From Terriglobia bacterium (GTDB lineage: Bacteria > Acidobacteriota > UBA6911), in assembly GCA_020072565.1 (NCBI GenBank), contig JAIQGI010000042.1, positions 1-62,048 of the forward strand: a DNA stretch of 62,048 nt. The letters run 5' to 3'. Below, in pieces: positions 1-62,048 of this stretch; positions within the stretch are counted from its first letter, which is position 1; every line of letters starts with the position of its first letter. The position numbers and the translations under genes were made by a program. The notes beneath the pieces are model-generated. The model was given only the letters and a program-made list of their open reading frames with translations. It had not been told where the DNA came from and did not search any database.

Positions 1-127
1 TTTCTGCATAAAGTCGGAAGGCCGAAGTGTAGATCGCAATTCAAATCGATTACGGTCGTTTCTTGATGCAACTCAATGGAACACTGTGGGTTGCTAGATT
101 TCTAAATTTGCTCAGTGGGACAGCAGT

Positions 128-232
128 GGGACGCCACCCTATTTCCGGAAACCGGGACGCCACCCTATTTCCTGCCTGACTTGCCCATAACTCGCCTATC
201 GTGGCAGGAAATAGGGTGGCGTCCCGGTTTCC
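128..232. repeat. Palindromic repeat element (30-bp perfect arms)
   Basis: The arms at 147-176 and 203-232 are perfect reverse complements over 30 bases, with a 26-base loop. The 19-base core gggacgccaccctatttcc also occurs a second time in direct orientation at 128-146, so the core is present as two direct copies plus one inverted copy. This is the layout of REP/MITE-like elements. No transposase lies in the window. A role as the REP hairpin of a distant REP-associated tyrosine transposase is possible but only inferred. Confidence 0.85.
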
Positions 233-640
233 ACCGGTTTCCAGATTAAGAGGAGTTAACAATTTTCTTGCGTTGCGGGATTGGCATTGTTATGATCGCT
301 CGCGAGCCAAAAATCGAATGAATTCGTTATGGAATTCCGATTCGACTGCTCAATAAGTTAGCTTCCTGGCAGTGGCAGGGGAGGAGAACGGTGGCGCTCA
401 GGGCCTCGACCCCTGAGCCCAAAACACTCCCATCAAAGCGGTGGATTTCCTTAGAGATCCTCAACTACTCTTTCGCATTAGACAGCCCAATGTTGTCTCC
501 GCTCGCAGCTGATATCACCCGGTTTCGCGGGTTACGTCTCTGCAAACGTATGGAACTATGCGGAGGAGATACCGTGGCCGGATCTTGAATGGAAATCCCA
601 GGTAACATCTTACTCATTCAATAGGATCAAGCATCCAATC
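233..640. other. Intergenic region upstream of receptor 1
   Basis: About 400 bases with no convincing gene; a 65-codon frame at 391-588 has no ribosome site and no recognisable motif. A small hairpin, acccg-gtttcg-cgggt, lies at 517-532. Its sequence cacccggtttcg (516-527) also occurs in the leader hairpins of receptors 2 and 3, but there it sits on the strand opposite to the direction of transcription. The region presumably holds the promoter of the receptor gene; no clear -35/-10 pair was identified. Confidence 0.4.
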
Positions 641-652
641 AAGGAGTTTCCT

Positions 653-3600
653 ATGAAATTATGCTTAATCAGGCTGCTTTCAGTGATGCTTTTTCTTTCG
701 CTGATCAGCACTTTCGCCCTCGCGCAGGGCGGCGGCAACCTGTCTTCCATCTCGGGAACAGTCGTCGACACGTCCGGCGGCGTCATCCCTGGTGCGGAAG
801 TTGTCGTAAGGAACAACGCCACCGGCGGTGAGTCCAAGGCCATAACGGCCAGCAACGGGACCTTCTCCGTTCCTGCACTAACTGCTGGTATTTACACCGC
901 TACGGTTTCAGTTCCAAACTTCAAAGTGGCGGTTTACAAGGACATCACAGTTGAGGCCGGCGTTCCGGCCACGATCCGTGTCACCCTCCAGGTAGGCGGC
1001 AAAACCGAGACAGTCGTAGTGGAGGCAGGCGCGGAAATGGTGCAGTCGCAGACAGCCAACGTGGCGAGCACCATGAACATTGCCCAGATCATCAACCTGC
1101 CGACCGGGAGCCGCAGCGCTCTCGAAGGCGTCATCCTGAGTCTGCCGGGGATCAGTATCTCGGGCACCGACACCCGTGAGGCCCGCGTCATGGGATTGCC
1201 GGAAAACATGGTCAACATCACGATTGACGGCATCAGCTCGCAGGACAACTACATGAAGTCGACCGACGGCTTTTTCAGCCGCGTGCGTCCAGGCATCGAT
1301 GCCATGGAGCAGGTCACTGTTTCCACGGCGACGCCGGGCGCGGAAAGCGCCGGCGGGGGCGCGGTGCAGGTCAAGTTCGTCACGCGTTCCGGCAACAACG
1401 ACTACCATGGCGGGATCTACGACTACATCCAAAACGACGCCTTTAATGCCAACTCGTGGTTCAATAACCGCAACGTCACGGCGCCCGCCGGTGCAGACCC
1501 GTTGACCTGGAAGGCGCCTCCAACAATCGTCAGGCTGCATCAGCTCGGCGGCCGTTTCGGCGGCCCGATCTCGCTGCCGAAGAAGCTCTTCGGCCCCCTG
1601 GGATTCGACGGCCGGGACAAGGCCTTTGTCTTCTTCAATTACGAGGAATTGCGCCAGCCCACCTCGGTTACTTCGACCAGCACACTCTTCACCCCCGAGG
1701 CCGAACCGGGCAACTTTCTGTGGACTTCAGGCGGAGTCACCCGGAGCGTGAACCTGTTGAACCTCGCGGCTACAAACGGGTTTGTGTCCACCTGGGACCC
1801 GACTGTCAAGCAGATCCTGGCCGACATGCGCACTTCTACTTCTCAAGGAAGCCTAAGAGCGGGCAACGATCCGCTTGTTCAGTCCCTCACCTTTGTCCTT
1901 CCGACGAAGACCAAGTGGCGCTATATGACAGGCCGGCTGGACTTCAACCTGACCAGCAGCCATCGCCTGGAGATCACCTGGAACCACAACAAGCTCTTTT
2001 GCCTCCAATATGACACCACAAACGGCTATGAGCCGAATTTCCCGAATTCGCCGAACTACGGAGTTCAGTGCTCGCAGCGCTACAACGGGTCCGCGGCGCT
2101 GCGTTCGACTTTGACCCCGCGGCTCGTCAATGAATTCCGCTCCGGCATGTCCGGGGGGCCCAGCATGTTCAATTCGAACATGGGTCCCGGTATGTTCAGC
2201 GGCTCGGTATATAACATGGACGGCTACGTGGTCAGCGTCAGCGGGGCGGGGATCACCAATCCCTATGTCGCCTCCACCGGCAGCCGCCGCAATGCGACGA
2301 GCAAAGTACTCGAGGACTCGATGACCTGGAGCAAGGGGGCGCACAGCATCACTTTTGGCGGCAACTTCGCACAGTACGGCGTGTGGAGCATGGGGATCCG
2401 AATCCTGAGAACCCCAAGCGTCACCCTCGGGCTCGACAATACTTACGACCCGGCCAGGGTAATGTTCGATAGTGTCAACGGCCCGAAAAACTTCCAGGGA
2501 GCGAACTCAAGCCAGCTCTCGGCCGCCCGCAGCATGTATGGGGTTATGGTCGGGAGCGTTACATCATTGGGAGGCACCGCATACCTGAGCGACCAGGACA
2601 ATAAGTACAAATTTAATGGGGATAACGTCAACCGCGGCCACTATCAGGAATACGGCTTTTTCGCGCAGGATGCCTGGCGCATGCGTCCCGGCCTGACGTT
2701 AAACTATGGCGTGCGCTGGGAGCTCCAGCTGCCCTTTGTCCCCGGCAACGACGTCTACTCCACGGCCACCATCGCTGATATCTGGGGAGTATCCGGCGTC
2801 GGCAACATGTTCAAACCCGGGACCTTGACGGGCAAGGTGCCGGAGTTCATCCAGTACAAGACGGGCACGAGCGCCTACAATCAGCGATGGAAGGACTTCG
2901 CTCCCACTGTCGGGGTTGCCTGGAGTCCAAAGTCGGATAACAAATGGCTGAGTCGCATCCTCGGGGAGACAGGCAACACGGTTGTCCGCGCCGGATATTC
3001 GATCGCTTTCAGCCGGATGGGAATGTCCACCTACCTTGGCGAATTCAGCGGCAATCCAGGCGGATCCCTGACGGCCACGCGAAACGTGTCCCGAGGCAAC
3101 CTGGTAAGCGGCGTGGGCACCGATCAATGGCCGCTGCTTTTCCGCGACAGGACTCGGCTCACCCCGGGCACATTCCCGGATGCGCCGGTCTACCCGATCA
3201 CATCGGCGACCTACTCGGAAACGGCTTCGATGACGGTCTTCGAACCCAATCTCAAGACACCCTACGCCCAGTCCTGGCAATTCGGTATCCAGCGCGAGCT
3301 TGGCAAGAGCATGGCCGTCGAAGTCCGCTACGTGGGCACCAAAGGTCTCCAGCCATGGTACACGTATGATTACAACGACACCGAGAGCAACATCTTCGAG
3401 AACGGAGTCTATGAAGAATTTCAACTGGCAATGAAGAACCTGCAGGCCAACGTCGCCAACGGGAAGGCATCCTCCGGCTTCAAGTACCTGGGGCCGGGAA
3501 CAGGCACCTATCCCCTGCCGATCAGCCTTGCCTGGTTCAACGGGTTGCCCAGTTCCTCTGCGAGCGACCCGACGAAGTACACGGGCTCGAACTGGACCAG

Positions 3601-4561
3601 CAGCACCTATGAGGGCTACCTCAACAGGGTGAACCCAAACGCGGTATCTTACGCGTCAGCTTTGTACAGCGATGCCACCAAGCGCGCCAACGGCAAAGCA
3701 GCGGGCATGCCGGCCAATTTCTTCGTCACCAACCCCAACCTGCTCGGCGGCGTCGCCGTCCAGGGCAACGGCGGATACTCGATGTATAACTCGATGGTCA
3801 TTGAGTTGCGTCGGCGCATGGCGCAGGGATTGCTGTTTCAGGCAAACTATACCTTTGCCAAAGCCTTCACAGGATCCTGGTACTCCCTCCGCCGCGAACG
3901 GTTCAACGACATAAGCACCGGCACTTTGCCTCACACCTTCAAGCTCAACTGGGTGTGGGAACTGCCGTTCGGCCAGGGCCGCAGGCTCGCTGCCTCCACG
4001 GGCAGGCTGCTCGACCGCCTTATCGGCGGCTGGGAATACCACGGCGTCTTCCGCATTCAGAGCGCCGATTGGGACGATTTCGGCAATGTCAAGGTGGTAG
4101 GCATGACGGACAAGGAACTCCAAAGCATCTACCAGCTGCGCTTTGATGATGCGAAACGCATCATCTATCAGCTGCCGGACGATATCATCCAGAACACCAT
4201 CTTGGCGTACAGCTTCAGTCCGACTTCCGCAACCGGGTACAGCGGAGCCGCTCCCACTGGACGCTACTTCGCTCCCGCGAGAGGGGTAGACTGTACCTCA
4301 ATCTTTTCTGAGGACTGCGCACCGCGCCATCATTATGTTCGCGGAGCACCGTGGGCCCGGGTGGACATGAGCCTGGTGAAGCGGATCCGTTTCACGGAGA
4401 GCAAGAACTTTGAGCTCCGCGGCGAGTTCCTGAATGCGTTCAACGAGGTCAACTTCAACTACACGACAGGATGCACCGGCACCAGCCTGAATATGTGCCA
4501 GGTGTCTGGAACGCAGGGCGGCCCGCGTACTATCCAGGTCATCGTGCGCTTCAACTTCTAA
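653..4561 (+). CDS. TonB-dependent receptor, Oar-like, with carboxypeptidase-regulatory-like domain (receptor 1)
   Basis: Predicted outer-membrane receptor of 1302 residues for TonB-driven uptake of an unknown large substrate. Residues 1-25 form a signal peptide (hydrophobic core, cleavage near ALAQ). Residues about 30-115 form a carboxypeptidase-regulatory-like beta domain (SGTVVDTSGGVIPGAEV). A plug domain follows at about 125-260, containing VKFVTRSGNNDYHG, and the rest is beta-barrel ending in FNF, the aromatic C-terminus expected of an outer-membrane barrel. The start is fixed by aaggag at 641-646. The gene is single-transcript: a strong terminator follows at once. It is a diverged paralogue of the two receptors at 7097-11068 and 12221-16138. 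In Acidobacteriota such proteins are often linked to polysaccharide or peptide uptake; the substrate here is unknown. Confidence 0.93.
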   Translation: MKLCLIRLLSVMLFLSLISTFALAQGGGNLSSISGTVVDTSGGVIPGAEVVVRNNATGGESKAITASNGTFSVPALTAGIYTATVSVPNFKVAVYKDITVEAGVPATIRVTLQVGGKTETVVVEAGAEMVQSQTANVASTMNIAQIINLPTGSRSALEGVILSLPGISISGTDTREARVMGLPENMVNITIDGISSQDNYMKSTDGFFSRVRPGIDAMEQVTVSTATPGAESAGGGAVQVKFVTRSGNNDYHGGIYDYIQNDAFNANSWFNNRNVTAPAGADPLTWKAPPTIVRLHQLGGRFGGPISLPKKLFGPLGFDGRDKAFVFFNYEELRQPTSVTSTSTLFTPEAEPGNFLWTSGGVTRSVNLLNLAATNGFVSTWDPTVKQILADMRTSTSQGSLRAGNDPLVQSLTFVLPTKTKWRYMTGRLDFNLTSSHRLEITWNHNKLFCLQYDTTNGYEPNFPNSPNYGVQCSQRYNGSAALRSTLTPRLVNEFRSGMSGGPSMFNSNMGPGMFSGSVYNMDGYVVSVSGAGITNPYVASTGSRRNATSKVLEDSMTWSKGAHSITFGGNFAQYGVWSMGIRILRTPSVTLGLDNTYDPARVMFDSVNGPKNFQGANSSQLSAARSMYGVMVGSVTSLGGTAYLSDQDNKYKFNGDNVNRGHYQEYGFFAQDAWRMRPGLTLNYGVRWELQLPFVPGNDVYSTATIADIWGVSGVGNMFKPGTLTGKVPEFIQYKTGTSAYNQRWKDFAPTVGVAWSPKSDNKWLSRILGETGNTVVRAGYSIAFSRMGMSTYLGEFSGNPGGSLTATRNVSRGNLVSGVGTDQWPLLFRDRTRLTPGTFPDAPVYPITSATYSETASMTVFEPNLKTPYAQSWQFGIQRELGKSMAVEVRYVGTKGLQPWYTYDYNDTESNIFENGVYEEFQLAMKNLQANVANGKASSGFKYLGPGTGTYPLPISLAWFNGLPSSSASDPTKYTGSNWTSSTYEGYLNRVNPNAVSYASALYSDATKRANGKAAGMPANFFVTNPNLLGGVAVQGNGGYSMYNSMVIELRRRMAQGLLFQANYTFAKAFTGSWYSLRRERFNDISTGTLPHTFKLNWVWELPFGQGRRLAASTGRLLDRLIGGWEYHGVFRIQSADWDDFGNVKVVGMTDKELQSIYQLRFDDAKRIIYQLPDDIIQNTILAYSFSPTSATGYSGAAPTGRYFAPARGVDCTSIFSEDCAPRHHYVRGAPWARVDMSLVKRIRFTESKNFELRGEFLNAFNEVNFNYTTGCTGTSLNMCQVSGTQGGPRTIQVIVRFNF

Positions 4562-4570
4562 TTTCTCCTT

Positions 4571-4612
4571 CTCGGAGGAACGCGGCCGGGCCGCGTTCCT
4601 CCGAGCCGCTTT
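4571..4612 (+). terminator. Rho-independent terminator of receptor 1
   Basis: A 16-bp perfect stem (4571-4586 with 4590-4605) and a 3-base loop are followed by ccgctttt. It starts 10 bases after the receptor stop codon. The stem core ggaacgcggc is nearly identical to the cores of the terminators of receptors 2 (7049-7080) and 3 (12179-12211). Confidence 0.88.
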
Positions 4613-4785
4613 TGCAAACGACGAGATACACGAAATGTCCGAGGTTTGTGGCCGCCGCCACACCGAGTGTTTCGTGGCGCCTGTAGTAAACCCCCTCAAA
4701 CCGCAAGAAACGCCAGCCCCTATACGCCGGTCTCCGATCCCAGGCCGTTGTCTTTCGGCGCGAGGACGGATATAACTAACCTCTC

Positions 4786-7096
4786 ATGGGCAACAGGAAA
4801 CAAAGGCCGCGTCGGGCCGGCAGCAATTGCGATAACAGTCCGCCACAGCCGGATGCTCATTCCCGCGCGGCCGACACGACGCAGAATCATCGGATTTGGC
4901 TCTTGCTGCCGCTGCTATTGCTCGCTGTCTTGGCGGCCTATCAGCCGGCCTGGCACGGCGGCATGCTCTGGGATGATGATGCGCACATCACGCCCAGCGC
5001 GTTGCGCTCCCCCGGCGGATTGTGGCGCATCTGGTTCGACCTGGGCGCAACCCAGCAATACTACCCGGTCGTCCATTCCGCTTTCTGGTTCCTATACAGG
5101 CTCTGGGGCGAGAGCACCCTCGGTTATCACCTCCTCAATATCACCCTCCACGCCCTGTCTGCATTCCTCCTGGCCGTCATCCTGCGCCGCCTCGCTGTCC
5201 CGGGGGCCTTTCTTGCCGCTCTCATCTTCGCCCTCCACCCTCTCCAGGTCGAGTCCGTCGCCTGGATCTCCGAGCTGAAAAACACCCTCTCGGGTGTGTT
5301 CTACCTCGGTTCCACCCTGGCTTATCTGCACTTCGACAAAAGCCGTCGGAAGCGCTTCTTTGCTGTAGCATTGGCACTATTCATTCTCGCCGTACTCAGC
5401 AAAACCCTTACCGCCACGCTGCCGGCTGCACTCCTCGTCCTCCTCTGGTGGCAGCGCGGCACGCTCAGCCGGCGTCGCGACCTGATGCCGCTTGCGCCAT
5501 TTTTCGCGCTCGGCATCACCGCAGGCCTGCTCACCGCCTGGGTCGAGCGAGCCTTGATCGGGGCCCAGGGGGCCGAGTTTCAATTCACCTTCATCGAGCG
5601 CGGCCTCATCGCCGGCCGCGTTATCTGGTTCTACCTCGTCAAACTCTTCTGGCCGGCGAATCTCATCTTCATCTACCCGCGCTGGCAGGTCAGCCAGACA
5701 GTATGGTGGCAGTACCTCTATCCTGCCGGCGTGCTCGCCTTGCTGGCCGGCCTGTGGCGGCTGCGCAAACGATCCCGCGCACCCCTGGCCGCCCTGCTGC
5801 TCTTCTGCGGGACCCTGTTTCCTGCGCTCGGTTTCTTCAATGTGTTTCCTTTCCGTTTCTCTTTCGTCGCGGATCACTTTCAATATCTCGCGAGCCTGTC
5901 CATCATCGCGCTCTTCTCCGCCGGCCTGGCGATTCTGGCCAGGCGCTGGAATCTCCATCACAAGGCCGACGCGGCAGCGCTCCTGGTTCTGGGAGCCGCT
6001 CTGGGCGCGTTGACCTGGAGCCAGAGCCGCCAGTACACCGACGCGACGACACTCTATCGGGCGACGCTCAGCCGCAATCCTACCTGCTGGATGGCCTACA
6101 ACAACCTTGGAATCCTGGAACTGGGCGGCCGCCCTGATGAGGCTATGGCTCACTTCAGAGAGGCCCTGCGACTTAAACCGGATTATGCCGAGGCGCTCAA
6201 CAACATGGGTCAAGCCCTGGAAACGCAGGGGCACATTGAAGAGGCGATTGCGCACTACCAGGATGCCCTGCGGGTCGATCCGGACTACTTTGATGCGCAG
6301 TACAACCTGGGCCGGTTATTGCAGAAACTGGGCAGACCCGAGGCACTGGAAACCTTGACGGTGGCCGTGCGGCTCCGGCCGGATTTCGCGGAAGCCCGCA
6401 ACAGCCTGGGCAACAGCCTGGAAAAGCTCGGCCGGCATGAGGAGGCTCTGGCTCAATACGAAATGGCATTGCGGCTCAAGCCCGATTCGGTGGAGGCCCG
6501 GAATAATCTGGGAAATGTGATGCAGGCGATGGGCCGCCTGGACGAGGCCCTCGCACAATTCCGGGAAGCCCTGGAGCTCAAACCTGACAATCCCGAGGCG
6601 CACCACAATCTGGGTGTCACGCTGCAACACATGGGTCGTGCCGAGGAAGCAGTGGCCAGCTACAGAGAGGCCCTGCGTCTCAAGCCCGACTATGCCGAGG
6701 CCCATATCAACCTGGGCTTCGCCCTGCAAGGACTGGGCCGTCTTGATGAGGCCGCGACCCAGTATAGGGAGACCCTGCGACTCAAACCCGGCTATGCGGA
6801 CGCTCACTTCAATCTGGGGAACGTCCTGCAGGGGATGGGCAGGATCGGGGAGGCGGCGGCGCAGTATCAGCAGGCGATTCAATACAGGCCGGATGATGCC
6901 GAGATCCACAATAACCTGGGAGTCGCCCTCGAGAGATTGGGGCGATTGAATGAAGCCCTCACCCAATACCGAGAAGCTCTGCGGCTGAACCCGCATTCTG
7001 CCGACGCTCGCGCCAACATCTCCAGGATCTCAACGGTCCTGTTCCGAAAAGGGGAACACGGCCAGAGCCGTGTTCCCCTTATTTACAGGTTGGAGA

Positions 7097-7107
<11 letters not shown>
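4786..7107 (+). CDS. Membrane protein with C-terminal TPR array, TMTC/O-mannosyltransferase-like
   Basis: 773 residues. The N-terminal half (about 37-425) has multiple hydrophobic segments, an acidic WDDDAHI motif after the first one and HPLQVESVAWISELKN, a signature of bacterial TPR proteins resembling eukaryotic TMTC protein O-mannosyltransferases (GT-C fold, acidic catalytic pair in the first loop). Residues 433 to about 738 are nine consecutive 34-residue TPRs (NNLG....GR.DEA...YREALRLKP), visible in the DNA as roughly 102-bp tandem units. A membrane-bound protein glycosyltransferase that binds targets through TPRs is plausible but inferred. No strong ribosome site precedes the ATG. The last codons read through the terminator hairpin and the stop lies 11 bases inside the 3' end of the convergent receptor gene, so the last 20 or so residues are probably unconserved. 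Confidence 0.85.
7049..7080. terminator. Bidirectional terminator between convergent TPR and receptor 2 genes
   Basis: A perfect 14-bp stem (7049-7062 with 7067-7080) has a CAGA loop and the core ggggaacacggc. A-rich and T-rich flanks allow it to work on both strands. It lies 17 bases past the receptor 2 stop codon and inside the reading frame of the TPR gene. Confidence 0.8.
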
Positions 7108-11068
<3,961 letters not shown>

Positions 11069-11098
11069 AAGGGTTCCTTGGATTAAATGGTTGATTCT

Positions 11099-11128
11099 CG
11101 AAACCGGATCATCGTCCTCCCGGTTTCG
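11099..11128 (-). promoter_or_regulatory. Leader hairpin of receptor 2
   Basis: A 9-bp perfect inverted repeat, cgaaaccgg/ccggtttcg (11099-11107 with 11120-11128), lies 31 bases upstream of the start codon. An equivalent hairpin lies in the same place before receptor 3 (16171-16198). Its position within the untranslated leader suggests an RNA structure or operator; which one cannot be told from sequence. Confidence 0.6.
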
Positions 11129-12048
11129 CTCCCACATTCATTCTGTGATCAAGACGTCCCTCACGCCTGCTGCAGGCGTCGGGTCAATCAGGGAATCAGC
11201 ATTCATGCAAGCGGCTGCAAGCAGGCGCTGCCCTCACAGCGCCGCCCCTTCTGAAGGCCGCACACATTCGCGGGATTTGCCAGGGAACCCGCCAGAATCA
11301 GGGGAGGTCACGCGGCTTCGGGATCATCCGCCAGGTGGTGTTCAGGTCTCGAAGCACTTCCGCTTCTCCGCCCCTGCTTGAGAAAAACAAGAAGCTGATT
11401 CTTAGATTATCTGTATCAGCGCACGCCTTAAGTTCGCGGCGTCGAGCGATCCTAGCGTCCTTCGCTGCAATGACGCAAGTACATCATAGTGTTTTAATTA
11501 TAAACAATGTCCATTAGTCGTTGTCTGATAAGCACATGGTAATCGGAGATGGCGGGCATGAAAAATTCTATTTACCCCCGCATACGCGTCTCGATTGCAT
11601 GAAACCCTGTCCTGTAGCATTCTGCGCGGTGACGGACCTGCCGCCGCAGTCTTACATATGTATTTGCTGGCAGGAAAATATAAACACATTTTAATGTTTT
11701 TATTTCCAGATTCTGAGTGCATTTGCTAAGCAAGTCGCAATCATGGCAAGTAGTGGGGGCCGAAGTGTCGGTTTGCCTTGTCAGCAGCGGCTGGAAATTG
11801 CGTTCTCCGCCCTGATCGCTTGAAATGAGTCCTTGTAGCGGTTAGTCGAGGCTAATCTATTCGGAGTTTAACCTGAAGTATTCACGCGGTTGGATGGCAA
11901 GCGGAAAAAAACCAGGGAATTGGCGGCCGATAGATGCGGCCAGGAGCTATTGTCGCCGACAAAATCAAATCCGTCGTCGTCTATCTGCGTCTTTCGGCGT
12001 CCAGAGATCTATTTTGGACATTCACTCATGAACAATCCGGATTAAAGG
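11129..12048. other. Intergenic region with conserved receptor leader
   Basis: No credible gene. The part nearest receptor 2 (to about 11490) is clearly related to the region before receptor 3. The block cggcttcgggatcatccgccagg at 11313-11335 matches 16398-16418, and gcaagtacatcata at 11475-11488 matches 16507-16520 with one difference. Just upstream of the second block is an AT-rich stretch (11489-11510) that may hold the promoter. From about 11520 to 12048 I see nothing conserved. Confidence 0.5.
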
Positions 12049-12120
12049 CAGAGCACTGAATGACACGATTCCCACAAATAGAGATATTCGTGAGATTCGA
12101 ATCATTCGTGGCTGCTTTCC
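12049..12120. repeat. Dispersed palindromic repeat, family B (decayed copy)
   Basis: The sequence around gaatgacacgat and cgtgagattcgaatcattcgtggctgc is a degraded copy of the hairpin element at 21578-21648. A third relic lies at 24299-24358. Confidence 0.6.
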
Positions 12121-12178
12121 CGTCTTGAGGAGTTGTTGTTGGAGCGGCTGTTATTGGTACCGGGTAGGTGAACGAAAT

Positions 12179-12211
12179 GGAGAGGAACACGGCGCGGCCG
12201 TGTTCCTCTCC
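12179..12211 (-). terminator. Terminator of receptor 3
   Basis: A perfect 15-bp stem (12179-12193 with 12197-12211) has a GCG loop and core gaggaacacggc. It lies 9 bases beyond the receptor 3 stop codon. The loop sequence differs from the other two receptor terminators, but the core is conserved. Confidence 0.8.
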
Positions 12212-12220
12212 AGGGTGGAC

Positions 12221-15200
12221 TTAGAAGTTGAGACGAAGGACGGCCTGGATGACGCGCGGGCCGTTTTGGGTCCCCGACAGCTGGCCGCCAGTCGCGCTGG
12301 TGCCGGTGTAGACGCTGCCGTTGAAGTTGGTGTTGTTGAACGCGTTCAGGAACTCCGCGCGCAACTCGAAGTTCTTCGATTCCGTGAACCTGATCCTCTT
12401 CACGAGGCTCATGTCGAAATTCTGGAATCTCGGACCCCGGACGTAGTTGGTCAGCCCCGTGCAGTCGCCGCTCACCACCTGGATACAGCCGCCGCTGTTC
12501 GCGGGCGCGATGTACCTTCCCGTGGGCACGCCCACGGAAGTGCTGTAGCCGGTGGACGTGGTCGCGCTGACGTTGTAGGCCTTGATCGTGTTGCTGAGAA
12601 TGTCGGCAGGCACGTAGTAGACCTGCCGGTTCTGATCGTCGAAGCGCAGGCCGACCGCATCCTGCAGATCGCTCAGCGTCATCCCGACCAGCCTGACGTT
12701 GCCGACGTTGATGAGGTTGCCGCTCTGCCAGCGGCCGGTTCCCTGGAACTCCCAGCCGCCGATGAGTCTGTCAACCACGCCGTGCGCCTCGCCCAGCAGC
12801 GTTCTGCCGCTGCCGATCGGAAGCTCGTAGACCCAGTTGATCTTGAATGCCTGCGGCAAGGTGGCGCCCGTAACCGTGGCACGGGGGGCGCGGAACGATA
12901 GGAACGAACCGCTCAGGCCCTTGGCGAAAACATAGTTGGCTTGAACCAGCAGGCCACGAGACAGCCGGCGGCGCAGTTCCACCACCATCGAGTCGTAGCG
13001 GTTGAAGCCGCCGTTGGTCGACAACCAGGCGCCGCCCGAGGCGACGGTCGGGTTGACGAAGAAGAAGTTCGCCGGCAATCCCGCGGCCAATGCATTGGCG
13101 CGCTGGGTCGCGTTGTTCCAGAGGCTGGTCGCGTAGCTGCCCGGGTTGGGGTTGAACTGGGCCAGCGTGTTCACATAGGTGCTGCTTGTGAAGCTCGACG
13201 AGGTGTATTTCGCCGGATCCATGGCTTGTGTCGCGTTGAAGCCGCTCAAGTATGCGAGCGTGATAGGCAGCGGAGACGTGCCGGGCGCGCCGGTGTAAGC
13301 AAAAGTGTTCTTGACGTTGTACGCCTGGTTCGCCTTCAGGTTGGCCATCGCCAGCTTGAACTCGTCGAGCATCCCGTTTTCGACAATGTTCTGCTCGTTG
13401 AAGTTTCTCTGGGTCCAGGGCTGCTCGTTGCGGGTGGCCACGTAACGCACTTCCACCGCCATGTCCTTGGTCAGCTCGCGCTGCAGGCCGAAGGACCAGG
13501 ACATCGTGTACGGTGTTCTGGAGTAGGGGTCGAACAGGTTGACCTGATCCGAGATCGACGTCGACTGTATCGGATACAGCGGTGCGTCGGCGAAAGTCGG
13601 CGCGCCGAGGCGGCTCTTGTCACGGAACAGAAGCGGCCAGACGTCGGTCCCGGCACCGCTGACCAGGTTGCCGTTGGCGACGCTGCGCGTCGCATTGACG
13701 GTCATGCCCGGGTTGGCGCTGAACATGGAGGTGTAGTCGTACATGCCGTTGCGGTTATAGGCCAGGCCAAAACCGCCGCGGAGCACCGATTTGCCGTTCT
13801 CGCCCAGGATCTTCTTGAGGAAGCCTTCCGCATTCGGACTCCAGGCGAAGCCGAGGCTCGGGGCGAAATCATGGTACGAGGTGTTGTAGGCAGGATCGCC
13901 GGCCTTGTAAAGCTTGTACGTCGGCGCGACGCCGGCTATGGTGCCGGGTTTGAACATGTTGCCGTATCCGGAAACTCCGTAGAGATCCGCGACGGTGTTG
14001 GTCGTGTACATGTTGTTGAGCGGCACGAACGGCAACTGCCCTTCCCAACGCACGCCGTAGTTCAGCGTCAGGTTGGGGCGCATGCGCCAGGAATCTGCAA
14101 TGAAGAATCCCAGCTCGCGCATGTGGCCGCGCTGAACCTGGGCGCCGTCGTAGGTGTACTTGTTGGTGATCTCGCTCAGGATGCCGGTTCCGGTGATCTG
14201 CGTCACGCGCCCGGTCATCAGCGCGTACATGCTCATGGCCGTGCTGATCTGGGCACTGGATGCGTTCGGGAAGTTCGTCCCCTGGTTCTGGGTGTTGAAC
14301 ATGATGTACGACGGATCGTAGGTGGAGTTCACCCCGAAGGAGATCCCGGGCGCGATCTGCTGACCCCAGGACCACAAGCCGACGTTAGTGAAGGAGCCGC
14401 CGATGCTGAAGCTGTGCGAGCCCCTGGTCCAAGTCAGTGCGTCGTCGAACGATTCGTTGGGCACATCGCGGCGCGACGGATTGTTCTGACGGTAAACATT
14501 GCTGATCAGGCTCAGGCTGAGCGCAAAGCCATCCTGGTTGCCCACCCCGTTGGTCTGGAACATGCCCAGATTCACATCCGGCGAGAATAGGGTCACGCCG
14601 CCCAGCAGGCCGGTGCGCGCTTCATTGACGAGCCTTGGGGTCAAGGTCGAACGGAGCGTCACGGAACCAGAAAAGCGGTTCGAACCCTGGGTGCCGAAGT
14701 TCGGGAACCCCGGGTACGCCGGATCCATGCTGTTTGTGGTGTCCACGTCGGGGACGTACTTCATGAAATTCCAGGTCCCCTCGATGCGGTGCTTGTCCGT
14801 CAGGTTGATGTCGAAGCGGGCCGTCGGGGACTGGCGCAGGTAAAACCCTTTGTTGGTGATCATGTAATCCATGTAGGCCGGATCGGTCTGCTGCTTCACA
14901 GTGCCCTGCTGCGTTGTGGCGTTGCGAATGTCCGCCAGCAGTTTCTGGATAGTGGGATCCCATGTGGCCGTCTGCCCGTTGGCGGCTGCCAGATTCAACA
15001 GGTTCACCTGCTGCGTCGTCTGGCCCACGGTGTAAGGGAAGATGCCTTGATCCACCAGCGGGTTGAAGATCGTCCGGGTCCGGTTCTGTGACCAGGGCTG
15101 ACGGGTTTCCTCATAGTTGAGGAAAAAGAAGGCTCTGTCCTTGCCGCTGAAGCTCAACGGCCCGAAGAGCGCCTTGGGCAGACTGATGGGACCGCCTACG

Positions 15201-16138
15201 CGGAAGCCCCACTGGTTGAGTAGGAGGAAATTGCGCGGCGCTTTGCACTTCTCAAATTCAGTCTGCATTTGCGCCGCGGTGCAGGGTGTCTGCGTGCCGT
15301 CGTACGTCTGACCGCGGTCGCGGTTGGTGAACCAGTTGTTGGCATTGAGCGCCGAGTTCTGATGGTACTCGTAAACGCTGCCGTGATAATCGTTGTTGCC
15401 GGAGCGCGTGACGAACTTGATCTGCACCGCACCCTGGCCGGCGGCTTCGGATCCCGGAGTCGCCGTGGAAAGCGTCACTTCCTGGACGGCATCCAGGCGC
15501 GGGGAGATCATGCTGAAGAAGCCGTCTCCGCCCGCACTCCCCTTGAGGTAGTTGTCCTGGGTGTTGATGCCGTCAATCGTGATGTTGATGGTGTTGTTGG
15601 GCATGCCGGCGATCGTGGAATCGCGGGCGCTTCCGGTCGTGTTCACGCCGGGGAGAAAAACCAGAAAGTCCAAAGCACTCCGGGTGGCCAGCGGCAGGCT
15701 CGCGATCTGGGTGGTGTTCATCGTCGTGGTGATGGTCGCCGTCTGCGACTGCACGACCTCGGCGTTGGCCTCCACCGTGACAACCTCACTGATGCCGCCG
15801 ACCTGGAGCGGGACACGGATCGAGCCGGGGGCCCCTGCGCTAAGCACGATGTCCTTGACGACCGCTTGCTTGAAGTTCGGCATGCTGACGGTAGCGGTAT
15901 AGGTGCCCGCAGCCAGGGCCGGTATGAAGAAGGTCCCGTTATCCGCAGTGACGGCCTTGGACTCTGCGCCGGTACTGTTGTTTTTGATCACAACCTCCGC
16001 TCCCGGGATGACCCCGCCGGACTGGTCGACGACCGTGCCCGCAAGCGAGGAGCTCGCTCCGCCCTGGGCATAGGCAGCCAAGCTGACCAATGTCACCAGA
16101 AGCATTGCTGTAACTAACCTGAATAAACTACTTTTCAT
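12221..16138 (-). CDS. TonB-dependent receptor, Oar-like (receptor 3)
   Basis: 1305 residues. Signal peptide MKSSLFRLVTAMLLVTLVSL with cleavage near AYAQ, carboxypeptidase-regulatory-like domain about 29-115 (AGTVVDQSGGVIPGAEVVIKN), plug with IKFVTRSGNNDYHG, then a large barrel ending in LRLNF. Ribosome site aagga lies before the ATG at 16138. The protein is a close paralogue of receptor 2 along its whole length and a distant one of receptor 1. Outer-membrane import of a large, unidentified ligand is expected; no SusD-like, TonB or ExbBD partner lies in the window, so energy coupling must be encoded elsewhere. Confidence 0.93.
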   Translation of the reverse strand: MKSSLFRLVTAMLLVTLVSLAAYAQGGASSSLAGTVVDQSGGVIPGAEVVIKNNSTGAESKAVTADNGTFFIPALAAGTYTATVSMPNFKQAVVKDIVLSAGAPGSIRVPLQVGGISEVVTVEANAEVVQSQTATITTTMNTTQIASLPLATRSALDFLVFLPGVNTTGSARDSTIAGMPNNTINITIDGINTQDNYLKGSAGGDGFFSMISPRLDAVQEVTLSTATPGSEAAGQGAVQIKFVTRSGNNDYHGSVYEYHQNSALNANNWFTNRDRGQTYDGTQTPCTAAQMQTEFEKCKAPRNFLLLNQWGFRVGGPISLPKALFGPLSFSGKDRAFFFLNYEETRQPWSQNRTRTIFNPLVDQGIFPYTVGQTTQQVNLLNLAAANGQTATWDPTIQKLLADIRNATTQQGTVKQQTDPAYMDYMITNKGFYLRQSPTARFDINLTDKHRIEGTWNFMKYVPDVDTTNSMDPAYPGFPNFGTQGSNRFSGSVTLRSTLTPRLVNEARTGLLGGVTLFSPDVNLGMFQTNGVGNQDGFALSLSLISNVYRQNNPSRRDVPNESFDDALTWTRGSHSFSIGGSFTNVGLWSWGQQIAPGISFGVNSTYDPSYIMFNTQNQGTNFPNASSAQISTAMSMYALMTGRVTQITGTGILSEITNKYTYDGAQVQRGHMRELGFFIADSWRMRPNLTLNYGVRWEGQLPFVPLNNMYTTNTVADLYGVSGYGNMFKPGTIAGVAPTYKLYKAGDPAYNTSYHDFAPSLGFAWSPNAEGFLKKILGENGKSVLRGGFGLAYNRNGMYDYTSMFSANPGMTVNATRSVANGNLVSGAGTDVWPLLFRDKSRLGAPTFADAPLYPIQSTSISDQVNLFDPYSRTPYTMSWSFGLQRELTKDMAVEVRYVATRNEQPWTQRNFNEQNIVENGMLDEFKLAMANLKANQAYNVKNTFAYTGAPGTSPLPITLAYLSGFNATQAMDPAKYTSSSFTSSTYVNTLAQFNPNPGSYATSLWNNATQRANALAAGLPANFFFVNPTVASGGAWLSTNGGFNRYDSMVVELRRRLSRGLLVQANYVFAKGLSGSFLSFRAPRATVTGATLPQAFKINWVYELPIGSGRTLLGEAHGVVDRLIGGWEFQGTGRWQSGNLINVGNVRLVGMTLSDLQDAVGLRFDDQNRQVYYVPADILSNTIKAYNVSATTSTGYSTSVGVPTGRYIAPANSGGCIQVVSGDCTGLTNYVRGPRFQNFDMSLVKRIRFTESKNFELRAEFLNAFNNTNFNGSVYTGTSATGGQLSGTQNGPRVIQAVLRLNF

Positions 16139-16170
16139 AAAAGGTTCCTTGGGTTGAGTGAGTTAATTCT

Positions 16171-16198
16171 CGAAATCGGGTCTGATCACCCGGTTTCG
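16171..16198 (-). promoter_or_regulatory. Leader hairpin of receptor 3
   Basis: Imperfect 10-bp inverted repeat cgaaatcggg/cccggtttcg (16171-16180 with 16189-16198, one G-T type mismatch) 33 bases upstream of the start codon. Same position and core as the hairpin before receptor 2. Confidence 0.6.
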
Positions 16199-16908
16199 CA
16201 CCCGCGATCTTTCTTTGGTCGAGCAGTCTGCTCGGGAAAAAATCAGCTGTCCCCCGTCCCTTCCGGGAGGAGCATGATCGGTCAGAAATCAACCGTGATG
16301 GCCGCCCTCTTCAACCTGCGGCCTTCACAGCGATGTCTGGAATGAGTGCCGATAATTGCGGGCTGCCTGGGGCCCGCCGAGATCAGGAGTGACTTTTCGG
16401 CTTCGAACATCCGCCAGGAGGTCCAAGCACGACCCTTCGCACTCCCTTGATGCATACGCCTGGCTCACAGCGTACGGGGCGATGCTAGCCATTCCGGCTC
16501 GCCGTTGCAAGCACATCATATAACTATAATTTATAGATATTGCTGGCCTTGCGGCAATTTAATTAGCAGATACTAAATCATTAAAGGATGGCGGCTGGGG
16601 TTGACCGGCAAGCCTGTTTCGTCCTTGCATATTCTGGTTGCAGCGGGCTGCGAATCGACCTCCACGATGGTGGCGGATGCGCTCGTAGGCGAAGGTTAAT
16701 GGCCAGTGGTTTTCAGGTTGCAGGCGTCTAATTCCGAGGCCGGCATTTTCGGAGCGGAGAGATTCCTCTGTTCCGGCCGGATTCGATGTTCGCTTGACAT
16801 GTTCCCGCTCTATCAGGTATCTACAACAGCTCGGCTGATGTTGCCGACAATTGCTCCCAGCCTCAAAAACCTTTCTCCGCGGCCCCATGGCCGTCACGAG
16901 TAACAACT
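16199..16908. other. Divergent intergenic region between receptor 3 and the DUF1015 gene
   Basis: No convincing gene in 710 bases. The part up to about 16555 is the paralogue of the receptor 2 leader (shared blocks 16398-16418 and 16507-16520). An AT-rich segment, ataactataatttatagat (16519-16538), may be the receptor 3 promoter region. The remainder must serve the DUF1015-serA-serC genes; I see no clear promoter there. Confidence 0.45.
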
Positions 16909-18132
16909 ATGGCAATCATTCGTCCGTTTAGAGCGCTCAGGCCGGTGCCGGCAAATGTCGATCGGGTTTCAGCCGTACCTTATGATGTGGTCAACGTCGA
17001 GGAAGCACGGACGCTGGCTTCCGGCAACCCTCTCAGCTTCCTCCACGTCTCACGCGCGGAGATCGACCTCCCTGCATCGACCGATCCATATTCGGATGCG
17101 GTATACAGCCACGCCCTCAAAAGCTTCAACCGCCTCCGCACCGCCGCGCCCCTCATGGTTGAGGAGGTGCCGGCCGTCTACTTCTATCGGCTGCGAATGG
17201 GGAGCCATCAGCAGACCGGCCTGGCAGCGTGCTACTCGGTGGACGAGTACGAGGGCGGCCTCATCAAAAAGCATGAGCGCACGCGGCGCGAGAAGGAGGA
17301 CGACCGCACGCGCCACATCAGCGCGCTGCGCGCGCAGACCGGTCCGGTATTCCTGACTTACCGCGCATCCAAGGCGATCGATGCTGTGGCCGACAAGGTG
17401 ACCTCGACCGCGCCGCTGTTCGATTTCGAGGCCGTGGACAAAGTGCGCCACACGGTCTGGCGTGTCACGAGTGCCGACCTGGGGGCACTGACGAAAGCCT
17501 TCGGCGAGTTGCCCTGCCTCTACATCGCCGACGGACACCACCGCGCGGCCAGCGCGGCCCGCACCAGACGGTATCTCGCCGAGAAAGAACCGGGCGTGCG
17601 GCACGAGGAAGCCGACTGGATGCTGGCCGTCGCTTTTCCTGACAATCAGACGCAGATTCTGCCCTATAATCGGGTCGTCAGGGACCTGGCGGGACAAACC
17701 CCCGGAGCTTTGTTGGCCGAGCTCGAGTCGCGCGTGCAGCTGCGCGCTGGCATGCCGATCCCGGCGACCAAGGGCGAGGTTTCGATGTATCTTGGCGGAA
17801 ACTGGTATGCGCTGCGCCTCAAGGGGCAGGCCGAAGCCGCCGACATCCGCAGCACGCTCGATGTCAGCCTCCTGCAGGAACAGGTGCTCATGCCGCTGCT
17901 TAAGGTCTGCGATCCGCGCACGGACAAGCGGATTGACTTCGTCGGCGGCATTCGCGGCACCGCTGAGCTGGAGCGGCTGGCAAAGGAAGGGAAGGCGGCT
18001 GTCGCCTTCTCCCTGTTTCCCGTCGGTGTCGACGAATTGATGCGCATTGCCGATGCGGGCGAAATCATGCCGCCAAAATCGACGTGGTTTGAGCCGAAGT
18101 TGCGGGACGGTCTTCTCATTCATCTTATCTGA
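16909..18132 (+). CDS. DUF1015 family protein (COG4198)
   Basis: 407 residues, full length for the family. The N-terminus MAIIRPFRALRPVPANVDRV followed by VPYDVV is the family hallmark, and the conserved KKHERTRREKEDDRTRH and YIADGHHRAASA segments are present. The biochemical function is not established. The gene lies 19 bases before serA and in the same direction, an association seen in many genomes, which suggests a role linked to serine or 3-phosphoglycerate metabolism; that is inference. No signal peptide, so cytoplasmic. Confidence 0.88.
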   Translation: MAIIRPFRALRPVPANVDRVSAVPYDVVNVEEARTLASGNPLSFLHVSRAEIDLPASTDPYSDAVYSHALKSFNRLRTAAPLMVEEVPAVYFYRLRMGSHQQTGLAACYSVDEYEGGLIKKHERTRREKEDDRTRHISALRAQTGPVFLTYRASKAIDAVADKVTSTAPLFDFEAVDKVRHTVWRVTSADLGALTKAFGELPCLYIADGHHRAASAARTRRYLAEKEPGVRHEEADWMLAVAFPDNQTQILPYNRVVRDLAGQTPGALLAELESRVQLRAGMPIPATKGEVSMYLGGNWYALRLKGQAEAADIRSTLDVSLLQEQVLMPLLKVCDPRTDKRIDFVGGIRGTAELERLAKEGKAAVAFSLFPVGVDELMRIADAGEIMPPKSTWFEPKLRDGLLIHLI

Positions 18133-18151
18133 TTTGAAAGGATGGACAGCC

Positions 18152-19426
18152 ATGAAAGTCCTTGTTGCCGACAAGTTCGAAAAGAGCGGAATCGAGGGTC
18201 TGAAAGCGGCCGGGTGTGAGGTGGTCTATGAACCCGATTTGAAGGATGCCACGCTGGTCGAGGCAATCGGCCGGACGGGTGCCGAGGTGCTGGTTGTGCG
18301 CTCGACTCAGGTGACCGAGCCGATGCTCGATGCCGGACGCCTGTCGCTCATCGTCCGTGCGGGCGCGGGTTACAACACCATCGACGTCAAGGCGGCGTCG
18401 AAACGCGGCATATACGTGTCGAACTGCCCTGGCAAAAACGCGGTCGCCGTCGCCGAACTGGCTTTCGGCCTGATCCTCGCCTTGGACCGCCGCATTCCGG
18501 ACAATGCGGCCGAGTTGCGCATGGGCAAGTGGAACAAGAAGGAGTACGCCAGGGCTAGGGGCCTGCACGGCAAGACGCTCGGCCTGCTCGGCTTCGGCAA
18601 CATCGGCCAGGAAATGGCCAAACGTGCTCAGGCGTTCGGCATGAACCTGGTGATCTGGAGCGAGATCGGGGTTGCTACGGATCGTGACGGACTCCCGATC
18701 GACCTGCCCATCCTCGTGCGCTTCCGTCCCGCCTCGGGGTCACTGATCGAGCCGATTATCCGGGTCGCCCAGACGCCGGCCGAGGTGGCCGAAAAGTGTG
18801 ACATTCTGAGCGTGCACCTGGCGGCGAACGCCAAAACGAAGGGAGTCGTCAACGCCGATGTGCTCGGCCGCCTGAAGCCGGGAAGCTACTTCGTCAACAC
18901 GGCGCGTTCCGAGGTGGTCGATTATAAAGCGCTCGAGCAGGTGGTGAAGGAGAAAAACATCCGCGTGGCGCTCGATGTCTACCCCGGCGAACCGGCCGGG
19001 GCAACAGCCGATTTCGACTTCCCACTGGCGAAGCTGCCCGGCGTATACGGCACCCATCACATCGGCGCCTCGACCGACCAGGCCCAGGAGGCGATCGCGG
19101 CCGAGACGGTGCGCATTGTCCAGACTTACAAGGACAAGGGAGTTGTCCCCAATGTCGTCAACCTGGCGGCTCATAGCCCCGCGAGCTACGCTTTGATCAT
19201 CCGCCATCTCGATAAGCCGGGGGTGTTGGCGAGTGTCTTCGACCAGCTGGCCGGCCATGCGATCAACGCACAGGAGACCGAGAACATCATCTTCGACGGC
19301 GCTCAGGCCGCGATCGCACGGATCAATCTGGACGGCGAGCCGTCGCCGGAATTGCTGGACGGCATCAAGAAGGGATGCGCAGACATCCTCGACATGCATC
19401 TCGTGGCGCTCGCCCAGCGGTCCTGA
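18152..19426 (+). CDS. serA: D-3-phosphoglycerate dehydrogenase
   Basis: First enzyme of the phosphorylated serine pathway, oxidising 3-phosphoglycerate with NAD. The ATG at 18152 has aaagga upstream and gives 424 residues. Visible: substrate domain, nucleotide motif GFGNIG (147-152), catalytic Arg252 (TARSE), Glu280 (YPGEP) and His303 (THHIGAST), and a C-terminal ACT domain from about 345 (SYALIIRHLDKPGVLASVFDQ), the usual site of serine feedback. Between the second NAD-domain strand (VIWS, about 167-170) and AEVAEKCDILSVH (210-222) there are about 39 residues where relatives have roughly 21, so an in-frame insertion is likely. Followed by serC. Confidence 0.93.
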   Translation: MKVLVADKFEKSGIEGLKAAGCEVVYEPDLKDATLVEAIGRTGAEVLVVRSTQVTEPMLDAGRLSLIVRAGAGYNTIDVKAASKRGIYVSNCPGKNAVAVAELAFGLILALDRRIPDNAAELRMGKWNKKEYARARGLHGKTLGLLGFGNIGQEMAKRAQAFGMNLVIWSEIGVATDRDGLPIDLPILVRFRPASGSLIEPIIRVAQTPAEVAEKCDILSVHLAANAKTKGVVNADVLGRLKPGSYFVNTARSEVVDYKALEQVVKEKNIRVALDVYPGEPAGATADFDFPLAKLPGVYGTHHIGASTDQAQEAIAAETVRIVQTYKDKGVVPNVVNLAAHSPASYALIIRHLDKPGVLASVFDQLAGHAINAQETENIIFDGAQAAIARINLDGEPSPELLDGIKKGCADILDMHLVALAQRS

Positions 19427-19553
19427 CCGCTTTCCTGGTCCTGACCACCGAAAACAGGAGAGGATTTTTTCGTGTCTTTGGTGGCTGCTGAATTACATGG
19501 TGTCGTCAATGACCGTGATCATCTCATAAACCGGAACTCATAAGGAGTCAATC

Positions 19554-20660
19554 ATGGGAACCACTACACGTGTTTTCAACTTCGCGGCCGGGCCCGCCGT
19601 CCTGCCGTTGCCGGTGCTCGAGGAAGCGCAGCGCGACCTCGTGGCATTGCCGGGTGTCGGCATGTCGGTCCTCGAGATCAGCCACCGCTCGAAGACCTTC
19701 GAGGCAATCATCCAGGAATGCGAGGCGAACATCCGCAAGCTCGCCGGCATCCCGCAAAACTACCACGTACTGTTCCTCCAGGGAGGCGCCACCCTGCAGT
19801 TCTCGATGATGCCGCTCAACCTGCTGGCGGCCGGCGAGACCGCTGACTATATCACTACCGGATCGTGGTCAGAAAAAGCGCTCAAGGAAGCCAGGAAGGT
19901 CGGGGCGATCAACGTCGCTTTCACGGGCAAGGCCGAGAACTTCACGCGCGTGCCGAAACAGCAGGAGCTGAAACTCACGCCGAACGCCGCCTACGTTCAC
20001 CTGGCCAGCAATGAAACGATCCACGGCGTCGAGTTCCATGCGCTGCCCGAAGTCGGCAGCGTGCCGCTCGTCGTCGACACCTCGTCACACATGCTCAGCC
20101 GCCCGCTCGACATAAAGAAGTACGCGGCGATTTACGCCGGCGCGCAGAAGAACATGGGCCCGGCCGGCTGCACGCTCGTTATCCTGCGCGACGACATGCT
20201 GCAGAAGGCAAAGGCCAATCCGGCGTACGAGAAACTTCCGATCATGCTCCAGTACGGCCCCCACGTCGAAGACAAATCGCTCCACAACACGCCGCCGGCG
20301 TTCGCAATCTACATCATGAACCTGGTGGGCCGCTGGCTGCTCAAGCTCGGCGGCCTGGAGGCCATGGAAAAGATCAACCTCCGCAAGGCGCAGAAGTTGT
20401 ATGCCGAGATCGACCGGACGGGCTTCTATCGCGGACATGCGAAGAAGGAGGACCGGTCACGGATGAACGTGACCTTCCGCCTCCCGAACGAGACACTTGA
20501 GGAGAAATTCGTGAAGGAGTCCAAGGCAGCCGGGCTGGATGGCCTCAAGGGCCACCGCTCCGTCGGCGGTCTGCGGGCGTCGATCTACAATGCGTTTCCC
20601 GAGGAAGGGGTCGACGCGCTCGTGATCTTCATGAAGGATTTCGAAAAAAAGAACGGTTGA
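19554..20660 (+). CDS. serC: Phosphoserine aminotransferase
   Basis: PLP enzyme converting 3-phosphohydroxypyruvate and glutamate to phosphoserine, the second step after SerA. 368 residues, normal length. N-terminus NFAAGPAVLP, phosphate-binding SHRSK (43-47), LFLQGGAT, and PLP lysine in GAQKNMGPAG (Lys199) are all present. Ribosome site aaggag lies upstream. No serB phosphatase is in the window. A strong hairpin terminator begins 15 bases after the stop. Confidence 0.95.
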   Translation: MGTTTRVFNFAAGPAVLPLPVLEEAQRDLVALPGVGMSVLEISHRSKTFEAIIQECEANIRKLAGIPQNYHVLFLQGGATLQFSMMPLNLLAAGETADYITTGSWSEKALKEARKVGAINVAFTGKAENFTRVPKQQELKLTPNAAYVHLASNETIHGVEFHALPEVGSVPLVVDTSSHMLSRPLDIKKYAAIYAGAQKNMGPAGCTLVILRDDMLQKAKANPAYEKLPIMLQYGPHVEDKSLHNTPPAFAIYIMNLVGRWLLKLGGLEAMEKINLRKAQKLYAEIDRTGFYRGHAKKEDRSRMNVTFRLPNETLEEKFVKESKAAGLDGLKGHRSVGGLRASIYNAFPEEGVDALVIFMKDFEKKNG

Positions 20661-20675
20661 TCGCCTCCGCAAAAT

Positions 20676-20740
20676 CTCAACGCAGTCCCCCATGCACCTG
20701 GGTGCACCCCCGGTGCATGGGGGACTGCGTTGAGGTTTTT
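20676..20740. terminator. Terminator made from a palindromic repeat, family C
   Basis: Perfect 23-bp arms (20676-20698 with 20712-20734) and a 13-base loop, followed by gtttttt. It fits a Rho-independent terminator for serC. The same sequence recurs at 61911-61958 as a truncated copy, so a mobile or dispersed repeat has apparently been recruited as terminator. Confidence 0.85.
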
Positions 20741-20832
20741 TGATTTCTCCTACCCGAAGCTGTTCCTATATAATCGCGACAATCCGTCTTGGAACCACCT
20801 AATCCATGCCACATCTACCAGGAGGACAAGTC

Positions 20833-21555
20833 ATGTCGCTCGGAAGGAAGGCAACTGCAGAATTTATCGGGACATTCTGGCTCGTCTTCGGAGGCTGCGG
20901 CAGCGCCGTCCTCGCTGCAGCCTTTCCTCAATTGGGGATCGGATTCCTGGGCGTGGCCCTGGCATTCGGTCTCACGGTCTTGACGATGGCATTTGCCATC
21001 GGTCACATCTCCGGCTGCCATCTCAACCCGGCCGTGTCGGTCGGCCTAGCGGTCGGGAAAAGATTTCCCGCCAGGGAGCTGCCTGCCTACATCATCGCAC
21101 AGGTCCTGGGCGCCATCGTTGCCGCTGCTGTTCTCTATGTGATTGCCAGCGGCAAGACGGGCTTTAACATCGGCGGATTCGCCTCGAACGGCTATGCCGA
21201 GCATTCGCCCGGGGGATACACGCTGGCCGCGTGCTTGACGGCGGAGCTCGTGTTGACCTTCATGTTCCTCATGATCATTCTGGGTGCGACCGATCGGCGT
21301 GCACCGCAGGGCTTTGCGCCCATCGCCATCGGACTCGGGCTCACACTCATCCATCTGATCGGGATTCCGGTAACCAACACTTCGGTGAACCCGGCGCGCA
21401 GCACCGGCCCGGCCATTTTCGTGGGCGGTTGGGCCCTGCAGCAGCTGTGGCTGTTCTGGGTTGCGCCCATCGTCGGCGCCGCAATCGCAGGCGTGGTGTA
21501 CCACGCCGTCGCCGGCGAACCGGAGATCGCGAAAATGCAGGCTTCGGCCCGCTGA
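20833..21555 (+). CDS. aqpZ: Aquaporin Z-like MIP channel
   Basis: 240 residues, six hydrophobic helices and the two half-helix signatures HLNPAVS and SVNPARS. The short loop around the second NPA and the absence of the aspartate after NPAR (NPARS rather than NPARD) favour a water channel over a glycerol facilitator. I chose ATG 20833 because aggagg lies at 20820-20825; the frame is open nine codons further. A TATAAT at 20769-20774 is a candidate -10 box. Single gene between two repeat elements. Confidence 0.93.
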
Positions 21556-21577
21556 ACCACGATCGCCAAAATGCAAA

Positions 21578-21648
21578 AGCAGCACCGAATGACACGAATC
21601 TCACCAATGAGACATTCGTGAGATTCGTGTCGTTCGTGGCCGCCTTTA
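21578..21648. repeat. Dispersed palindromic repeat, family B (best copy)
   Basis: Arms 21583-21604 and 21618-21639 pair over 22 bases with two or three mismatches (core gacacgaatctcac / gtgagattcgtgtc), preceded by atgcaaaagcagc. Related copies are at 12049-12120 and 24299-24358; the lead-in atgcaaaagcagc is shared with the latter. A separate fragment, gtgggtgcacccccggcgcatg at 21670-21691, resembles part of family C. Confidence 0.7.
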
Positions 21649-21795
21649 ACAGCCCCCCTAGCCATGCGCGTGGGTGCACCCCCGGCGCATGAGGTTCCGC
21701 CTCCGCACAGTATCACCGTCACGGCCTGCATTTTCTCGTTTGTGATCTTATATTTCAAAATGCCCGGATTTAATTAAGGAGGGAGGGCTTCAGAT

Positions 21796-22842
21796 ATGAA
21801 GACGGTGCTACGCAGAGTCGCCGGCCAGGGGGGTTACAAACTGGAATCTTCACAAGACCGGAGTCCCGGCACCCCGGATGAGATGCTGCTGGATGCCTAT
21901 TCGCAGGCGGTTACCGGCGCTGCGGCCAGGGTGAGCCCGTCGGTCGTGAACATCGACGTGCGCCAGATGCGGGGGAGCAGGCAGTCTGCTGTCCGGCCTC
22001 CGGAGGAACCGCGAGGCAGTGGCTCCGGCTTCATCCTCACGCCGGACGGATTCGTTCTTACCAACAGCCACGTCGTCCACGGCGCCTCGAAGATCGATGT
22101 TGTCCTGACCGACGGCAGGCGGTTTCAAGCCGAGCTGATCGGGGACGACCCGGACACGGATCTGGCGGTGCTCCGGATCCCTGCGTCCACGCTCGAGCCG
22201 GCTTCGCTGGGAGACTCGCAATCGGCACGGGTCGGACAACTGGCGATCGCCATCGGGAATCCGTACGGATTCCAGTGCACCGTGACTGCCGGGGTGATCA
22301 GCGCGCTGGGGCGTTCCCTGAGGTCGACTTCGGGGCGTTTGATCGACAACGTGATTCAGACCGACGCCGCCCTGAATCCGGGCAACTCGGGTGGGCCGCT
22401 TGTGACGTCGCGAGGCGAGGTCATCGGAGTAAACACCGCGGTGATCCTCCCGGCGCAGGGGATCTGTTTCGCCATTGCGATCAACACCGCGAAGTTCGTG
22501 GCCAGCCGTCTGATCAAGGACGGCAAAATTCGGCGTGGCTACATCGGTGTTGCAGGCCAGAATGTCCCGCTGCCGCGCCGCGTCAGCCGTTTCCACAAGC
22601 TCCCCGCTGAAAGCGGCATCCTCGTCGTTTCAGTGGAGGAAAACAGCCCGGCGCAGCGCGCGGGCTTGCGGGAAGGGGACGTCATCCTTGGGTTCGACGG
22701 CCAGACGACGGCCGGCATTGACGATCTCCACAGGCTCATGACGGAGACCAGCGTCGGGGCCAGTTCCCCCATGACTGTCCTGCGCGGTGTGGAGGTGGAG
22801 ACGCTGCGCATCATCCCCGAAGAATCTGACAGAACCAGATGA
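21796..22842 (+). CDS. S1C (HtrA/DegP-like) serine protease with PDZ domain, no export signal
   Basis: 348 residues. Trypsin-like domain with catalytic His92 (TNSHVVHG), Asp122 (DTDLAVLRI) and Ser198 (NPGNSGGPL), then one C-terminal PDZ domain from about 245 (GYIGVAGQ ... SPAQRAGLREGDVILGFDG). Unlike DegP/DegQ/DegS there is no hydrophobic N-terminus: the first 35 residues are charged and polar. The ribosome site aaggagggaggg (21777-21788) supports the ATG at 21796. A cytoplasmic HtrA-like protease for damaged proteins is therefore the best reading, unless export uses another route. Convergent with dnaB. Confidence 0.9.
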   Translation: MKTVLRRVAGQGGYKLESSQDRSPGTPDEMLLDAYSQAVTGAAARVSPSVVNIDVRQMRGSRQSAVRPPEEPRGSGSGFILTPDGFVLTNSHVVHGASKIDVVLTDGRRFQAELIGDDPDTDLAVLRIPASTLEPASLGDSQSARVGQLAIAIGNPYGFQCTVTAGVISALGRSLRSTSGRLIDNVIQTDAALNPGNSGGPLVTSRGEVIGVNTAVILPAQGICFAIAINTAKFVASRLIKDGKIRRGYIGVAGQNVPLPRRVSRFHKLPAESGILVVSVEENSPAQRAGLREGDVILGFDGQTTAGIDDLHRLMTETSVGASSPMTVLRGVEVETLRIIPEESDRTR

Positions 22843-22847
22843 CGATT

Positions 22848-22910
22848 GAGGAATGACGAATGAAGTGGGCTCCGTGGGCACGGATTTTCATTTGCGATTC
22901 GTCATTCTTC
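22848..22910. repeat. Inverted repeat between convergent protease and dnaB genes, family D
   Basis: Arms gaggaatgacgaat (22848-22861) and attcgtcattcttc (22897-22910), one mismatch. The right arm covers the stop codon of dnaB, so the repeat supplies the last codons of the helicase. A related stretch is at about 32658-32680 near truB. Confidence 0.65.
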
Positions 22911-24251
22911 GTTGCCTTGCCAGAGGTCAGCGAACTTCGTGAACTGCTTGATGAAGGCGAGCTTGAAGGTGCCGGTCGGGCCGTTGCGTTGCTTGCCGAT
23001 GATGATTTCGGCGACGCCGCTGTTTTCGTCCGACGGGCCGACGGCATCTTCGCGATAAATGAACATCACCACATCCGCATCCTGCTCGATGGAGCCCGAT
23101 TCCCGCAGGTCGGAGAGCTGGGGACGGTGATCGCCCCGGCGCATCTCGATCGCCCGGCTCAGCTGTGAGATGGCGACTACCGGGACGTGGATCTCCTTGG
23201 CGAGGGCCTTGAGGCCGCGTGAGATCTGAGAGATCTCCTGGGTGCGGTTTTCGTAACGCTGATTCGAGCCGCTCATCAGCTGGAGGTAGTCTACGAACAG
23301 GATGTCGAGGCCGTGCTCGAGGGCCAGGCGCCGCGCCTTCGAACGCATTTCTGCAATGGACATGCCTGCCGTGTCATCGATGAAGATCTTTGACTGCGAT
23401 AGCAAACCCGCCGCCCGCCCCAGCCTGCTCCAATCTTCCTTGTTAAGAAAGCCGGTGTTGACTTTGTGGGAGTCGATTTCCGCTTCGGCGCACAGCAGCC
23501 GTTTCACCAGCTGCTCTTTGCTCATTTCGAGAGAGAAGATGCCCACGGATTGCTGCTTCTTGAGCGCGACAAACTGTGCGATGTTAAGGCAGAGACTGGT
23601 TTTTCCCAGTCCCGGCCGGGCAGCCACGATGATCAGGTCGGCCGGATGCAACCCGGCCGTCATCTTGTCCAGCTCGGTGAAGCCGGTCTCGACGCCGGTG
23701 ACCAGCGTCTTGCGGTTGGAGACTTCTTCGATGTGCTTGTAGACCGCGCTGACAAGCGGCTCGATGGGTGCAAAACCGGTCAGAAACTGGCGGCTGGCGA
23801 TTTCGAAAATAGCCTTCTCGAGGTCTCCAAGGATCTCCTGTGCCGACTCCTCGCCCTGGTAGCTGCGCGCCATGGACTCATTTGAAATCTGGATCAAACG
23901 GCGCAGCGTGGCTTTTTCTTTTACGATCTCGGCGTAGTGCTCGATGTTGATGGCGCGCGGCATGCCGTCGGTGAGGCTTGCCAGGTAAGCGGCTCCGCCG
24001 GCGCTTTCAAGCTCGTCGGAGCGCTGGAGTTCATTTTTCAGTGTAACCAGGTCGATCGCGGTGCCATCCGCCGTGAGCGCAAACATCTTCTCGAAGATCC
24101 GGCGGTGGCTTTCGAGGTAGAAATCCTCCTTGCGCAGAGTCTCGACGGCGGTGTGGATCGCCTTGTCGTCAAGGAGAATGGCGCCCAGAATGGAGCGCTC
24201 GGCTTCCAGGTTGCAGGGGAGTGTCTTTTCGAGACTGATATCGATAGGCAT
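22902..24251 (-). CDS. dnaB: Replicative DNA helicase DnaB
   Basis: 449 residues, normal length. N-terminal collar domain from residue 8 (LEAERSILGAILLD), linker, then the RecA-like domain with Walker A ARPGLGKTSL (211-220), Walker B FVDYLQLM and C-terminal DADVVMFIYRED. Hexameric helicase that unwinds DNA ahead of the fork. It follows rplI by 119 bases and closes the conserved rpsF-rpsR-rplI-dnaB string. The gap to rplI contains a degenerate repeat (24299-24358). Confidence 0.96.
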   Translation of the reverse strand: MPIDISLEKTLPCNLEAERSILGAILLDDKAIHTAVETLRKEDFYLESHRRIFEKMFALTADGTAIDLVTLKNELQRSDELESAGGAAYLASLTDGMPRAINIEHYAEIVKEKATLRRLIQISNESMARSYQGEESAQEILGDLEKAIFEIASRQFLTGFAPIEPLVSAVYKHIEEVSNRKTLVTGVETGFTELDKMTAGLHPADLIIVAARPGLGKTSLCLNIAQFVALKKQQSVGIFSLEMSKEQLVKRLLCAEAEIDSHKVNTGFLNKEDWSRLGRAAGLLSQSKIFIDDTAGMSIAEMRSKARRLALEHGLDILFVDYLQLMSGSNQRYENRTQEISQISRGLKALAKEIHVPVVAISQLSRAIEMRRGDHRPQLSDLRESGSIEQDADVVMFIYREDAVGPSDENSGVAEIIIGKQRNGPTGTFKLAFIKQFTKFADLWQGNEE

Positions 24252-24298
24252 GCGAACACCGGATAGAGCGCAATTCTACACGAGTACAATTCCGAGGG

Positions 24299-24358
24299 AA
24301 ATGCAAAAGCAGCCACGAGAGACACGAATGTGTCAGTCCGTGTTCCTTCGGGTCATTC
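24299..24358. repeat. Degenerate dispersed repeat, family B
   Basis: Begins with aatgcaaaagcagcc and continues with cacgagagacacgaatg, matching the left half of the element at 21578-21648; the right half is diverged. Confidence 0.5.
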
Positions 24359-24370
24359 AGAGCTGAGCTG

Positions 24371-24835
24371 TTACGGTTGCGCCTGCGGCTCGGGCGCGGC
24401 TTCGACAACCACCTTGATGGGAACCGTGACCTCGCGATGCAGGCGGATCGGCACCTGGTACTCGCCGATGGTCTTGATGGGGTCGTCCAGTTGAATCTTG
24501 CGTTTGTCGATATCGATCTTGTGCGTGATGAGGAAATCGGCAATGTCAATCGAGGTGACGGAGCCGTACAAAGTTCCGCCCTCGCCGGCTTTGCGCTCGA
24601 TCGTGACGACAAGCTTCAGGAGCTCTTTGGCCACGAGGGTGGCCGCCGATCTTTCGCGCTGATCGCGCTTTGCGGCGTTCAGCCGCTCGATTTCCATGAC
24701 CTTGAGGTTGCCCGGGGTGGCTTCGACGGCGATGTGCCGCGGGATAAGATAGTTGCGGCCGTACCCGGCAGCGACTTTCACGATGTCGCCGCTTTTGCCC
24801 AGCTTTTCCACGTCCTGTTTCAGTATGACCTTCAT
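24371..24835 (-). CDS. rplI: 50S ribosomal protein L9
   Basis: 154 residues from the ATG at 24835, which has aggggaag upstream; the longer open frame lacks similarity. N-terminal domain MKVILKQDVEKLGKSGDIV with the diagnostic AAGYGRNYLIPRHIAV, long central helix and C-terminal domain. Lies between rpsR and dnaB in the classic order. Confidence 0.96.
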   Translation of the reverse strand: MKVILKQDVEKLGKSGDIVKVAAGYGRNYLIPRHIAVEATPGNLKVMEIERLNAAKRDQRERSAATLVAKELLKLVVTIERKAGEGGTLYGSVTSIDIADFLITHKIDIDKRKIQLDDPIKTIGEYQVPIRLHREVTVPIKVVVEAAPEPQAQP

Positions 24836-24854
24836 GTCTTCCCCTCTGGTTCCG

Positions 24855-25088
24855 TCAATCGGCGATGAACGGCAGAATCGCCATATGCCTGGCGCGTTTG
24901 ATGGCTTCCGAAAGCTGCCGCTGATGCACGGAGCAGACACCGCTGATTCTCCGCGGGAGAATCTTGCCGCGTTCGGGAATGAAATGGGAAAGCAGCTTCC
25001 CGTCCTTGAAGTCGATGTAGCTGATCTTCTCGGCGCAGAACTTGCAGACGCGCTTGCGCTTGACAGAGAACCTCTTTGGAGCTGGCAT
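24855..25088 (-). CDS. rpsR: 30S ribosomal protein S18
   Basis: 77 residues. Family core YIDFKDGKLLSHFIPERGKILPRR is split here only by reading; RRISGVCSVHQRQL follows. Cys15, Cys18, Cys52 and His55 form a possible zinc site, so this is the zinc-binding (C+) form of S18. Partner of S6 in the 30S platform; the two genes are adjacent. Confidence 0.96.
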   Translation of the reverse strand: MPAPKRFSVKRKRVCKFCAEKISYIDFKDGKLLSHFIPERGKILPRRISGVCSVHQRQLSEAIKRARHMAILPFIAD

Positions 25089-25116
25089 AGAATTTATAAC
25101 CCTTTCTTTGGTTGGA

Positions 25117-25524
25117 TCATCCTATCGGGGCAGCCGGGGGTTCGGCCTCAAACTCGCCCACCTGCGGCGCAGCGGGTGCCGGTTTTGAAACCGACTTGCG
25201 TTGCCGGGCAGCTTTCATCTTCTCAGAGCGTTTCAGGTCTTCGTCGATCCGGACGGAAAGGAACCGGATGACGTGGTCCGCCACGCGGAACCGGCGCTCC
25301 AGCTCCGCAATGATGGCGCCATCGGCCTCAATGGTGAGGATGACGTAGTACCCGTCCCGGAACCTCTTGATTTTGTAGGCCAGGGACTTTTTTCCCCAGT
25401 TGTCGACCTTAACCACTTTGCCGCTCTTGCCCTCGACCACCGCCTGCATCTGTGCGATGAACGCATCCAGCTCTTCGGGGGTCAGGGTCGGCGCGGCGAT
25501 GAAAGCTACTTCGTAAGTTCTCAC
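25117..25524 (-). CDS. rpsF: 30S ribosomal protein S6
   Basis: 135 residues from a GTG at 25524 (MRTYEVAFIAAPTLTPEEL), which has aaaaggag at the right distance and gives the typical S6 N-terminus. An ATG ten codons upstream (25554) overlaps the end of pth and has no ribosome site. The C-terminus carries a 30-residue Ala/Pro/Lys-rich tail beyond the RNP fold. Binds S18 and 16S rRNA. Confidence 0.94.
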   Translation of the reverse strand: MRTYEVAFIAAPTLTPEELDAFIAQMQAVVEGKSGKVVKVDNWGKKSLAYKIKRFRDGYYVILTIEADGAIIAELERRFRVADHVIRFLSVRIDEDLKRSEKMKAARQRKSVSKPAPAAPQVGEFEAEPPAAPIG

Positions 25525-25546
25525 AGGTTTTTCTCCTTTTCCTGCC

Positions 25547-26107
25547 TCAAGCATTAAAGACTGACATGGCTCGGGAAGCGCCGTCGGTAACGATTAATCG
25601 GACCGCCCCTGCGGCCCGGCCGATCATCTCGCTTACTTGCGCCGCTTCGCCCGGCGGAAAGTCCGAGAGCACGAACTCGGCCTTTTCTTCGGGCATGTTC
25701 TCTTCACCGATCCCGAGCCGCACGCGGATGACCTCATCCCTGTTGAGCGTGCAGATGACCGATTCCATCCCGTTGTGGCCGCCGGATGATCCTCGTTCCC
25801 GGATCCGGACCCTGCCCAGGGGCAGGTTGAAATCGTCGAGGATCAGAATCAGCTCTCTCGGGTCGATCCGGTACTCGTCGAGCAAGAGCTGAACGGCGCG
25901 GCCGCTGGCATTCATGAAAGTGACAGGCTTTGCCAGCAGCACCTGTTGCGCTGCGATCGCGGCCGTGCACAGGAGGGACTGGCACTGCGTGTGCCACGCT
26001 CCGGTCCGAGCTTCGCGAGCCAGCTCATCGATCACCATGTATCCGGCGTTGTGCCGGGTCCGCTGATAGCGCACACCGGGGTTACCGAGTCCCACAATCA
26101 GTTTCAC
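25547..26107 (-). CDS. pth: Peptidyl-tRNA hydrolase
   Basis: 186 residues, typical. Recycles peptidyl-tRNA that drops off ribosomes. Motifs: MKLIVGLGNPG, catalytic His19 in RTRHNAGYMV, the LDDFNLPLG loop and GSSGGHNGMES. Sits between rplY and rpsF, as in many bacteria. Confidence 0.96.
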   Translation of the reverse strand: MKLIVGLGNPGVRYQRTRHNAGYMVIDELAREARTGAWHTQCQSLLCTAAIAAQQVLLAKPVTFMNASGRAVQLLLDEYRIDPRELILILDDFNLPLGRVRIRERGSSGGHNGMESVICTLNRDEVIRVRLGIGEENMPEEKAEFVLSDFPPGEAAQVSEMIGRAAGAVRLIVTDGASRAMSVFNA

Positions 26108-26121
26108 GGCGCGATACCGGG

Positions 26122-26838
26122 TTACTTGGATTCAGGCTTGGACTTCTCGGGCGGTTTGGCAGACTTGCCCTTTTCCTCTCCTCCTTCTCCTTCACCCTCC
26201 TCTACAGCTTTACCTTTGCGGATCACTTCCGGCTCGGCGGGAGCGACCGGCGCCGCCACTACCTCGACAACCTCTTCCTTGACCGGCGGCACGATGGTCA
26301 CGATCACAACTTCAGGATCGCTCAGAATCCTGACCTTGGGATCTATGGGCAGGTTCTTGACGCGGATGTAGTCGTTGATCTTGAGAGCGCTGACGTCGAT
26401 CCTGATCGATTTGGGGATGTCAGAAGGCAGGCATTCCACCTCCAGCGAGCGCGATACCACATCCATGATGCCGCCGTCGACCTTGACCCCTTCCGCTTCC
26501 CCGACCATCTCAACATCGACCGTGAGCTTGAGCAGCTGGTCCATGGCGATCTCATAGAAGTCGGCGTGAATGATGGCGCCGCGCACGGGGTCCAGCTGGA
26601 AGTCTTTGACCATGACGTTGGCCTGCGCGCCGCCGTCGACGCTGACGGCGAATATGGTGTTGTGCCCGCTCTGCGAGTGGAGGATTTCTGATATCGCGTC
26701 CGGATCCACCAGCAGGGGAAGCGCCTCGCGCCCGGCACCGTACACGACGGCCGGAATATGGCCCGATTTGCGAAGCCGCCGGTTCGCATTCTTGCCGGCG
26801 GGAGTCCGCCTTTGAGCTTCGACCACGATCTGTTGCAT
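26122..26838 (-). CDS. rplY: 50S ribosomal protein L25/general stress protein Ctc
   Basis: 238 residues from ATG 26838 (aaggagc upstream); the frame is open 74 codons further but that part reads as the shadow of prs and its leader. Two domains: the L25 5S-rRNA-binding part (about 1-95, RRLRKSGHIPAVVYGAG) and the Ctc C-terminal beta domain (to about 185, DFYEIAMDQ, ECLPSDIPKSIRIDVSAL). A low-complexity Glu/Lys/Pro tail follows. Located 14 bases upstream of pth. Confidence 0.95.
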   Translation of the reverse strand: MQQIVVEAQRRTPAGKNANRRLRKSGHIPAVVYGAGREALPLLVDPDAISEILHSQSGHNTIFAVSVDGGAQANVMVKDFQLDPVRGAIIHADFYEIAMDQLLKLTVDVEMVGEAEGVKVDGGIMDVVSRSLEVECLPSDIPKSIRIDVSALKINDYIRVKNLPIDPKVRILSDPEVVIVTIVPPVKEEVVEVVAAPVAPAEPEVIRKGKAVEEGEGEGGEEKGKSAKPPEKSKPESK

Positions 26839-26855
26839 GAAATCCTGCTCCTTCC

Positions 26856-27818
<963 letters not shown>

Positions 27819-27861
27819 CCTGGTCTCGTTCTCCTGAAAGCGGTGAACACCATTTTTGATT

Positions 27862-27918
27862 TTGGATTGCGGGTTCTGGATTTCAAAGCGTCCCGATCAT
27901 CCAGAATCCGCAATCCAA
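27862..27918. repeat. Palindromic repeat, family E
   Basis: 20-bp arms with one mismatch (27862-27881 and 27899-27918; core ttggattgcgg) and a 17-base loop, lying in the short gap between tRNA-Gln and prs. A relative is at 33466-33505. Confidence 0.7.
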
Positions 27919-27922
27919 AGAC

Positions 27923-27997
27923 TGGCTGGGGCGGGAGGATTCGAACCTCCGAATGCAGGTTCCAAAGACCTGTGTCTTACCGCTTGACGACGCCCCA
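27923..27997 (-). tRNA. tRNA-Gln (anticodon UUG)
   Basis: 75 nt including an encoded CCA. Acceptor stem tggggcg/cgcccca with U1-A72 as expected for glutamine, anticodon loop ctTTGga, T loop gttcgaatc. It lies 25 bases downstream of ispE and 104 bases upstream of prs, on the same strand, so it is probably processed from the operon transcript. Confidence 0.96.
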
Positions 27998-28022
27998 GTA
28001 TTCAAATCCGGTTCGCCGACGC

Positions 28023-28913
28023 CTACCCGAACATGCTTTGGAAAAACTCTGCACGAGAAAGGGTCTTCGTCGGAAACACTCGCCAAGACTCCCGCGCGTC
28101 AGAACTGCGCGAGGCTGCGAGAGCTGACTCCTCATCAGAGAAGAATCCGAAGACAGAGGATCCGCTGCCGGACAGCAGGGTGGCTGTCGCTCCCCGCTGA
28201 TTCAGGAAGTGTTTGGCTTCCTTCACAGCCGGATACGCAGGGAGGATCGAAGTCTCGAAATCATTAAAGATCTCGGCCGGGCACCCGCTACCATCTTTCA
28301 GTCGGCCGCAGAAATCCTGAATTTTATTGGCGTTCTGCCGGGAAGTCAACAGCAAACTCAGAGACTGATAGGCTGCCGCAGTGGAAATTTGGATCCCGGG
28401 GTACACCACGACAAGATGAGCCGGCCGGAGCTCCGGCAGGGGATAGATTTCCTCCCCCCGGCCGATCCCCAGCGCAGTTCCGCCTTGAAGGAAAAATGGC
28501 ACATCGGAGCCGATCGTAGCAGCAAGCGCATGGAGCTCGGCCGGGGGAACTTCGAGGTGCCAGAACCGGCAGAGGCCGAGCAGTGCCGCCGCGGCGTTGC
28601 TGCTGCCTCCCCCCAATCCTGATCCGGGGGGAATCTGCTTTTTCAGGCAGATCCGGGCTCCCGAAGCCGGGGATCCGGCGCGAGCCAGGGCTGTGGCCGC
28701 GCGCCAGACCGTGTTTTCCTCCGTCGGCACTGCGGCCAGATTCCGGCAGCACAGTTCCAGGCGCGGGCTGGGCTGGATTTCCAGTTCATCATGCAGGGTG
28801 ATGCTCTGAAATACAGTGCGGATCTCGTGGTAGCCGTCGGCGCGCTTTCCCAGCACCGCCAGGGCCAGATTTACTTTGGCGAAAGAGCGGATTCGGATCG
28901 GTGATGGTCTCAC
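28023..28913 (-). CDS. ispE: 4-diphosphocytidyl-2-C-methyl-D-erythritol kinase
   Basis: 296 residues. GHMP kinase of the MEP isoprenoid pathway. N-terminal SFAKVNLALAVLGKRADGYHE and the ATP loop PPGSGLGGGSSNAAAAL are diagnostic. The start codon overlaps the stop of the preceding TPR gene by four bases, indicating translational coupling. Other MEP genes are not in the window. Confidence 0.96.
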   Translation of the reverse strand: MRPSPIRIRSFAKVNLALAVLGKRADGYHEIRTVFQSITLHDELEIQPSPRLELCCRNLAAVPTEENTVWRAATALARAGSPASGARICLKKQIPPGSGLGGGSSNAAAALLGLCRFWHLEVPPAELHALAATIGSDVPFFLQGGTALGIGRGEEIYPLPELRPAHLVVVYPGIQISTAAAYQSLSLLLTSRQNANKIQDFCGRLKDGSGCPAEIFNDFETSILPAYPAVKEAKHFLNQRGATATLLSGSGSSVFGFFSDEESALAASRSSDARESWRVFPTKTLSRAEFFQSMFG

Positions 28914-30940
28914 TCGGAACGCTTCTGCTTGCGCAGGGTCTCCTGCACCTTATCCAGTTTTTCCCGGACCTTCTTCACATCCTCATCTTCGCCGCCGTTG
29001 CTGAGCGACTTCTTCCAGAACTCCTGGGCCTTTTCGAGGTTGCCGATCTTGAAGTAAAGATCCCCGATGTGATCCTGGATTACCGGATCCTTCTTCTCCA
29101 TATCTCCTGCCTGCAGGAGGTACTTCTCCGCCATCTTCAGGTCATTCAGTTTGAAAAAGGCCCAGCCGAGCGAATCCAGATAGGCAGGGTTGTTGGGTTC
29201 CAGAATTAACGCTTCCTGAACGTACTTGACCGCCTCTTCGAGGCGCACGCCGCGGTCGGCAAGCATGTAGCCGATGTAATTCAAGGTCGGTCCGTCCTTG
29301 GGATCTTCCTTGAGAATCTCCTTGAGCAGCGACTCGGCCCGGTCATAGTCCTTCTGTTTGTCATAGACCGTCGCCAGCTGAAACTTCAAGCGCTCCTTGT
29401 CGAGCTTCTGCTCCTCGGCGCGGCGCAGAACTTTTTCCGCTTCGCCGAAGCGCCGGGCCTGCACGTAGATCTGGCTGAGGTTGATATAGATATCCAGATT
29501 GGAGGGTTTGCTCTGAAGCATCTTATCCAGAATTTCGGCTCCCTCCTTGGTCTTCCCGGAGTCGGCGAGGGTGCGCGCGTAGACCAGCGCCAGGTTATCG
29601 TCCTTGGGATTCTTTTCGAATTGTGGTTTTCCGAGGCTCAGCGCTTTGTCGTACTGCTTGTCGATACGATAGGCGTTGATCAGCAGGAAGTAGGTGTGGG
29701 GCGATGGATCGCTTTTGACCATCTCCTCATAAATTGCGATGGCCTTCTGGTACTCCCCCATATCCTGATAGGAGGCGGCCAGGTTCTGCTGAAAGACAGC
29801 CATGTTGTTCTTCAGCTCGTCAGAGCCTCCTTTGGCTTGATCGACCAGCTTGCCGAAGATCTTGACCGCCTCGGCAGGCTGGCTGGCCTGCTCATAGGCG
29901 GCTCCCAGATAAAAAAGGGCTTCAATATTATCCGGATCGCTCGCAACCAGGGATTTCAGGTTCTCGATGGCTTCGGCGAACTGGCGTGCGCCCACCTGAG
30001 CGCGAGCCATCATGACCCTGACGGATGTGTCTTGCGGATCGTCTTTCGCCAATTCGCCTAGGAGGCCGGTGGCCTCGGTAAACTCCTGGGCGTCGAGGAG
30101 CGTGGAGGCAAGTTGTCTCTTTAGCTCGGGGGATCCGCCCGTCAACTCGATGATCTTGCGATAGAGAGGAATGGCTTCCTTCTCGCGTTTCGCTTTGGCA
30201 TACAGACCGGCGAGCATCGCCATGCTCTGAACGGAATCGGGCTGGGTCTCGACTGCCTTCCGGAGGTATTCAATGGCCTTATCCTGGATGCCCTGGCGCT
30301 CGTAGTACTGGGCGATGGTCACGTATCCTTGATCGCTGTCGGGCACCAGAGTCTGCCAGCGCTCGTAGAATGGAATCGCCTTTTCGGGCTGTCCCAGCTC
30401 CATATAGCAGCCACCGAGGGCGAAGTAGGCGCGCTGATCGGTCGGCGCCACCTCCTTCATCGCCTCCAACTCCTTGACCGCCTGCTTGACGGCATCGGGC
30501 GAAGCCTGGCGTCCCCGCCCGGTCTCCGCCGACCTGAGGAAAATGGTCGCAAGTACCCAGTGGGGCTCGGGGTCTTTCGGATCCAGCTTGGATGCCTTTT
30601 GAGCCTCGTCCGTGGCATCGGCGATCCGGTTCATCCGCACCAGAAGGTCGGCCAAGGCTACGTGAACGCTGGCATCATTATCGTTAAACCGCACCGCCAA
30701 CTGCATTTCCGACAGCGCTCTCGGCAGGTTTTCCTGATTGTCATACCACTTGGCCAGGGCATAGTGGTAATAGCTCTGGGCGCGGTCCTGCACCGGTTTT
30801 TCCTGCAGTGCCTTGTCGAGATCGACGGGATTCTGAGCCGCCGTGCGCACCTGAGTACCGGCAAACACCAGGACAGCGCAGATAATCGTGATGAAAAGGA
30901 GCGTGGTGCGCCCGCAAATCTGCCGGAAATTAGATTTCAT
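28910..30940 (-). CDS. Secreted or periplasmic TPR repeat protein
   Basis: 676 residues from ATG 30940; an in-frame start 24 codons upstream is possible but the shorter form begins a better signal sequence (TTLLFITIICAVLVFAG, about 11-27), with cleavage or anchoring near residue 35. The rest is almost entirely TPR-like helices (for example YVTIAQYYERQGIQDKAIEYL, YNLGQ-type repeats), at least fifteen units, and a charged Lys/Glu-rich end. Probable scaffold in an envelope complex; specific partners are unknown. Coupled to ispE by a four-base overlap. Confidence 0.88.
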   Translation of the reverse strand: MKSNFRQICGRTTLLFITIICAVLVFAGTQVRTAAQNPVDLDKALQEKPVQDRAQSYYHYALAKWYDNQENLPRALSEMQLAVRFNDNDASVHVALADLLVRMNRIADATDEAQKASKLDPKDPEPHWVLATIFLRSAETGRGRQASPDAVKQAVKELEAMKEVAPTDQRAYFALGGCYMELGQPEKAIPFYERWQTLVPDSDQGYVTIAQYYERQGIQDKAIEYLRKAVETQPDSVQSMAMLAGLYAKAKREKEAIPLYRKIIELTGGSPELKRQLASTLLDAQEFTEATGLLGELAKDDPQDTSVRVMMARAQVGARQFAEAIENLKSLVASDPDNIEALFYLGAAYEQASQPAEAVKIFGKLVDQAKGGSDELKNNMAVFQQNLAASYQDMGEYQKAIAIYEEMVKSDPSPHTYFLLINAYRIDKQYDKALSLGKPQFEKNPKDDNLALVYARTLADSGKTKEGAEILDKMLQSKPSNLDIYINLSQIYVQARRFGEAEKVLRRAEEQKLDKERLKFQLATVYDKQKDYDRAESLLKEILKEDPKDGPTLNYIGYMLADRGVRLEEAVKYVQEALILEPNNPAYLDSLGWAFFKLNDLKMAEKYLLQAGDMEKKDPVIQDHIGDLYFKIGNLEKAQEFWKKSLSNGGEDEDVKKVREKLDKVQETLRKQKRSE

Positions 30941-31275
30941 ATGATGATAGCTTCCCTTTCCCCCAGTCTGAACAAGCGAAGAATTATGACATAGCATTTC
31001 CAAGCCTGTCAAACCCGACTCAGGGGTCAGAGGTCAGAAGAAAGGCCTGGGGATGCATGAACATACACTTGGGGTATGACCGAGCCGCAAAATCACGGAG
31101 CGACCACCGTTCTTTGTGCTTATTCCCTGAATCCAGGTCTGGCTCGCACCTCCACTGCGACTCCTGACTCCTCGGAAGATTTCTTCGCTCAAATCGCGCT
31201 CCGGCAGTTAGACAAGGTGCAACGGGAAGGCAGATGTCGTTCCTTCCCCCGGACAGATAACATCAGGAGGCAAAG
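30941..31275. other. Divergent intergenic region
   Basis: 335 bases between the TPR gene (-) and the ComEA-like gene (+). It contains short direct-repeat fragments of the gactcctgactcc type (31153-31174; relatives at 60696-60720) but no gene. The ribosome site caggagg (31263-31269) for the next gene lies at its right end. Confidence 0.4.
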
Positions 31276-31572
31276 ATGAGATCAAAAAGAATGCACCTGG
31301 CCTGGGCCTTGATTCTCTGCCTGGGCTTGGCACTGGCGCCCGCGGCGGCCTTGGCTCAGAAGTCCAAGGCGATATCGACCGAAAAAGTGAACCTGAATAC
31401 CGCCACGGCTGAACAACTCCAGACCTTGCCGGGAATCGGGCCGGCGCTGGCAAAGACCATCATCGAGCACCGCACCAAGAGCGGGAAATTCAACAAGATC
31501 GAAGAATTGCTCAACGTCAAGGGCGTAGGCGAAAAGAAGTTCCAGAAGATAAAGGACCGTCTGGTCGTATAG
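31276..31572 (+). CDS. ComEA-like helix-hairpin-helix DNA-binding protein, exported
   Basis: 98 residues. Signal peptide (LAWALILCLGLALAPAAALAQ, about 7-28), then a pair of helix-hairpin-helix motifs: VNLNTATAEQLQTLPGIGPALAKTI and IEELLNVKGVGEKKFQKI. This is the DNA-binding domain of ComEA, the periplasmic DNA receptor of natural transformation. ComEA proper has the same domain but usually occurs with comEC, absent here. Periplasmic DNA binding is likely; competence is inference. Strong ribosome site caggagg. Confidence 0.88.
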   Translation: MRSKRMHLAWALILCLGLALAPAAALAQKSKAISTEKVNLNTATAEQLQTLPGIGPALAKTIIEHRTKSGKFNKIEELLNVKGVGEKKFQKIKDRLVV

Positions 31573-31587
31573 TTGCGAGACACAGCA

Positions 31588-31691
31588 GGCAGTGGGCAGC
31601 AATTGCGGCGTGCTGTCAGCGGCTCCGGCGATTACTGGCAGCGGCGGGCAGTCGGCTGTAAACGATTGTCTGCTGCCTACCGCCCACTGCC
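31588..31691. repeat. Large inverted repeat between convergent ComEA-like and truB genes, family F
   Basis: Arms ggcagtgggc (31588-31597) and gcccactgcc (31682-31691) with further interrupted pairing inside (gcagc / ctgctgcc). It ends 8 bases before the truB stop codon. Probably serves as a terminator for both genes. The rpoD terminator at 45736-45780 uses a similar ggcaggcag/ctgcctgcc stem. Confidence 0.55.
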
Positions 31692-31698
31692 TCAGTTG

Positions 31699-32610
31699 TC
31701 ATTCGAAGTTGATTCGGGGGTGGATGCGGATCCAGCGTACCGGTTGTGCGACCGGAGATACGAACGTCTGCACGCGCTGGGCCAGAGCGATAAGCTCGCC
31801 GCTCTCGTCCAGCAACCGGTACTCGTCGACGTCCCATGAGGAAGTGAGCAGATTCAAGTCCATGCCGTGCCTGACCTTGTCGCAATCGCCCGAGGAGATC
31901 CGGATGGCGGGCAACTCCAGCAGCAGGTCGCGCATGGGGATGATGCGATTCGCAAAGAAATCGCGTGGATAGAAGCGGTCGCCCTCGGTCAGAGGCGTGG
32001 CCGATTCGATGGGGAATTCTCCGCTCCGGGTGCGCCGGAGCCGCACCAGATGGGCCCCGCAGCCGTATTCGCGGCCGACATCGTGCGCCAGGCTGCGCGC
32101 GTAGGTCCCGGCCGTGCAGCAGAGCTCGAACTCCGCCTCGCTCTCCTGCACGCGCAGCAGTTTCAGCAGCTTGATCGTGACTTCTTTGGTTTCCGCATTC
32201 AGCATTACGCCCTTCCGGGCATACTGGTACATCGGCTTGCCGTGAACTTTTTTCGCCGAGTAGGGAGGCTGGGTCTGGCGCACGGTCCCGAGATAGTGAG
32301 TGAAGATCTCCTCGACGCGGGCGGAATCGATCTGGGGGCGGGCGTCCCCGCCCGTGGGCTCGCCGTCGCGATCGAAGGTGGTGGTGGCAAAGCCGAACCG
32401 GATGACGCCGTGATAGGTCTTGTCGGATGACAGGAAATAGCTCGTCAGGCGCGTGGCGCGGCCGAGAGTCAGCGGCAGCACGCCGGTAGCAAAGGGATCG
32501 AGGGTGCCGGTGTGCCCTACCTTTTTGACCCTGGTGATATTGCGAACCTTGGCCACCACGTCGTGGGACGTCCAACCCTCCGGCTTGTCGACAACGAGCA
32601 CCCCGTCCAT
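31699..32610 (-). CDS. truB: tRNA pseudouridine-55 synthase
   Basis: 303 residues from ATG 32610 (MDGVLVVDKPEGWTSHDVV), the usual TruB N-terminus. Catalytic Asp38 lies in GHTGTLDPFATGVL; the PUA-like C-terminal region follows. A GTG at 32676 would add 22 residues and overlap the rbfA stop as GTGA, which argues for coupling, but the added residues are translated from a dispersed repeat-like stretch and do not look like TruB. I cannot decide the start with certainty. Modifies U55 of tRNAs. Confidence 0.93.
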   Translation of the reverse strand: MDGVLVVDKPEGWTSHDVVAKVRNITRVKKVGHTGTLDPFATGVLPLTLGRATRLTSYFLSSDKTYHGVIRFGFATTTFDRDGEPTGGDARPQIDSARVEEIFTHYLGTVRQTQPPYSAKKVHGKPMYQYARKGVMLNAETKEVTIKLLKLLRVQESEAEFELCCTAGTYARSLAHDVGREYGCGAHLVRLRRTRSGEFPIESATPLTEGDRFYPRDFFANRIIPMRDLLLELPAIRISSGDCDKVRHGMDLNLLTSSWDVDEYRLLDESGELIALAQRVQTFVSPVAQPVRWIRIHPRINFE

Positions 32611-32672
32611 GGCTGTCTTCAAAGAATTGACAAGTGACGGATTCAAGGCTGTCGGTCTTCGTTCCTCATTCG

Positions 32673-33029
32673 TCACTCGCCGCTCGTTTTCCTGGTTTCA
32701 TCCAGCAACTGGTCGATGCGTTCCCCATACTCCTGCGAACTGTCCGTCCTGAAGACAATTTCGGGCAAGAACTTCATACGGATCCGCTGGCCCAACTCGT
32801 GTCGGATCCAGCCGGCAGCATGATTGAGGATTTGCAGGCTTGCCTTCTTCTCGGCTTCACTCCCCATGGTGGAAACGAAGACTTTGGCATGGCGGAGATC
32901 CGGGCTCATGTCGACGCCGGTGACCGTAACGAAGCCGACCCTCCGGTCCTTGAGATCCCGGGAAAGGATCAGGCTGATCTCGTGCTGGATTTCCAATGCC
33001 AGCCTCTGGTTTCTGCGTGTTGGTTGCAT
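32673..33029 (-). CDS. rbfA: Ribosome-binding factor A
   Basis: 118 residues. KH-like small protein for late 30S maturation and cold adaptation. Conserved RRNQRLALEIQHEISLIL, GFVTVTGVDMSPDLRHAKVFVS and the C-terminal IDQLLDE. Lies between DUF503 and truB in the standard nusA-infB-rbfA-truB order. Confidence 0.95.
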   Translation of the reverse strand: MQPTRRNQRLALEIQHEISLILSRDLKDRRVGFVTVTGVDMSPDLRHAKVFVSTMGSEAEKKASLQILNHAAGWIRHELGQRIRMKFLPEIVFRTDSSQEYGERIDQLLDETRKTSGE

Positions 33030-33151
33030 ATATACAGCTCAAACGGACCATGGCAGGCCTGGATGGTTTCGTTTTCCCTGATATCTCTGCCCCTGCACCG
33101 CAAGAATGCGGCACAACGAAATTATCAAGGCCTGACACTGTCCAATCACCA

Positions 33152-33439
33152 TCAAGGGTCAATATAGGAAACCTGGCAGTTCACGAGCAGGTCTTCCAGT
33201 ATGTTCTCCGCCTCGCGCACGAACTGTTGTGTCACCCGCTCCAGTGTGCTGTTGTCGGAACTGACGGTAACGGCTGCGAGCCTGGACCTCTGCCACAGAT
33301 CCTGATAGTCCATCTCGGCGATCGAGAAGTTAGTGCGCGCGCGCAGCCGGTCCTGGGCCTTGCGCAACACCATACGCTTGTCCTTGAGGGACTGCGAGTA
33401 GGGAAGGTAGATATCGAGAACACAATAGGCGATGGGCAT
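33152..33439 (-). CDS. DUF503 (YlxP-like) family protein
   Basis: 95 residues, family length. Recognisable LDIYLPYSQSLKDKRMVLR and the following NFSIAEMDYQDLWQRSRLAAV. The family sits between infB and rbfA in many bacteria; a role in ribosome maturation has been proposed from that context. The start has no strong ribosome site; an AT-rich repeat stretch (33446-33507) lies directly upstream. Confidence 0.9.
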   Translation of the reverse strand: MPIAYCVLDIYLPYSQSLKDKRMVLRKAQDRLRARTNFSIAEMDYQDLWQRSRLAAVTVSSDNSTLERVTQQFVREAENILEDLLVNCQVSYIDP

Positions 33440-33445
33440 GATGTC

Positions 33446-33507
33446 AATTTTGGATTTTGAATTTGGGATTTTGGATTTGGGATTGCGGATTAATATCCAA
33501 AATCCTA
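33446..33507. repeat. AT-rich repeat with hairpin, family E
   Basis: Repeated ttggattttg/tttgggatt units plus inverted arms 33466-33476 and 33495-33505 (ggattttggat/atccaaaatcc, perfect 11 bp). It occupies the gap between infB and the DUF503 gene and shares tttgg-gattgcgg with 27862-27918. Confidence 0.6.
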
Positions 33508-33570
33508 ATGATTTTCACGCGTCGCGGGGCGCGCCGGGCGGGCAAAGCGGAATGCCCCCTTTTGCTCTCC

Positions 33571-36318
33571 TCAAAGTGATGTGGGCTGAACCTTTTCGAT
33601 GACGTAGGCCTCAATGACGTCTCCGATTTTGACATCGGAAAAATGTTCGAACGCGATTCCGCACTCGTAGCCGGACTTGACCTCCGAGACATCGTCCTTG
33701 AAGCGACGCAGGGAGCCGATCTTCCCCTCGTGAATAACCACGTTGTCGCGGAGCAGGCGGATCTCAGCGTTCCGCCGGATGATGCCATCGACGATGTAGG
33801 ATCCCGCGACGAATCCATACTTGGGGACCTTGAACGTATCCCGGACCTCTGCGCGGCCGAGGTACTTTTCGTGAGTCGTGGCCTCGAGCATGCCGATCAT
33901 CGCATTCTTGATGTCGTTCGCGACATTATATATGACGGTATAGACCCGGATCTCGACCCCTTCGTTTTCCGCGAGCTCCTGGGCCTTGCGCTCGGGCCGG
34001 ACACTGAAGCCGATGATGATGGCATTCGAAGCCGATGCCAGGAGCACATCCGTTTCCGTGACGGCGCCCGCTCCGCCGTGCAGAATCCGGACCTTGACCT
34101 TGTCGGTGCTGAGTTTGTTGAGCATGTCCGTGAGGACTTCCACCGAGCCCTGCACGTCGGCCTTGAGAATGAGCGGAAGCTCTTTGACTTTCCCTTCCCT
34201 CATCTGTTGGTAGAGAGCCTGCAATGACAGGCGCGCCGAAGAGCGCAGCGACTGCTCGCGCAGCTTGGCCTGGCGGTACTCGGCCACCTGCCGCGCCTTG
34301 GCGGCATCTTCGAAAACCTGGAACGTGTCGCCGGCCTGGGGCAGATCCTGCAATCCCTGGATTTCCACGGGCACGGACGGTCCGGCCTCGCTGTTGTGAA
34401 GGCCGCGATCGTTGATGAGGGCACGGACCCGGCCATGGACCGCGCCGGCGACGAAGGCATCCCCCAGGTGGAGGGATCCATTCTGCACGAGGACGGTGGC
34501 GACGCACCCGCGGCCTTTGTCCACCTTGGCCTCCAGAACGACACCCGCGGCCAGTCGTTTGGGATTGGCCTTGAGATCCTTGATGTCGGCCACCAGGAGG
34601 ATCATCTCCAGGAGCAGATCCAGGTTGGTTCTCATCTTGGCCGAGACCGGGACCGTGACCACATCTCCGCCCCAATCCTCGGCCAGCAGTCCCTGCTCGG
34701 ACAGCACCTGTTTGACCCGGTCCGGCTGGGAGCCCGGCTTGTCGATTTTGTTGATGGCGACAATGATCGGGACGTTGGCGGCCTTGGCATGGTGGATGGC
34801 CTCAATCGTCTGGGGCATCACACCGTCATCGGCGGCTACGACGAGCACCACAATGTCGGTCACCTGGGCACCGCGCGCGCGCATCAAGGTGAATGCCTCG
34901 TGGCCCGGCGTATCGAGGAAAGTGATGCCGCGCCCTTTGATGTCGACCTGGTAGGCGCCGATATGCTGGGTGATTCCCCCTGCCTCGGATGCCGCCACGC
35001 TGGTCTCACGGATGGCATCCAGCAGCGAGGTCTTGCCGTGATCCACGTGACCCATGATCGTCACCACGGGCGAACGGGGGATATGGTCTTCGGCCCGGTC
35101 CACGATTTCCTGCTTGCTCTCCGCTTCCTGCTCGAAGCTGATAACATCAGCCTTGAAACCGAACTCGGCACAGACTTCCTTGGCGACGTCGAGGTCCAGT
35201 GTCTGATTGATCGAGGCCAGGATTCCCTTGGAAATGAGCTTTTGGATGATGTACTTGGACTTGATGTCCATCTTCTCTGCGAGTTCTTTGAGCGTCACGC
35301 CTTCGGTTATGCTAATTGGCTTAAACTCCTCTGGTGATATGGGCGGACGCGGAAACTCCACCACTTTTGCAGCCGGGGCTTCCGCTCTGTCGAGCCTCTT
35401 TCTCTTCAGCGGCCGGGCGGGAGCAATGGCGCGCGCCGCTGTCGGCTTCTCTTCGCGCAGACCCCGCAGGATGCGGTCCGAGATCTCAGGAGTGACGACC
35501 TTTTCGGTGCTCGTACGCATGAGAATCTTGGACTTGGTCTTTCGAACCACGACCTTCTTGGAAACCATCCCCGAAGGAAGCGCGGCTTCCGCGGCCGGGG
35601 CCGCATGTTCCTCGGGCGGCGCGCCCTCACCGGGTACGGCCGGAGGCGGGGCCGGCACTTCGGCAGGGAGGTGCGGCACGACTGCCGGATGCTCTGCAGC
35701 CGGTCTGGCTTCGATCTCCTCGGGCTTGATTTCGACCGGAGGCGCAGCCGCTTCCTTAGGCGCGAGTTCGGGCTTGACGAGATGCTCCCGGGCTGCCTCG
35801 ACCAGAGAAGGCGGTTCCGGCGGCTTCAGAGCTTCGATCGGGACCGCTTCCACGAGACCGGCAATCTCCCGGTCGTAGTGCTTGCGCCCTTTCCTGGGCG
35901 CCAGAGAGGGTTTGGCCGGCTCCTCGACCTCTTTTTTGACCTCGACAGGTGCGGCCTTTTTCCCTTTGCGCGGCGGTGGCGCCTTGGCTGCCGGGGCTTC
36001 GGCCGCAGCCGGCGAGGCCTTGGCTGAAACGCGATGGGCGGCGGGCTCTTTCTCAGCCTCCGGCTCCTTAACCGCTTTTTTCTCGGCCTTGCGGGCAGCC
36101 TCGGCTTCCTTCTCTTTTTTCTTTTCCGCTTCCGCGCGTTTGGCTTCCGCGGCTTCGCGCTGCGAGAGGATTTTCTTGCGGATGGTCTCGGCAAAACTGG
36201 CGTCGATCGTCGCGCTGGGTGAAAACACATAGAGCCCCAGCCGCTTCAGTTCAGAGAGTATCACTCCGTTCTGAACCGAGCACTCCGTCGCCAGTTCTCC
36301 GACCGTAATTTTATCCAT
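33571..36318 (-). CDS. infB: Translation initiation factor IF-2
   Basis: 915 residues from ATG 36318 ([20 protein letters not shown]); a GTG three codons earlier (36327) is an alternative. N-terminal IF2-N domain, then a long Ala/Pro/Glu/Lys-rich linker (about 70-300), a second IF2-N module ([17 protein letters not shown]), and the GTPase core with GHVDHGKT (423-430), DTPGHEAF and NKID, followed by domains III and IV. The GTPase places initiator tRNA on the 30S subunit. Lies 155 bases downstream of nusA. Confidence 0.97.
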
Positions 36319-36473
36319 CTCGACCACGCACCTCTAGGCTGTGGATCGGAACCGTCCCCAGAGCAGAGCTCAAACGACCATCTTAGATCAAAAAGACCCC
36401 GGTTTTCAACCGCCTGTGGTTTCTGGCCGCCGGACCCAACGCCGGCCGCATCGGGAGTACCAGGCTGGCTCCG

Positions 36474-37979
36474 TCAATCGCTCTTGTCCTCCCCTTCCGG
36501 GGAGTCGGGACCGGCTTCTATTGCGGGCTCATCGGGCGCGGCCGCGGGTGCCGCTGTCCCGTTTCCTGCCTGATCTGCGCCCGCCGCACCAGATTCGGCT
36601 TCCTCCACCGCTTTTTCCGGCTCAGTCGTCTCGCCCGCCGGCGCCGGCTGTCCCGTTTCCTGCGTTCCGGGGGCTTGGATCGCCGTGGGCAACTCGATTC
36701 CTTCGGGGACCTCGATCTCTACCTCTTCAAAGAGGTCACGCGCGGCTTCCATGATCTTTGCCGCCGTCTTCTCACCCACACCCGGGATCTCGATGAGCTT
36801 GCTTTCGCCCAGTTCCAGGATTCTCTCGACGTTTTCAATTCCGGCTTCGCGCAGTTTTTCGAGAATGCGGTCGCTGATCCCCTCCAGCTCGCCCAGCGTG
36901 GTGGATGACGAGGTGAGCGACTCCATGACGCTGAGCACTTCCTGTTTCTTCTGTTCTTCGCTCTTGACGTCGATCTGCCATCCGATCAGCTTTGATGCCA
37001 GACGCACGTTTTGCCCCTTCTTTCCGATCGCCAGGGACTGCTGTTTTTCCTCGACGATGACCTCCATTCGTTTCTCGGCGGGATCGATGATCAGAACCTT
37101 GGAGATTTTGGCCGGATTTAGGGCATTGGCGGCATACTGCGCGGCATCATCGGACCACTGCACAATGTCGATCTTCTCGCCGCGCAGCTCGCGGATGATG
37201 GAGTTGATGCGCGAACCTTTCATGCCCACGCATGCGCCCACGGGATCGACATCGCGGTCCAGCGACGCTACCGCGACCTTGGCACGATCACCCGGTTCAT
37301 GGACGGCGTTCTTGACCAGGATGGTGCCGTCGTAGATTTCCGGGATCTCCATCTCGAACAGGCGGATCAGCAGCTGCGAATCCGTGCGCGAGAGAATTAC
37401 CTGGGGTCCTTTGGCAACCGGGAGGACCTTGACGATAACGGCGCGCACGCGCTCTCCCTGCTTGTAGGTCTCGGCCCGCGACTGCTCGCGCAGCGGCAGC
37501 AGTGCCTCGGTTTTTCCGATGTCGACAATCATGTCCGGGCCTTCGAAGCGCTTGATCACGCCGTTGACCAGCTCGCCGATCTTCTGAGAATACTCGTTGA
37601 AGATGTTCTGGCGTTCCGCCTCGCGGACCTTCTGCAGAATCACCTGTTTCGCGGTTTGTGCGGCGATCCGCCCCAGCACGTCCATGGGCTTGGGCATCTC
37701 GACCGTGTCATCCAGCTCCAGGCTCTCATCAATCTTCTTCGCTTCCTCCAGGGAAATTTCCAGGCTTGGATTTTCGACATGCTCGACGACGCGATACACG
37801 GCAAAGATCTCCACCATCCCGGTTTCGGAGTCAAACCGCGCGTTGATGTCCTCGTTGGTCTTGTAGTTTTTTCGAGCCGCGGCCACCATGGCATCTTCCA
37901 ACGCATCGATGATGACCTTGGGATCGATGTTCTTTTCCTTGCTTATCTGCTCGATGGTTTGAGTGATGATGTTTGACAT
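36474..37979 (-). CDS. nusA: Transcription termination/antitermination factor NusA
   Basis: 501 residues from ATG 37979 (MSNIITQTIEQISKEKNIDP). N-terminal RNA polymerase-binding domain, S1 domain (about 130-200), two KH domains (GACVGMKGSRI and IGKKGQNVRLASKL), one helix-hairpin-helix unit near 390-440 (GVGEKTAAKIMEAA), then a Glu/Ala/Pro-rich acidic tail of about 70 residues. Located 25 bases downstream of rimP as usual. Confidence 0.96.
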   Translation of the reverse strand: MSNIITQTIEQISKEKNIDPKVIIDALEDAMVAAARKNYKTNEDINARFDSETGMVEIFAVYRVVEHVENPSLEISLEEAKKIDESLELDDTVEMPKPMDVLGRIAAQTAKQVILQKVREAERQNIFNEYSQKIGELVNGVIKRFEGPDMIVDIGKTEALLPLREQSRAETYKQGERVRAVIVKVLPVAKGPQVILSRTDSQLLIRLFEMEIPEIYDGTILVKNAVHEPGDRAKVAVASLDRDVDPVGACVGMKGSRINSIIRELRGEKIDIVQWSDDAAQYAANALNPAKISKVLIIDPAEKRMEVIVEEKQQSLAIGKKGQNVRLASKLIGWQIDVKSEEQKKQEVLSVMESLTSSSTTLGELEGISDRILEKLREAGIENVERILELGESKLIEIPGVGEKTAAKIMEAARDLFEEVEIEVPEGIELPTAIQAPGTQETGQPAPAGETTEPEKAVEEAESGAAGADQAGNGTAAPAAAPDEPAIEAGPDSPEGEDKSD

Positions 37980-38004
37980 AGTCAAAACCCCCGGGGCCTG
38001 TCCC

Positions 38005-38490
38005 CTAAATCTCAATCATGAGATTCGCTTTCTCGATATCTTCAACAGCGATGTCGGCCTTCCTTCCCTGAGCCAATTCGAGCTCCACCCTGCTCTGGGC
38101 CACCCCGAGAATCTTACCCTTGAAATTCCTTTGCCCTTCAATAGGACTGCGTGTGCGCACCCGGGCATGCTTCCCGGCGAAACGCAGAAAATCCGCTTCC
38201 TTTACGAGGGGCCGATCCAATCCCGGCGACGATACTTCCAAGGTGTAGCTGAATGGTATCCAGTCCTCGACGTCCAGCAGCACGGAAAGCCGCTTGCTAA
38301 AGCGTTCACAATCAGCCAGGGTAACGCCCCCAGGTCGGTCTATATATGTTCTCACTATGGGGCGGTTGCTGCCACCTTTGATTTCAACGAGGACGATTTC
38401 AAACTCCATCGATGCCGCAAGCTGCTCGGCGCAGCCCTGAATCTTGGCTTCCAGATTCTCCCTCTGGTTCATTTCCGTCCCGGCCGTCAT
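38005..38490 (-). CDS. rimP: Ribosome maturation factor RimP
   Basis: 161 residues. Conserved CERFSKRLSVLLD, YTLEVSSPGLDRPL and the C-terminal Sm-like domain (FKGKILGV). Needed for 30S maturation. ATG 38490 has agggg eight bases before it; ATG 38472 is a possible alternative. First gene of the nusA-infB operon; a bidirectional terminator lies 17 bases upstream, so its promoter must be very close or transcription must enter through the terminator. Confidence 0.95.
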   Translation of the reverse strand: MTAGTEMNQRENLEAKIQGCAEQLAASMEFEIVLVEIKGGSNRPIVRTYIDRPGGVTLADCERFSKRLSVLLDVEDWIPFSYTLEVSSPGLDRPLVKEADFLRFAGKHARVRTRSPIEGQRNFKGKILGVAQSRVELELAQGRKADIAVEDIEKANLMIEI

Positions 38491-38507
38491 TTCAATGACC
38501 CCTAAAT

Positions 38508-38539
38508 AAAAAAGTGGGCAAAACCAAGCCCACTTTTTT
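38508..38539. terminator. Rho-independent terminator, bidirectional
   Basis: Perfect 12-bp stem aaaaaagtgggc/gcccactttttt (38508-38519 with 38528-38539) with an 8-base loop; both ends carry A/T runs. It separates the Gld-like ABC operon from rimP. Confidence 0.88.
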
Positions 38540-38748
38540 CAAAGCTAGCTGACTCATGTTAATCGAACGACAGCTAAATATCAAGCAGTCGGCCGGAACG
38601 AACTACGAGAGCACGGATTCCCAACGCGGAGGCCCCGAAGAAAAACTGCCTCAAATTCCGCGGATCTCTTCATGAAACAACGCGATTATTCACCGCGTTC
38701 TCAGCGCCCTGTGCGTGGAGACTTTTTCGCCGTGACTCTATCCCAAGC

Positions 38749-40194
38749 CTATTTCTTAGGCGCGGCAGGCGCCGGTGCCGGTGGCGGCTCCAGATACTCC
38801 TGCTCGCCCTTGGCCAGCTTGTCCAGGCTTTCCTTGTCCGCTACTTTGACATAAGGTTCGCCCTGGATCTGGGCATACACGCCATTTTTGGCTTCTTTGC
38901 CGAAGATGCAGTCGACTCTCACATTTCCGCCCTGCTGAAGCACAACGTGAGTGACGGGTTTGTCGAGCCCATACTTCGAGAGTGCTCCGGGTTCATCGAC
39001 GAATTCCTTGACCGGTTTTTCCAGGGCGTCAAAAATCTCGTTGACGGCATCCCATTTCGCCTTCTTCTTGCCACTCCCCACCTGCCAGTCGCCCGATTGC
39101 GCCTTGGTGAGGTTCACGGTGCCCTTGGTGTTCGTGACGGATATTGAGTCGATGTCGAAACGCTGGAATACAGCCAGCGCTTTGTCTCTCAAGTCCGCGG
39201 GGGATTTCAGAAACTTGTCGACAAACTCCTTCTCGACGAAAAACAACTCAGGGCGGCTTTCGTCGCGCGCAATGTAAAGCACCGGGGCTGCGTTTTCGGC
39301 CTTTTTCTCGTCGCCCTTTTTCTCCTCCGGCTTGCTCTTGCCCTGGCCTTTCTTGACCAGCTTGGCTTTCTCCAGTCCGATCACGAGGTGCTTGATTGCC
39401 TTGTCTTTGCCCACCGTCAGGCGGACGTCCACGACCGGCTTGTCCAGGCCAAGGCCGGCATAGTCCTCAGGGCTGTCCTCCAGAAACTCCTTGATGCGCC
39501 CGTTGGCGAGATCGCCCAGGAGGCTGTTGACTGCGGAAGAGTCGGCTGCCCACTTCTCCGTCCCCTGGAAGTACCATCGGTCGCCTTCTTTTGCCATAGT
39601 CATTTTGCCTTTGGCGGTCTGCAGATCCAGCGACTGGGTTTGAAACTGCTCGAAGCTGAGGATGGCATGGTTGCGCAGATCATCGAGCTTTTTGGTGAAG
39701 GCGCTGGCAACGTAGCCGGCCACCAGCATGACCTGGTTCTTCCCCTGGAGGGCGGCGTAGGTGGAATTGCCCGTGGGATTGGTTGTGCCGAAGCGGATCT
39801 CGCGAACCTTGCCGTCCTTGGTCTTGAGCGCCACGGTCGTCTGGGCGGGATCCAGGCCGAACGGCGCCAGGTTGGCAGCGTTTTCCTCTATGACCGTCTC
39901 GCGACTGATGTCCGACGCGGAGCTCACCAGGCGGTTGATCTCGTCCGCGTCCGCATCCAGAGGCCGCGGGGCGGTGATTTTCCACTGTTTGTCCCCGGTG
40001 CGCACGACCGTGATATGCTGCGCAGGTGTGATCAGGTCTACCTGTTGCACGTCATCGGCCGGCACCTTCCAGACGACGTTCTCCCCCTCTTTCGCCTTGC
40101 TGCGCTGTTCCCCGCCTTTGATTTCGTAGAAATACAGGAATGCCCCCAAACCCAGGCACAAGACCAGGAGAATCAAGGTACCCTTGAAGCGCAT
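38749..40194 (-). CDS. DUF4340 domain-containing membrane-anchored protein
   Basis: 481 residues. One N-terminal membrane segment (LILLVLCLGLGAFLYFY, about 6-22), then a repeated beta-rich extracytoplasmic domain typical of DUF4340 (TAPRPLDADADEINRLVSSASDI ... LAPFGLDPAQTTVAL; a second similar module begins about 240). The end is Ala/Pro/Lys-rich. Begins one base after the stop of the GldG-like gene, so it is the last gene of a four-gene ABC operon. Function unproven; presumably an accessory subunit of that transporter. Confidence 0.88.
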   Translation of the reverse strand: MRFKGTLILLVLCLGLGAFLYFYEIKGGEQRSKAKEGENVVWKVPADDVQQVDLITPAQHITVVRTGDKQWKITAPRPLDADADEINRLVSSASDISRETVIEENAANLAPFGLDPAQTTVALKTKDGKVREIRFGTTNPTGNSTYAALQGKNQVMLVAGYVASAFTKKLDDLRNHAILSFEQFQTQSLDLQTAKGKMTMAKEGDRWYFQGTEKWAADSSAVNSLLGDLANGRIKEFLEDSPEDYAGLGLDKPVVDVRLTVGKDKAIKHLVIGLEKAKLVKKGQGKSKPEEKKGDEKKAENAAPVLYIARDESRPELFFVEKEFVDKFLKSPADLRDKALAVFQRFDIDSISVTNTKGTVNLTKAQSGDWQVGSGKKKAKWDAVNEIFDALEKPVKEFVDEPGALSKYGLDKPVTHVVLQQGGNVRVDCIFGKEAKNGVYAQIQGEPYVKVADKESLDKLAKGEQEYLEPPPAPAPAAPKK

Positions 40195-40195
40195 G

Positions 40196-41791
40196 CTATT
40201 TTCTCCGGCGAGTCCAGACGATGATACCGGCTACGAGTACGGCACCCGGGAGGAGCGCCAGCACCAGGATCTGAAGCGTCGTCTGCTGGCTCTGCGACAT
40301 GATCACCTTGCGATCCTCGGGGGCCTTGGGCCGTATCGAGATCAGGTCTTCATCCTGCGCCAGCCAGCTGACCATGTTCAGGAACAGGTTGCCGTTGCCG
40401 CCGGCTCCAAAGTTGGCATTGATCGCAAAATCCGAATTGCCGACTGCGACCATGCGCGCTTTCAAAGCGGGGCTGGTGTCCGAAGAGGCTTTCACCTCCT
40501 TGGCTACGGCAACGGCCAGAGACAGCGGGCCTTTCAGATCTGTCTTTTCCCCGACCTTTACTTCCCCTCCGCTTTGAATGCTTTTTAAGTCCGTTTTGCC
40601 CCAGCTATTCTGATTGCTCTTGAACAGAGTCTCCACAGTCACCCCGGCGACTGAATCTTTCGCCGCCGCAACCGAACGCGCGAGCGGGAAAAAGGTCGTC
40701 TCCCTGAATCGATCCGTAATTCTGTGGGTTTCGTAACCTGTAACCAGGGAAACAGCTGGACCTGCGCCCATGAGCCGTCCGATGCCGCTCACATCAAGGA
40801 TGATGTCGTTGTCCGCTTGCACTCCCCAGCCCTTCAAGAGAGAATCCAGAGATGGAGCCGGGGCAGGGCTGAGCAGCACCAGAAATCCGCCTCCCTTATT
40901 CAGAAAGTCATTCAGAAATGCCAGTTCCTGAGGAAAAGGCTCCGACTTTGGACCCGCCTCGACCAGCACTTTGGCATCGGCGGGAATTTTCCCTTCCGCC
41001 GCCAGATTCACGGTTTGCACTTTGTAACCCTGATCTTCCAGAGCCTTCTTTACGAACGAGTAGCCGTCGCGTTCGGTGCTGGTCGGATCCTTCTCGCCGT
41101 GCCCCTGGATGAAATAAACGGTTTTGGACTCGGTCCTTTGAACCTTGATGATGGCATTGGTCAGATCCTCTTCGCGAATCTCCTGATCGCGTTTCTCGAT
41201 TTTCTCCTGCCGTCCTTCATAAAGGATCACGACGGTTCCGGTCTTGAGTGTGGAGCCCGTGAAGGGATTCTGAAACGTTCTGTATTCGGTGGCGCCATAC
41301 TGTTTGGCGACCTCAGGGCGTTTGTCGGGATCGACGAACTCGAAGCGCACATGGCGATTGGCGGCCCGGTACTGAGTCAGGAGTTCCTTCATGGGGGGGT
41401 AATCCCCGCCCGGGAAGAACACCTTGATCTCGAGATCCTTGCTGAGCTTGCTGAGTATCTGCGCGGTTTGAGGCGCGAGTGTGAACCGGCCCATCGCAGT
41501 CAGGTCAAAGCGCTTCGAGTGCCTCTGGCCGATGAAGTTGAGCCCCGCCGCAAGGCCAAGCACGAGCACGACAGAGACTACATAGTTGGTGAAATACTTC
41601 GTCGAGCGTTTGCCGAGGGTCAGCATGATCTGCTTGTAGTTGGCGATGACCCCGGCGACGATCGAAGCGCCGCCCAACAGGGCCAGCCCAATCGCCCACT
41701 TGTCGAAGATGTTGTTCACCGAGTAATACAGGACCGCGGCTACCAGCAGCAGCACGCCTACGATATCCAGCTTTTGCAAGAGTTTGCTCAT
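40196..41791 (-). CDS. GldG-like ABC auxiliary protein
   Basis: 531 residues from ATG 41791, whose first base is the last base of the upstream stop (TAATG). Two N-terminal membrane helices (about 9-50) and another near 72-90, a large periplasmic domain of the ABC_transp_aux family (RFDLTAMGRFTLAPQTAQIL; VYFIQGHGEKDP; LVEAGPKSEPFPQELAFLNDFL), and a C-terminal membrane helix (LLPGAVLVAGIIVWTRRRK). GldG is required for gliding in Bacteroidetes; in other phyla this set is an uncharacterised exporter. Confidence 0.9.
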   Translation of the reverse strand: MSKLLQKLDIVGVLLLVAAVLYYSVNNIFDKWAIGLALLGGASIVAGVIANYKQIMLTLGKRSTKYFTNYVVSVVLVLGLAAGLNFIGQRHSKRFDLTAMGRFTLAPQTAQILSKLSKDLEIKVFFPGGDYPPMKELLTQYRAANRHVRFEFVDPDKRPEVAKQYGATEYRTFQNPFTGSTLKTGTVVILYEGRQEKIEKRDQEIREEDLTNAIIKVQRTESKTVYFIQGHGEKDPTSTERDGYSFVKKALEDQGYKVQTVNLAAEGKIPADAKVLVEAGPKSEPFPQELAFLNDFLNKGGGFLVLLSPAPAPSLDSLLKGWGVQADNDIILDVSGIGRLMGAGPAVSLVTGYETHRITDRFRETTFFPLARSVAAAKDSVAGVTVETLFKSNQNSWGKTDLKSIQSGGEVKVGEKTDLKGPLSLAVAVAKEVKASSDTSPALKARMVAVGNSDFAINANFGAGGNGNLFLNMVSWLAQDEDLISIRPKAPEDRKVIMSQSQQTTLQILVLALLPGAVLVAGIIVWTRRRK

Positions 41792-42561
41792 TAGCTTTTC
41801 CACCGCAGCGATTCAAGCGAGCGATACGTAAGGAAAAGTCCAAAAAACGCGAATGTGAGATAGAAGATCACATGCGTTGTATCGATCACGCCTTTGATGA
41901 AATCGTCCAAATGGCTGATGACTGACAAATAACTGATCACATCCTTCATCATGCCCTGCACGCCCGATGCCAGGGCATCGATCAACCAGAGAACGAGGAT
42001 GACGCCGAGAGTAATCACGCCGGCGACAATCTGGTTTTCGGTGAGCGTGGAGATGAAAAGACCCACCGCCAGCAGAGCCGCTCCATAAAGGATCAGCCCG
42101 AGGTAGCCCGCCAGGATCGGCTTCCAATCGGGCTGTCCATAAATAAAGAGGGCGGAAATCGTGATGCCGCTGGCGAGGAACATAATCAACAGAAAGGTCA
42201 GACTGGCCAGGTATTTCCCCATCATGGCCTGCAGATTGCCGACGGGGGTCGTGAGCAGGAGCTCAATCGTGCCGCGCTTCTTTTCTTCAGCGAACAGCCC
42301 CATCGTCAGCATCGGAATCATGAAAAGGAGAACCACGCTGATGGTGCCGAAGAAGCTCCGGCTCACCATGCCGGGCACGTCCACGGGAGACGAGCCCTGA
42401 CCGTATGCCGCCTGCATCATGGTCTGTTGAACCCATGCCGTCAGGATGGTGTAGAAAAAAAAGCCGGCAATGAAAAGAAAAACCGTCAGCACCACATAGG
42501 CTATGGGGGAGACGAAGTAACTCTTCATCTCACGCTGCCAGATAGCCAGAATGTTTTTCAT
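41791..42561 (-). CDS. ABC-2 type permease, GldF-like
   Basis: 256 residues with six hydrophobic helices. N-terminal MKNILAIWQREMKSYFVSPIAYV and the EEKKRGTIELLLTTPV segment are signatures of the GldF/ABC-2 permease family. Overlaps the GldG-like gene by one base and follows the ATPase gene by 49 bases. Confidence 0.92.
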   Translation of the reverse strand: MKNILAIWQREMKSYFVSPIAYVVLTVFLFIAGFFFYTILTAWVQQTMMQAAYGQGSSPVDVPGMVSRSFFGTISVVLLFMIPMLTMGLFAEEKKRGTIELLLTTPVGNLQAMMGKYLASLTFLLIMFLASGITISALFIYGQPDWKPILAGYLGLILYGAALLAVGLFISTLTENQIVAGVITLGVILVLWLIDALASGVQGMMKDVISYLSVISHLDDFIKGVIDTTHVIFYLTFAFFGLFLTYRSLESLRWKS

Positions 42562-42610
42562 AGCAAAATCCTCAAGCCCGGGGCAGGTTCCGCGGAGATC
42601 GCCGCCCGCA

Positions 42611-43546
42611 TTATTCTTGTGTCACGAGGTTAATGAAGACATCTTCGAGGCTCATGGATACGCCGCGCAACTCGAGCAAGCCCCATCCCTGGGAAACGAC
42701 CTCCTTGGCGAGCAAGCGGCGCAAATCGGTCTCGAGTTTGCACTCGACGAGGTAGTTCGAGGGCGCCCCGTCTTCCTCGCCCTCCGCTTTCACACTCAGC
42801 ACTCCGCTGATGCTTTTGAGCTTCTCGATCACTGCATTTCTGGGGCCGTCCACCGACAGGGCAATCTTCTCGGCACCCTTCATCTGGTTTGTCAGCCCAG
42901 TAGGAGTATCCATGGCAACGACCTTGCCATTGTTGATGATGACCACCCGGTTGCAGGTCATGCTCACTTCAGGAAGGATGTGGGTCGACAAAATGACGGT
43001 GTGATCTCCCGCAAGACCCTTGATGAGAGAGCGGACTTCAAAAATCTGCTTGGGGTCCAGGCCGATCGTGGGCTCATCCAGAATGAGCACCTCGGGATTT
43101 TTGAGCAGTGCCTGCGCCAGGCCCACCCGCTGCTTGTATCCCTTGGAGAGCTTGCTGATGATTCGGTGGCGGACATCTCCGATGGCACATTTCTGCATCG
43201 CATCGTCAACCATCGCCTTGCGCTGCGATGGAGGAGCCCCCTTGATCTTGGCCACGAAGTGCAGATAGGATTCGACCGCCATTTCCGGGTAAAGAGGAGG
43301 TGTTTCCGGCAGATAGCCGATCCGGCGCCTGACCTCCAGACTCTCCTCAAAAACATCGAATCCGGCGACGCGCGCAGTGCCATCGGTAGCCGGCATGTAG
43401 CAGGTAAGGATGCGCATCGTGGTGGTCTTGCCTGCCCCGTTTGGCCCCAGGAGTCCGAGAATCTCGCCCTTCTGGACAGTGAAGGAAATCTGGTCCACTG
43501 CCTTGCGGCCGTTGTAAACCTTGGTCAGATGATCTACTTCTATCAC
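42611..43546 (-). CDS. ABC transporter ATP-binding protein, GldA-like
   Basis: 311 residues from a GTG at 43546 with gggagg seven bases upstream. Walker A GPNGAGKT (34-41), signature LSKGYKQR, Walker B LILDEPTIGLD, and a C-terminal extension of about 80 residues typical of ATPases that energise ABC-2 exporters. First gene of the four-gene operon. Confidence 0.94.
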   Translation of the reverse strand: MIEVDHLTKVYNGRKAVDQISFTVQKGEILGLLGPNGAGKTTTMRILTCYMPATDGTARVAGFDVFEESLEVRRRIGYLPETPPLYPEMAVESYLHFVAKIKGAPPSQRKAMVDDAMQKCAIGDVRHRIISKLSKGYKQRVGLAQALLKNPEVLILDEPTIGLDPKQIFEVRSLIKGLAGDHTVILSTHILPEVSMTCNRVVIINNGKVVAMDTPTGLTNQMKGAEKIALSVDGPRNAVIEKLKSISGVLSVKAEGEEDGAPSNYLVECKLETDLRRLLAKEVVSQGWGLLELRGVSMSLEDVFINLVTQE

Positions 43547-44067
43547 GCCTGAACCTCCCGAGATTGGCTCACAAAAAACGGAATATTAGTGAATTTAGCA
43601 CGGCTCGTCAACTTTCACTCTGCAATGGCCGGGATTTAGCCACTGCGGCAAGAAGCTGCCTCGATGAGAATTGCACGGTACAGCCGCATTCAGCAGATCT
43701 CAACGCAGGGTGGGCTCAGGTCGCCGAGACCGCAGCACATTTCAGATTTCCGGCCGCCGGGCGAGCATCTGAGTCATCATTTTTTCGCGTCAATTGCAGG
43801 CAAGCCGGCAAAATTGGACAAAAAAGTTCATAAATATTGTGGAACCCATTTCCGAATCCGGCGTATAAACCTATTACCCCTGGTAGGAGTGGGGCATGGC
43901 GTTGAAGAATTGTGATTTTATGGGCACAAAAAAACTCCCGCTTTTTGAAACTATTTCCTGCCCCCCGCTATCTATTAGTCGTGATAGTTTTCTCGGGCAG
44001 GGAGGGGTACCCGGAACGGGAGCTTCCAGGATGCTCCTAAGTAATTCCAAAGGAAGGTGTTAACACG
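43547..44067. promoter_or_regulatory. Upstream region of the sigma factor gene, with promoter-like and hairpin elements
   Basis: 521 bases between divergent genes. TTGAAA (43945-43950) and TATCTA (43969-43974) are 18 bases apart; the run of C just before the latter also resembles heat-shock (sigma-32 type) promoters. An inverted repeat cctgccc/gggcagg (43957-43963 with 43995-44001), with an inner ctatc/gatag (43968-43972 with 43983-43987), surrounds this site and could be an operator or a leader hairpin. No gene is evident in the rest. Confidence 0.4.
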
Positions 44068-45711
44068 TTGCCTTACAAGTCTGATTCCAGGGTTGGGGCG
44101 TCGACTATTATGATCGAATTAGAAGAAGATGAAGTCACGGAGAGCGCGGATCTCTACGATTCGGGCGATATGGAAGAAGAAGCCGGAACCGACGATGAGT
44201 TTTCCGGTGTGACCCGGGCCAACTACGTCGATCGTGTACGTTTCAGCCGCGTGCCCTCGGAGGACCGGCCTGTGGTCAAGGGGGAATCTGCTCCTTCGGC
44301 GGATCCGCTCTATATTTACTATCGAAGCATGAGCAAAATTCCTCTGCTTACGCGTGAGGAGGAGGTCTACCTGGCGAAAAAGATCGAGGCGGCCAAGATC
44401 AATACGCTTCGACTCCTTTCCCTGACCTCGATCAGCTCGGCCAGATTGATGGAGCTGGGCGCGGAGTTGCAGCCGGCTTCCATGATCCAGAGCGCAGTGG
44501 CGCCCAACGGCCCGGAGATCCAACACGAAACTGAGAGCGAGGTGTCGCTGGAGGAGCGCAATCGCGCTCGCGAACAGGAGATCCGCCGCATCATGCAGCG
44601 GCTCGAGCGGCTCGAAAAGCGTTATCGCGAGATGAAGCTCAACATGAAGCGCCAAGGAGTCCGCGCCGGCAGCCGCACCAAAGAGCTTGCCAAAATCAGG
44701 CATTGCCGCGAGGCGGTTTTTCAGACGCTCTCGAAGATCGAGCTCACCGAAAACCAGATCAATCACCTCGTGGGCGGCTTGCAGGATGTGCTGAACCGGA
44801 TGGAGTGGAGCGAGAAGGTCAGCGGCATGTCCAGGAGATCGGCAGAAAAGGCCGCGAGCAGCATTCGCGCCGCCCGGGCCCGCCGCAGAGCCCTGGAAAC
44901 CGAGTATCTGACGGACGCCGGCGAGCTGCGCAAGATCGTCAACCTGATCAACGAAAACAAGGCGGAGATGGCCCGGGCCAAGGACGAGTTTGTCCGCGCC
45001 AATCTGAGGCTGGTGCTCAGCATCGCGAAGAACTATTCGTATCCGGGCCTCGATCTGCTTGACCTGGTCCAGGAAGGAAACATCGGGCTGATGAAGGCCG
45101 TCGACAAGTTCAACTATCGCCTGGGCCACAAGTTTTCCACCTATGCGACCTGGTGGATTCGTCAGAGTATCACCCGTGCGATCGCGGATCAGGGACGGAC
45201 CATCCGGATCCCGGTCCATATGGTCGAGGCCATGAACCGGGTGCTGAAGACTTCGAATGAGTTGTCGAAGCGCATGGGACGCGAACCCAGCGTGCACGAG
45301 CTGGCGAAGGAGCTGAAGACCCCGGTGTCCAAGGTCACCCAGATTCTCAAGGCAGCTCAGGAACCCATCTCGCTGGAGTCCACGATCTCCGACAACAAGG
45401 ATGCGGTACTGAACAAGTTCATCGAAGACAAGACCGCAATTTCCCCGGACGACGACGTCATGAGGCACAGCCTGCGCGAGGTAACGGACGCGGCGCTTCA
45501 GACCCTGTCTGCCCGCGAGCAGGAGATCGTACGCATGCGGTACGGCCTGAACGAAACGGGGAAGGAGTACACGTTGCAGGAGGTGGGTGAGATGTTCCAG
45601 GTCACGCGCGAGCGGATCCGCCAGATCGAGGAGAAAGCGCTTTTGAAGCTGCGCAGCCCCTATCGCTCCTGCAAGCTCCGCGAATTTGCAGACTTCGTAA
45701 GCAAGAACTAG
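44068..45711 (+). CDS. rpoD: RNA polymerase sigma-70 factor, primary type
   Basis: 547 residues from a TTG at 44068 (aggaagg upstream); ATG 44110 is an alternative that removes 14 residues. Region 1.2 ([21 protein letters not shown], about 80-105), a long charged non-conserved insert (about 150-310), region 2 ([36 protein letters not shown] ... [14 protein letters not shown]), region 3 and region 4 ([25 protein letters not shown]) are present. The N-terminus is acidic but short and does not look like a full region 1.1. Primary sigma factor is the best call; a group 2 factor cannot be excluded. Confidence 0.9.
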
Positions 45712-45735
45712 AAGGTGGTCTCCAACAGGCAGTTG

Positions 45736-45780
45736 GCGGCAGGCAGCGGCTCCGAGTGCCACTGCCTGCCGCTTTTTTTG
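45736..45780 (+). terminator. Terminator of the sigma factor gene
   Basis: Stem gcggcaggcag/ctgcctgccgc (45736-45746 with 45762-45772) followed by seven T. Begins 24 bases after the stop codon. Confidence 0.88.
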
Positions 45781-45832
45781 TGCCGCGGTCCGGCCGGCAG
45801 GCCGATCTTGCGATGCTGCCGGCTGCGCACGG

Positions 45833-46105
45833 CTATTTTACAGCGCCTTTCAGCTCTTTCCCCGGAGTGAATTTGGGAACCTTGCGCGCCGCGATCTTGA
45901 TCGGTGCGCCGGTCTGGGGATTTCGTCCTTTGCGCGCCTTTCTCTTAGCGACGGAGAAGGTGCCGAAACCGACGATTGTGACTTTCTGACCCTTTTTCAT
46001 GGAGGACTTGATGCCTCCAATCAGAGAGTTGAATACCGCTTCAGCCTGACGCTTGGTAATTCCCGCGTCCTTGGCAATCTTCCCTACCAGGTCTCCTTTG
46101 TTCAA
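45833..46105 (-). CDS. DNA-binding protein HU
   Basis: 90 residues, the exact HU size, from a TTG at 46105 preceded by aaggagg. This gives MNKGDLVGKIAKDAGITKRQ, the usual HU N-terminus; an ATG at 46132 nine codons upstream has no ribosome site and would add non-HU residues. GFGTFSVAKRKARKGRNPQTG is the DNA-binding arm. Nucleoid protein bending DNA without sequence preference. Confidence 0.95.
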   Translation of the reverse strand: MNKGDLVGKIAKDAGITKRQAEAVFNSLIGGIKSSMKKGQKVTIVGFGTFSVAKRKARKGRNPQTGAPIKIAARKVPKFTPGKELKGAVK

Positions 46106-46421
46106 AGAGTTTTCCTCCTTTGTTGGGATCACTGCTGTTGGATCGAATATGCAATGACGATTAGCATTGCCTCGCGGAGCCAGTCAAGCGAAATCCGCGC
46201 CAGTCGCACGATCCCGGCCCCCCAACCCGGCGACCAAGGACAAAGCCAGGCATTCGTCATCAGGGGATCCGCGAACCCTGCACTGCAAATAATATTGAAA
46301 AGCAAAAGATTGACGCATAGGCCGTGGAGGGCAGCAGAGAGTGCGGTGCATTTCAGGCGTCGTCCCCCTTGTATTTACGCCGTGGGAGCGGTTAGAGTTA
46401 TTCGCCCTCACAGGAGAAACA
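46106..46421. other. Divergent intergenic region
   Basis: 316 bases between HU (-) and the GH57 gene (+). A frame is open upstream of the GH57 start but has no ribosome site and looks non-coding. The ribosome site caggag (46411-46416) for the GH57 gene lies at the right end; no other structure seen. Confidence 0.4.
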
Positions 46422-48581
46422 ATGGCGAAGAAGCCGCTGTGTATCGCTTTTCTCTGGCACATGCACCAGCCGGATTACGGCAATGAGGAGACCGGCGAGA
46501 TCTATCTGCCCTGGACGAGGTTCCACGCCGTCAAGGATTACTACGACATGGGCGCTCTGGCGGCCCAGGTTCCGGGCATACACATCACCATTAATGTCGT
46601 GCCCTCCATGATGGATCAGCTCGAAGCCTACGCTCAGGGCTCAGCGCGGGAAACCTATGCAGCGCTCACGCTCCGCAAGGCCACGGAGCTCGATGAGCGA
46701 GAAAAGTCCTTTCTGCTCCGGAGTTTCTTTCAGCTCCCCTGGAAGCAGATGATTCTCCCCTATCCGCGCTACAAGGAGCTCCTCGATCGGCGCGGCTCGC
46801 CTGACGCCCAGGGCGAATACAGTGCCGCTCTGAAGCGCTACTCGAGCCAGGATTACCGCGATTTGCAGGTCTGGTTCAACCTCAGCTGGTGCGGCAATGA
46901 GTTGAGGCGCGATCCCGCAATCGCTGCGATGCTCCACAAGGGAAGGGACTTCACGGAGGAGGAGAAGGTGCACTTGCTGGACCTTCAGGCCGCCTTCATC
47001 GGCCGGATTCTTCCCCTCTATCGGAAGCTCCTTGAAGAGCACGGCGTGGAGATCTCCGTGTCTCCCTATTATCACCCGATTCTGCCGCTGCTGTTCGACA
47101 GCCGTTCGGCGCGCGAGGCCACACCCGACATCACACTGCCGGCCAACCAGTTCTCCTGCCCGGCGGATGCGCGCGAGCACGTGGCGCGCGCGCAGGGTCG
47201 TTTCCGGGAGGTTTTTGGGCAGGCGCCCCGGGGCATGTGGCCGTCCGAGGGATCCATCAGCGACGCAGCATCCGCGTTAGCTCAGGAAGCAGGGCTGCGC
47301 TGGCTGGCATCCGACGAAGGCGTGCTGCTGAATTCATTGAGGAAGTCGGGACACGGCGGCGGAGCGCTCACGCCGGAACAAAGGTGTTGTGTCTGGAGCC
47401 GCGCCGGGGGGCCGGCCCTCTTCTTCCGCGATCACGCCCTTTCGGACCTGATCGGATTCACCTACGGGCGCTGGAACACCGACGAGGCCGTCGGCGACTT
47501 CCTGCAGCGGCTGCGCTTGATCCACGACGCACTGCCGGATGATGGGCGCCATTACGTGGTGCCGGTGATCCTCGACGGAGAGAATGCGTGGGAGCATTAC
47601 CCCCGAAATGGGGCGGAGTTCCTCGCGCTGCTCTACCGCAGGATGATGGAAGCCGACTTTCTGCGCACGGTGACCTTCTCCGAGTTTCTCGACCTGGAGG
47701 CACACCGGGAGCCGCTCGATACCATTGCCGCCGGCAGCTGGATTTACAGCTGCCTTACCACCTGGATCGGCCATCCGGAGAAGAACGCGGCGTGGGATGC
47801 CCTCACGGCTGCCCGCCAGGCGTTCGCGCGCCTTGAGCGCGAAATCACGGACACGCGGCAACGGGACAGGGCCCTCCAGGAAGTGATGATTGCCGAAGGG
47901 AGCGACTGGTTCTGGTGGTACGGCGACGACCACCAGACGGAGAACGCCGTCGAGTTCGACACCCTCTTCCGCAGCCATCTCAAAAACATCTATCGGCTGC
48001 TCGGTCAAGCCTGTCCCGCAGGGCTGGATGTTCCCATCAAGAAGGCGGATGTCCGGACGCAGTACCGGAATCCCGTTCACACCATGACGCCCCAATTGGA
48101 TGGCAAGGTGACCGACTACTTCGAATGGCTGGCGGCCGGTTTTGCCACTCCTGCCGGCGGCGGAGCGATGCACCAGGTAGTGCGCCATCTGGAAAAGGTC
48201 TATTTCGGCTTCGACGCCGCTCGATTCTACATGCGCCTGGACTTCACAGGCGGGCTGCAAAAACTGCCGCCCCAGGTGTCGGTGCGACTGCACTTCATGG
48301 CGCCTAAGGAATGCCGGATGGTGGTGGATCGGTCCGCCGAGCGCTGGGACTGCAGCGAGTTCAGGTCTCCCGTCGCGGATCAGGCACCCACGGTGGCCGG
48401 CGCCAAAATTCTGGAGATCGGCATCCCGCTCAAGGCTCTCGGCGTCGCGGAGCCGGATGAAATCCGGTTCTTCATCGCGCTTTTCGAAAAGGACCGGGAG
48501 CTGGAGAGGTTTCCGTCCACGGGCCTCCTGGTCGTGCCGGTCGATCCCTGGCGCCTGGATGAACAGGAGTGGATAGTATAG
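46422..48581 (+). CDS. Glycoside hydrolase family 57 enzyme (alpha-amylase/glucanotransferase type)
   Basis: 719 residues from ATG 46422. Conserved GH57 regions: HMHQPDYG (13-20), WFNLSWCG, GMWPSEGS with the probable nucleophile Glu276, and DGENAWEHY. The extra C-terminal part (about 560-719) is beta-rich and resembles a DOMON-like or carbohydrate-binding module by pattern only. GH57 enzymes hydrolyse, transfer or branch alpha-1,4-glucans. First of a colinear alpha-glucan cluster; the next gene starts directly at its stop codon (no gap). Confidence 0.92.
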   Translation: MAKKPLCIAFLWHMHQPDYGNEETGEIYLPWTRFHAVKDYYDMGALAAQVPGIHITINVVPSMMDQLEAYAQGSARETYAALTLRKATELDEREKSFLLRSFFQLPWKQMILPYPRYKELLDRRGSPDAQGEYSAALKRYSSQDYRDLQVWFNLSWCGNELRRDPAIAAMLHKGRDFTEEEKVHLLDLQAAFIGRILPLYRKLLEEHGVEISVSPYYHPILPLLFDSRSAREATPDITLPANQFSCPADAREHVARAQGRFREVFGQAPRGMWPSEGSISDAASALAQEAGLRWLASDEGVLLNSLRKSGHGGGALTPEQRCCVWSRAGGPALFFRDHALSDLIGFTYGRWNTDEAVGDFLQRLRLIHDALPDDGRHYVVPVILDGENAWEHYPRNGAEFLALLYRRMMEADFLRTVTFSEFLDLEAHREPLDTIAAGSWIYSCLTTWIGHPEKNAAWDALTAARQAFARLEREITDTRQRDRALQEVMIAEGSDWFWWYGDDHQTENAVEFDTLFRSHLKNIYRLLGQACPAGLDVPIKKADVRTQYRNPVHTMTPQLDGKVTDYFEWLAAGFATPAGGGAMHQVVRHLEKVYFGFDAARFYMRLDFTGGLQKLPPQVSVRLHFMAPKECRMVVDRSAERWDCSEFRSPVADQAPTVAGAKILEIGIPLKALGVAEPDEIRFFIALFEKDRELERFPSTGLLVVPVDPWRLDEQEWIV

Positions 48582-50261
48582 ATGGGCAAGGTCAGTCTTC
48601 CGCCGGATGAAATCATCTCGCTGATCACAAGGCTCAAACGTCTGGCGGGCAACCTCTGGTGGACGTGGAACCAGGATTGCCAGGATATTTTCCACGGTCT
48701 CTCACCGCGCGGGTGGCAGAACCTCTATCACAATGCGGTCGCGGTCCTTCACGAGGTATCGGATTATGAACTGGGAGTGCGCCTGCAGGATCCAAGGTTC
48801 GCTGCCCAGGTGCGCGGGGCGCTCAAATCCTTCGAGGCTTACTTGAACGACACCAACACGTGGGGTTTGCGGCACGCGCCCGCATTGCAGAAGCATCCGG
48901 TGGCGTATTTCACGGCCGAGTTCGGCTTTCACGAGACTCTGCCCATTGCCGCGGGCGGCCTGGGCATCCTGGCCGGGGACCACGCCCGCTCGGCCAGTGA
49001 CCTCGGAATCGGCTTTGTGGGTGTCAGCCTGTACTATCGCGAGGGCTATTTCCAGCAGGCGATCAACCACGATAACTGGCAAACCGAGTACTATACTCTG
49101 CTGAATCCCAAGATCCTGCCGGTCGAGCCGGTCCTGAAAGCCGACGGCACCCCGCTTACCTGCTATGCGGACATCGACCTCAGCCGCGTCTGCTTCCAGG
49201 CCTGGCGTGTCAATGTCGGCCGTTGCCAGGTCTACCTGCTGGACTGCGATCGCCCTGAAAACGAGCAGCGCTACCGCGACCTGACGCTTCACGTGTACGG
49301 AGGCGACAACACGACCCGCATCATGCAGGAGCTGCTTCTCGGCATCGGCGGCGTGCGCCTCCTGCGCGCTCTCGGCGTCCAGCCGTTGGTGTATCACATC
49401 AACGAGGGGCACGTGGCCTTCCTGGCCGCCGAGCTGATGAGAGAGAAGATCGCCCAAGGTGCTTCCTTCGCCCAGGCCCTGGAGGCGACCAGGACTGAAT
49501 GCCACTTCACCACTCACACACCGGTGGCGGCCGGACACGACCGTTTTTCGCCGGAACTGGTGCGTTATGCGTTCCACCGAATCCTGCCTCAAATGACCTC
49601 GTCCCCGGCGGAATTCCTGGCCCTGGGCCGGATTCATCCGGGGGATGCGAACGAGACCTTTTGCATGACCGTCCTGGCCCTGAGGGCTTCCCGCACCGCA
49701 AACGCGGTCAGCGAACTCCACGGGCAGGTGAGCAGAAAGATGTGGCACTCGCTCTATCCCGACCGCACCGTGGACGAAGTGCCGATCGGCCACATCACAA
49801 ACGGCATCCACTTGCTGGGCTGGATGAAGGGGCCGGTGCGCAGCTTCTGGAAGCGCAAGCTCGGCGCGCGCTGGGCCCGTGAGATTCACACCCAGGCGTT
49901 CTGGGAGAAAATGCTCGATCCGGAGTTTGTGTCCGACGAAGAGCTTTGGTCGCTCCGCTACATGCTGCGCCGGGCTCTGATCGAGTACGCGCGGCGCCGC
50001 TCTCCGCACATGGGAGCGCACCGGTCGCAACCCGAGTTTATCCACCTCGATCCGCTGTTGAATCCCGACGCCCTGACGATCGGCTTCGCGAGGCGTTTCG
50101 CGACCTATAAACGCGCCCCGCTGGTTTTTCAGAAATTCGAGGACATCGCAAGAATGGCCACCGATCGCGAACGTCCCATCCAGTTCATCTTCGCCGGCAA
50201 GGCGCACCTGATGGATCACGAGGGCAAGCGCTACATCCAGCACATCCTTCCGCAACCATAA
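48582..50261 (+). CDS. glgP: Alpha-glucan phosphorylase, C-terminally truncated
   Basis: 559 residues; relatives of this short glycogen-phosphorylase type usually exceed 700. The N-terminal half is well conserved: RLAGNLWWTWNQD, YFTAEFGFHETLPIAAGGLGILAGDH, CHFTTHTPVAAGHDRF, IGHITNGIH, and TIGFARRFATYKRAPL. The protein stops after FIFAGKAHLMDHEGKRYIQ. The downstream part that holds FLEDYDM, the PRRPLEASGTSGMKA motif and the PLP-binding lysine is absent, and I found no remnant in any frame of 50262-50549. Unless restored elsewhere it cannot be an active phosphorylase. Possible causes: natural deletion or an assembly join. Context: GH57 before, galT and glgA after. Confidence 0.88.
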   Translation: MGKVSLPPDEIISLITRLKRLAGNLWWTWNQDCQDIFHGLSPRGWQNLYHNAVAVLHEVSDYELGVRLQDPRFAAQVRGALKSFEAYLNDTNTWGLRHAPALQKHPVAYFTAEFGFHETLPIAAGGLGILAGDHARSASDLGIGFVGVSLYYREGYFQQAINHDNWQTEYYTLLNPKILPVEPVLKADGTPLTCYADIDLSRVCFQAWRVNVGRCQVYLLDCDRPENEQRYRDLTLHVYGGDNTTRIMQELLLGIGGVRLLRALGVQPLVYHINEGHVAFLAAELMREKIAQGASFAQALEATRTECHFTTHTPVAAGHDRFSPELVRYAFHRILPQMTSSPAEFLALGRIHPGDANETFCMTVLALRASRTANAVSELHGQVSRKMWHSLYPDRTVDEVPIGHITNGIHLLGWMKGPVRSFWKRKLGARWAREIHTQAFWEKMLDPEFVSDEELWSLRYMLRRALIEYARRRSPHMGAHRSQPEFIHLDPLLNPDALTIGFARRFATYKRAPLVFQKFEDIARMATDRERPIQFIFAGKAHLMDHEGKRYIQHILPQP

Positions 50262-50549
50262 TGCCTCGCAGCGGGCAATTCGACGGGGATCTTCACCATC
50301 ACGGTGCGACCCGGACACTGCGGGCAAAAAGCAGCAGCGTTTGGGTTTTTTGGATGCGGCCATGCCGCGCCGTGTCGTTCGCCGCTGGCTTTTTCCCTGC
50401 TGTCTGTGTCGCAGCAGCGTTGAATTGGGGGGAAAGGAGTGTTAGGATTTCAGTTTAATGTTGACCTTGAGATTGATCACTGTGATTCGGCATCGCTGCT
50501 TTCCAGCAGAAATGCACAAACCTGAAACCTACCGATAAGCTTCCACTAT
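50262..50549. other. Gap after the truncated phosphorylase
   Basis: No gene and no leftover phosphorylase sequence. It contains gcagcagcgttt (50330-50341) and gcagcagcgttg (50411-50422) as a near-direct repeat about 80 bases apart, and aaagga-type purine stretches near 50436. It could mark a deletion junction. The galT start at 50550 has no strong ribosome site. Confidence 0.4.
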
Positions 50550-51578
50550 ATGCCTGAACTACGACACGATCCGATACAGAAACGGTGGGTCATCATCGCC
50601 TCCGAACGCGGCCGCCGACCCGACGATTTCCCGCGGCCGGAATTGGGCACAGCGGGCGGATTTTGTCCCTTCTGCGCGGGCAACGAGAGCAAGACGCCTC
50701 CGGAGATCGCAGCGATACGCTACGACGGACGGGGGCCGAATTCCCCAGGCTGGCAGGTGCGCGTAGTCCCCAACAAGTTTCCCGCGCTGCGCATCGAAGG
50801 CGAGCTGGATCGCAAAGGCATCGGCATCCACGACCGGATGAACGGGGTGGGCGCGCACGAAGTCATCATCGAGACTCCACGCCACGACCTGAGCCTGGCT
50901 GACATGCCGGTCGAGGATCTCAAGAAAGTGATCTGGATGTATCGCGAGCGTCTGATCGATTTGCTGCGTGATTTCCGCTTCAAGTACATCCTGATTTTCA
51001 AGAATTACGGGGCGGCCGCAGGAGCTTCCCTCCCGCACCCGCACACCCAGATCATTGCCACTCCCGTTACGCCTCTCACTATAGCGCAGGAGTTGTCCTC
51101 GGCAAGAGACCACTACCGTTATAAGGAGCGTTGCATCTTCTGCGATGTCATCGAGCAGGAGGTGGAGTCCGGGGAGCGCATCGTCATATCGAACGATCGT
51201 TTCGTCGCCCTCGCGCCCTACGCCTCGCGCTTCCCCTTCGAGCTTTTCTTGGCGCCACGGTACCACTACCACAGCTTTGCCGAAATCAGCGACGGCATGA
51301 TCCATGACTTGGCGCTTGCGCTCAAGGAAGTGCTGTCGAGAATCAAGAAATGCCTGAACGACCCACCCTACAATTTTTTGATACATACCATTCCCAACGT
51401 GAGGGTGATGCCCAAGCGTACCGCTTATTGGGACACCATCGCGGTCGACTACCACTGGCACATCGAAATCATGCCTCGCCTTACCCGCATCGCCGGTTTT
51501 GAGTGGGGTACCGGTTTCTACATCAACCCCACGGCGCCGGAAGAAGCGGCCAAATACCTCCGGGAAGTAGAGCTATAA
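50550..51578 (+). CDS. galT: Galactose-1-phosphate uridylyltransferase
   Basis: 342 residues. HIT-superfamily enzyme exchanging UMP between UDP-glucose and galactose 1-phosphate. Zinc-site Cys39 and Cys42 (FCPFC), active-site HPH at 163-165 in SLPHPHTQIIA, and the C-terminal DYHWHIEIMPRLTRIAGFE. Next to glgA, a pairing also seen in other bacteria, where it may supply or recycle nucleotide sugars for glucan synthesis. Confidence 0.94.
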   Translation: MPELRHDPIQKRWVIIASERGRRPDDFPRPELGTAGGFCPFCAGNESKTPPEIAAIRYDGRGPNSPGWQVRVVPNKFPALRIEGELDRKGIGIHDRMNGVGAHEVIIETPRHDLSLADMPVEDLKKVIWMYRERLIDLLRDFRFKYILIFKNYGAAAGASLPHPHTQIIATPVTPLTIAQELSSARDHYRYKERCIFCDVIEQEVESGERIVISNDRFVALAPYASRFPFELFLAPRYHYHSFAEISDGMIHDLALALKEVLSRIKKCLNDPPYNFLIHTIPNVRVMPKRTAYWDTIAVDYHWHIEIMPRLTRIAGFEWGTGFYINPTAPEEAAKYLREVEL

Positions 51579-51665
51579 TTAGTCACATGAGAAGCTCTTT
51601 GCGGGAGCTCCGGGAGCAGGCGGCAAAAAAACCGATTCCAGGTTCGCATGTACCCGAGGGGTGGC

Positions 51666-53165
51666 ATGGCAAAACAGGATCGCAGGCACATTGTAACCTT
51701 CTCTGCTGAAGCTGCGCCTTACATCAAGGTGGGAGGGCTGGCAGATGTGGTCGGCGCTCTGCCAAAAATGCTCGAGAAACTAGGCGCGCAGGTTACCGTA
51801 GTCCTGCCCGCGTATCAGGTAATTGCCCGCGAGCAGTTCGGCATCCATCCCAGCGCCACCGTCCCCCCGTTCGACATCCTCGTGGGATCAGACGCCGTGC
51901 GCGTCGAGGTTGCCCAAACAGCCATGCCCGGAACAGGTGTGGAAGTGTTCTTTCTGGGCGGAGGAGGATATTTTTCGCGCGCAGGCGTTTATGACGACCC
52001 GGTGACCAAGGAAGGATATCCGGACAACATGCAGCGCCTTGCTTTCTACGCCAAGGCGGGCCTCGAACTGCTGCTCAGACTGGGACAGCCCGTGGACGTG
52101 GTCCATTGTCACGATTCGCAGACCGCGCTCATTCCAGGGTTGCTACGCACAGTGCATCTGAATGACCCTTTTTATCGCCAGACGGGGTGCCTCTTCACGA
52201 TTCACAATCTGGCTTACCAGGGCCTGTACCCCAAAGAAGCCCTGCGCTGGGCAAGGATCGATCCCAGGCATTTTTCCACTCCTTCCCCTTTCGAGTTCTG
52301 GGGCAAGGTGAACTTCATGAAGATTGGCATCGAGACCGCCGACCTTGTGAATACCGTGAGTGAGACCTATGCGAAGGAGATCCAGTCCGGTCCCGAATAC
52401 GGTTCTGGCTTGGAAGGGGTCCTGAAAATGAGGGCGAAGGATCTGTACGGAATCGTCAACGGCATCGATTATGACGAGTGGAACCCGGAGACTGACCCGC
52501 TGATCGCGGCGCGTTATTCCACTCAGGATCTCTCGGGCAAAGCCAGGTGCAAGGCCGCCCTGTTGCAGGCCATGAGGCTCCCTCAGCAAAAGGGGAGAGT
52601 TCCCCTGATCGGGATCATCTCGCGGCTGGCCGACCAGAAAGGCTTTGATCTGATCGGGGATGCCATCGAAGAAATCGCGGCTGCGGACCTGCAGATGGTC
52701 GTACTCGGAACCGGCCAGATCAAATACCATGAGCTGTTCGAGAACATCTCCTCCCGCTATCCGCGAAAAATCGCAGTCAAACTCGGGTTCGACAACCAGT
52801 TGGCCCATCAGATCGAGGCGGGCGCCGACATGTTCCTGATGCCTTCCAAGTACGAGCCCTGCGGGCTGAACCAGCTTTACAGCTTGCGTTACGGGACGGT
52901 CCCGATCGTGAGGTCTACCGGCGGGCTTGCCGACACGATCACGGATTACAATCTCCAGAGTGACAGCGGGACCGGGTTTGTTTTCAGGGATTACACCGCA
53001 GCGGAGATGATGACCACGATCGAGCGCGCACTCGTCGTCTTTGCAGATTCGGAGCGCTGGCGCCGACTCGTGGTGCGTGACATGCTGCAGCGCTGGTCCT
53101 GGGAGGAATCGGCGCGCAAGTACATGCAACTGTATGAGAAGATTTATCGGAGAAGACACGCCTGA
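51666..53165 (+). CDS. glgA: Glycogen synthase
   Basis: 499 residues from ATG 51666, preceded by gagggg at the right spacing; another ATG six codons upstream is less likely. GT5 family: KVGGLADVVGALP (21-33), VVHCHDSQTALIPGLL, IHNLAYQGLYP, GIVNGIDYDEWNPETD and the C-terminal FLMPSKYEPCGLNQLYSLRYGTVPIV. Transfers glucose from ADP-glucose (or UDP-glucose) to the growing alpha-1,4-glucan. Followed 60 bases later by the kinase-like gene. Confidence 0.95.
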   Translation: MAKQDRRHIVTFSAEAAPYIKVGGLADVVGALPKMLEKLGAQVTVVLPAYQVIAREQFGIHPSATVPPFDILVGSDAVRVEVAQTAMPGTGVEVFFLGGGGYFSRAGVYDDPVTKEGYPDNMQRLAFYAKAGLELLLRLGQPVDVVHCHDSQTALIPGLLRTVHLNDPFYRQTGCLFTIHNLAYQGLYPKEALRWARIDPRHFSTPSPFEFWGKVNFMKIGIETADLVNTVSETYAKEIQSGPEYGSGLEGVLKMRAKDLYGIVNGIDYDEWNPETDPLIAARYSTQDLSGKARCKAALLQAMRLPQQKGRVPLIGIISRLADQKGFDLIGDAIEEIAAADLQMVVLGTGQIKYHELFENISSRYPRKIAVKLGFDNQLAHQIEAGADMFLMPSKYEPCGLNQLYSLRYGTVPIVRSTGGLADTITDYNLQSDSGTGFVFRDYTAAEMMTTIERALVVFADSERWRRLVVRDMLQRWSWEESARKYMQLYEKIYRRRHA

Positions 53166-53225
53166 AGATCGGGTGTGGATTTGTGTGGGAAACGCGGATC
53201 TTGATCCGCTTCCAGATTTTGGACT

Positions 53226-54692
53226 ATGAGTGTGCAAGATCTTTCCCAGTCTGCTTTCGCAGCCGCCTCCCTGGAAGGTCGCCTCGCCGAGCTGACCATC
53301 CTCTACCACGTCAGCCACGCGCTCCAGAAAACGGTGGATGAAGAGAAGGCGCTGTACATCATCCTCGTCGGGGTCACGGCTGGAAGGGGCCTGGGCTTCA
53401 ATCGCGCTTTCGTGTTGCTGCTGGATGAGGAGGCGAAGACGCTGCGCGGCCGGCTCGCCATCGGTCCCGAGACGCCGGAGGAAGCATTCGGAATCTGGCA
53501 GGATCTGCAGGAAAAACACGAATCCCTGGGCGACCTTCTGGACTCCATCCTCACCACAGAAATCAAGAAGGACAGGTGGGTTAACGAACTTGTTTCCCGC
53601 ATACTGATCCCCCTGGGCGACGGCACGAGCCCGCTGGTCCGGATCCTGAAGTCTCACGAGTCCGCCCGTGCTGTCAAAGGCGTGTTCATGCCGCACGGCC
53701 TTCCCGTCGACGAGGAGTTGATCCGGCTGTTTGGCACGGATGAGTTCGCTGTAGCCCCACTTTTCCTTGCGGAAAAAGATCTGGGGCTCTTGATCGCCGA
53801 TAACGCCATCGCACGTGTTCCGATCGACATCGCCACCCTCAGGCTCCTGGAAATATTCGCCCAGGAAGCGAGCGCAGCCATCCAGAATACCCGGCTCTAC
53901 CAGCGCTTGATGGGTCAGATCAAAATCTCCGAGGGCCAAAACGTAACCTTGCGCGAAAGCCAGCAGCAGCTTCTGAAGGTGGAGAGGCTTTCGACCATGG
54001 GCAGGCTGGCTACCTTGCTGGCATTCAGAATCCGGGCTCCTCTGGCATCCATCGGAGGCTTTGCCAGAAGGCTGCTGCGCACGATGCCGCACCAGGATCC
54101 CCGAAGAGAAGAAATGGAGTTCATCGTATCGGACGTCTCCCGTCTGGAGAGGTTGGTCGAGGAGGTGCTCGCTTACCGCAGGATCTCCAATCCGGAGTTC
54201 AAGCCGACAGACGTCAACGCATTGGTGCAAAGCGTTCTCATCACGATGCAGGATGAGACCCAGCGAGGTTCCGTGCACACGATGCTGCGGTTCAAACCCG
54301 ATCTCCCGATCGCACGGATCGACGAACTCCAGGTGCGGCAAGCCCTGATGAACCTCGTATCCAACGCCCTCGAAGCCATGCCTGCCGGCGGGACCGTTAC
54401 CGTCACGACCTCCGCCGACACCGAGTTTCTGGAGATCGAGGTCCGCGACACCGGGATCGGCATCCCGAAGCAGAACTGGAACAAGCTGTACAAGCCGTTC
54501 TTCACGACCAAGACCACGGGTACAGGGCTGGGGCTTGCCATCGTGGGTCAGGTCGTGGAAAACCACCACGGATCTCTCCGCTTCAAGAGCGCGCCCGGAG
54601 AGGGAACTGCCTTCACCATGCGGCTGGCCATCAATCCCGAGGGCGAGCTCGCAGCGCCGGTTCGCGCAGCCGCGGCGCAATTTGAGGAGTAG
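53226..54692 (+). CDS. GAF-domain histidine kinase-like protein lacking the phosphoacceptor histidine
   Basis: 488 residues, cytoplasmic (no membrane segments). GAF-type sensor region about 18-240, dimerisation helices from about 250, then the ATPase domain with N-box NLVSNALEAMP (about 374-384), G1 DTGIGIP (408-414), F-box FFTTKT and G2 GTGLGLAI. The H-box, normally AHEIRNPL, reads AFRIRAPL: the His is Phe267, the Glu is Arg268 and the Asn is Ala271. SIGGFARRLL right after it matches active relatives. The catalytic domain seems intact, so the protein may be an ATP-binding sensor, a phosphatase or a partner for another kinase. Five bases before a response regulator. Confidence 0.9.
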   Translation: MSVQDLSQSAFAAASLEGRLAELTILYHVSHALQKTVDEEKALYIILVGVTAGRGLGFNRAFVLLLDEEAKTLRGRLAIGPETPEEAFGIWQDLQEKHESLGDLLDSILTTEIKKDRWVNELVSRILIPLGDGTSPLVRILKSHESARAVKGVFMPHGLPVDEELIRLFGTDEFAVAPLFLAEKDLGLLIADNAIARVPIDIATLRLLEIFAQEASAAIQNTRLYQRLMGQIKISEGQNVTLRESQQQLLKVERLSTMGRLATLLAFRIRAPLASIGGFARRLLRTMPHQDPRREEMEFIVSDVSRLERLVEEVLAYRRISNPEFKPTDVNALVQSVLITMQDETQRGSVHTMLRFKPDLPIARIDELQVRQALMNLVSNALEAMPAGGTVTVTTSADTEFLEIEVRDTGIGIPKQNWNKLYKPFFTTKTTGTGLGLAIVGQVVENHHGSLRFKSAPGEGTAFTMRLAINPEGELAAPVRAAAAQFEE

Positions 54693-54697
54693 AAGCA

Positions 54698-55075
54698 ATG
54701 AACACCATCCTGATTGTCGAGGATGACAGGAACCTGCTCAGGCTGTACCAGGCCGAGATGGAAACCGAAGGCTATCGCGTACTGCTGGCCAAAAACGGCA
54801 ACGAAGCGACGGAATGTGTGGCAAGAGAGACCCCGGATTTGATCATTATGGATATCCGGATGCCCGATAAGGATGGGCTCGACGCCATGGCCGAAATCCT
54901 CCGCAATCATGGGAAGATTCCCATCATACTCAATAGTGCCTACTCCTCCTACCAGGACGATTTCCTCACCTGGGCCGCCGACGCTTATGTCATCAAGTCT
55001 GCCGACCTGGAGCCTCTCAAGATCAAGATCCGTGAGATCCTCAGCCTGCGCGAGGATCCGCTGTCCCGCAGATGA
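54698..55075 (+). CDS. Stand-alone response regulator receiver protein
   Basis: 125 residues, single CheY-like domain. Acidic pocket Glu8, Asp9 and Asp10, phosphoacceptor Asp52 (IIMDIRMPDKDG), Ser80 and Lys100 (YVIKSADLEPLK) are all present, so the domain is chemically competent. No output domain; it must act by protein contact. Five bases after the kinase-like gene (gaggag in between), so co-translated with a kinase that lacks its own histidine. Confidence 0.92.
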   Translation: MNTILIVEDDRNLLRLYQAEMETEGYRVLLAKNGNEATECVARETPDLIIMDIRMPDKDGLDAMAEILRNHGKIPIILNSAYSSYQDDFLTWAADAYVIKSADLEPLKIKIREILSLREDPLSRR

Positions 55076-55132
55076 GTGATGAGCCCTTGGTGACGAGCAA
55101 GCAACTGACCAATCACTCATGACTCATCACTC
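55074..55132. terminator. Inverted repeat between convergent receiver and dehydrogenase genes
   Basis: Arms gagtgatgag (55074-55083) and ctcatcactc (55123-55132), perfect 10 bp, with extra gactcatgagt-like symmetry inside. The left arm overlaps the last base of the receiver stop codon. Probable bidirectional terminator, though it lacks a long T run. Confidence 0.5.
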
Positions 55133-55145
55133 TATTTGGGATTTT

Positions 55146-56315
55146 TCAGGTGAAAGCCTCCAACCCCGTAATCGCCTGGCCGAGAATCAGGGTGTGAATG
55201 TCATGGGTGCCCTCGTAAGTCTTGAGCGTTTCGAGATTGCACATATGGCGGATCACGGGAAACTCCAGACTGATGCCGTTGGCGCCGAGTATGTCGCGAG
55301 CCAGGCGCGCGCTTTCGAGCGCAATGGCGACGTTGTTGCGCTTGGCAAGCGAGGTCTGAGCGAAATGGAGCTTGCCGGCTTCCTTCAACCGCCCGAGCTG
55401 GAGCGCGAGCAGTTGCCCCTTGGTTATCTCGGTGAGCATGTAGGCCAGCTTTTCCTGCACCAATTGAAAGCCCGCGATCGGGCGGCTGAACTGCACTCTC
55501 GTTTTGGCGTATTCCAGAGCCGTGTGGTAGCAGGCGGCGGCCGCCCCGAGCGCGCCCCAGGCGATCCCATATCGAGCCTGATTCAGGCACATCAAGGCTG
55601 ATTTGAGTCCTTGCGCGCCCGGCAGCAGGTTCTCGGCCGGGATGGAACAATCCTCGAGGATCAGCTGCGAGGTGACGGATGCCCTCAGTGACAGCTTGTG
55701 TTTGATCTCCGGAGCGGCAAACCCCTTCGTGTCTTTCTCGACCAGAAATGCGCGCACCTCGTCGTGCAGCCTCGCCCATACGACCGCGACATCGGCGATG
55801 GTACCGTTGGTTATCCAGGACTTGGTGCCGTTCAGCACCCAGCGATCACCGTCCTTCACCGCACGTGTGATCATCCCCGCGGGATCCGACCCATGGTCCG
55901 GTTCTGTTAATCCGAAGCAACCGATCGCCTCGCCCCGTGCCAGCTTCGGCAGCCAGTGCCGCCGCTGCACTTCCGATCCGAAGGTGTAGATCGGGTACAT
56001 GACCAGCGCCCCTTGGACGGAGGCAAAGCTGCGCAGCGCGCTGTCGCCGCGCTCAAGCTCCTGCATCATCAGGCCGTAAGCGACATCCTTCATGCCGGCG
56101 CAACCATACTCCTCCGGAAGGTTCGCGCCCAACAGGCCCACTTCAGCCATCTCCGGGACCAGGTGCATAGGAAAAGTCGCACTCTCGAAATGGTGATCGA
56201 TGATCGGCAAAATCTTGTCGTTGACGAAGGAGCGCACGGTTTCACGCACCATTTTTTCGTCTTGCGAAAGAAGATCATCCGCCTGGTAGAAATCCACGCC
56301 GCGAAACTCGTTCAT
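55146..56315 (-). CDS. Acyl-CoA dehydrogenase, glutaryl-CoA dehydrogenase type
   Basis: 389 residues from ATG 56315; the frame is open 20 codons further. FAD flavoprotein oxidising an acyl-CoA. Signatures: CFGLTEPDHGSDPAGM, WVLNGTKSWITNG, RVQFSRPIAGFQLVQEKLA and the C-terminal YEGTHDIHTLILGQAITG, in which Glu368 is the catalytic base position of glutaryl-CoA dehydrogenases. That ending points to glutaryl-CoA (lysine, tryptophan or aromatic degradation). No ETF or hydratase is adjacent. Confidence 0.9.
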   Translation of the reverse strand: MNEFRGVDFYQADDLLSQDEKMVRETVRSFVNDKILPIIDHHFESATFPMHLVPEMAEVGLLGANLPEEYGCAGMKDVAYGLMMQELERGDSALRSFASVQGALVMYPIYTFGSEVQRRHWLPKLARGEAIGCFGLTEPDHGSDPAGMITRAVKDGDRWVLNGTKSWITNGTIADVAVVWARLHDEVRAFLVEKDTKGFAAPEIKHKLSLRASVTSQLILEDCSIPAENLLPGAQGLKSALMCLNQARYGIAWGALGAAAACYHTALEYAKTRVQFSRPIAGFQLVQEKLAYMLTEITKGQLLALQLGRLKEAGKLHFAQTSLAKRNNVAIALESARLARDILGANGISLEFPVIRHMCNLETLKTYEGTHDIHTLILGQAITGLEAFT

Positions 56316-56389
56316 AAACACCCCCGCAACGATTGTATCATCGGAAGTTAAAGCTGGAGCAGCCACCAAGAACACGAACAGAGTGCAAC

Positions 56390-56500
56390 CTCAACGCGGA
56401 GGACGCAGAAAAAAACTTCGGAGTCCCATGAACTGCATCGGTGTGCATCTGGCGGCATCCTCGGACAGCTCTTCCCGGTGTCCTCTGCGTTGAGATTTTT
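56390..56500. repeat. Long hairpin repeat, related to family C
   Basis: Arms ctcaacgcggagga (56390-56403) and tcctctgcgttgag (56481-56494), one mismatch, followed by attttttt. The ends match those of the element at 20676-20734, but the interior is different. It lies between two divergent genes, so it cannot be a normal terminator for either. Confidence 0.6.
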
Positions 56501-56571
56501 TTCTTCACGTTATTCGTGCCCTTTGTGCCCGCTTTTGCTTATTATAATTACTCCTCCGCAAAGGAGACGAA

Positions 56572-57786
56572 GTGGGCAACCGAACCATTTTGGCATGTCT
56601 GTTTGTCTTCTGCCTGGCATTCCCGGGCGCATCTCAGGAAAACCGCGGGCTTCCGCAGGCCGTTCCCGAAGCGATAGGATTGCGCCCGGCGCAGTTGTCC
56701 CACATCGACGATGCGGTCGCGGCCGCAATCCAGGCGCGCGAGACCCCCGGTGCTGTCGTGCTGGTCGCACGCCACGGAAAGATCGGCTACTGGAAGGCCT
56801 TCGCCTTCCGGGCGCTCCAGCCGCAAACTGAAGCGATGACCACGGACACCATCTTCGATATGGCCTCGCTCACCAAGGTGCTGGCCACGACTCCCGCCAT
56901 CATGCTTCTGGCCCAGAACGGGCGTCTGCGCATCGGCGACAAGGTGAAACGTTACCTGCCGTTGTTCACCGGAGGAGGCAAGGACGATATCACCGTGCGG
57001 CAGCTGCTGACCCATTGCTCCGGCCTGCCTGCAGACTTCGATCTTTCCAGGCCCTGGGAAGGGCGTGAAGCGGCTCTCGAGGAACTCTGGCGCCTGCCGG
57101 TACAGACGCAGCCGGGAAAGGAATTCCTTTACAGCGACCTCAATTTCATCGCCCTGGGCGAAATCGTCAGGGCGGTCAGCGGCGAGAGCCTGGATGTGTT
57201 CACCCAACAGGAAGTCTATCAGCCGCTTGGCATGAGCGAGACTGGGTTCAAGCCCCCGGAATCCTGGCTCGAGCGGATCGCGCCGACCGAGTCCCGCGAG
57301 CGCTCATTGCAGTACCTGAAAGGAATTGCGCCCGCATCGGCACCGGGGATGCTTCGTGGCGAGGTCCATGACCCGACGGCATGGCGCATGGGTGGCGTGG
57401 CAGGGCATGCAGGTTTATTTTCCAGCGCCCGGGATGTGGCGATCTACGCACAGATGCTCCTGGATCACGGCAACTTGCGGGGCAGTCCCTTGCTGTCGGC
57501 TTCGACCGTTCAGGCCATGACCAGCCCACAGTCACCCGGTGGACTGCCGGTGCGCGGCTACGGTTGGGACATCGATACGGCCTATTCTGCACCGCGCGGC
57601 GATCTGTGGGCCGGCGGCTACGGACACACGGGATTCACGGGGACGTCGCTGTGGATTCATCCACCCACGGAGACGTTCATTATCATCTTGACCAATCGCC
57701 TGCACCCGGACGGCAAGGGTGATGTAACGCACCTGAGAGGCGTGATCGCCAACATCGTGGCCGCTGCCATTGCGGATCGGGACTGA
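56572..57786 (+). CDS. Serine beta-lactamase-like hydrolase (class C/EstB type), exported
   Basis: 404 residues from a GTG at 56572 with aaaggag upstream. Signal peptide about 1-21 (ILACLFVFCLAFPGA). Penicillin-binding fold motifs: Ser99-x-x-Lys102 in MASLTK, Tyr187 in YSDLN, and HTG at 352-354. Family members are D-aminopeptidases, esterases or cell-wall hydrolases more often than true beta-lactamases; the substrate cannot be told. TATAAT at 56543-56548 may be the -10 box. Confidence 0.88.
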   Translation: MGNRTILACLFVFCLAFPGASQENRGLPQAVPEAIGLRPAQLSHIDDAVAAAIQARETPGAVVLVARHGKIGYWKAFAFRALQPQTEAMTTDTIFDMASLTKVLATTPAIMLLAQNGRLRIGDKVKRYLPLFTGGGKDDITVRQLLTHCSGLPADFDLSRPWEGREAALEELWRLPVQTQPGKEFLYSDLNFIALGEIVRAVSGESLDVFTQQEVYQPLGMSETGFKPPESWLERIAPTESRERSLQYLKGIAPASAPGMLRGEVHDPTAWRMGGVAGHAGLFSSARDVAIYAQMLLDHGNLRGSPLLSASTVQAMTSPQSPGGLPVRGYGWDIDTAYSAPRGDLWAGGYGHTGFTGTSLWIHPPTETFIIILTNRLHPDGKGDVTHLRGVIANIVAAAIADRD

Positions 57787-57894
57787 GCTGCTCCCGAAAT
57801 GCAAAAGCCCGATGCCACCGGCGCAGAGCGGTGATTTTGCCACAGTATCTCCGCGGCCACTGCGCCCTCGGCATTGAGATTCAACGGATCTTCT

Positions 57895-58101
57895 TTACTT
57901 GGGATCCTTCTTTTCGAAAGAATAGCAGGCGCGCCGGTACTTGACGAAAGCGTGGGAGTGATACGGGCAGGTGCCCCAGTTACTGGGCGAGGGGATGAAT
58001 TGCTCTTCGGAAACGAAAAGGCGGCAATCGCCGCACTCGAGCTGTTTGTCTTCAACCTTGTAATCGCAAGCTTCTCTGAATGTTGTAAACTGCTGTGGCA
58101 T
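57895..58101 (-). CDS. Small cysteine-rich protein, unknown function
   Basis: 68 residues with a near-perfect ribosome site (aaggagaagc) before the ATG. Five cysteines: Cys12, Cys23 and Cys26 (ECGDC), Cys45 (WGTCPYHSH) and Cys59, plus two histidines at 48 and 50. The spacing C-x2-C...WG-x-C...C recalls the small iron-sulfur or zinc subunits of some glycyl-radical enzymes by pattern only; no such enzyme is in the window. Metal binding is likely, function unknown. Divergent from the HD-GYP regulator, 83 bases away. Confidence 0.72.
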   Translation of the reverse strand: MPQQFTTFREACDYKVEDKQLECGDCRLFVSEEQFIPSPSNWGTCPYHSHAFVKYRRACYSFEKKDPK

Positions 58102-58184
58102 GCTTCTCCTTGTGGCAAGTGGGAATCATGATCCTATGAAGTCCCTATGCTGTCAACCCATCGTTTCATCCCGGCGGCCGAAAT

Positions 58185-59225
58185 ATGTCCAATAATAAAG
58201 CACAAGTCCTCGTCATTGATGATGAACCAGACATCCGGGAAATCCTCCGGACCATCCTGGAAGACGCTGGCTTCAAATGCACGGTCGTAGCGAGCGTCGA
58301 TGAGGCGCTGGCAGAACTCTCGGCACAGGAATTCGATCTGGCGTTCACCGACATTCGCATGCCGGGCCGTCCGGTGAGCGACTTGCTTCAGGAGTTCAAG
58401 CGCTCCCATCCCCTGACGGTGGTTATCATGATTACAGGGCTGAACACCGCGGAAACCGCGATGGAAACCATCAGGATGGGCGCGTTCGACTATATCGTCA
58501 AACCATTCAACCTGAGCGAGGTCCTGGTCGCCGCGGATCGGGCCATGGAGAAAAGGCGCCTGGATCAGGCCAACCGCGAGTTTCAAAAATATCTCGAGGA
58601 GATGGCAGAGGATCGGGCCGCACAGACCAGCCGCCTGTTTTATTCCATAACTCAGATTCTGATTCGTCTGCTCGAGTTGCGCACTCCTCTCGACGTGGGG
58701 CACTCCGTCAACGTCGCCGAGATCGCGCGCCACGTCGCGCTCGAATTGAAGATGACCAAGGACGGCATCCGCAAGGTTTATCTGGCTGCGCTCCTTCACG
58801 ACGTGGGCATGATCACCATCGAAGACCTCCTGCTGCAAAAGCGGGGCTCCCTGACGACCGAGGAGTACCGTCAGATCCAGGAGCACTCGGCCGTGGCGGA
58901 GAACGTCCTGAAACCCATCCTCGACGACGGAGAAGTACTCAAATACATCCGGCATCATCACGAGAGATACGACGGCGCGGGTTATCCGGACGGCCTCAAG
59001 GGCAACATCATCCCTCTCGGGGCTCGGATTATCGCCGTGGCGGAAGCTTTTGACGCCATGACCCGGAGCCGCCCCTATCGCAAGGCCCTCGCGCCGAAAC
59101 TGGCGCTCGCGGAGCTGCTGCGTTGCGCCGACAGCCAGTTCGATCCCCAAGTGGTCGCCGTTTTTTCCCGGATCTTCGAGCACATCGCGCCCAATCTTCA
59201 GCCGTCTGTCCCGAGCCAGCCATGA
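58185..59225 (+). CDS. Response regulator with HD-GYP domain
   Basis: 346 residues. Receiver domain (1-120) with Asp12-Asp13, Asp56 (TDIRMP), Thr84 and Lys107; then an HD-GYP domain (about 165-335) with His173, LLHDVGM (203-209), and HHHERYDGAGYPDGL (257-271). HD-GYP proteins usually hydrolyse cyclic di-GMP. The invariant lysine of HDxGK is Met209 here, which may reduce activity. Overlaps the glycerate kinase gene as ATGA. Confidence 0.93.
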   Translation: MSNNKAQVLVIDDEPDIREILRTILEDAGFKCTVVASVDEALAELSAQEFDLAFTDIRMPGRPVSDLLQEFKRSHPLTVVIMITGLNTAETAMETIRMGAFDYIVKPFNLSEVLVAADRAMEKRRLDQANREFQKYLEEMAEDRAAQTSRLFYSITQILIRLLELRTPLDVGHSVNVAEIARHVALELKMTKDGIRKVYLAALLHDVGMITIEDLLLQKRGSLTTEEYRQIQEHSAVAENVLKPILDDGEVLKYIRHHHERYDGAGYPDGLKGNIIPLGARIIAVAEAFDAMTRSRPYRKALAPKLALAELLRCADSQFDPQVVAVFSRIFEHIAPNLQPSVPSQP

Positions 59226-60562
59226 GCGGGCAGCATCAGCTTCGCTCCGATGCCGCCTGCATCTGGACTGCAGCCCTGCGCGCAGTGGACCCGGCGGCGG
59301 CGGTGCGCAGATTCGTGAGCAGGACCGGCAGTGAGCTTGCCGTGGGCGAACGGCGCTTCGATCTGGACAAGGTAAAGCACGTATGGGTGCTGGGTGCGGG
59401 GAAGGCGGCGGCGCCGATGGCCCAGGCCCTGGAGAAGATCCTGGCAGGCCGCTTGACGGGGGGAGTGCTCGTCACGCGCTATGGCCACAGCCTTCCGTTG
59501 AAGAAGCTGGAGTTGATGGAAGCAGGCCACCCGCTCCCCGACGCGAACAGCGTCGCTGCGGGCGCACGCATCGCCCACATGGCCGAGAGCCAGATCACGC
59601 CCCGGGACCTTGTGTTCTGTCTCCTGTCCGGGGGCGGCTCGGCATTGCTCGCCGCTCCTGCCCCAGGCATCACATGGGAAGAAAAACTCCTCTGCACCCG
59701 CCTGCTCCTGAACAGCGGTGCCACTATTCGGGAGACCAACGCCATCCGCAAGCACATCTCGAGCCTGAAGGGAGGCGGGTTGGCCCGCCTCCTCGCTTCC
59801 GTTCCCGTCATATCACTGATCCTGTCCGACGTAGTCGGTGACGAGTTGGACTCCATCGCTTCCGGCCCCCTGGTTCCCGACACGACGACCTTCCTTCAGT
59901 GCGAGGAGATACTGCGCAAGCTGCAGATCGAGGACCTGGTTCCCCCCGCGGTAAGGAAACGCCTGAAGGCGGGCGCAGGCGGGCGAATCCCCGAGAACCC
60001 CAGGCCGGGCGATCCGATCTTTCGGAGAAAGATTCATCTCATCGTGGGAAGCAACGCGCAGGCCTGCGGCGCGGCTGCCCGCACTGCGCGACGCCTCGGG
60101 TATCATGCCCTGGTGCTCACCTCCCGCCTCGAAGGCGACACCGGTGAAGCTGCGCGTTTCCATCTGAGCATTCTCAGGGAAATCGTGGCCGAGGGGAGGC
60201 CGTTGCGGCGGCCGGCTTGCCTCATCAGCGGCGGCGAAACCACGGTCCGGGTGCTCGGAAAAGGCAGCGGCGGCCGCAATCAGGAATTCTCGCTCCATTG
60301 CGTGCGCGGGCTCGCACACCTCCCCGCCCCCTGTGTGGCAGCCTCCCTGGCCACGGACGGCACGGATGGCCCCACCGATGCCGCCGGCGCTCTCGTCGAC
60401 AACACGGCCCTGGCGCGTTCGCTCCGATTCGGCGCTGCCTTTTTCGCCGATTGTCTGAATGACAACAACTCCTACGAGTTTTTCAGGCGCCTGGGTGATT
60501 TGATCGTAACCGGCCCCACGCGGACCAATGTCATGGATCTCCATATGCTGTTGGTTGGATGA
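59222..60562 (+). CDS. Glycerate 2-kinase (MOFRL family)
   Basis: 446 residues from ATG 59222, which overlaps the HD-GYP stop (ATGA). N-terminal DUF4147 domain (VWVLGAGKAAAPMAQALE, LSGGGSALLAAPAPGITWEEK, NAIRKHISSLKGGGLARL) and C-terminal MOFRL domain (GGRNQEFSLHCVRGLA, ATDGTDGPTDAAGALVD). Phosphorylates glycerate to 2-phosphoglycerate, feeding lower glycolysis. Start in the longer upstream frame is rejected. Confidence 0.94.
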   Translation: MSGQHQLRSDAACIWTAALRAVDPAAAVRRFVSRTGSELAVGERRFDLDKVKHVWVLGAGKAAAPMAQALEKILAGRLTGGVLVTRYGHSLPLKKLELMEAGHPLPDANSVAAGARIAHMAESQITPRDLVFCLLSGGGSALLAAPAPGITWEEKLLCTRLLLNSGATIRETNAIRKHISSLKGGGLARLLASVPVISLILSDVVGDELDSIASGPLVPDTTTFLQCEEILRKLQIEDLVPPAVRKRLKAGAGGRIPENPRPGDPIFRRKIHLIVGSNAQACGAAARTARRLGYHALVLTSRLEGDTGEAARFHLSILREIVAEGRPLRRPACLISGGETTVRVLGKGSGGRNQEFSLHCVRGLAHLPAPCVAASLATDGTDGPTDAAGALVDNTALARSLRFGAAFFADCLNDNNSYEFFRRLGDLIVTGPTRTNVMDLHMLLVG

Positions 60563-60690
60563 CAGACGACGAGGATTCAGAAGTGGGGAGAAAAACCTGC
60601 ATATGGCACGGCGTCCCCAACCGACATGCGGGACCACCCCAGTTCACGCCGTCAGCGCACCATGGAGATATCGACGCACGAGACCTGACC

Positions 60691-61818
60691 TTATTCTGAC
60701 TCCTGACTCCTGACTCCCGACACCTTCTGCTGGAGCGCGCCGCGGAACTCGACTCGGTAGAAATTGAGGAAGGAAATAAACAGGGCCACCAGGAGAGGTC
60801 CGAGCAGGATGCCGAGAAATCCGAATGCCTGCAGACCGCCGAGCACACTGAAGAACACCAGGAGGGGATGCATGTCGGTCCTGCCCTGAATAATCATCGG
60901 CTTGAGCACGTTGTCGATGGAGCTCACCACCAGCCCTCCGACTGCCAGCAGGACGATTCCGCGCGTCGTCTGGCCTGCCAGCATGAGATAAGCGGCCCAG
61001 GGAATCCAGACCAGAGCCGACCCCACGATGGGAACCAGCGATGTCAGCGAGACGACCGCTCCCCAAAAAAGCGGAGCCGGGAGGCCTAACACCAGGAACA
61101 GCAGACTCGCCGCCCCCCCGTGGACTGCCGCGGTCAGCAGCGAACCGAAAAAGGTCGCATAGCTGACATCCTGAAATTTCTTGATGAGCTCCGATTCGTA
61201 GGCGTCGGGAAGCGGACTCGAGGTCCTGATTATTTCCATCAGCATCGGGCCATCCCGCAGCAGGAAGAACATGGTGATAAAAATCAGAAAGAAGTCGAGC
61301 ACCATCTTGCCCACGTCTCTGAGGAACGACGGACCTTTGTCCAGGAGGAATCTGCTGATGCTGCTGGCCGCCTCACGCAGAAACTGCTGCAGGTCAAATT
61401 CCTTGGCGCCTAGCCACCTCTGTGCCAGAAGCGTAACGCGCTGAACCGCGGGTCTGGACTGAAGCTCGTGCAGTTTTGCCGTGACATTGCTCAGAGAGCC
61501 CGCATTTTCCTGGATGCTCTGGTAAAGAGCGATCGATTGCTGAGTGACCAGAACTCCAAGAACGGTGACCGGCAGCACGATGAGAAGCAGGATCAGCAGA
61601 CAAGTGATGAAGGCGGCGGCTGCGCGTCGCCCGCGCAGGCGGGCGCAAACACGATCAAACACGGGGAAGAAGATGACCGCCAGGACAATGGCCCATATCA
61701 GGACGGAGAGGAAAGGGGCAAAAACACGGTATAGAAAGTAGATGATGCCGGCGAAGCACGCGATGAAAAACACGGTTGCGAGTCGGGACAAACCCGCTGC
61801 AGGTGAACCATTTGTCAT
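60691..61818 (-). CDS. AI-2E/PerM family permease
   Basis: 375 residues from ATG 61818; the frame is open 17 codons further without a better start. Eight or so hydrophobic helices with a large central soluble loop (about 90-180) and the conserved GLPAPLFWGAVVSLTSLVPIVGSALVW. The family includes exporters of autoinducer-2 and other small molecules or ion antiporters; the substrate is unknown. The last residues, SGVRSQESE, are encoded by a dispersed gactcctgactcc-type repeat (60696-60720), so the C-terminus is probably accidental. Confidence 0.9.
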   Translation of the reverse strand: MTNGSPAAGLSRLATVFFIACFAGIIYFLYRVFAPFLSVLIWAIVLAVIFFPVFDRVCARLRGRRAAAAFITCLLILLLIVLPVTVLGVLVTQQSIALYQSIQENAGSLSNVTAKLHELQSRPAVQRVTLLAQRWLGAKEFDLQQFLREAASSISRFLLDKGPSFLRDVGKMVLDFFLIFITMFFLLRDGPMLMEIIRTSSPLPDAYESELIKKFQDVSYATFFGSLLTAAVHGGAASLLFLVLGLPAPLFWGAVVSLTSLVPIVGSALVWIPWAAYLMLAGQTTRGIVLLAVGGLVVSSIDNVLKPMIIQGRTDMHPLLVFFSVLGGLQAFGFLGILLGPLLVALFISFLNFYRVEFRGALQQKVSGVRSQESE

Positions 61819-61910
61819 GGTCAGGTACCTTGCCCCTCGGCGCCGGCCCATACGTCCGGTCGGCTCCATCCACGGCTCGGATTATAGCCAAGTAGGGTTG
61901 GAAAAAAGAA

Positions 61911-61958
61911 AAAATCTCAACGCAGTCTCCCATGCACCGGGGGTGCACCCAGGTGCAT
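61911..61958. repeat. Palindromic repeat, family C, truncated copy
   Basis: aaaatctcaacgcagt and the following atgcacc, with one base change and an inverted loop, match the left arm and loop of the element at 20676-20734; the right arm ends after ggtgcatg. It lies just upstream of the AI-2E-type gene. Confidence 0.75.
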
Positions 61959-61965
61959 GAAAATG

Positions 61966-62048
61966 TTATTGTGCCCCGTAAGGCTTGCGATGGACGAAGG
62001 TCGTATTCTCTGTGATGCTTTCGAGCTCGAAACGCAGTCTGACCTGGT
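61966..62048 (-). CDS. 3' end of an unknown gene entering from the right edge
   Basis: Only the last 27 codons are in the window, ending at a TAA (61966-61968). The readable C-terminus, RLRFELESITENTTFVHR followed by KPYGAQ, looks like genuine protein sequence and is the only frame without early stops and with sensible composition. No family can be named from so little. Confidence 0.4.
   Translation of the reverse strand, partial: QVRLRFELESITENTTFVHRKPYGAQ

Follow-up and report, generated by a model that had tools for sequence, protein, structure and literature searches.

The window, a stretch of 62,048 nucleotides from a Terriglobia bacterium (contig JAIQGI010000042.1), contains a GAF-type histidine kinase gene from a family attached to alpha-glucan operons in several phyla. 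The catalytic residues of its H-box have been replaced in this lineage, while conservation elsewhere in the protein is normal. The best explanation, to which we give about an even chance of being right, is that the product is a lineage-specific pseudo-histidine kinase serving as a binding module like DivL of Caulobacter crescentus. We infer a loss of activity, binding to the receiver, a partner kinase and a link to glycogen metabolism. Few bacterial pseudo-histidine kinases are understood, DivL being the main worked example. The kinase in the window and the canonical members of its family, which share its operon and receiver, are a natural before-and-after pair for probing the role of a transmitter once its chemistry is removed and its ATP site is kept.

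The gene (53226-54692, on the forward strand, as are all features of the window given here except one) encodes 488 amino acids and was identified by Pfam matches, an AF2 model and orthologs at 40% identity. It comprises a GAF domain (approximately residues 16-225), a DHp domain (approximately 244-328) and a CA, or HATPase_c, domain (approximately 345-470). The H-box reads ERLSTMGRLATLLAFRIRAPLASIGGFARR, and codons 265-273 (54018-54044) specify L A F R I R A P L, with TTC at 54024-54026 as codon 267. FRIRA is found at 54024-54038 in place of HExRN: Phe267, Arg268 and Ala271 stand where the canonical HExxN has His, Glu(+1) and Asn(+4) (H267F, E268R and N271A with respect to relatives). The register of the H-box is free of gaps in the alignment with every ortholog of about 40% identity. 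The codons and this alignment confirm the original prediction that the His, Glu and Asn of the box are changed. Its wording that the box is wholly replaced was too strong: AHE(I/V)RNPL has indeed become AFRIRAPL, but R270, P272 and L273 are kept.

Histidine is the phosphate acceptor in HisKA kinases. Of the features of an active kinase of this type, the protein retains the N, G1, F and G2 boxes of the CA domain, but it has lost both the phosphoacceptor His (Phe267) and the acidic residue at H+1 with Asn or Thr at H+4 (Arg268, Ala271). With the homology and fold of a histidine kinase and no phosphoacceptor, it probably belongs among the pseudo-histidine kinases. The Pfam HisKA model barely passes (28.7, with 26.9 required) and matches from residue 268 on, just after the missing His. 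The HATPase_c match scores 97.4 bits. The N-box core NLVSN (N376, N380; 54351-54365), the G1 box DTGIG (D408, G410, G412; 54447-54461) and the F box, lid and G2 box FFTTKTTGTGLGL (F425-L437; 54498-54536) are intact, as had been predicted, and the CA domain deviates at none of its 14 family-invariant columns.

For the replacement, each of the three codons must have changed at two or more nucleotides, at least six in total. An assembly or sequencing error is very improbable. The genome is in 135 contigs with an estimated contamination of 3.8%, and may be a metagenome assembly, but at least six clustered substitutions in three catalytic codons with the frame intact are not an error pattern, and the neighboring genes are syntenic with those of a genome of the same genus. 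It is just as hard to believe that the kinase is active on another residue, such as H289 or a Tyr or Ser. H289, the sole candidate for a shifted phosphoacceptor, does lie within the DHp hairpin, but it is a loop residue with no counterpart in relatives, and the +1 acid and the +4 Asn have also gone. We know of no precedent for an alternative phosphoacceptor in HisKA kinases.

Five bases after the kinase gene begins a gene for a stand-alone receiver of 125 amino acids with no output domain (54698-55075). All of its catalytic residues (D9, D10, D52, S80, K100) are present, in agreement with the earlier reading, and none of 17 family-invariant columns deviates. Upstream lie genes for a GH57 glycoside hydrolase (46341-48581), a truncated GlgP of 559 amino acids (48582-50261), a GalT-like hexose-1-phosphate uridylyltransferase (50550-51578) and the glycogen/starch synthase GlgA (51648-53165), giving the order GH57-glgP-galT-glgA-HK-receiver. 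Scans for promoters, terminators and repeats gave nothing above chance.

Whole-genome searches turned up orthologs of the kinase at about 40% identity in four families of the class besides its own (G015, G016, G017 and G019); another 33 genomes in the sample of its phylum contain more distant ones. A GTDB-wide scan yielded relatives in Calditrichota, Planctomycetota, Nitrospina, Scalindua, Syntrophobacterales, Rokubacteria and others. In 34 of 40 relatives the fetched flank includes one or more of GH57, galT and glgA, and the same receiver subtype, a KS-x-D-L type, usually follows the kinase. The window likewise has a GAF kinase and such a receiver near GH57, galT and glgA. The operon in the window is therefore one version of a multi-phylum conserved alpha-glucan operon, GH57-[glgP]-galT-glgA-HK-receiver, and the suspected tie to the glycogen genes is real, the kinase-receiver pair being a conserved operon member in many phyla. 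Attachment of a GAF kinase and stand-alone receiver to GH57, galT or glgA was seen across many phyla (L047-L065, L066-L076, L091-L101). The association of such a pair with glycogen and alpha-glucan genes of several phyla is apparently undescribed: no account of it came up in the open-licence literature searched, which is weak negative evidence.

The His of the H-box is kept in all 40 alignable full-length relatives collected and in 29 of 29 inspected kinase paralogs of the same genome. On the latter count, the possibility that kinases of this genome have generally lost their His was rejected. Because all alignable relatives and the 29 paralogs retain His, the replacement is, by these comparisons, derived and seen in one genome so far. 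The sample from the whole-genome searches, for which the 250-residue GAF part served as query, is unbiased by the H-box; the GTDB scan is biased toward canonical members, as the His is part of one of the two patterns that it used. No subfamily with conserved Phe, Arg and Ala was found in 396 genomes of the phylum, the class sample or the GTDB contigs, and a single-protein search of genome contigs gave no match. The idea that the three replacements might be conserved in homologs thus did not hold: orthologs align with a normal H-box.

Other departures from the canonical motif were seen in the operon family. The acidic +1 residue is often lost (THMIKNP, THTIKNP, THSVKNP, THQLRNP and SHQLRNP, observed in L050, L058, L075 and L076, and in L047, L049, L051-L057 and L059-L065), so that it is not universally needed there. 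One member with an adjacent receiver (L048, G373:C56) has kept its His but has broken CA boxes (N376T, G412P, F425E, K429R, G432S). This degeneration is the opposite of that in the window kinase, and the protein might be a phosphotransfer protein.

Kinase and receiver are both absent from 14 of 14 other genomes examined of the same taxonomic family, most of which have glgA; the system is thus dispensable there. In the same-genus genome G001, GH57-glgP-galT-glgA is followed 45 bp on by a convergent acyl-CoA dehydrogenase gene. The pair is cleanly missing in G001, and in the window it sits exactly between the glgA and acyl-CoA dehydrogenase genes. Since other families also have the pair in this position downstream of glgA, the simpler history is that the lineage of the window retained it and its relatives lost it. 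Insertion of the pair by transfer is possible.

These observations bear on the most serious alternative, that the gene is a silenced relic: the two-component system would have become useless in this family, and the loss of the H-box, through drift, through selection to switch the protein off or through one multi-nucleotide event, would be an early stage of gene death, recent enough for the rest to be intact. We consider this plausible, if the less probable reading. Three signs of erosion are present at the locus. The first is the discarding of the pair by relatives, with glgA adjoining the next gene in G001. The second is the operon glgP, which is 79% identical to its homolog in G001 (L077, 709 amino acids) up to residue 556 and then lacks approximately 150 C-terminal residues, including the EASGTSGMK region, which we take to hold the cofactor lysine. 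No continuation was found in any frame before galT, and the genome has two full-length glgP genes elsewhere. The third is the loss of the PAS domain from the kinase. Class- and phylum-level orthologs mostly carry this domain, the class-level ones in full, and the window kinase retains only what alignment shows to be its tail (53226-53270); the upstream part is missing, and 60 bp separate the gene from glgA.

Against silencing, the 488 codons contain no stop or frameshift, the GC content by codon position is what a live gene would show, conservation of the receiver is complete, and the changes fall exactly on catalytic residues. Among columns invariant in all other orthologs, the kinase deviates only at H267 and N271. 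With the nearer set of orthologs E268 also deviates, and E303 shows a mild change to D. The GAF domain deviates at none of six invariant columns, which with those of the CA domain makes 20 family-invariant residues unchanged. In leave-one-out profile scoring against 19 relatives (bits per site), the H-box scored 1.32 compared to 3.49 (SD 0.20) in relatives. The remaining regions were in the normal range, within about 1 SD of the relatives: 1.25 compared to 1.30 (SD 0.29) for GAF, 1.37 compared to 1.64 (SD 0.28) for DHp minus the H-box, and 1.52 compared to 1.71 (SD 0.18) for CA. The kinase lies modestly farther from an outgroup than canonical orthologs do, its branch is not much lengthened, and once the H-box is left out DHp is no farther from the outgroup than theirs. 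The neutral chance of three codons being hit so heavily with 20 invariant codons spared is at most about 1e-6, or 7e-9 when the stop-free frame is included, a post hoc bound that assumes independent point mutations and that a single multi-nucleotide event escapes. Decay without constraint, through point mutations arising independently, is improbable. The proposal of a selected function fares well in that the pattern is unlike unconstrained decay; selection itself remains an inference, and silencing or decay is a serious rival because glgP is truncated, the PAS domain is missing and the pair has been lost family-wide.

As regards structure, the AF2 model of the kinase (pLDDT 86) has folded DHp and CA domains and matches ADP-bound ZraS (9jfj) and DivL (4q20). 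In HisKA phosphatase chemistry, H260 and T264 of HK853, at H and H+4, hold the catalytic water, and the H260A and T264A mutants retain regulator binding (PMC5727384). Because all three catalytic residues have gone, the window kinase is predicted to be dead as kinase and phosphatase yet capable of binding: it should neither autophosphorylate nor dephosphorylate the receiver through a His/Asn pair. The original prediction that catalytic chemistry is lost with the ATP site preserved is supported by the residues.

DivL offers the closest parallel. Tyr replaces its His, and it has no kinase or phosphatase activity; it binds DivK~P specifically, for which R553, the Arg at +3, is required, and its Y550F variant still binds phosphorylated DivK (PMC4211667). 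Like DivL (PDB 4q20), the window kinase has an aromatic residue for the phosphoacceptor His and a retained DHp-CA fold. R553 (+3) and P555 (+5) of DivL correspond to R270 and P272, which are kept, and the remainder of DHp is not accelerated. Both proteins have a single-domain receiver partner, DivK for DivL and, by operon position, the adjacent receiver for the window kinase. They differ in the sensor, which is PAS-based in DivL and GAF in the window kinase, in the operonic receiver and glycogen genes of the latter, and in its additional replacements at +1 and +4. DivL also has a role toward CckA and DivK for which no counterpart was seen in the window kinase.

The ancestor of the gene was the GAF-type histidine kinase that accompanies a stand-alone receiver in the GH57-galT-glgA operon of several phyla. 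Its phosphoacceptor His, adjacent Glu and +4 Asn were replaced in the lineage of the window, with the DHp-CA fold retained along with the ATP site and docking surface. On the binding-module reading, the resulting DHp-CA dimer, responsive to GAF and ATP, would dock the receiver, preferably once this has been phosphorylated by another kinase or a small donor, and would then hold or report it, or modulate another kinase, as DivL does with DivK. ATP, together with whatever the GAF domain senses, would set the conformation of the binding module. A more specific version, in which a catalytically silent, ATP-responsive transmitter reads the phosphorylation state that another kinase sets on a stand-alone receiver and links this state to energy or sugar status, is speculative, and we rate it as rather doubtful. 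If true, it would represent an independent DivL-like inversion of information flow outside the Alphaproteobacteria and outside cell-cycle control. Against the binding-module explanation stands the restriction of the state to one genome, with no second copy to speak for its stability.

The DivL analogy does not by itself account for the intact CA domain, since DivL binds ATP weakly and can dispense with its own CA domain. The ATP site, a feature unneeded in DivL, leaves room for a heterodimer, in which the CA domain of the window kinase phosphorylates the DHp His of another kinase in trans. FasB and FasC of group A Streptococcus have been proposed to form such a heterodimer, with one supplying kinase activity and the other the phosphoacceptor His (PMC12675982), and kinase matches in the genome of the window number about 50. 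The likeness lies in the proposed division of labor between kinase-like proteins; in that system FasC has kept its His, FasB provides the kinase domain and the genes are adjacent (PMC12675982), whereas the operon in the window has no such partner. The best paralogs in the genome are 33-38% identical in the DHp-CA part only, and R268 stands where an acidic residue would lie beside the phosphoacceptor. We regard splitting of the chemistry as unlikely. Two membrane-type kinases of the same genome (L003, G000:C30:61521-62195; L016, G000:C72:18140-18844) have H-boxes LAHD(M/I)(K/R)TPLVAIG, near the VAIGGF of the family. They are possible partners, since no receiver match was found in the fetched flank of either.

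Other kinase-like proteins resemble the binding module proposed here in part. RocA of group A Streptococcus likewise acts without phosphoacceptor chemistry, but its dispensable His is kept and its CA domain is degenerate, the reverse of the window kinase, and it is a membrane partner of CovS (PMC7028121). A pseudokinase variant of ChrS in Corynebacterium glutamicum is a catalytically dead transmitter acting through interaction; it differs in being a laboratory-evolved loss of CA with the His present (PMC9491836). The canonical GAF kinases with a receiver (L066-L076, L091-L101) are direct orthologs (26-42% identity) that mostly occupy the same place in the operon and are paired with the same receiver subtype. 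They differ in that all keep His267 and most have H-E-x-R/K-N, and in the extra PAS domain of the class-level members.

On the reverse strand, an open frame of 851 codons (52143-54698) runs opposite glgA and the kinase gene and is probably a by-product of high GC at third codon positions. Oar-like TonB receptors, which may point to Acidobacteriota, are also present in the window.
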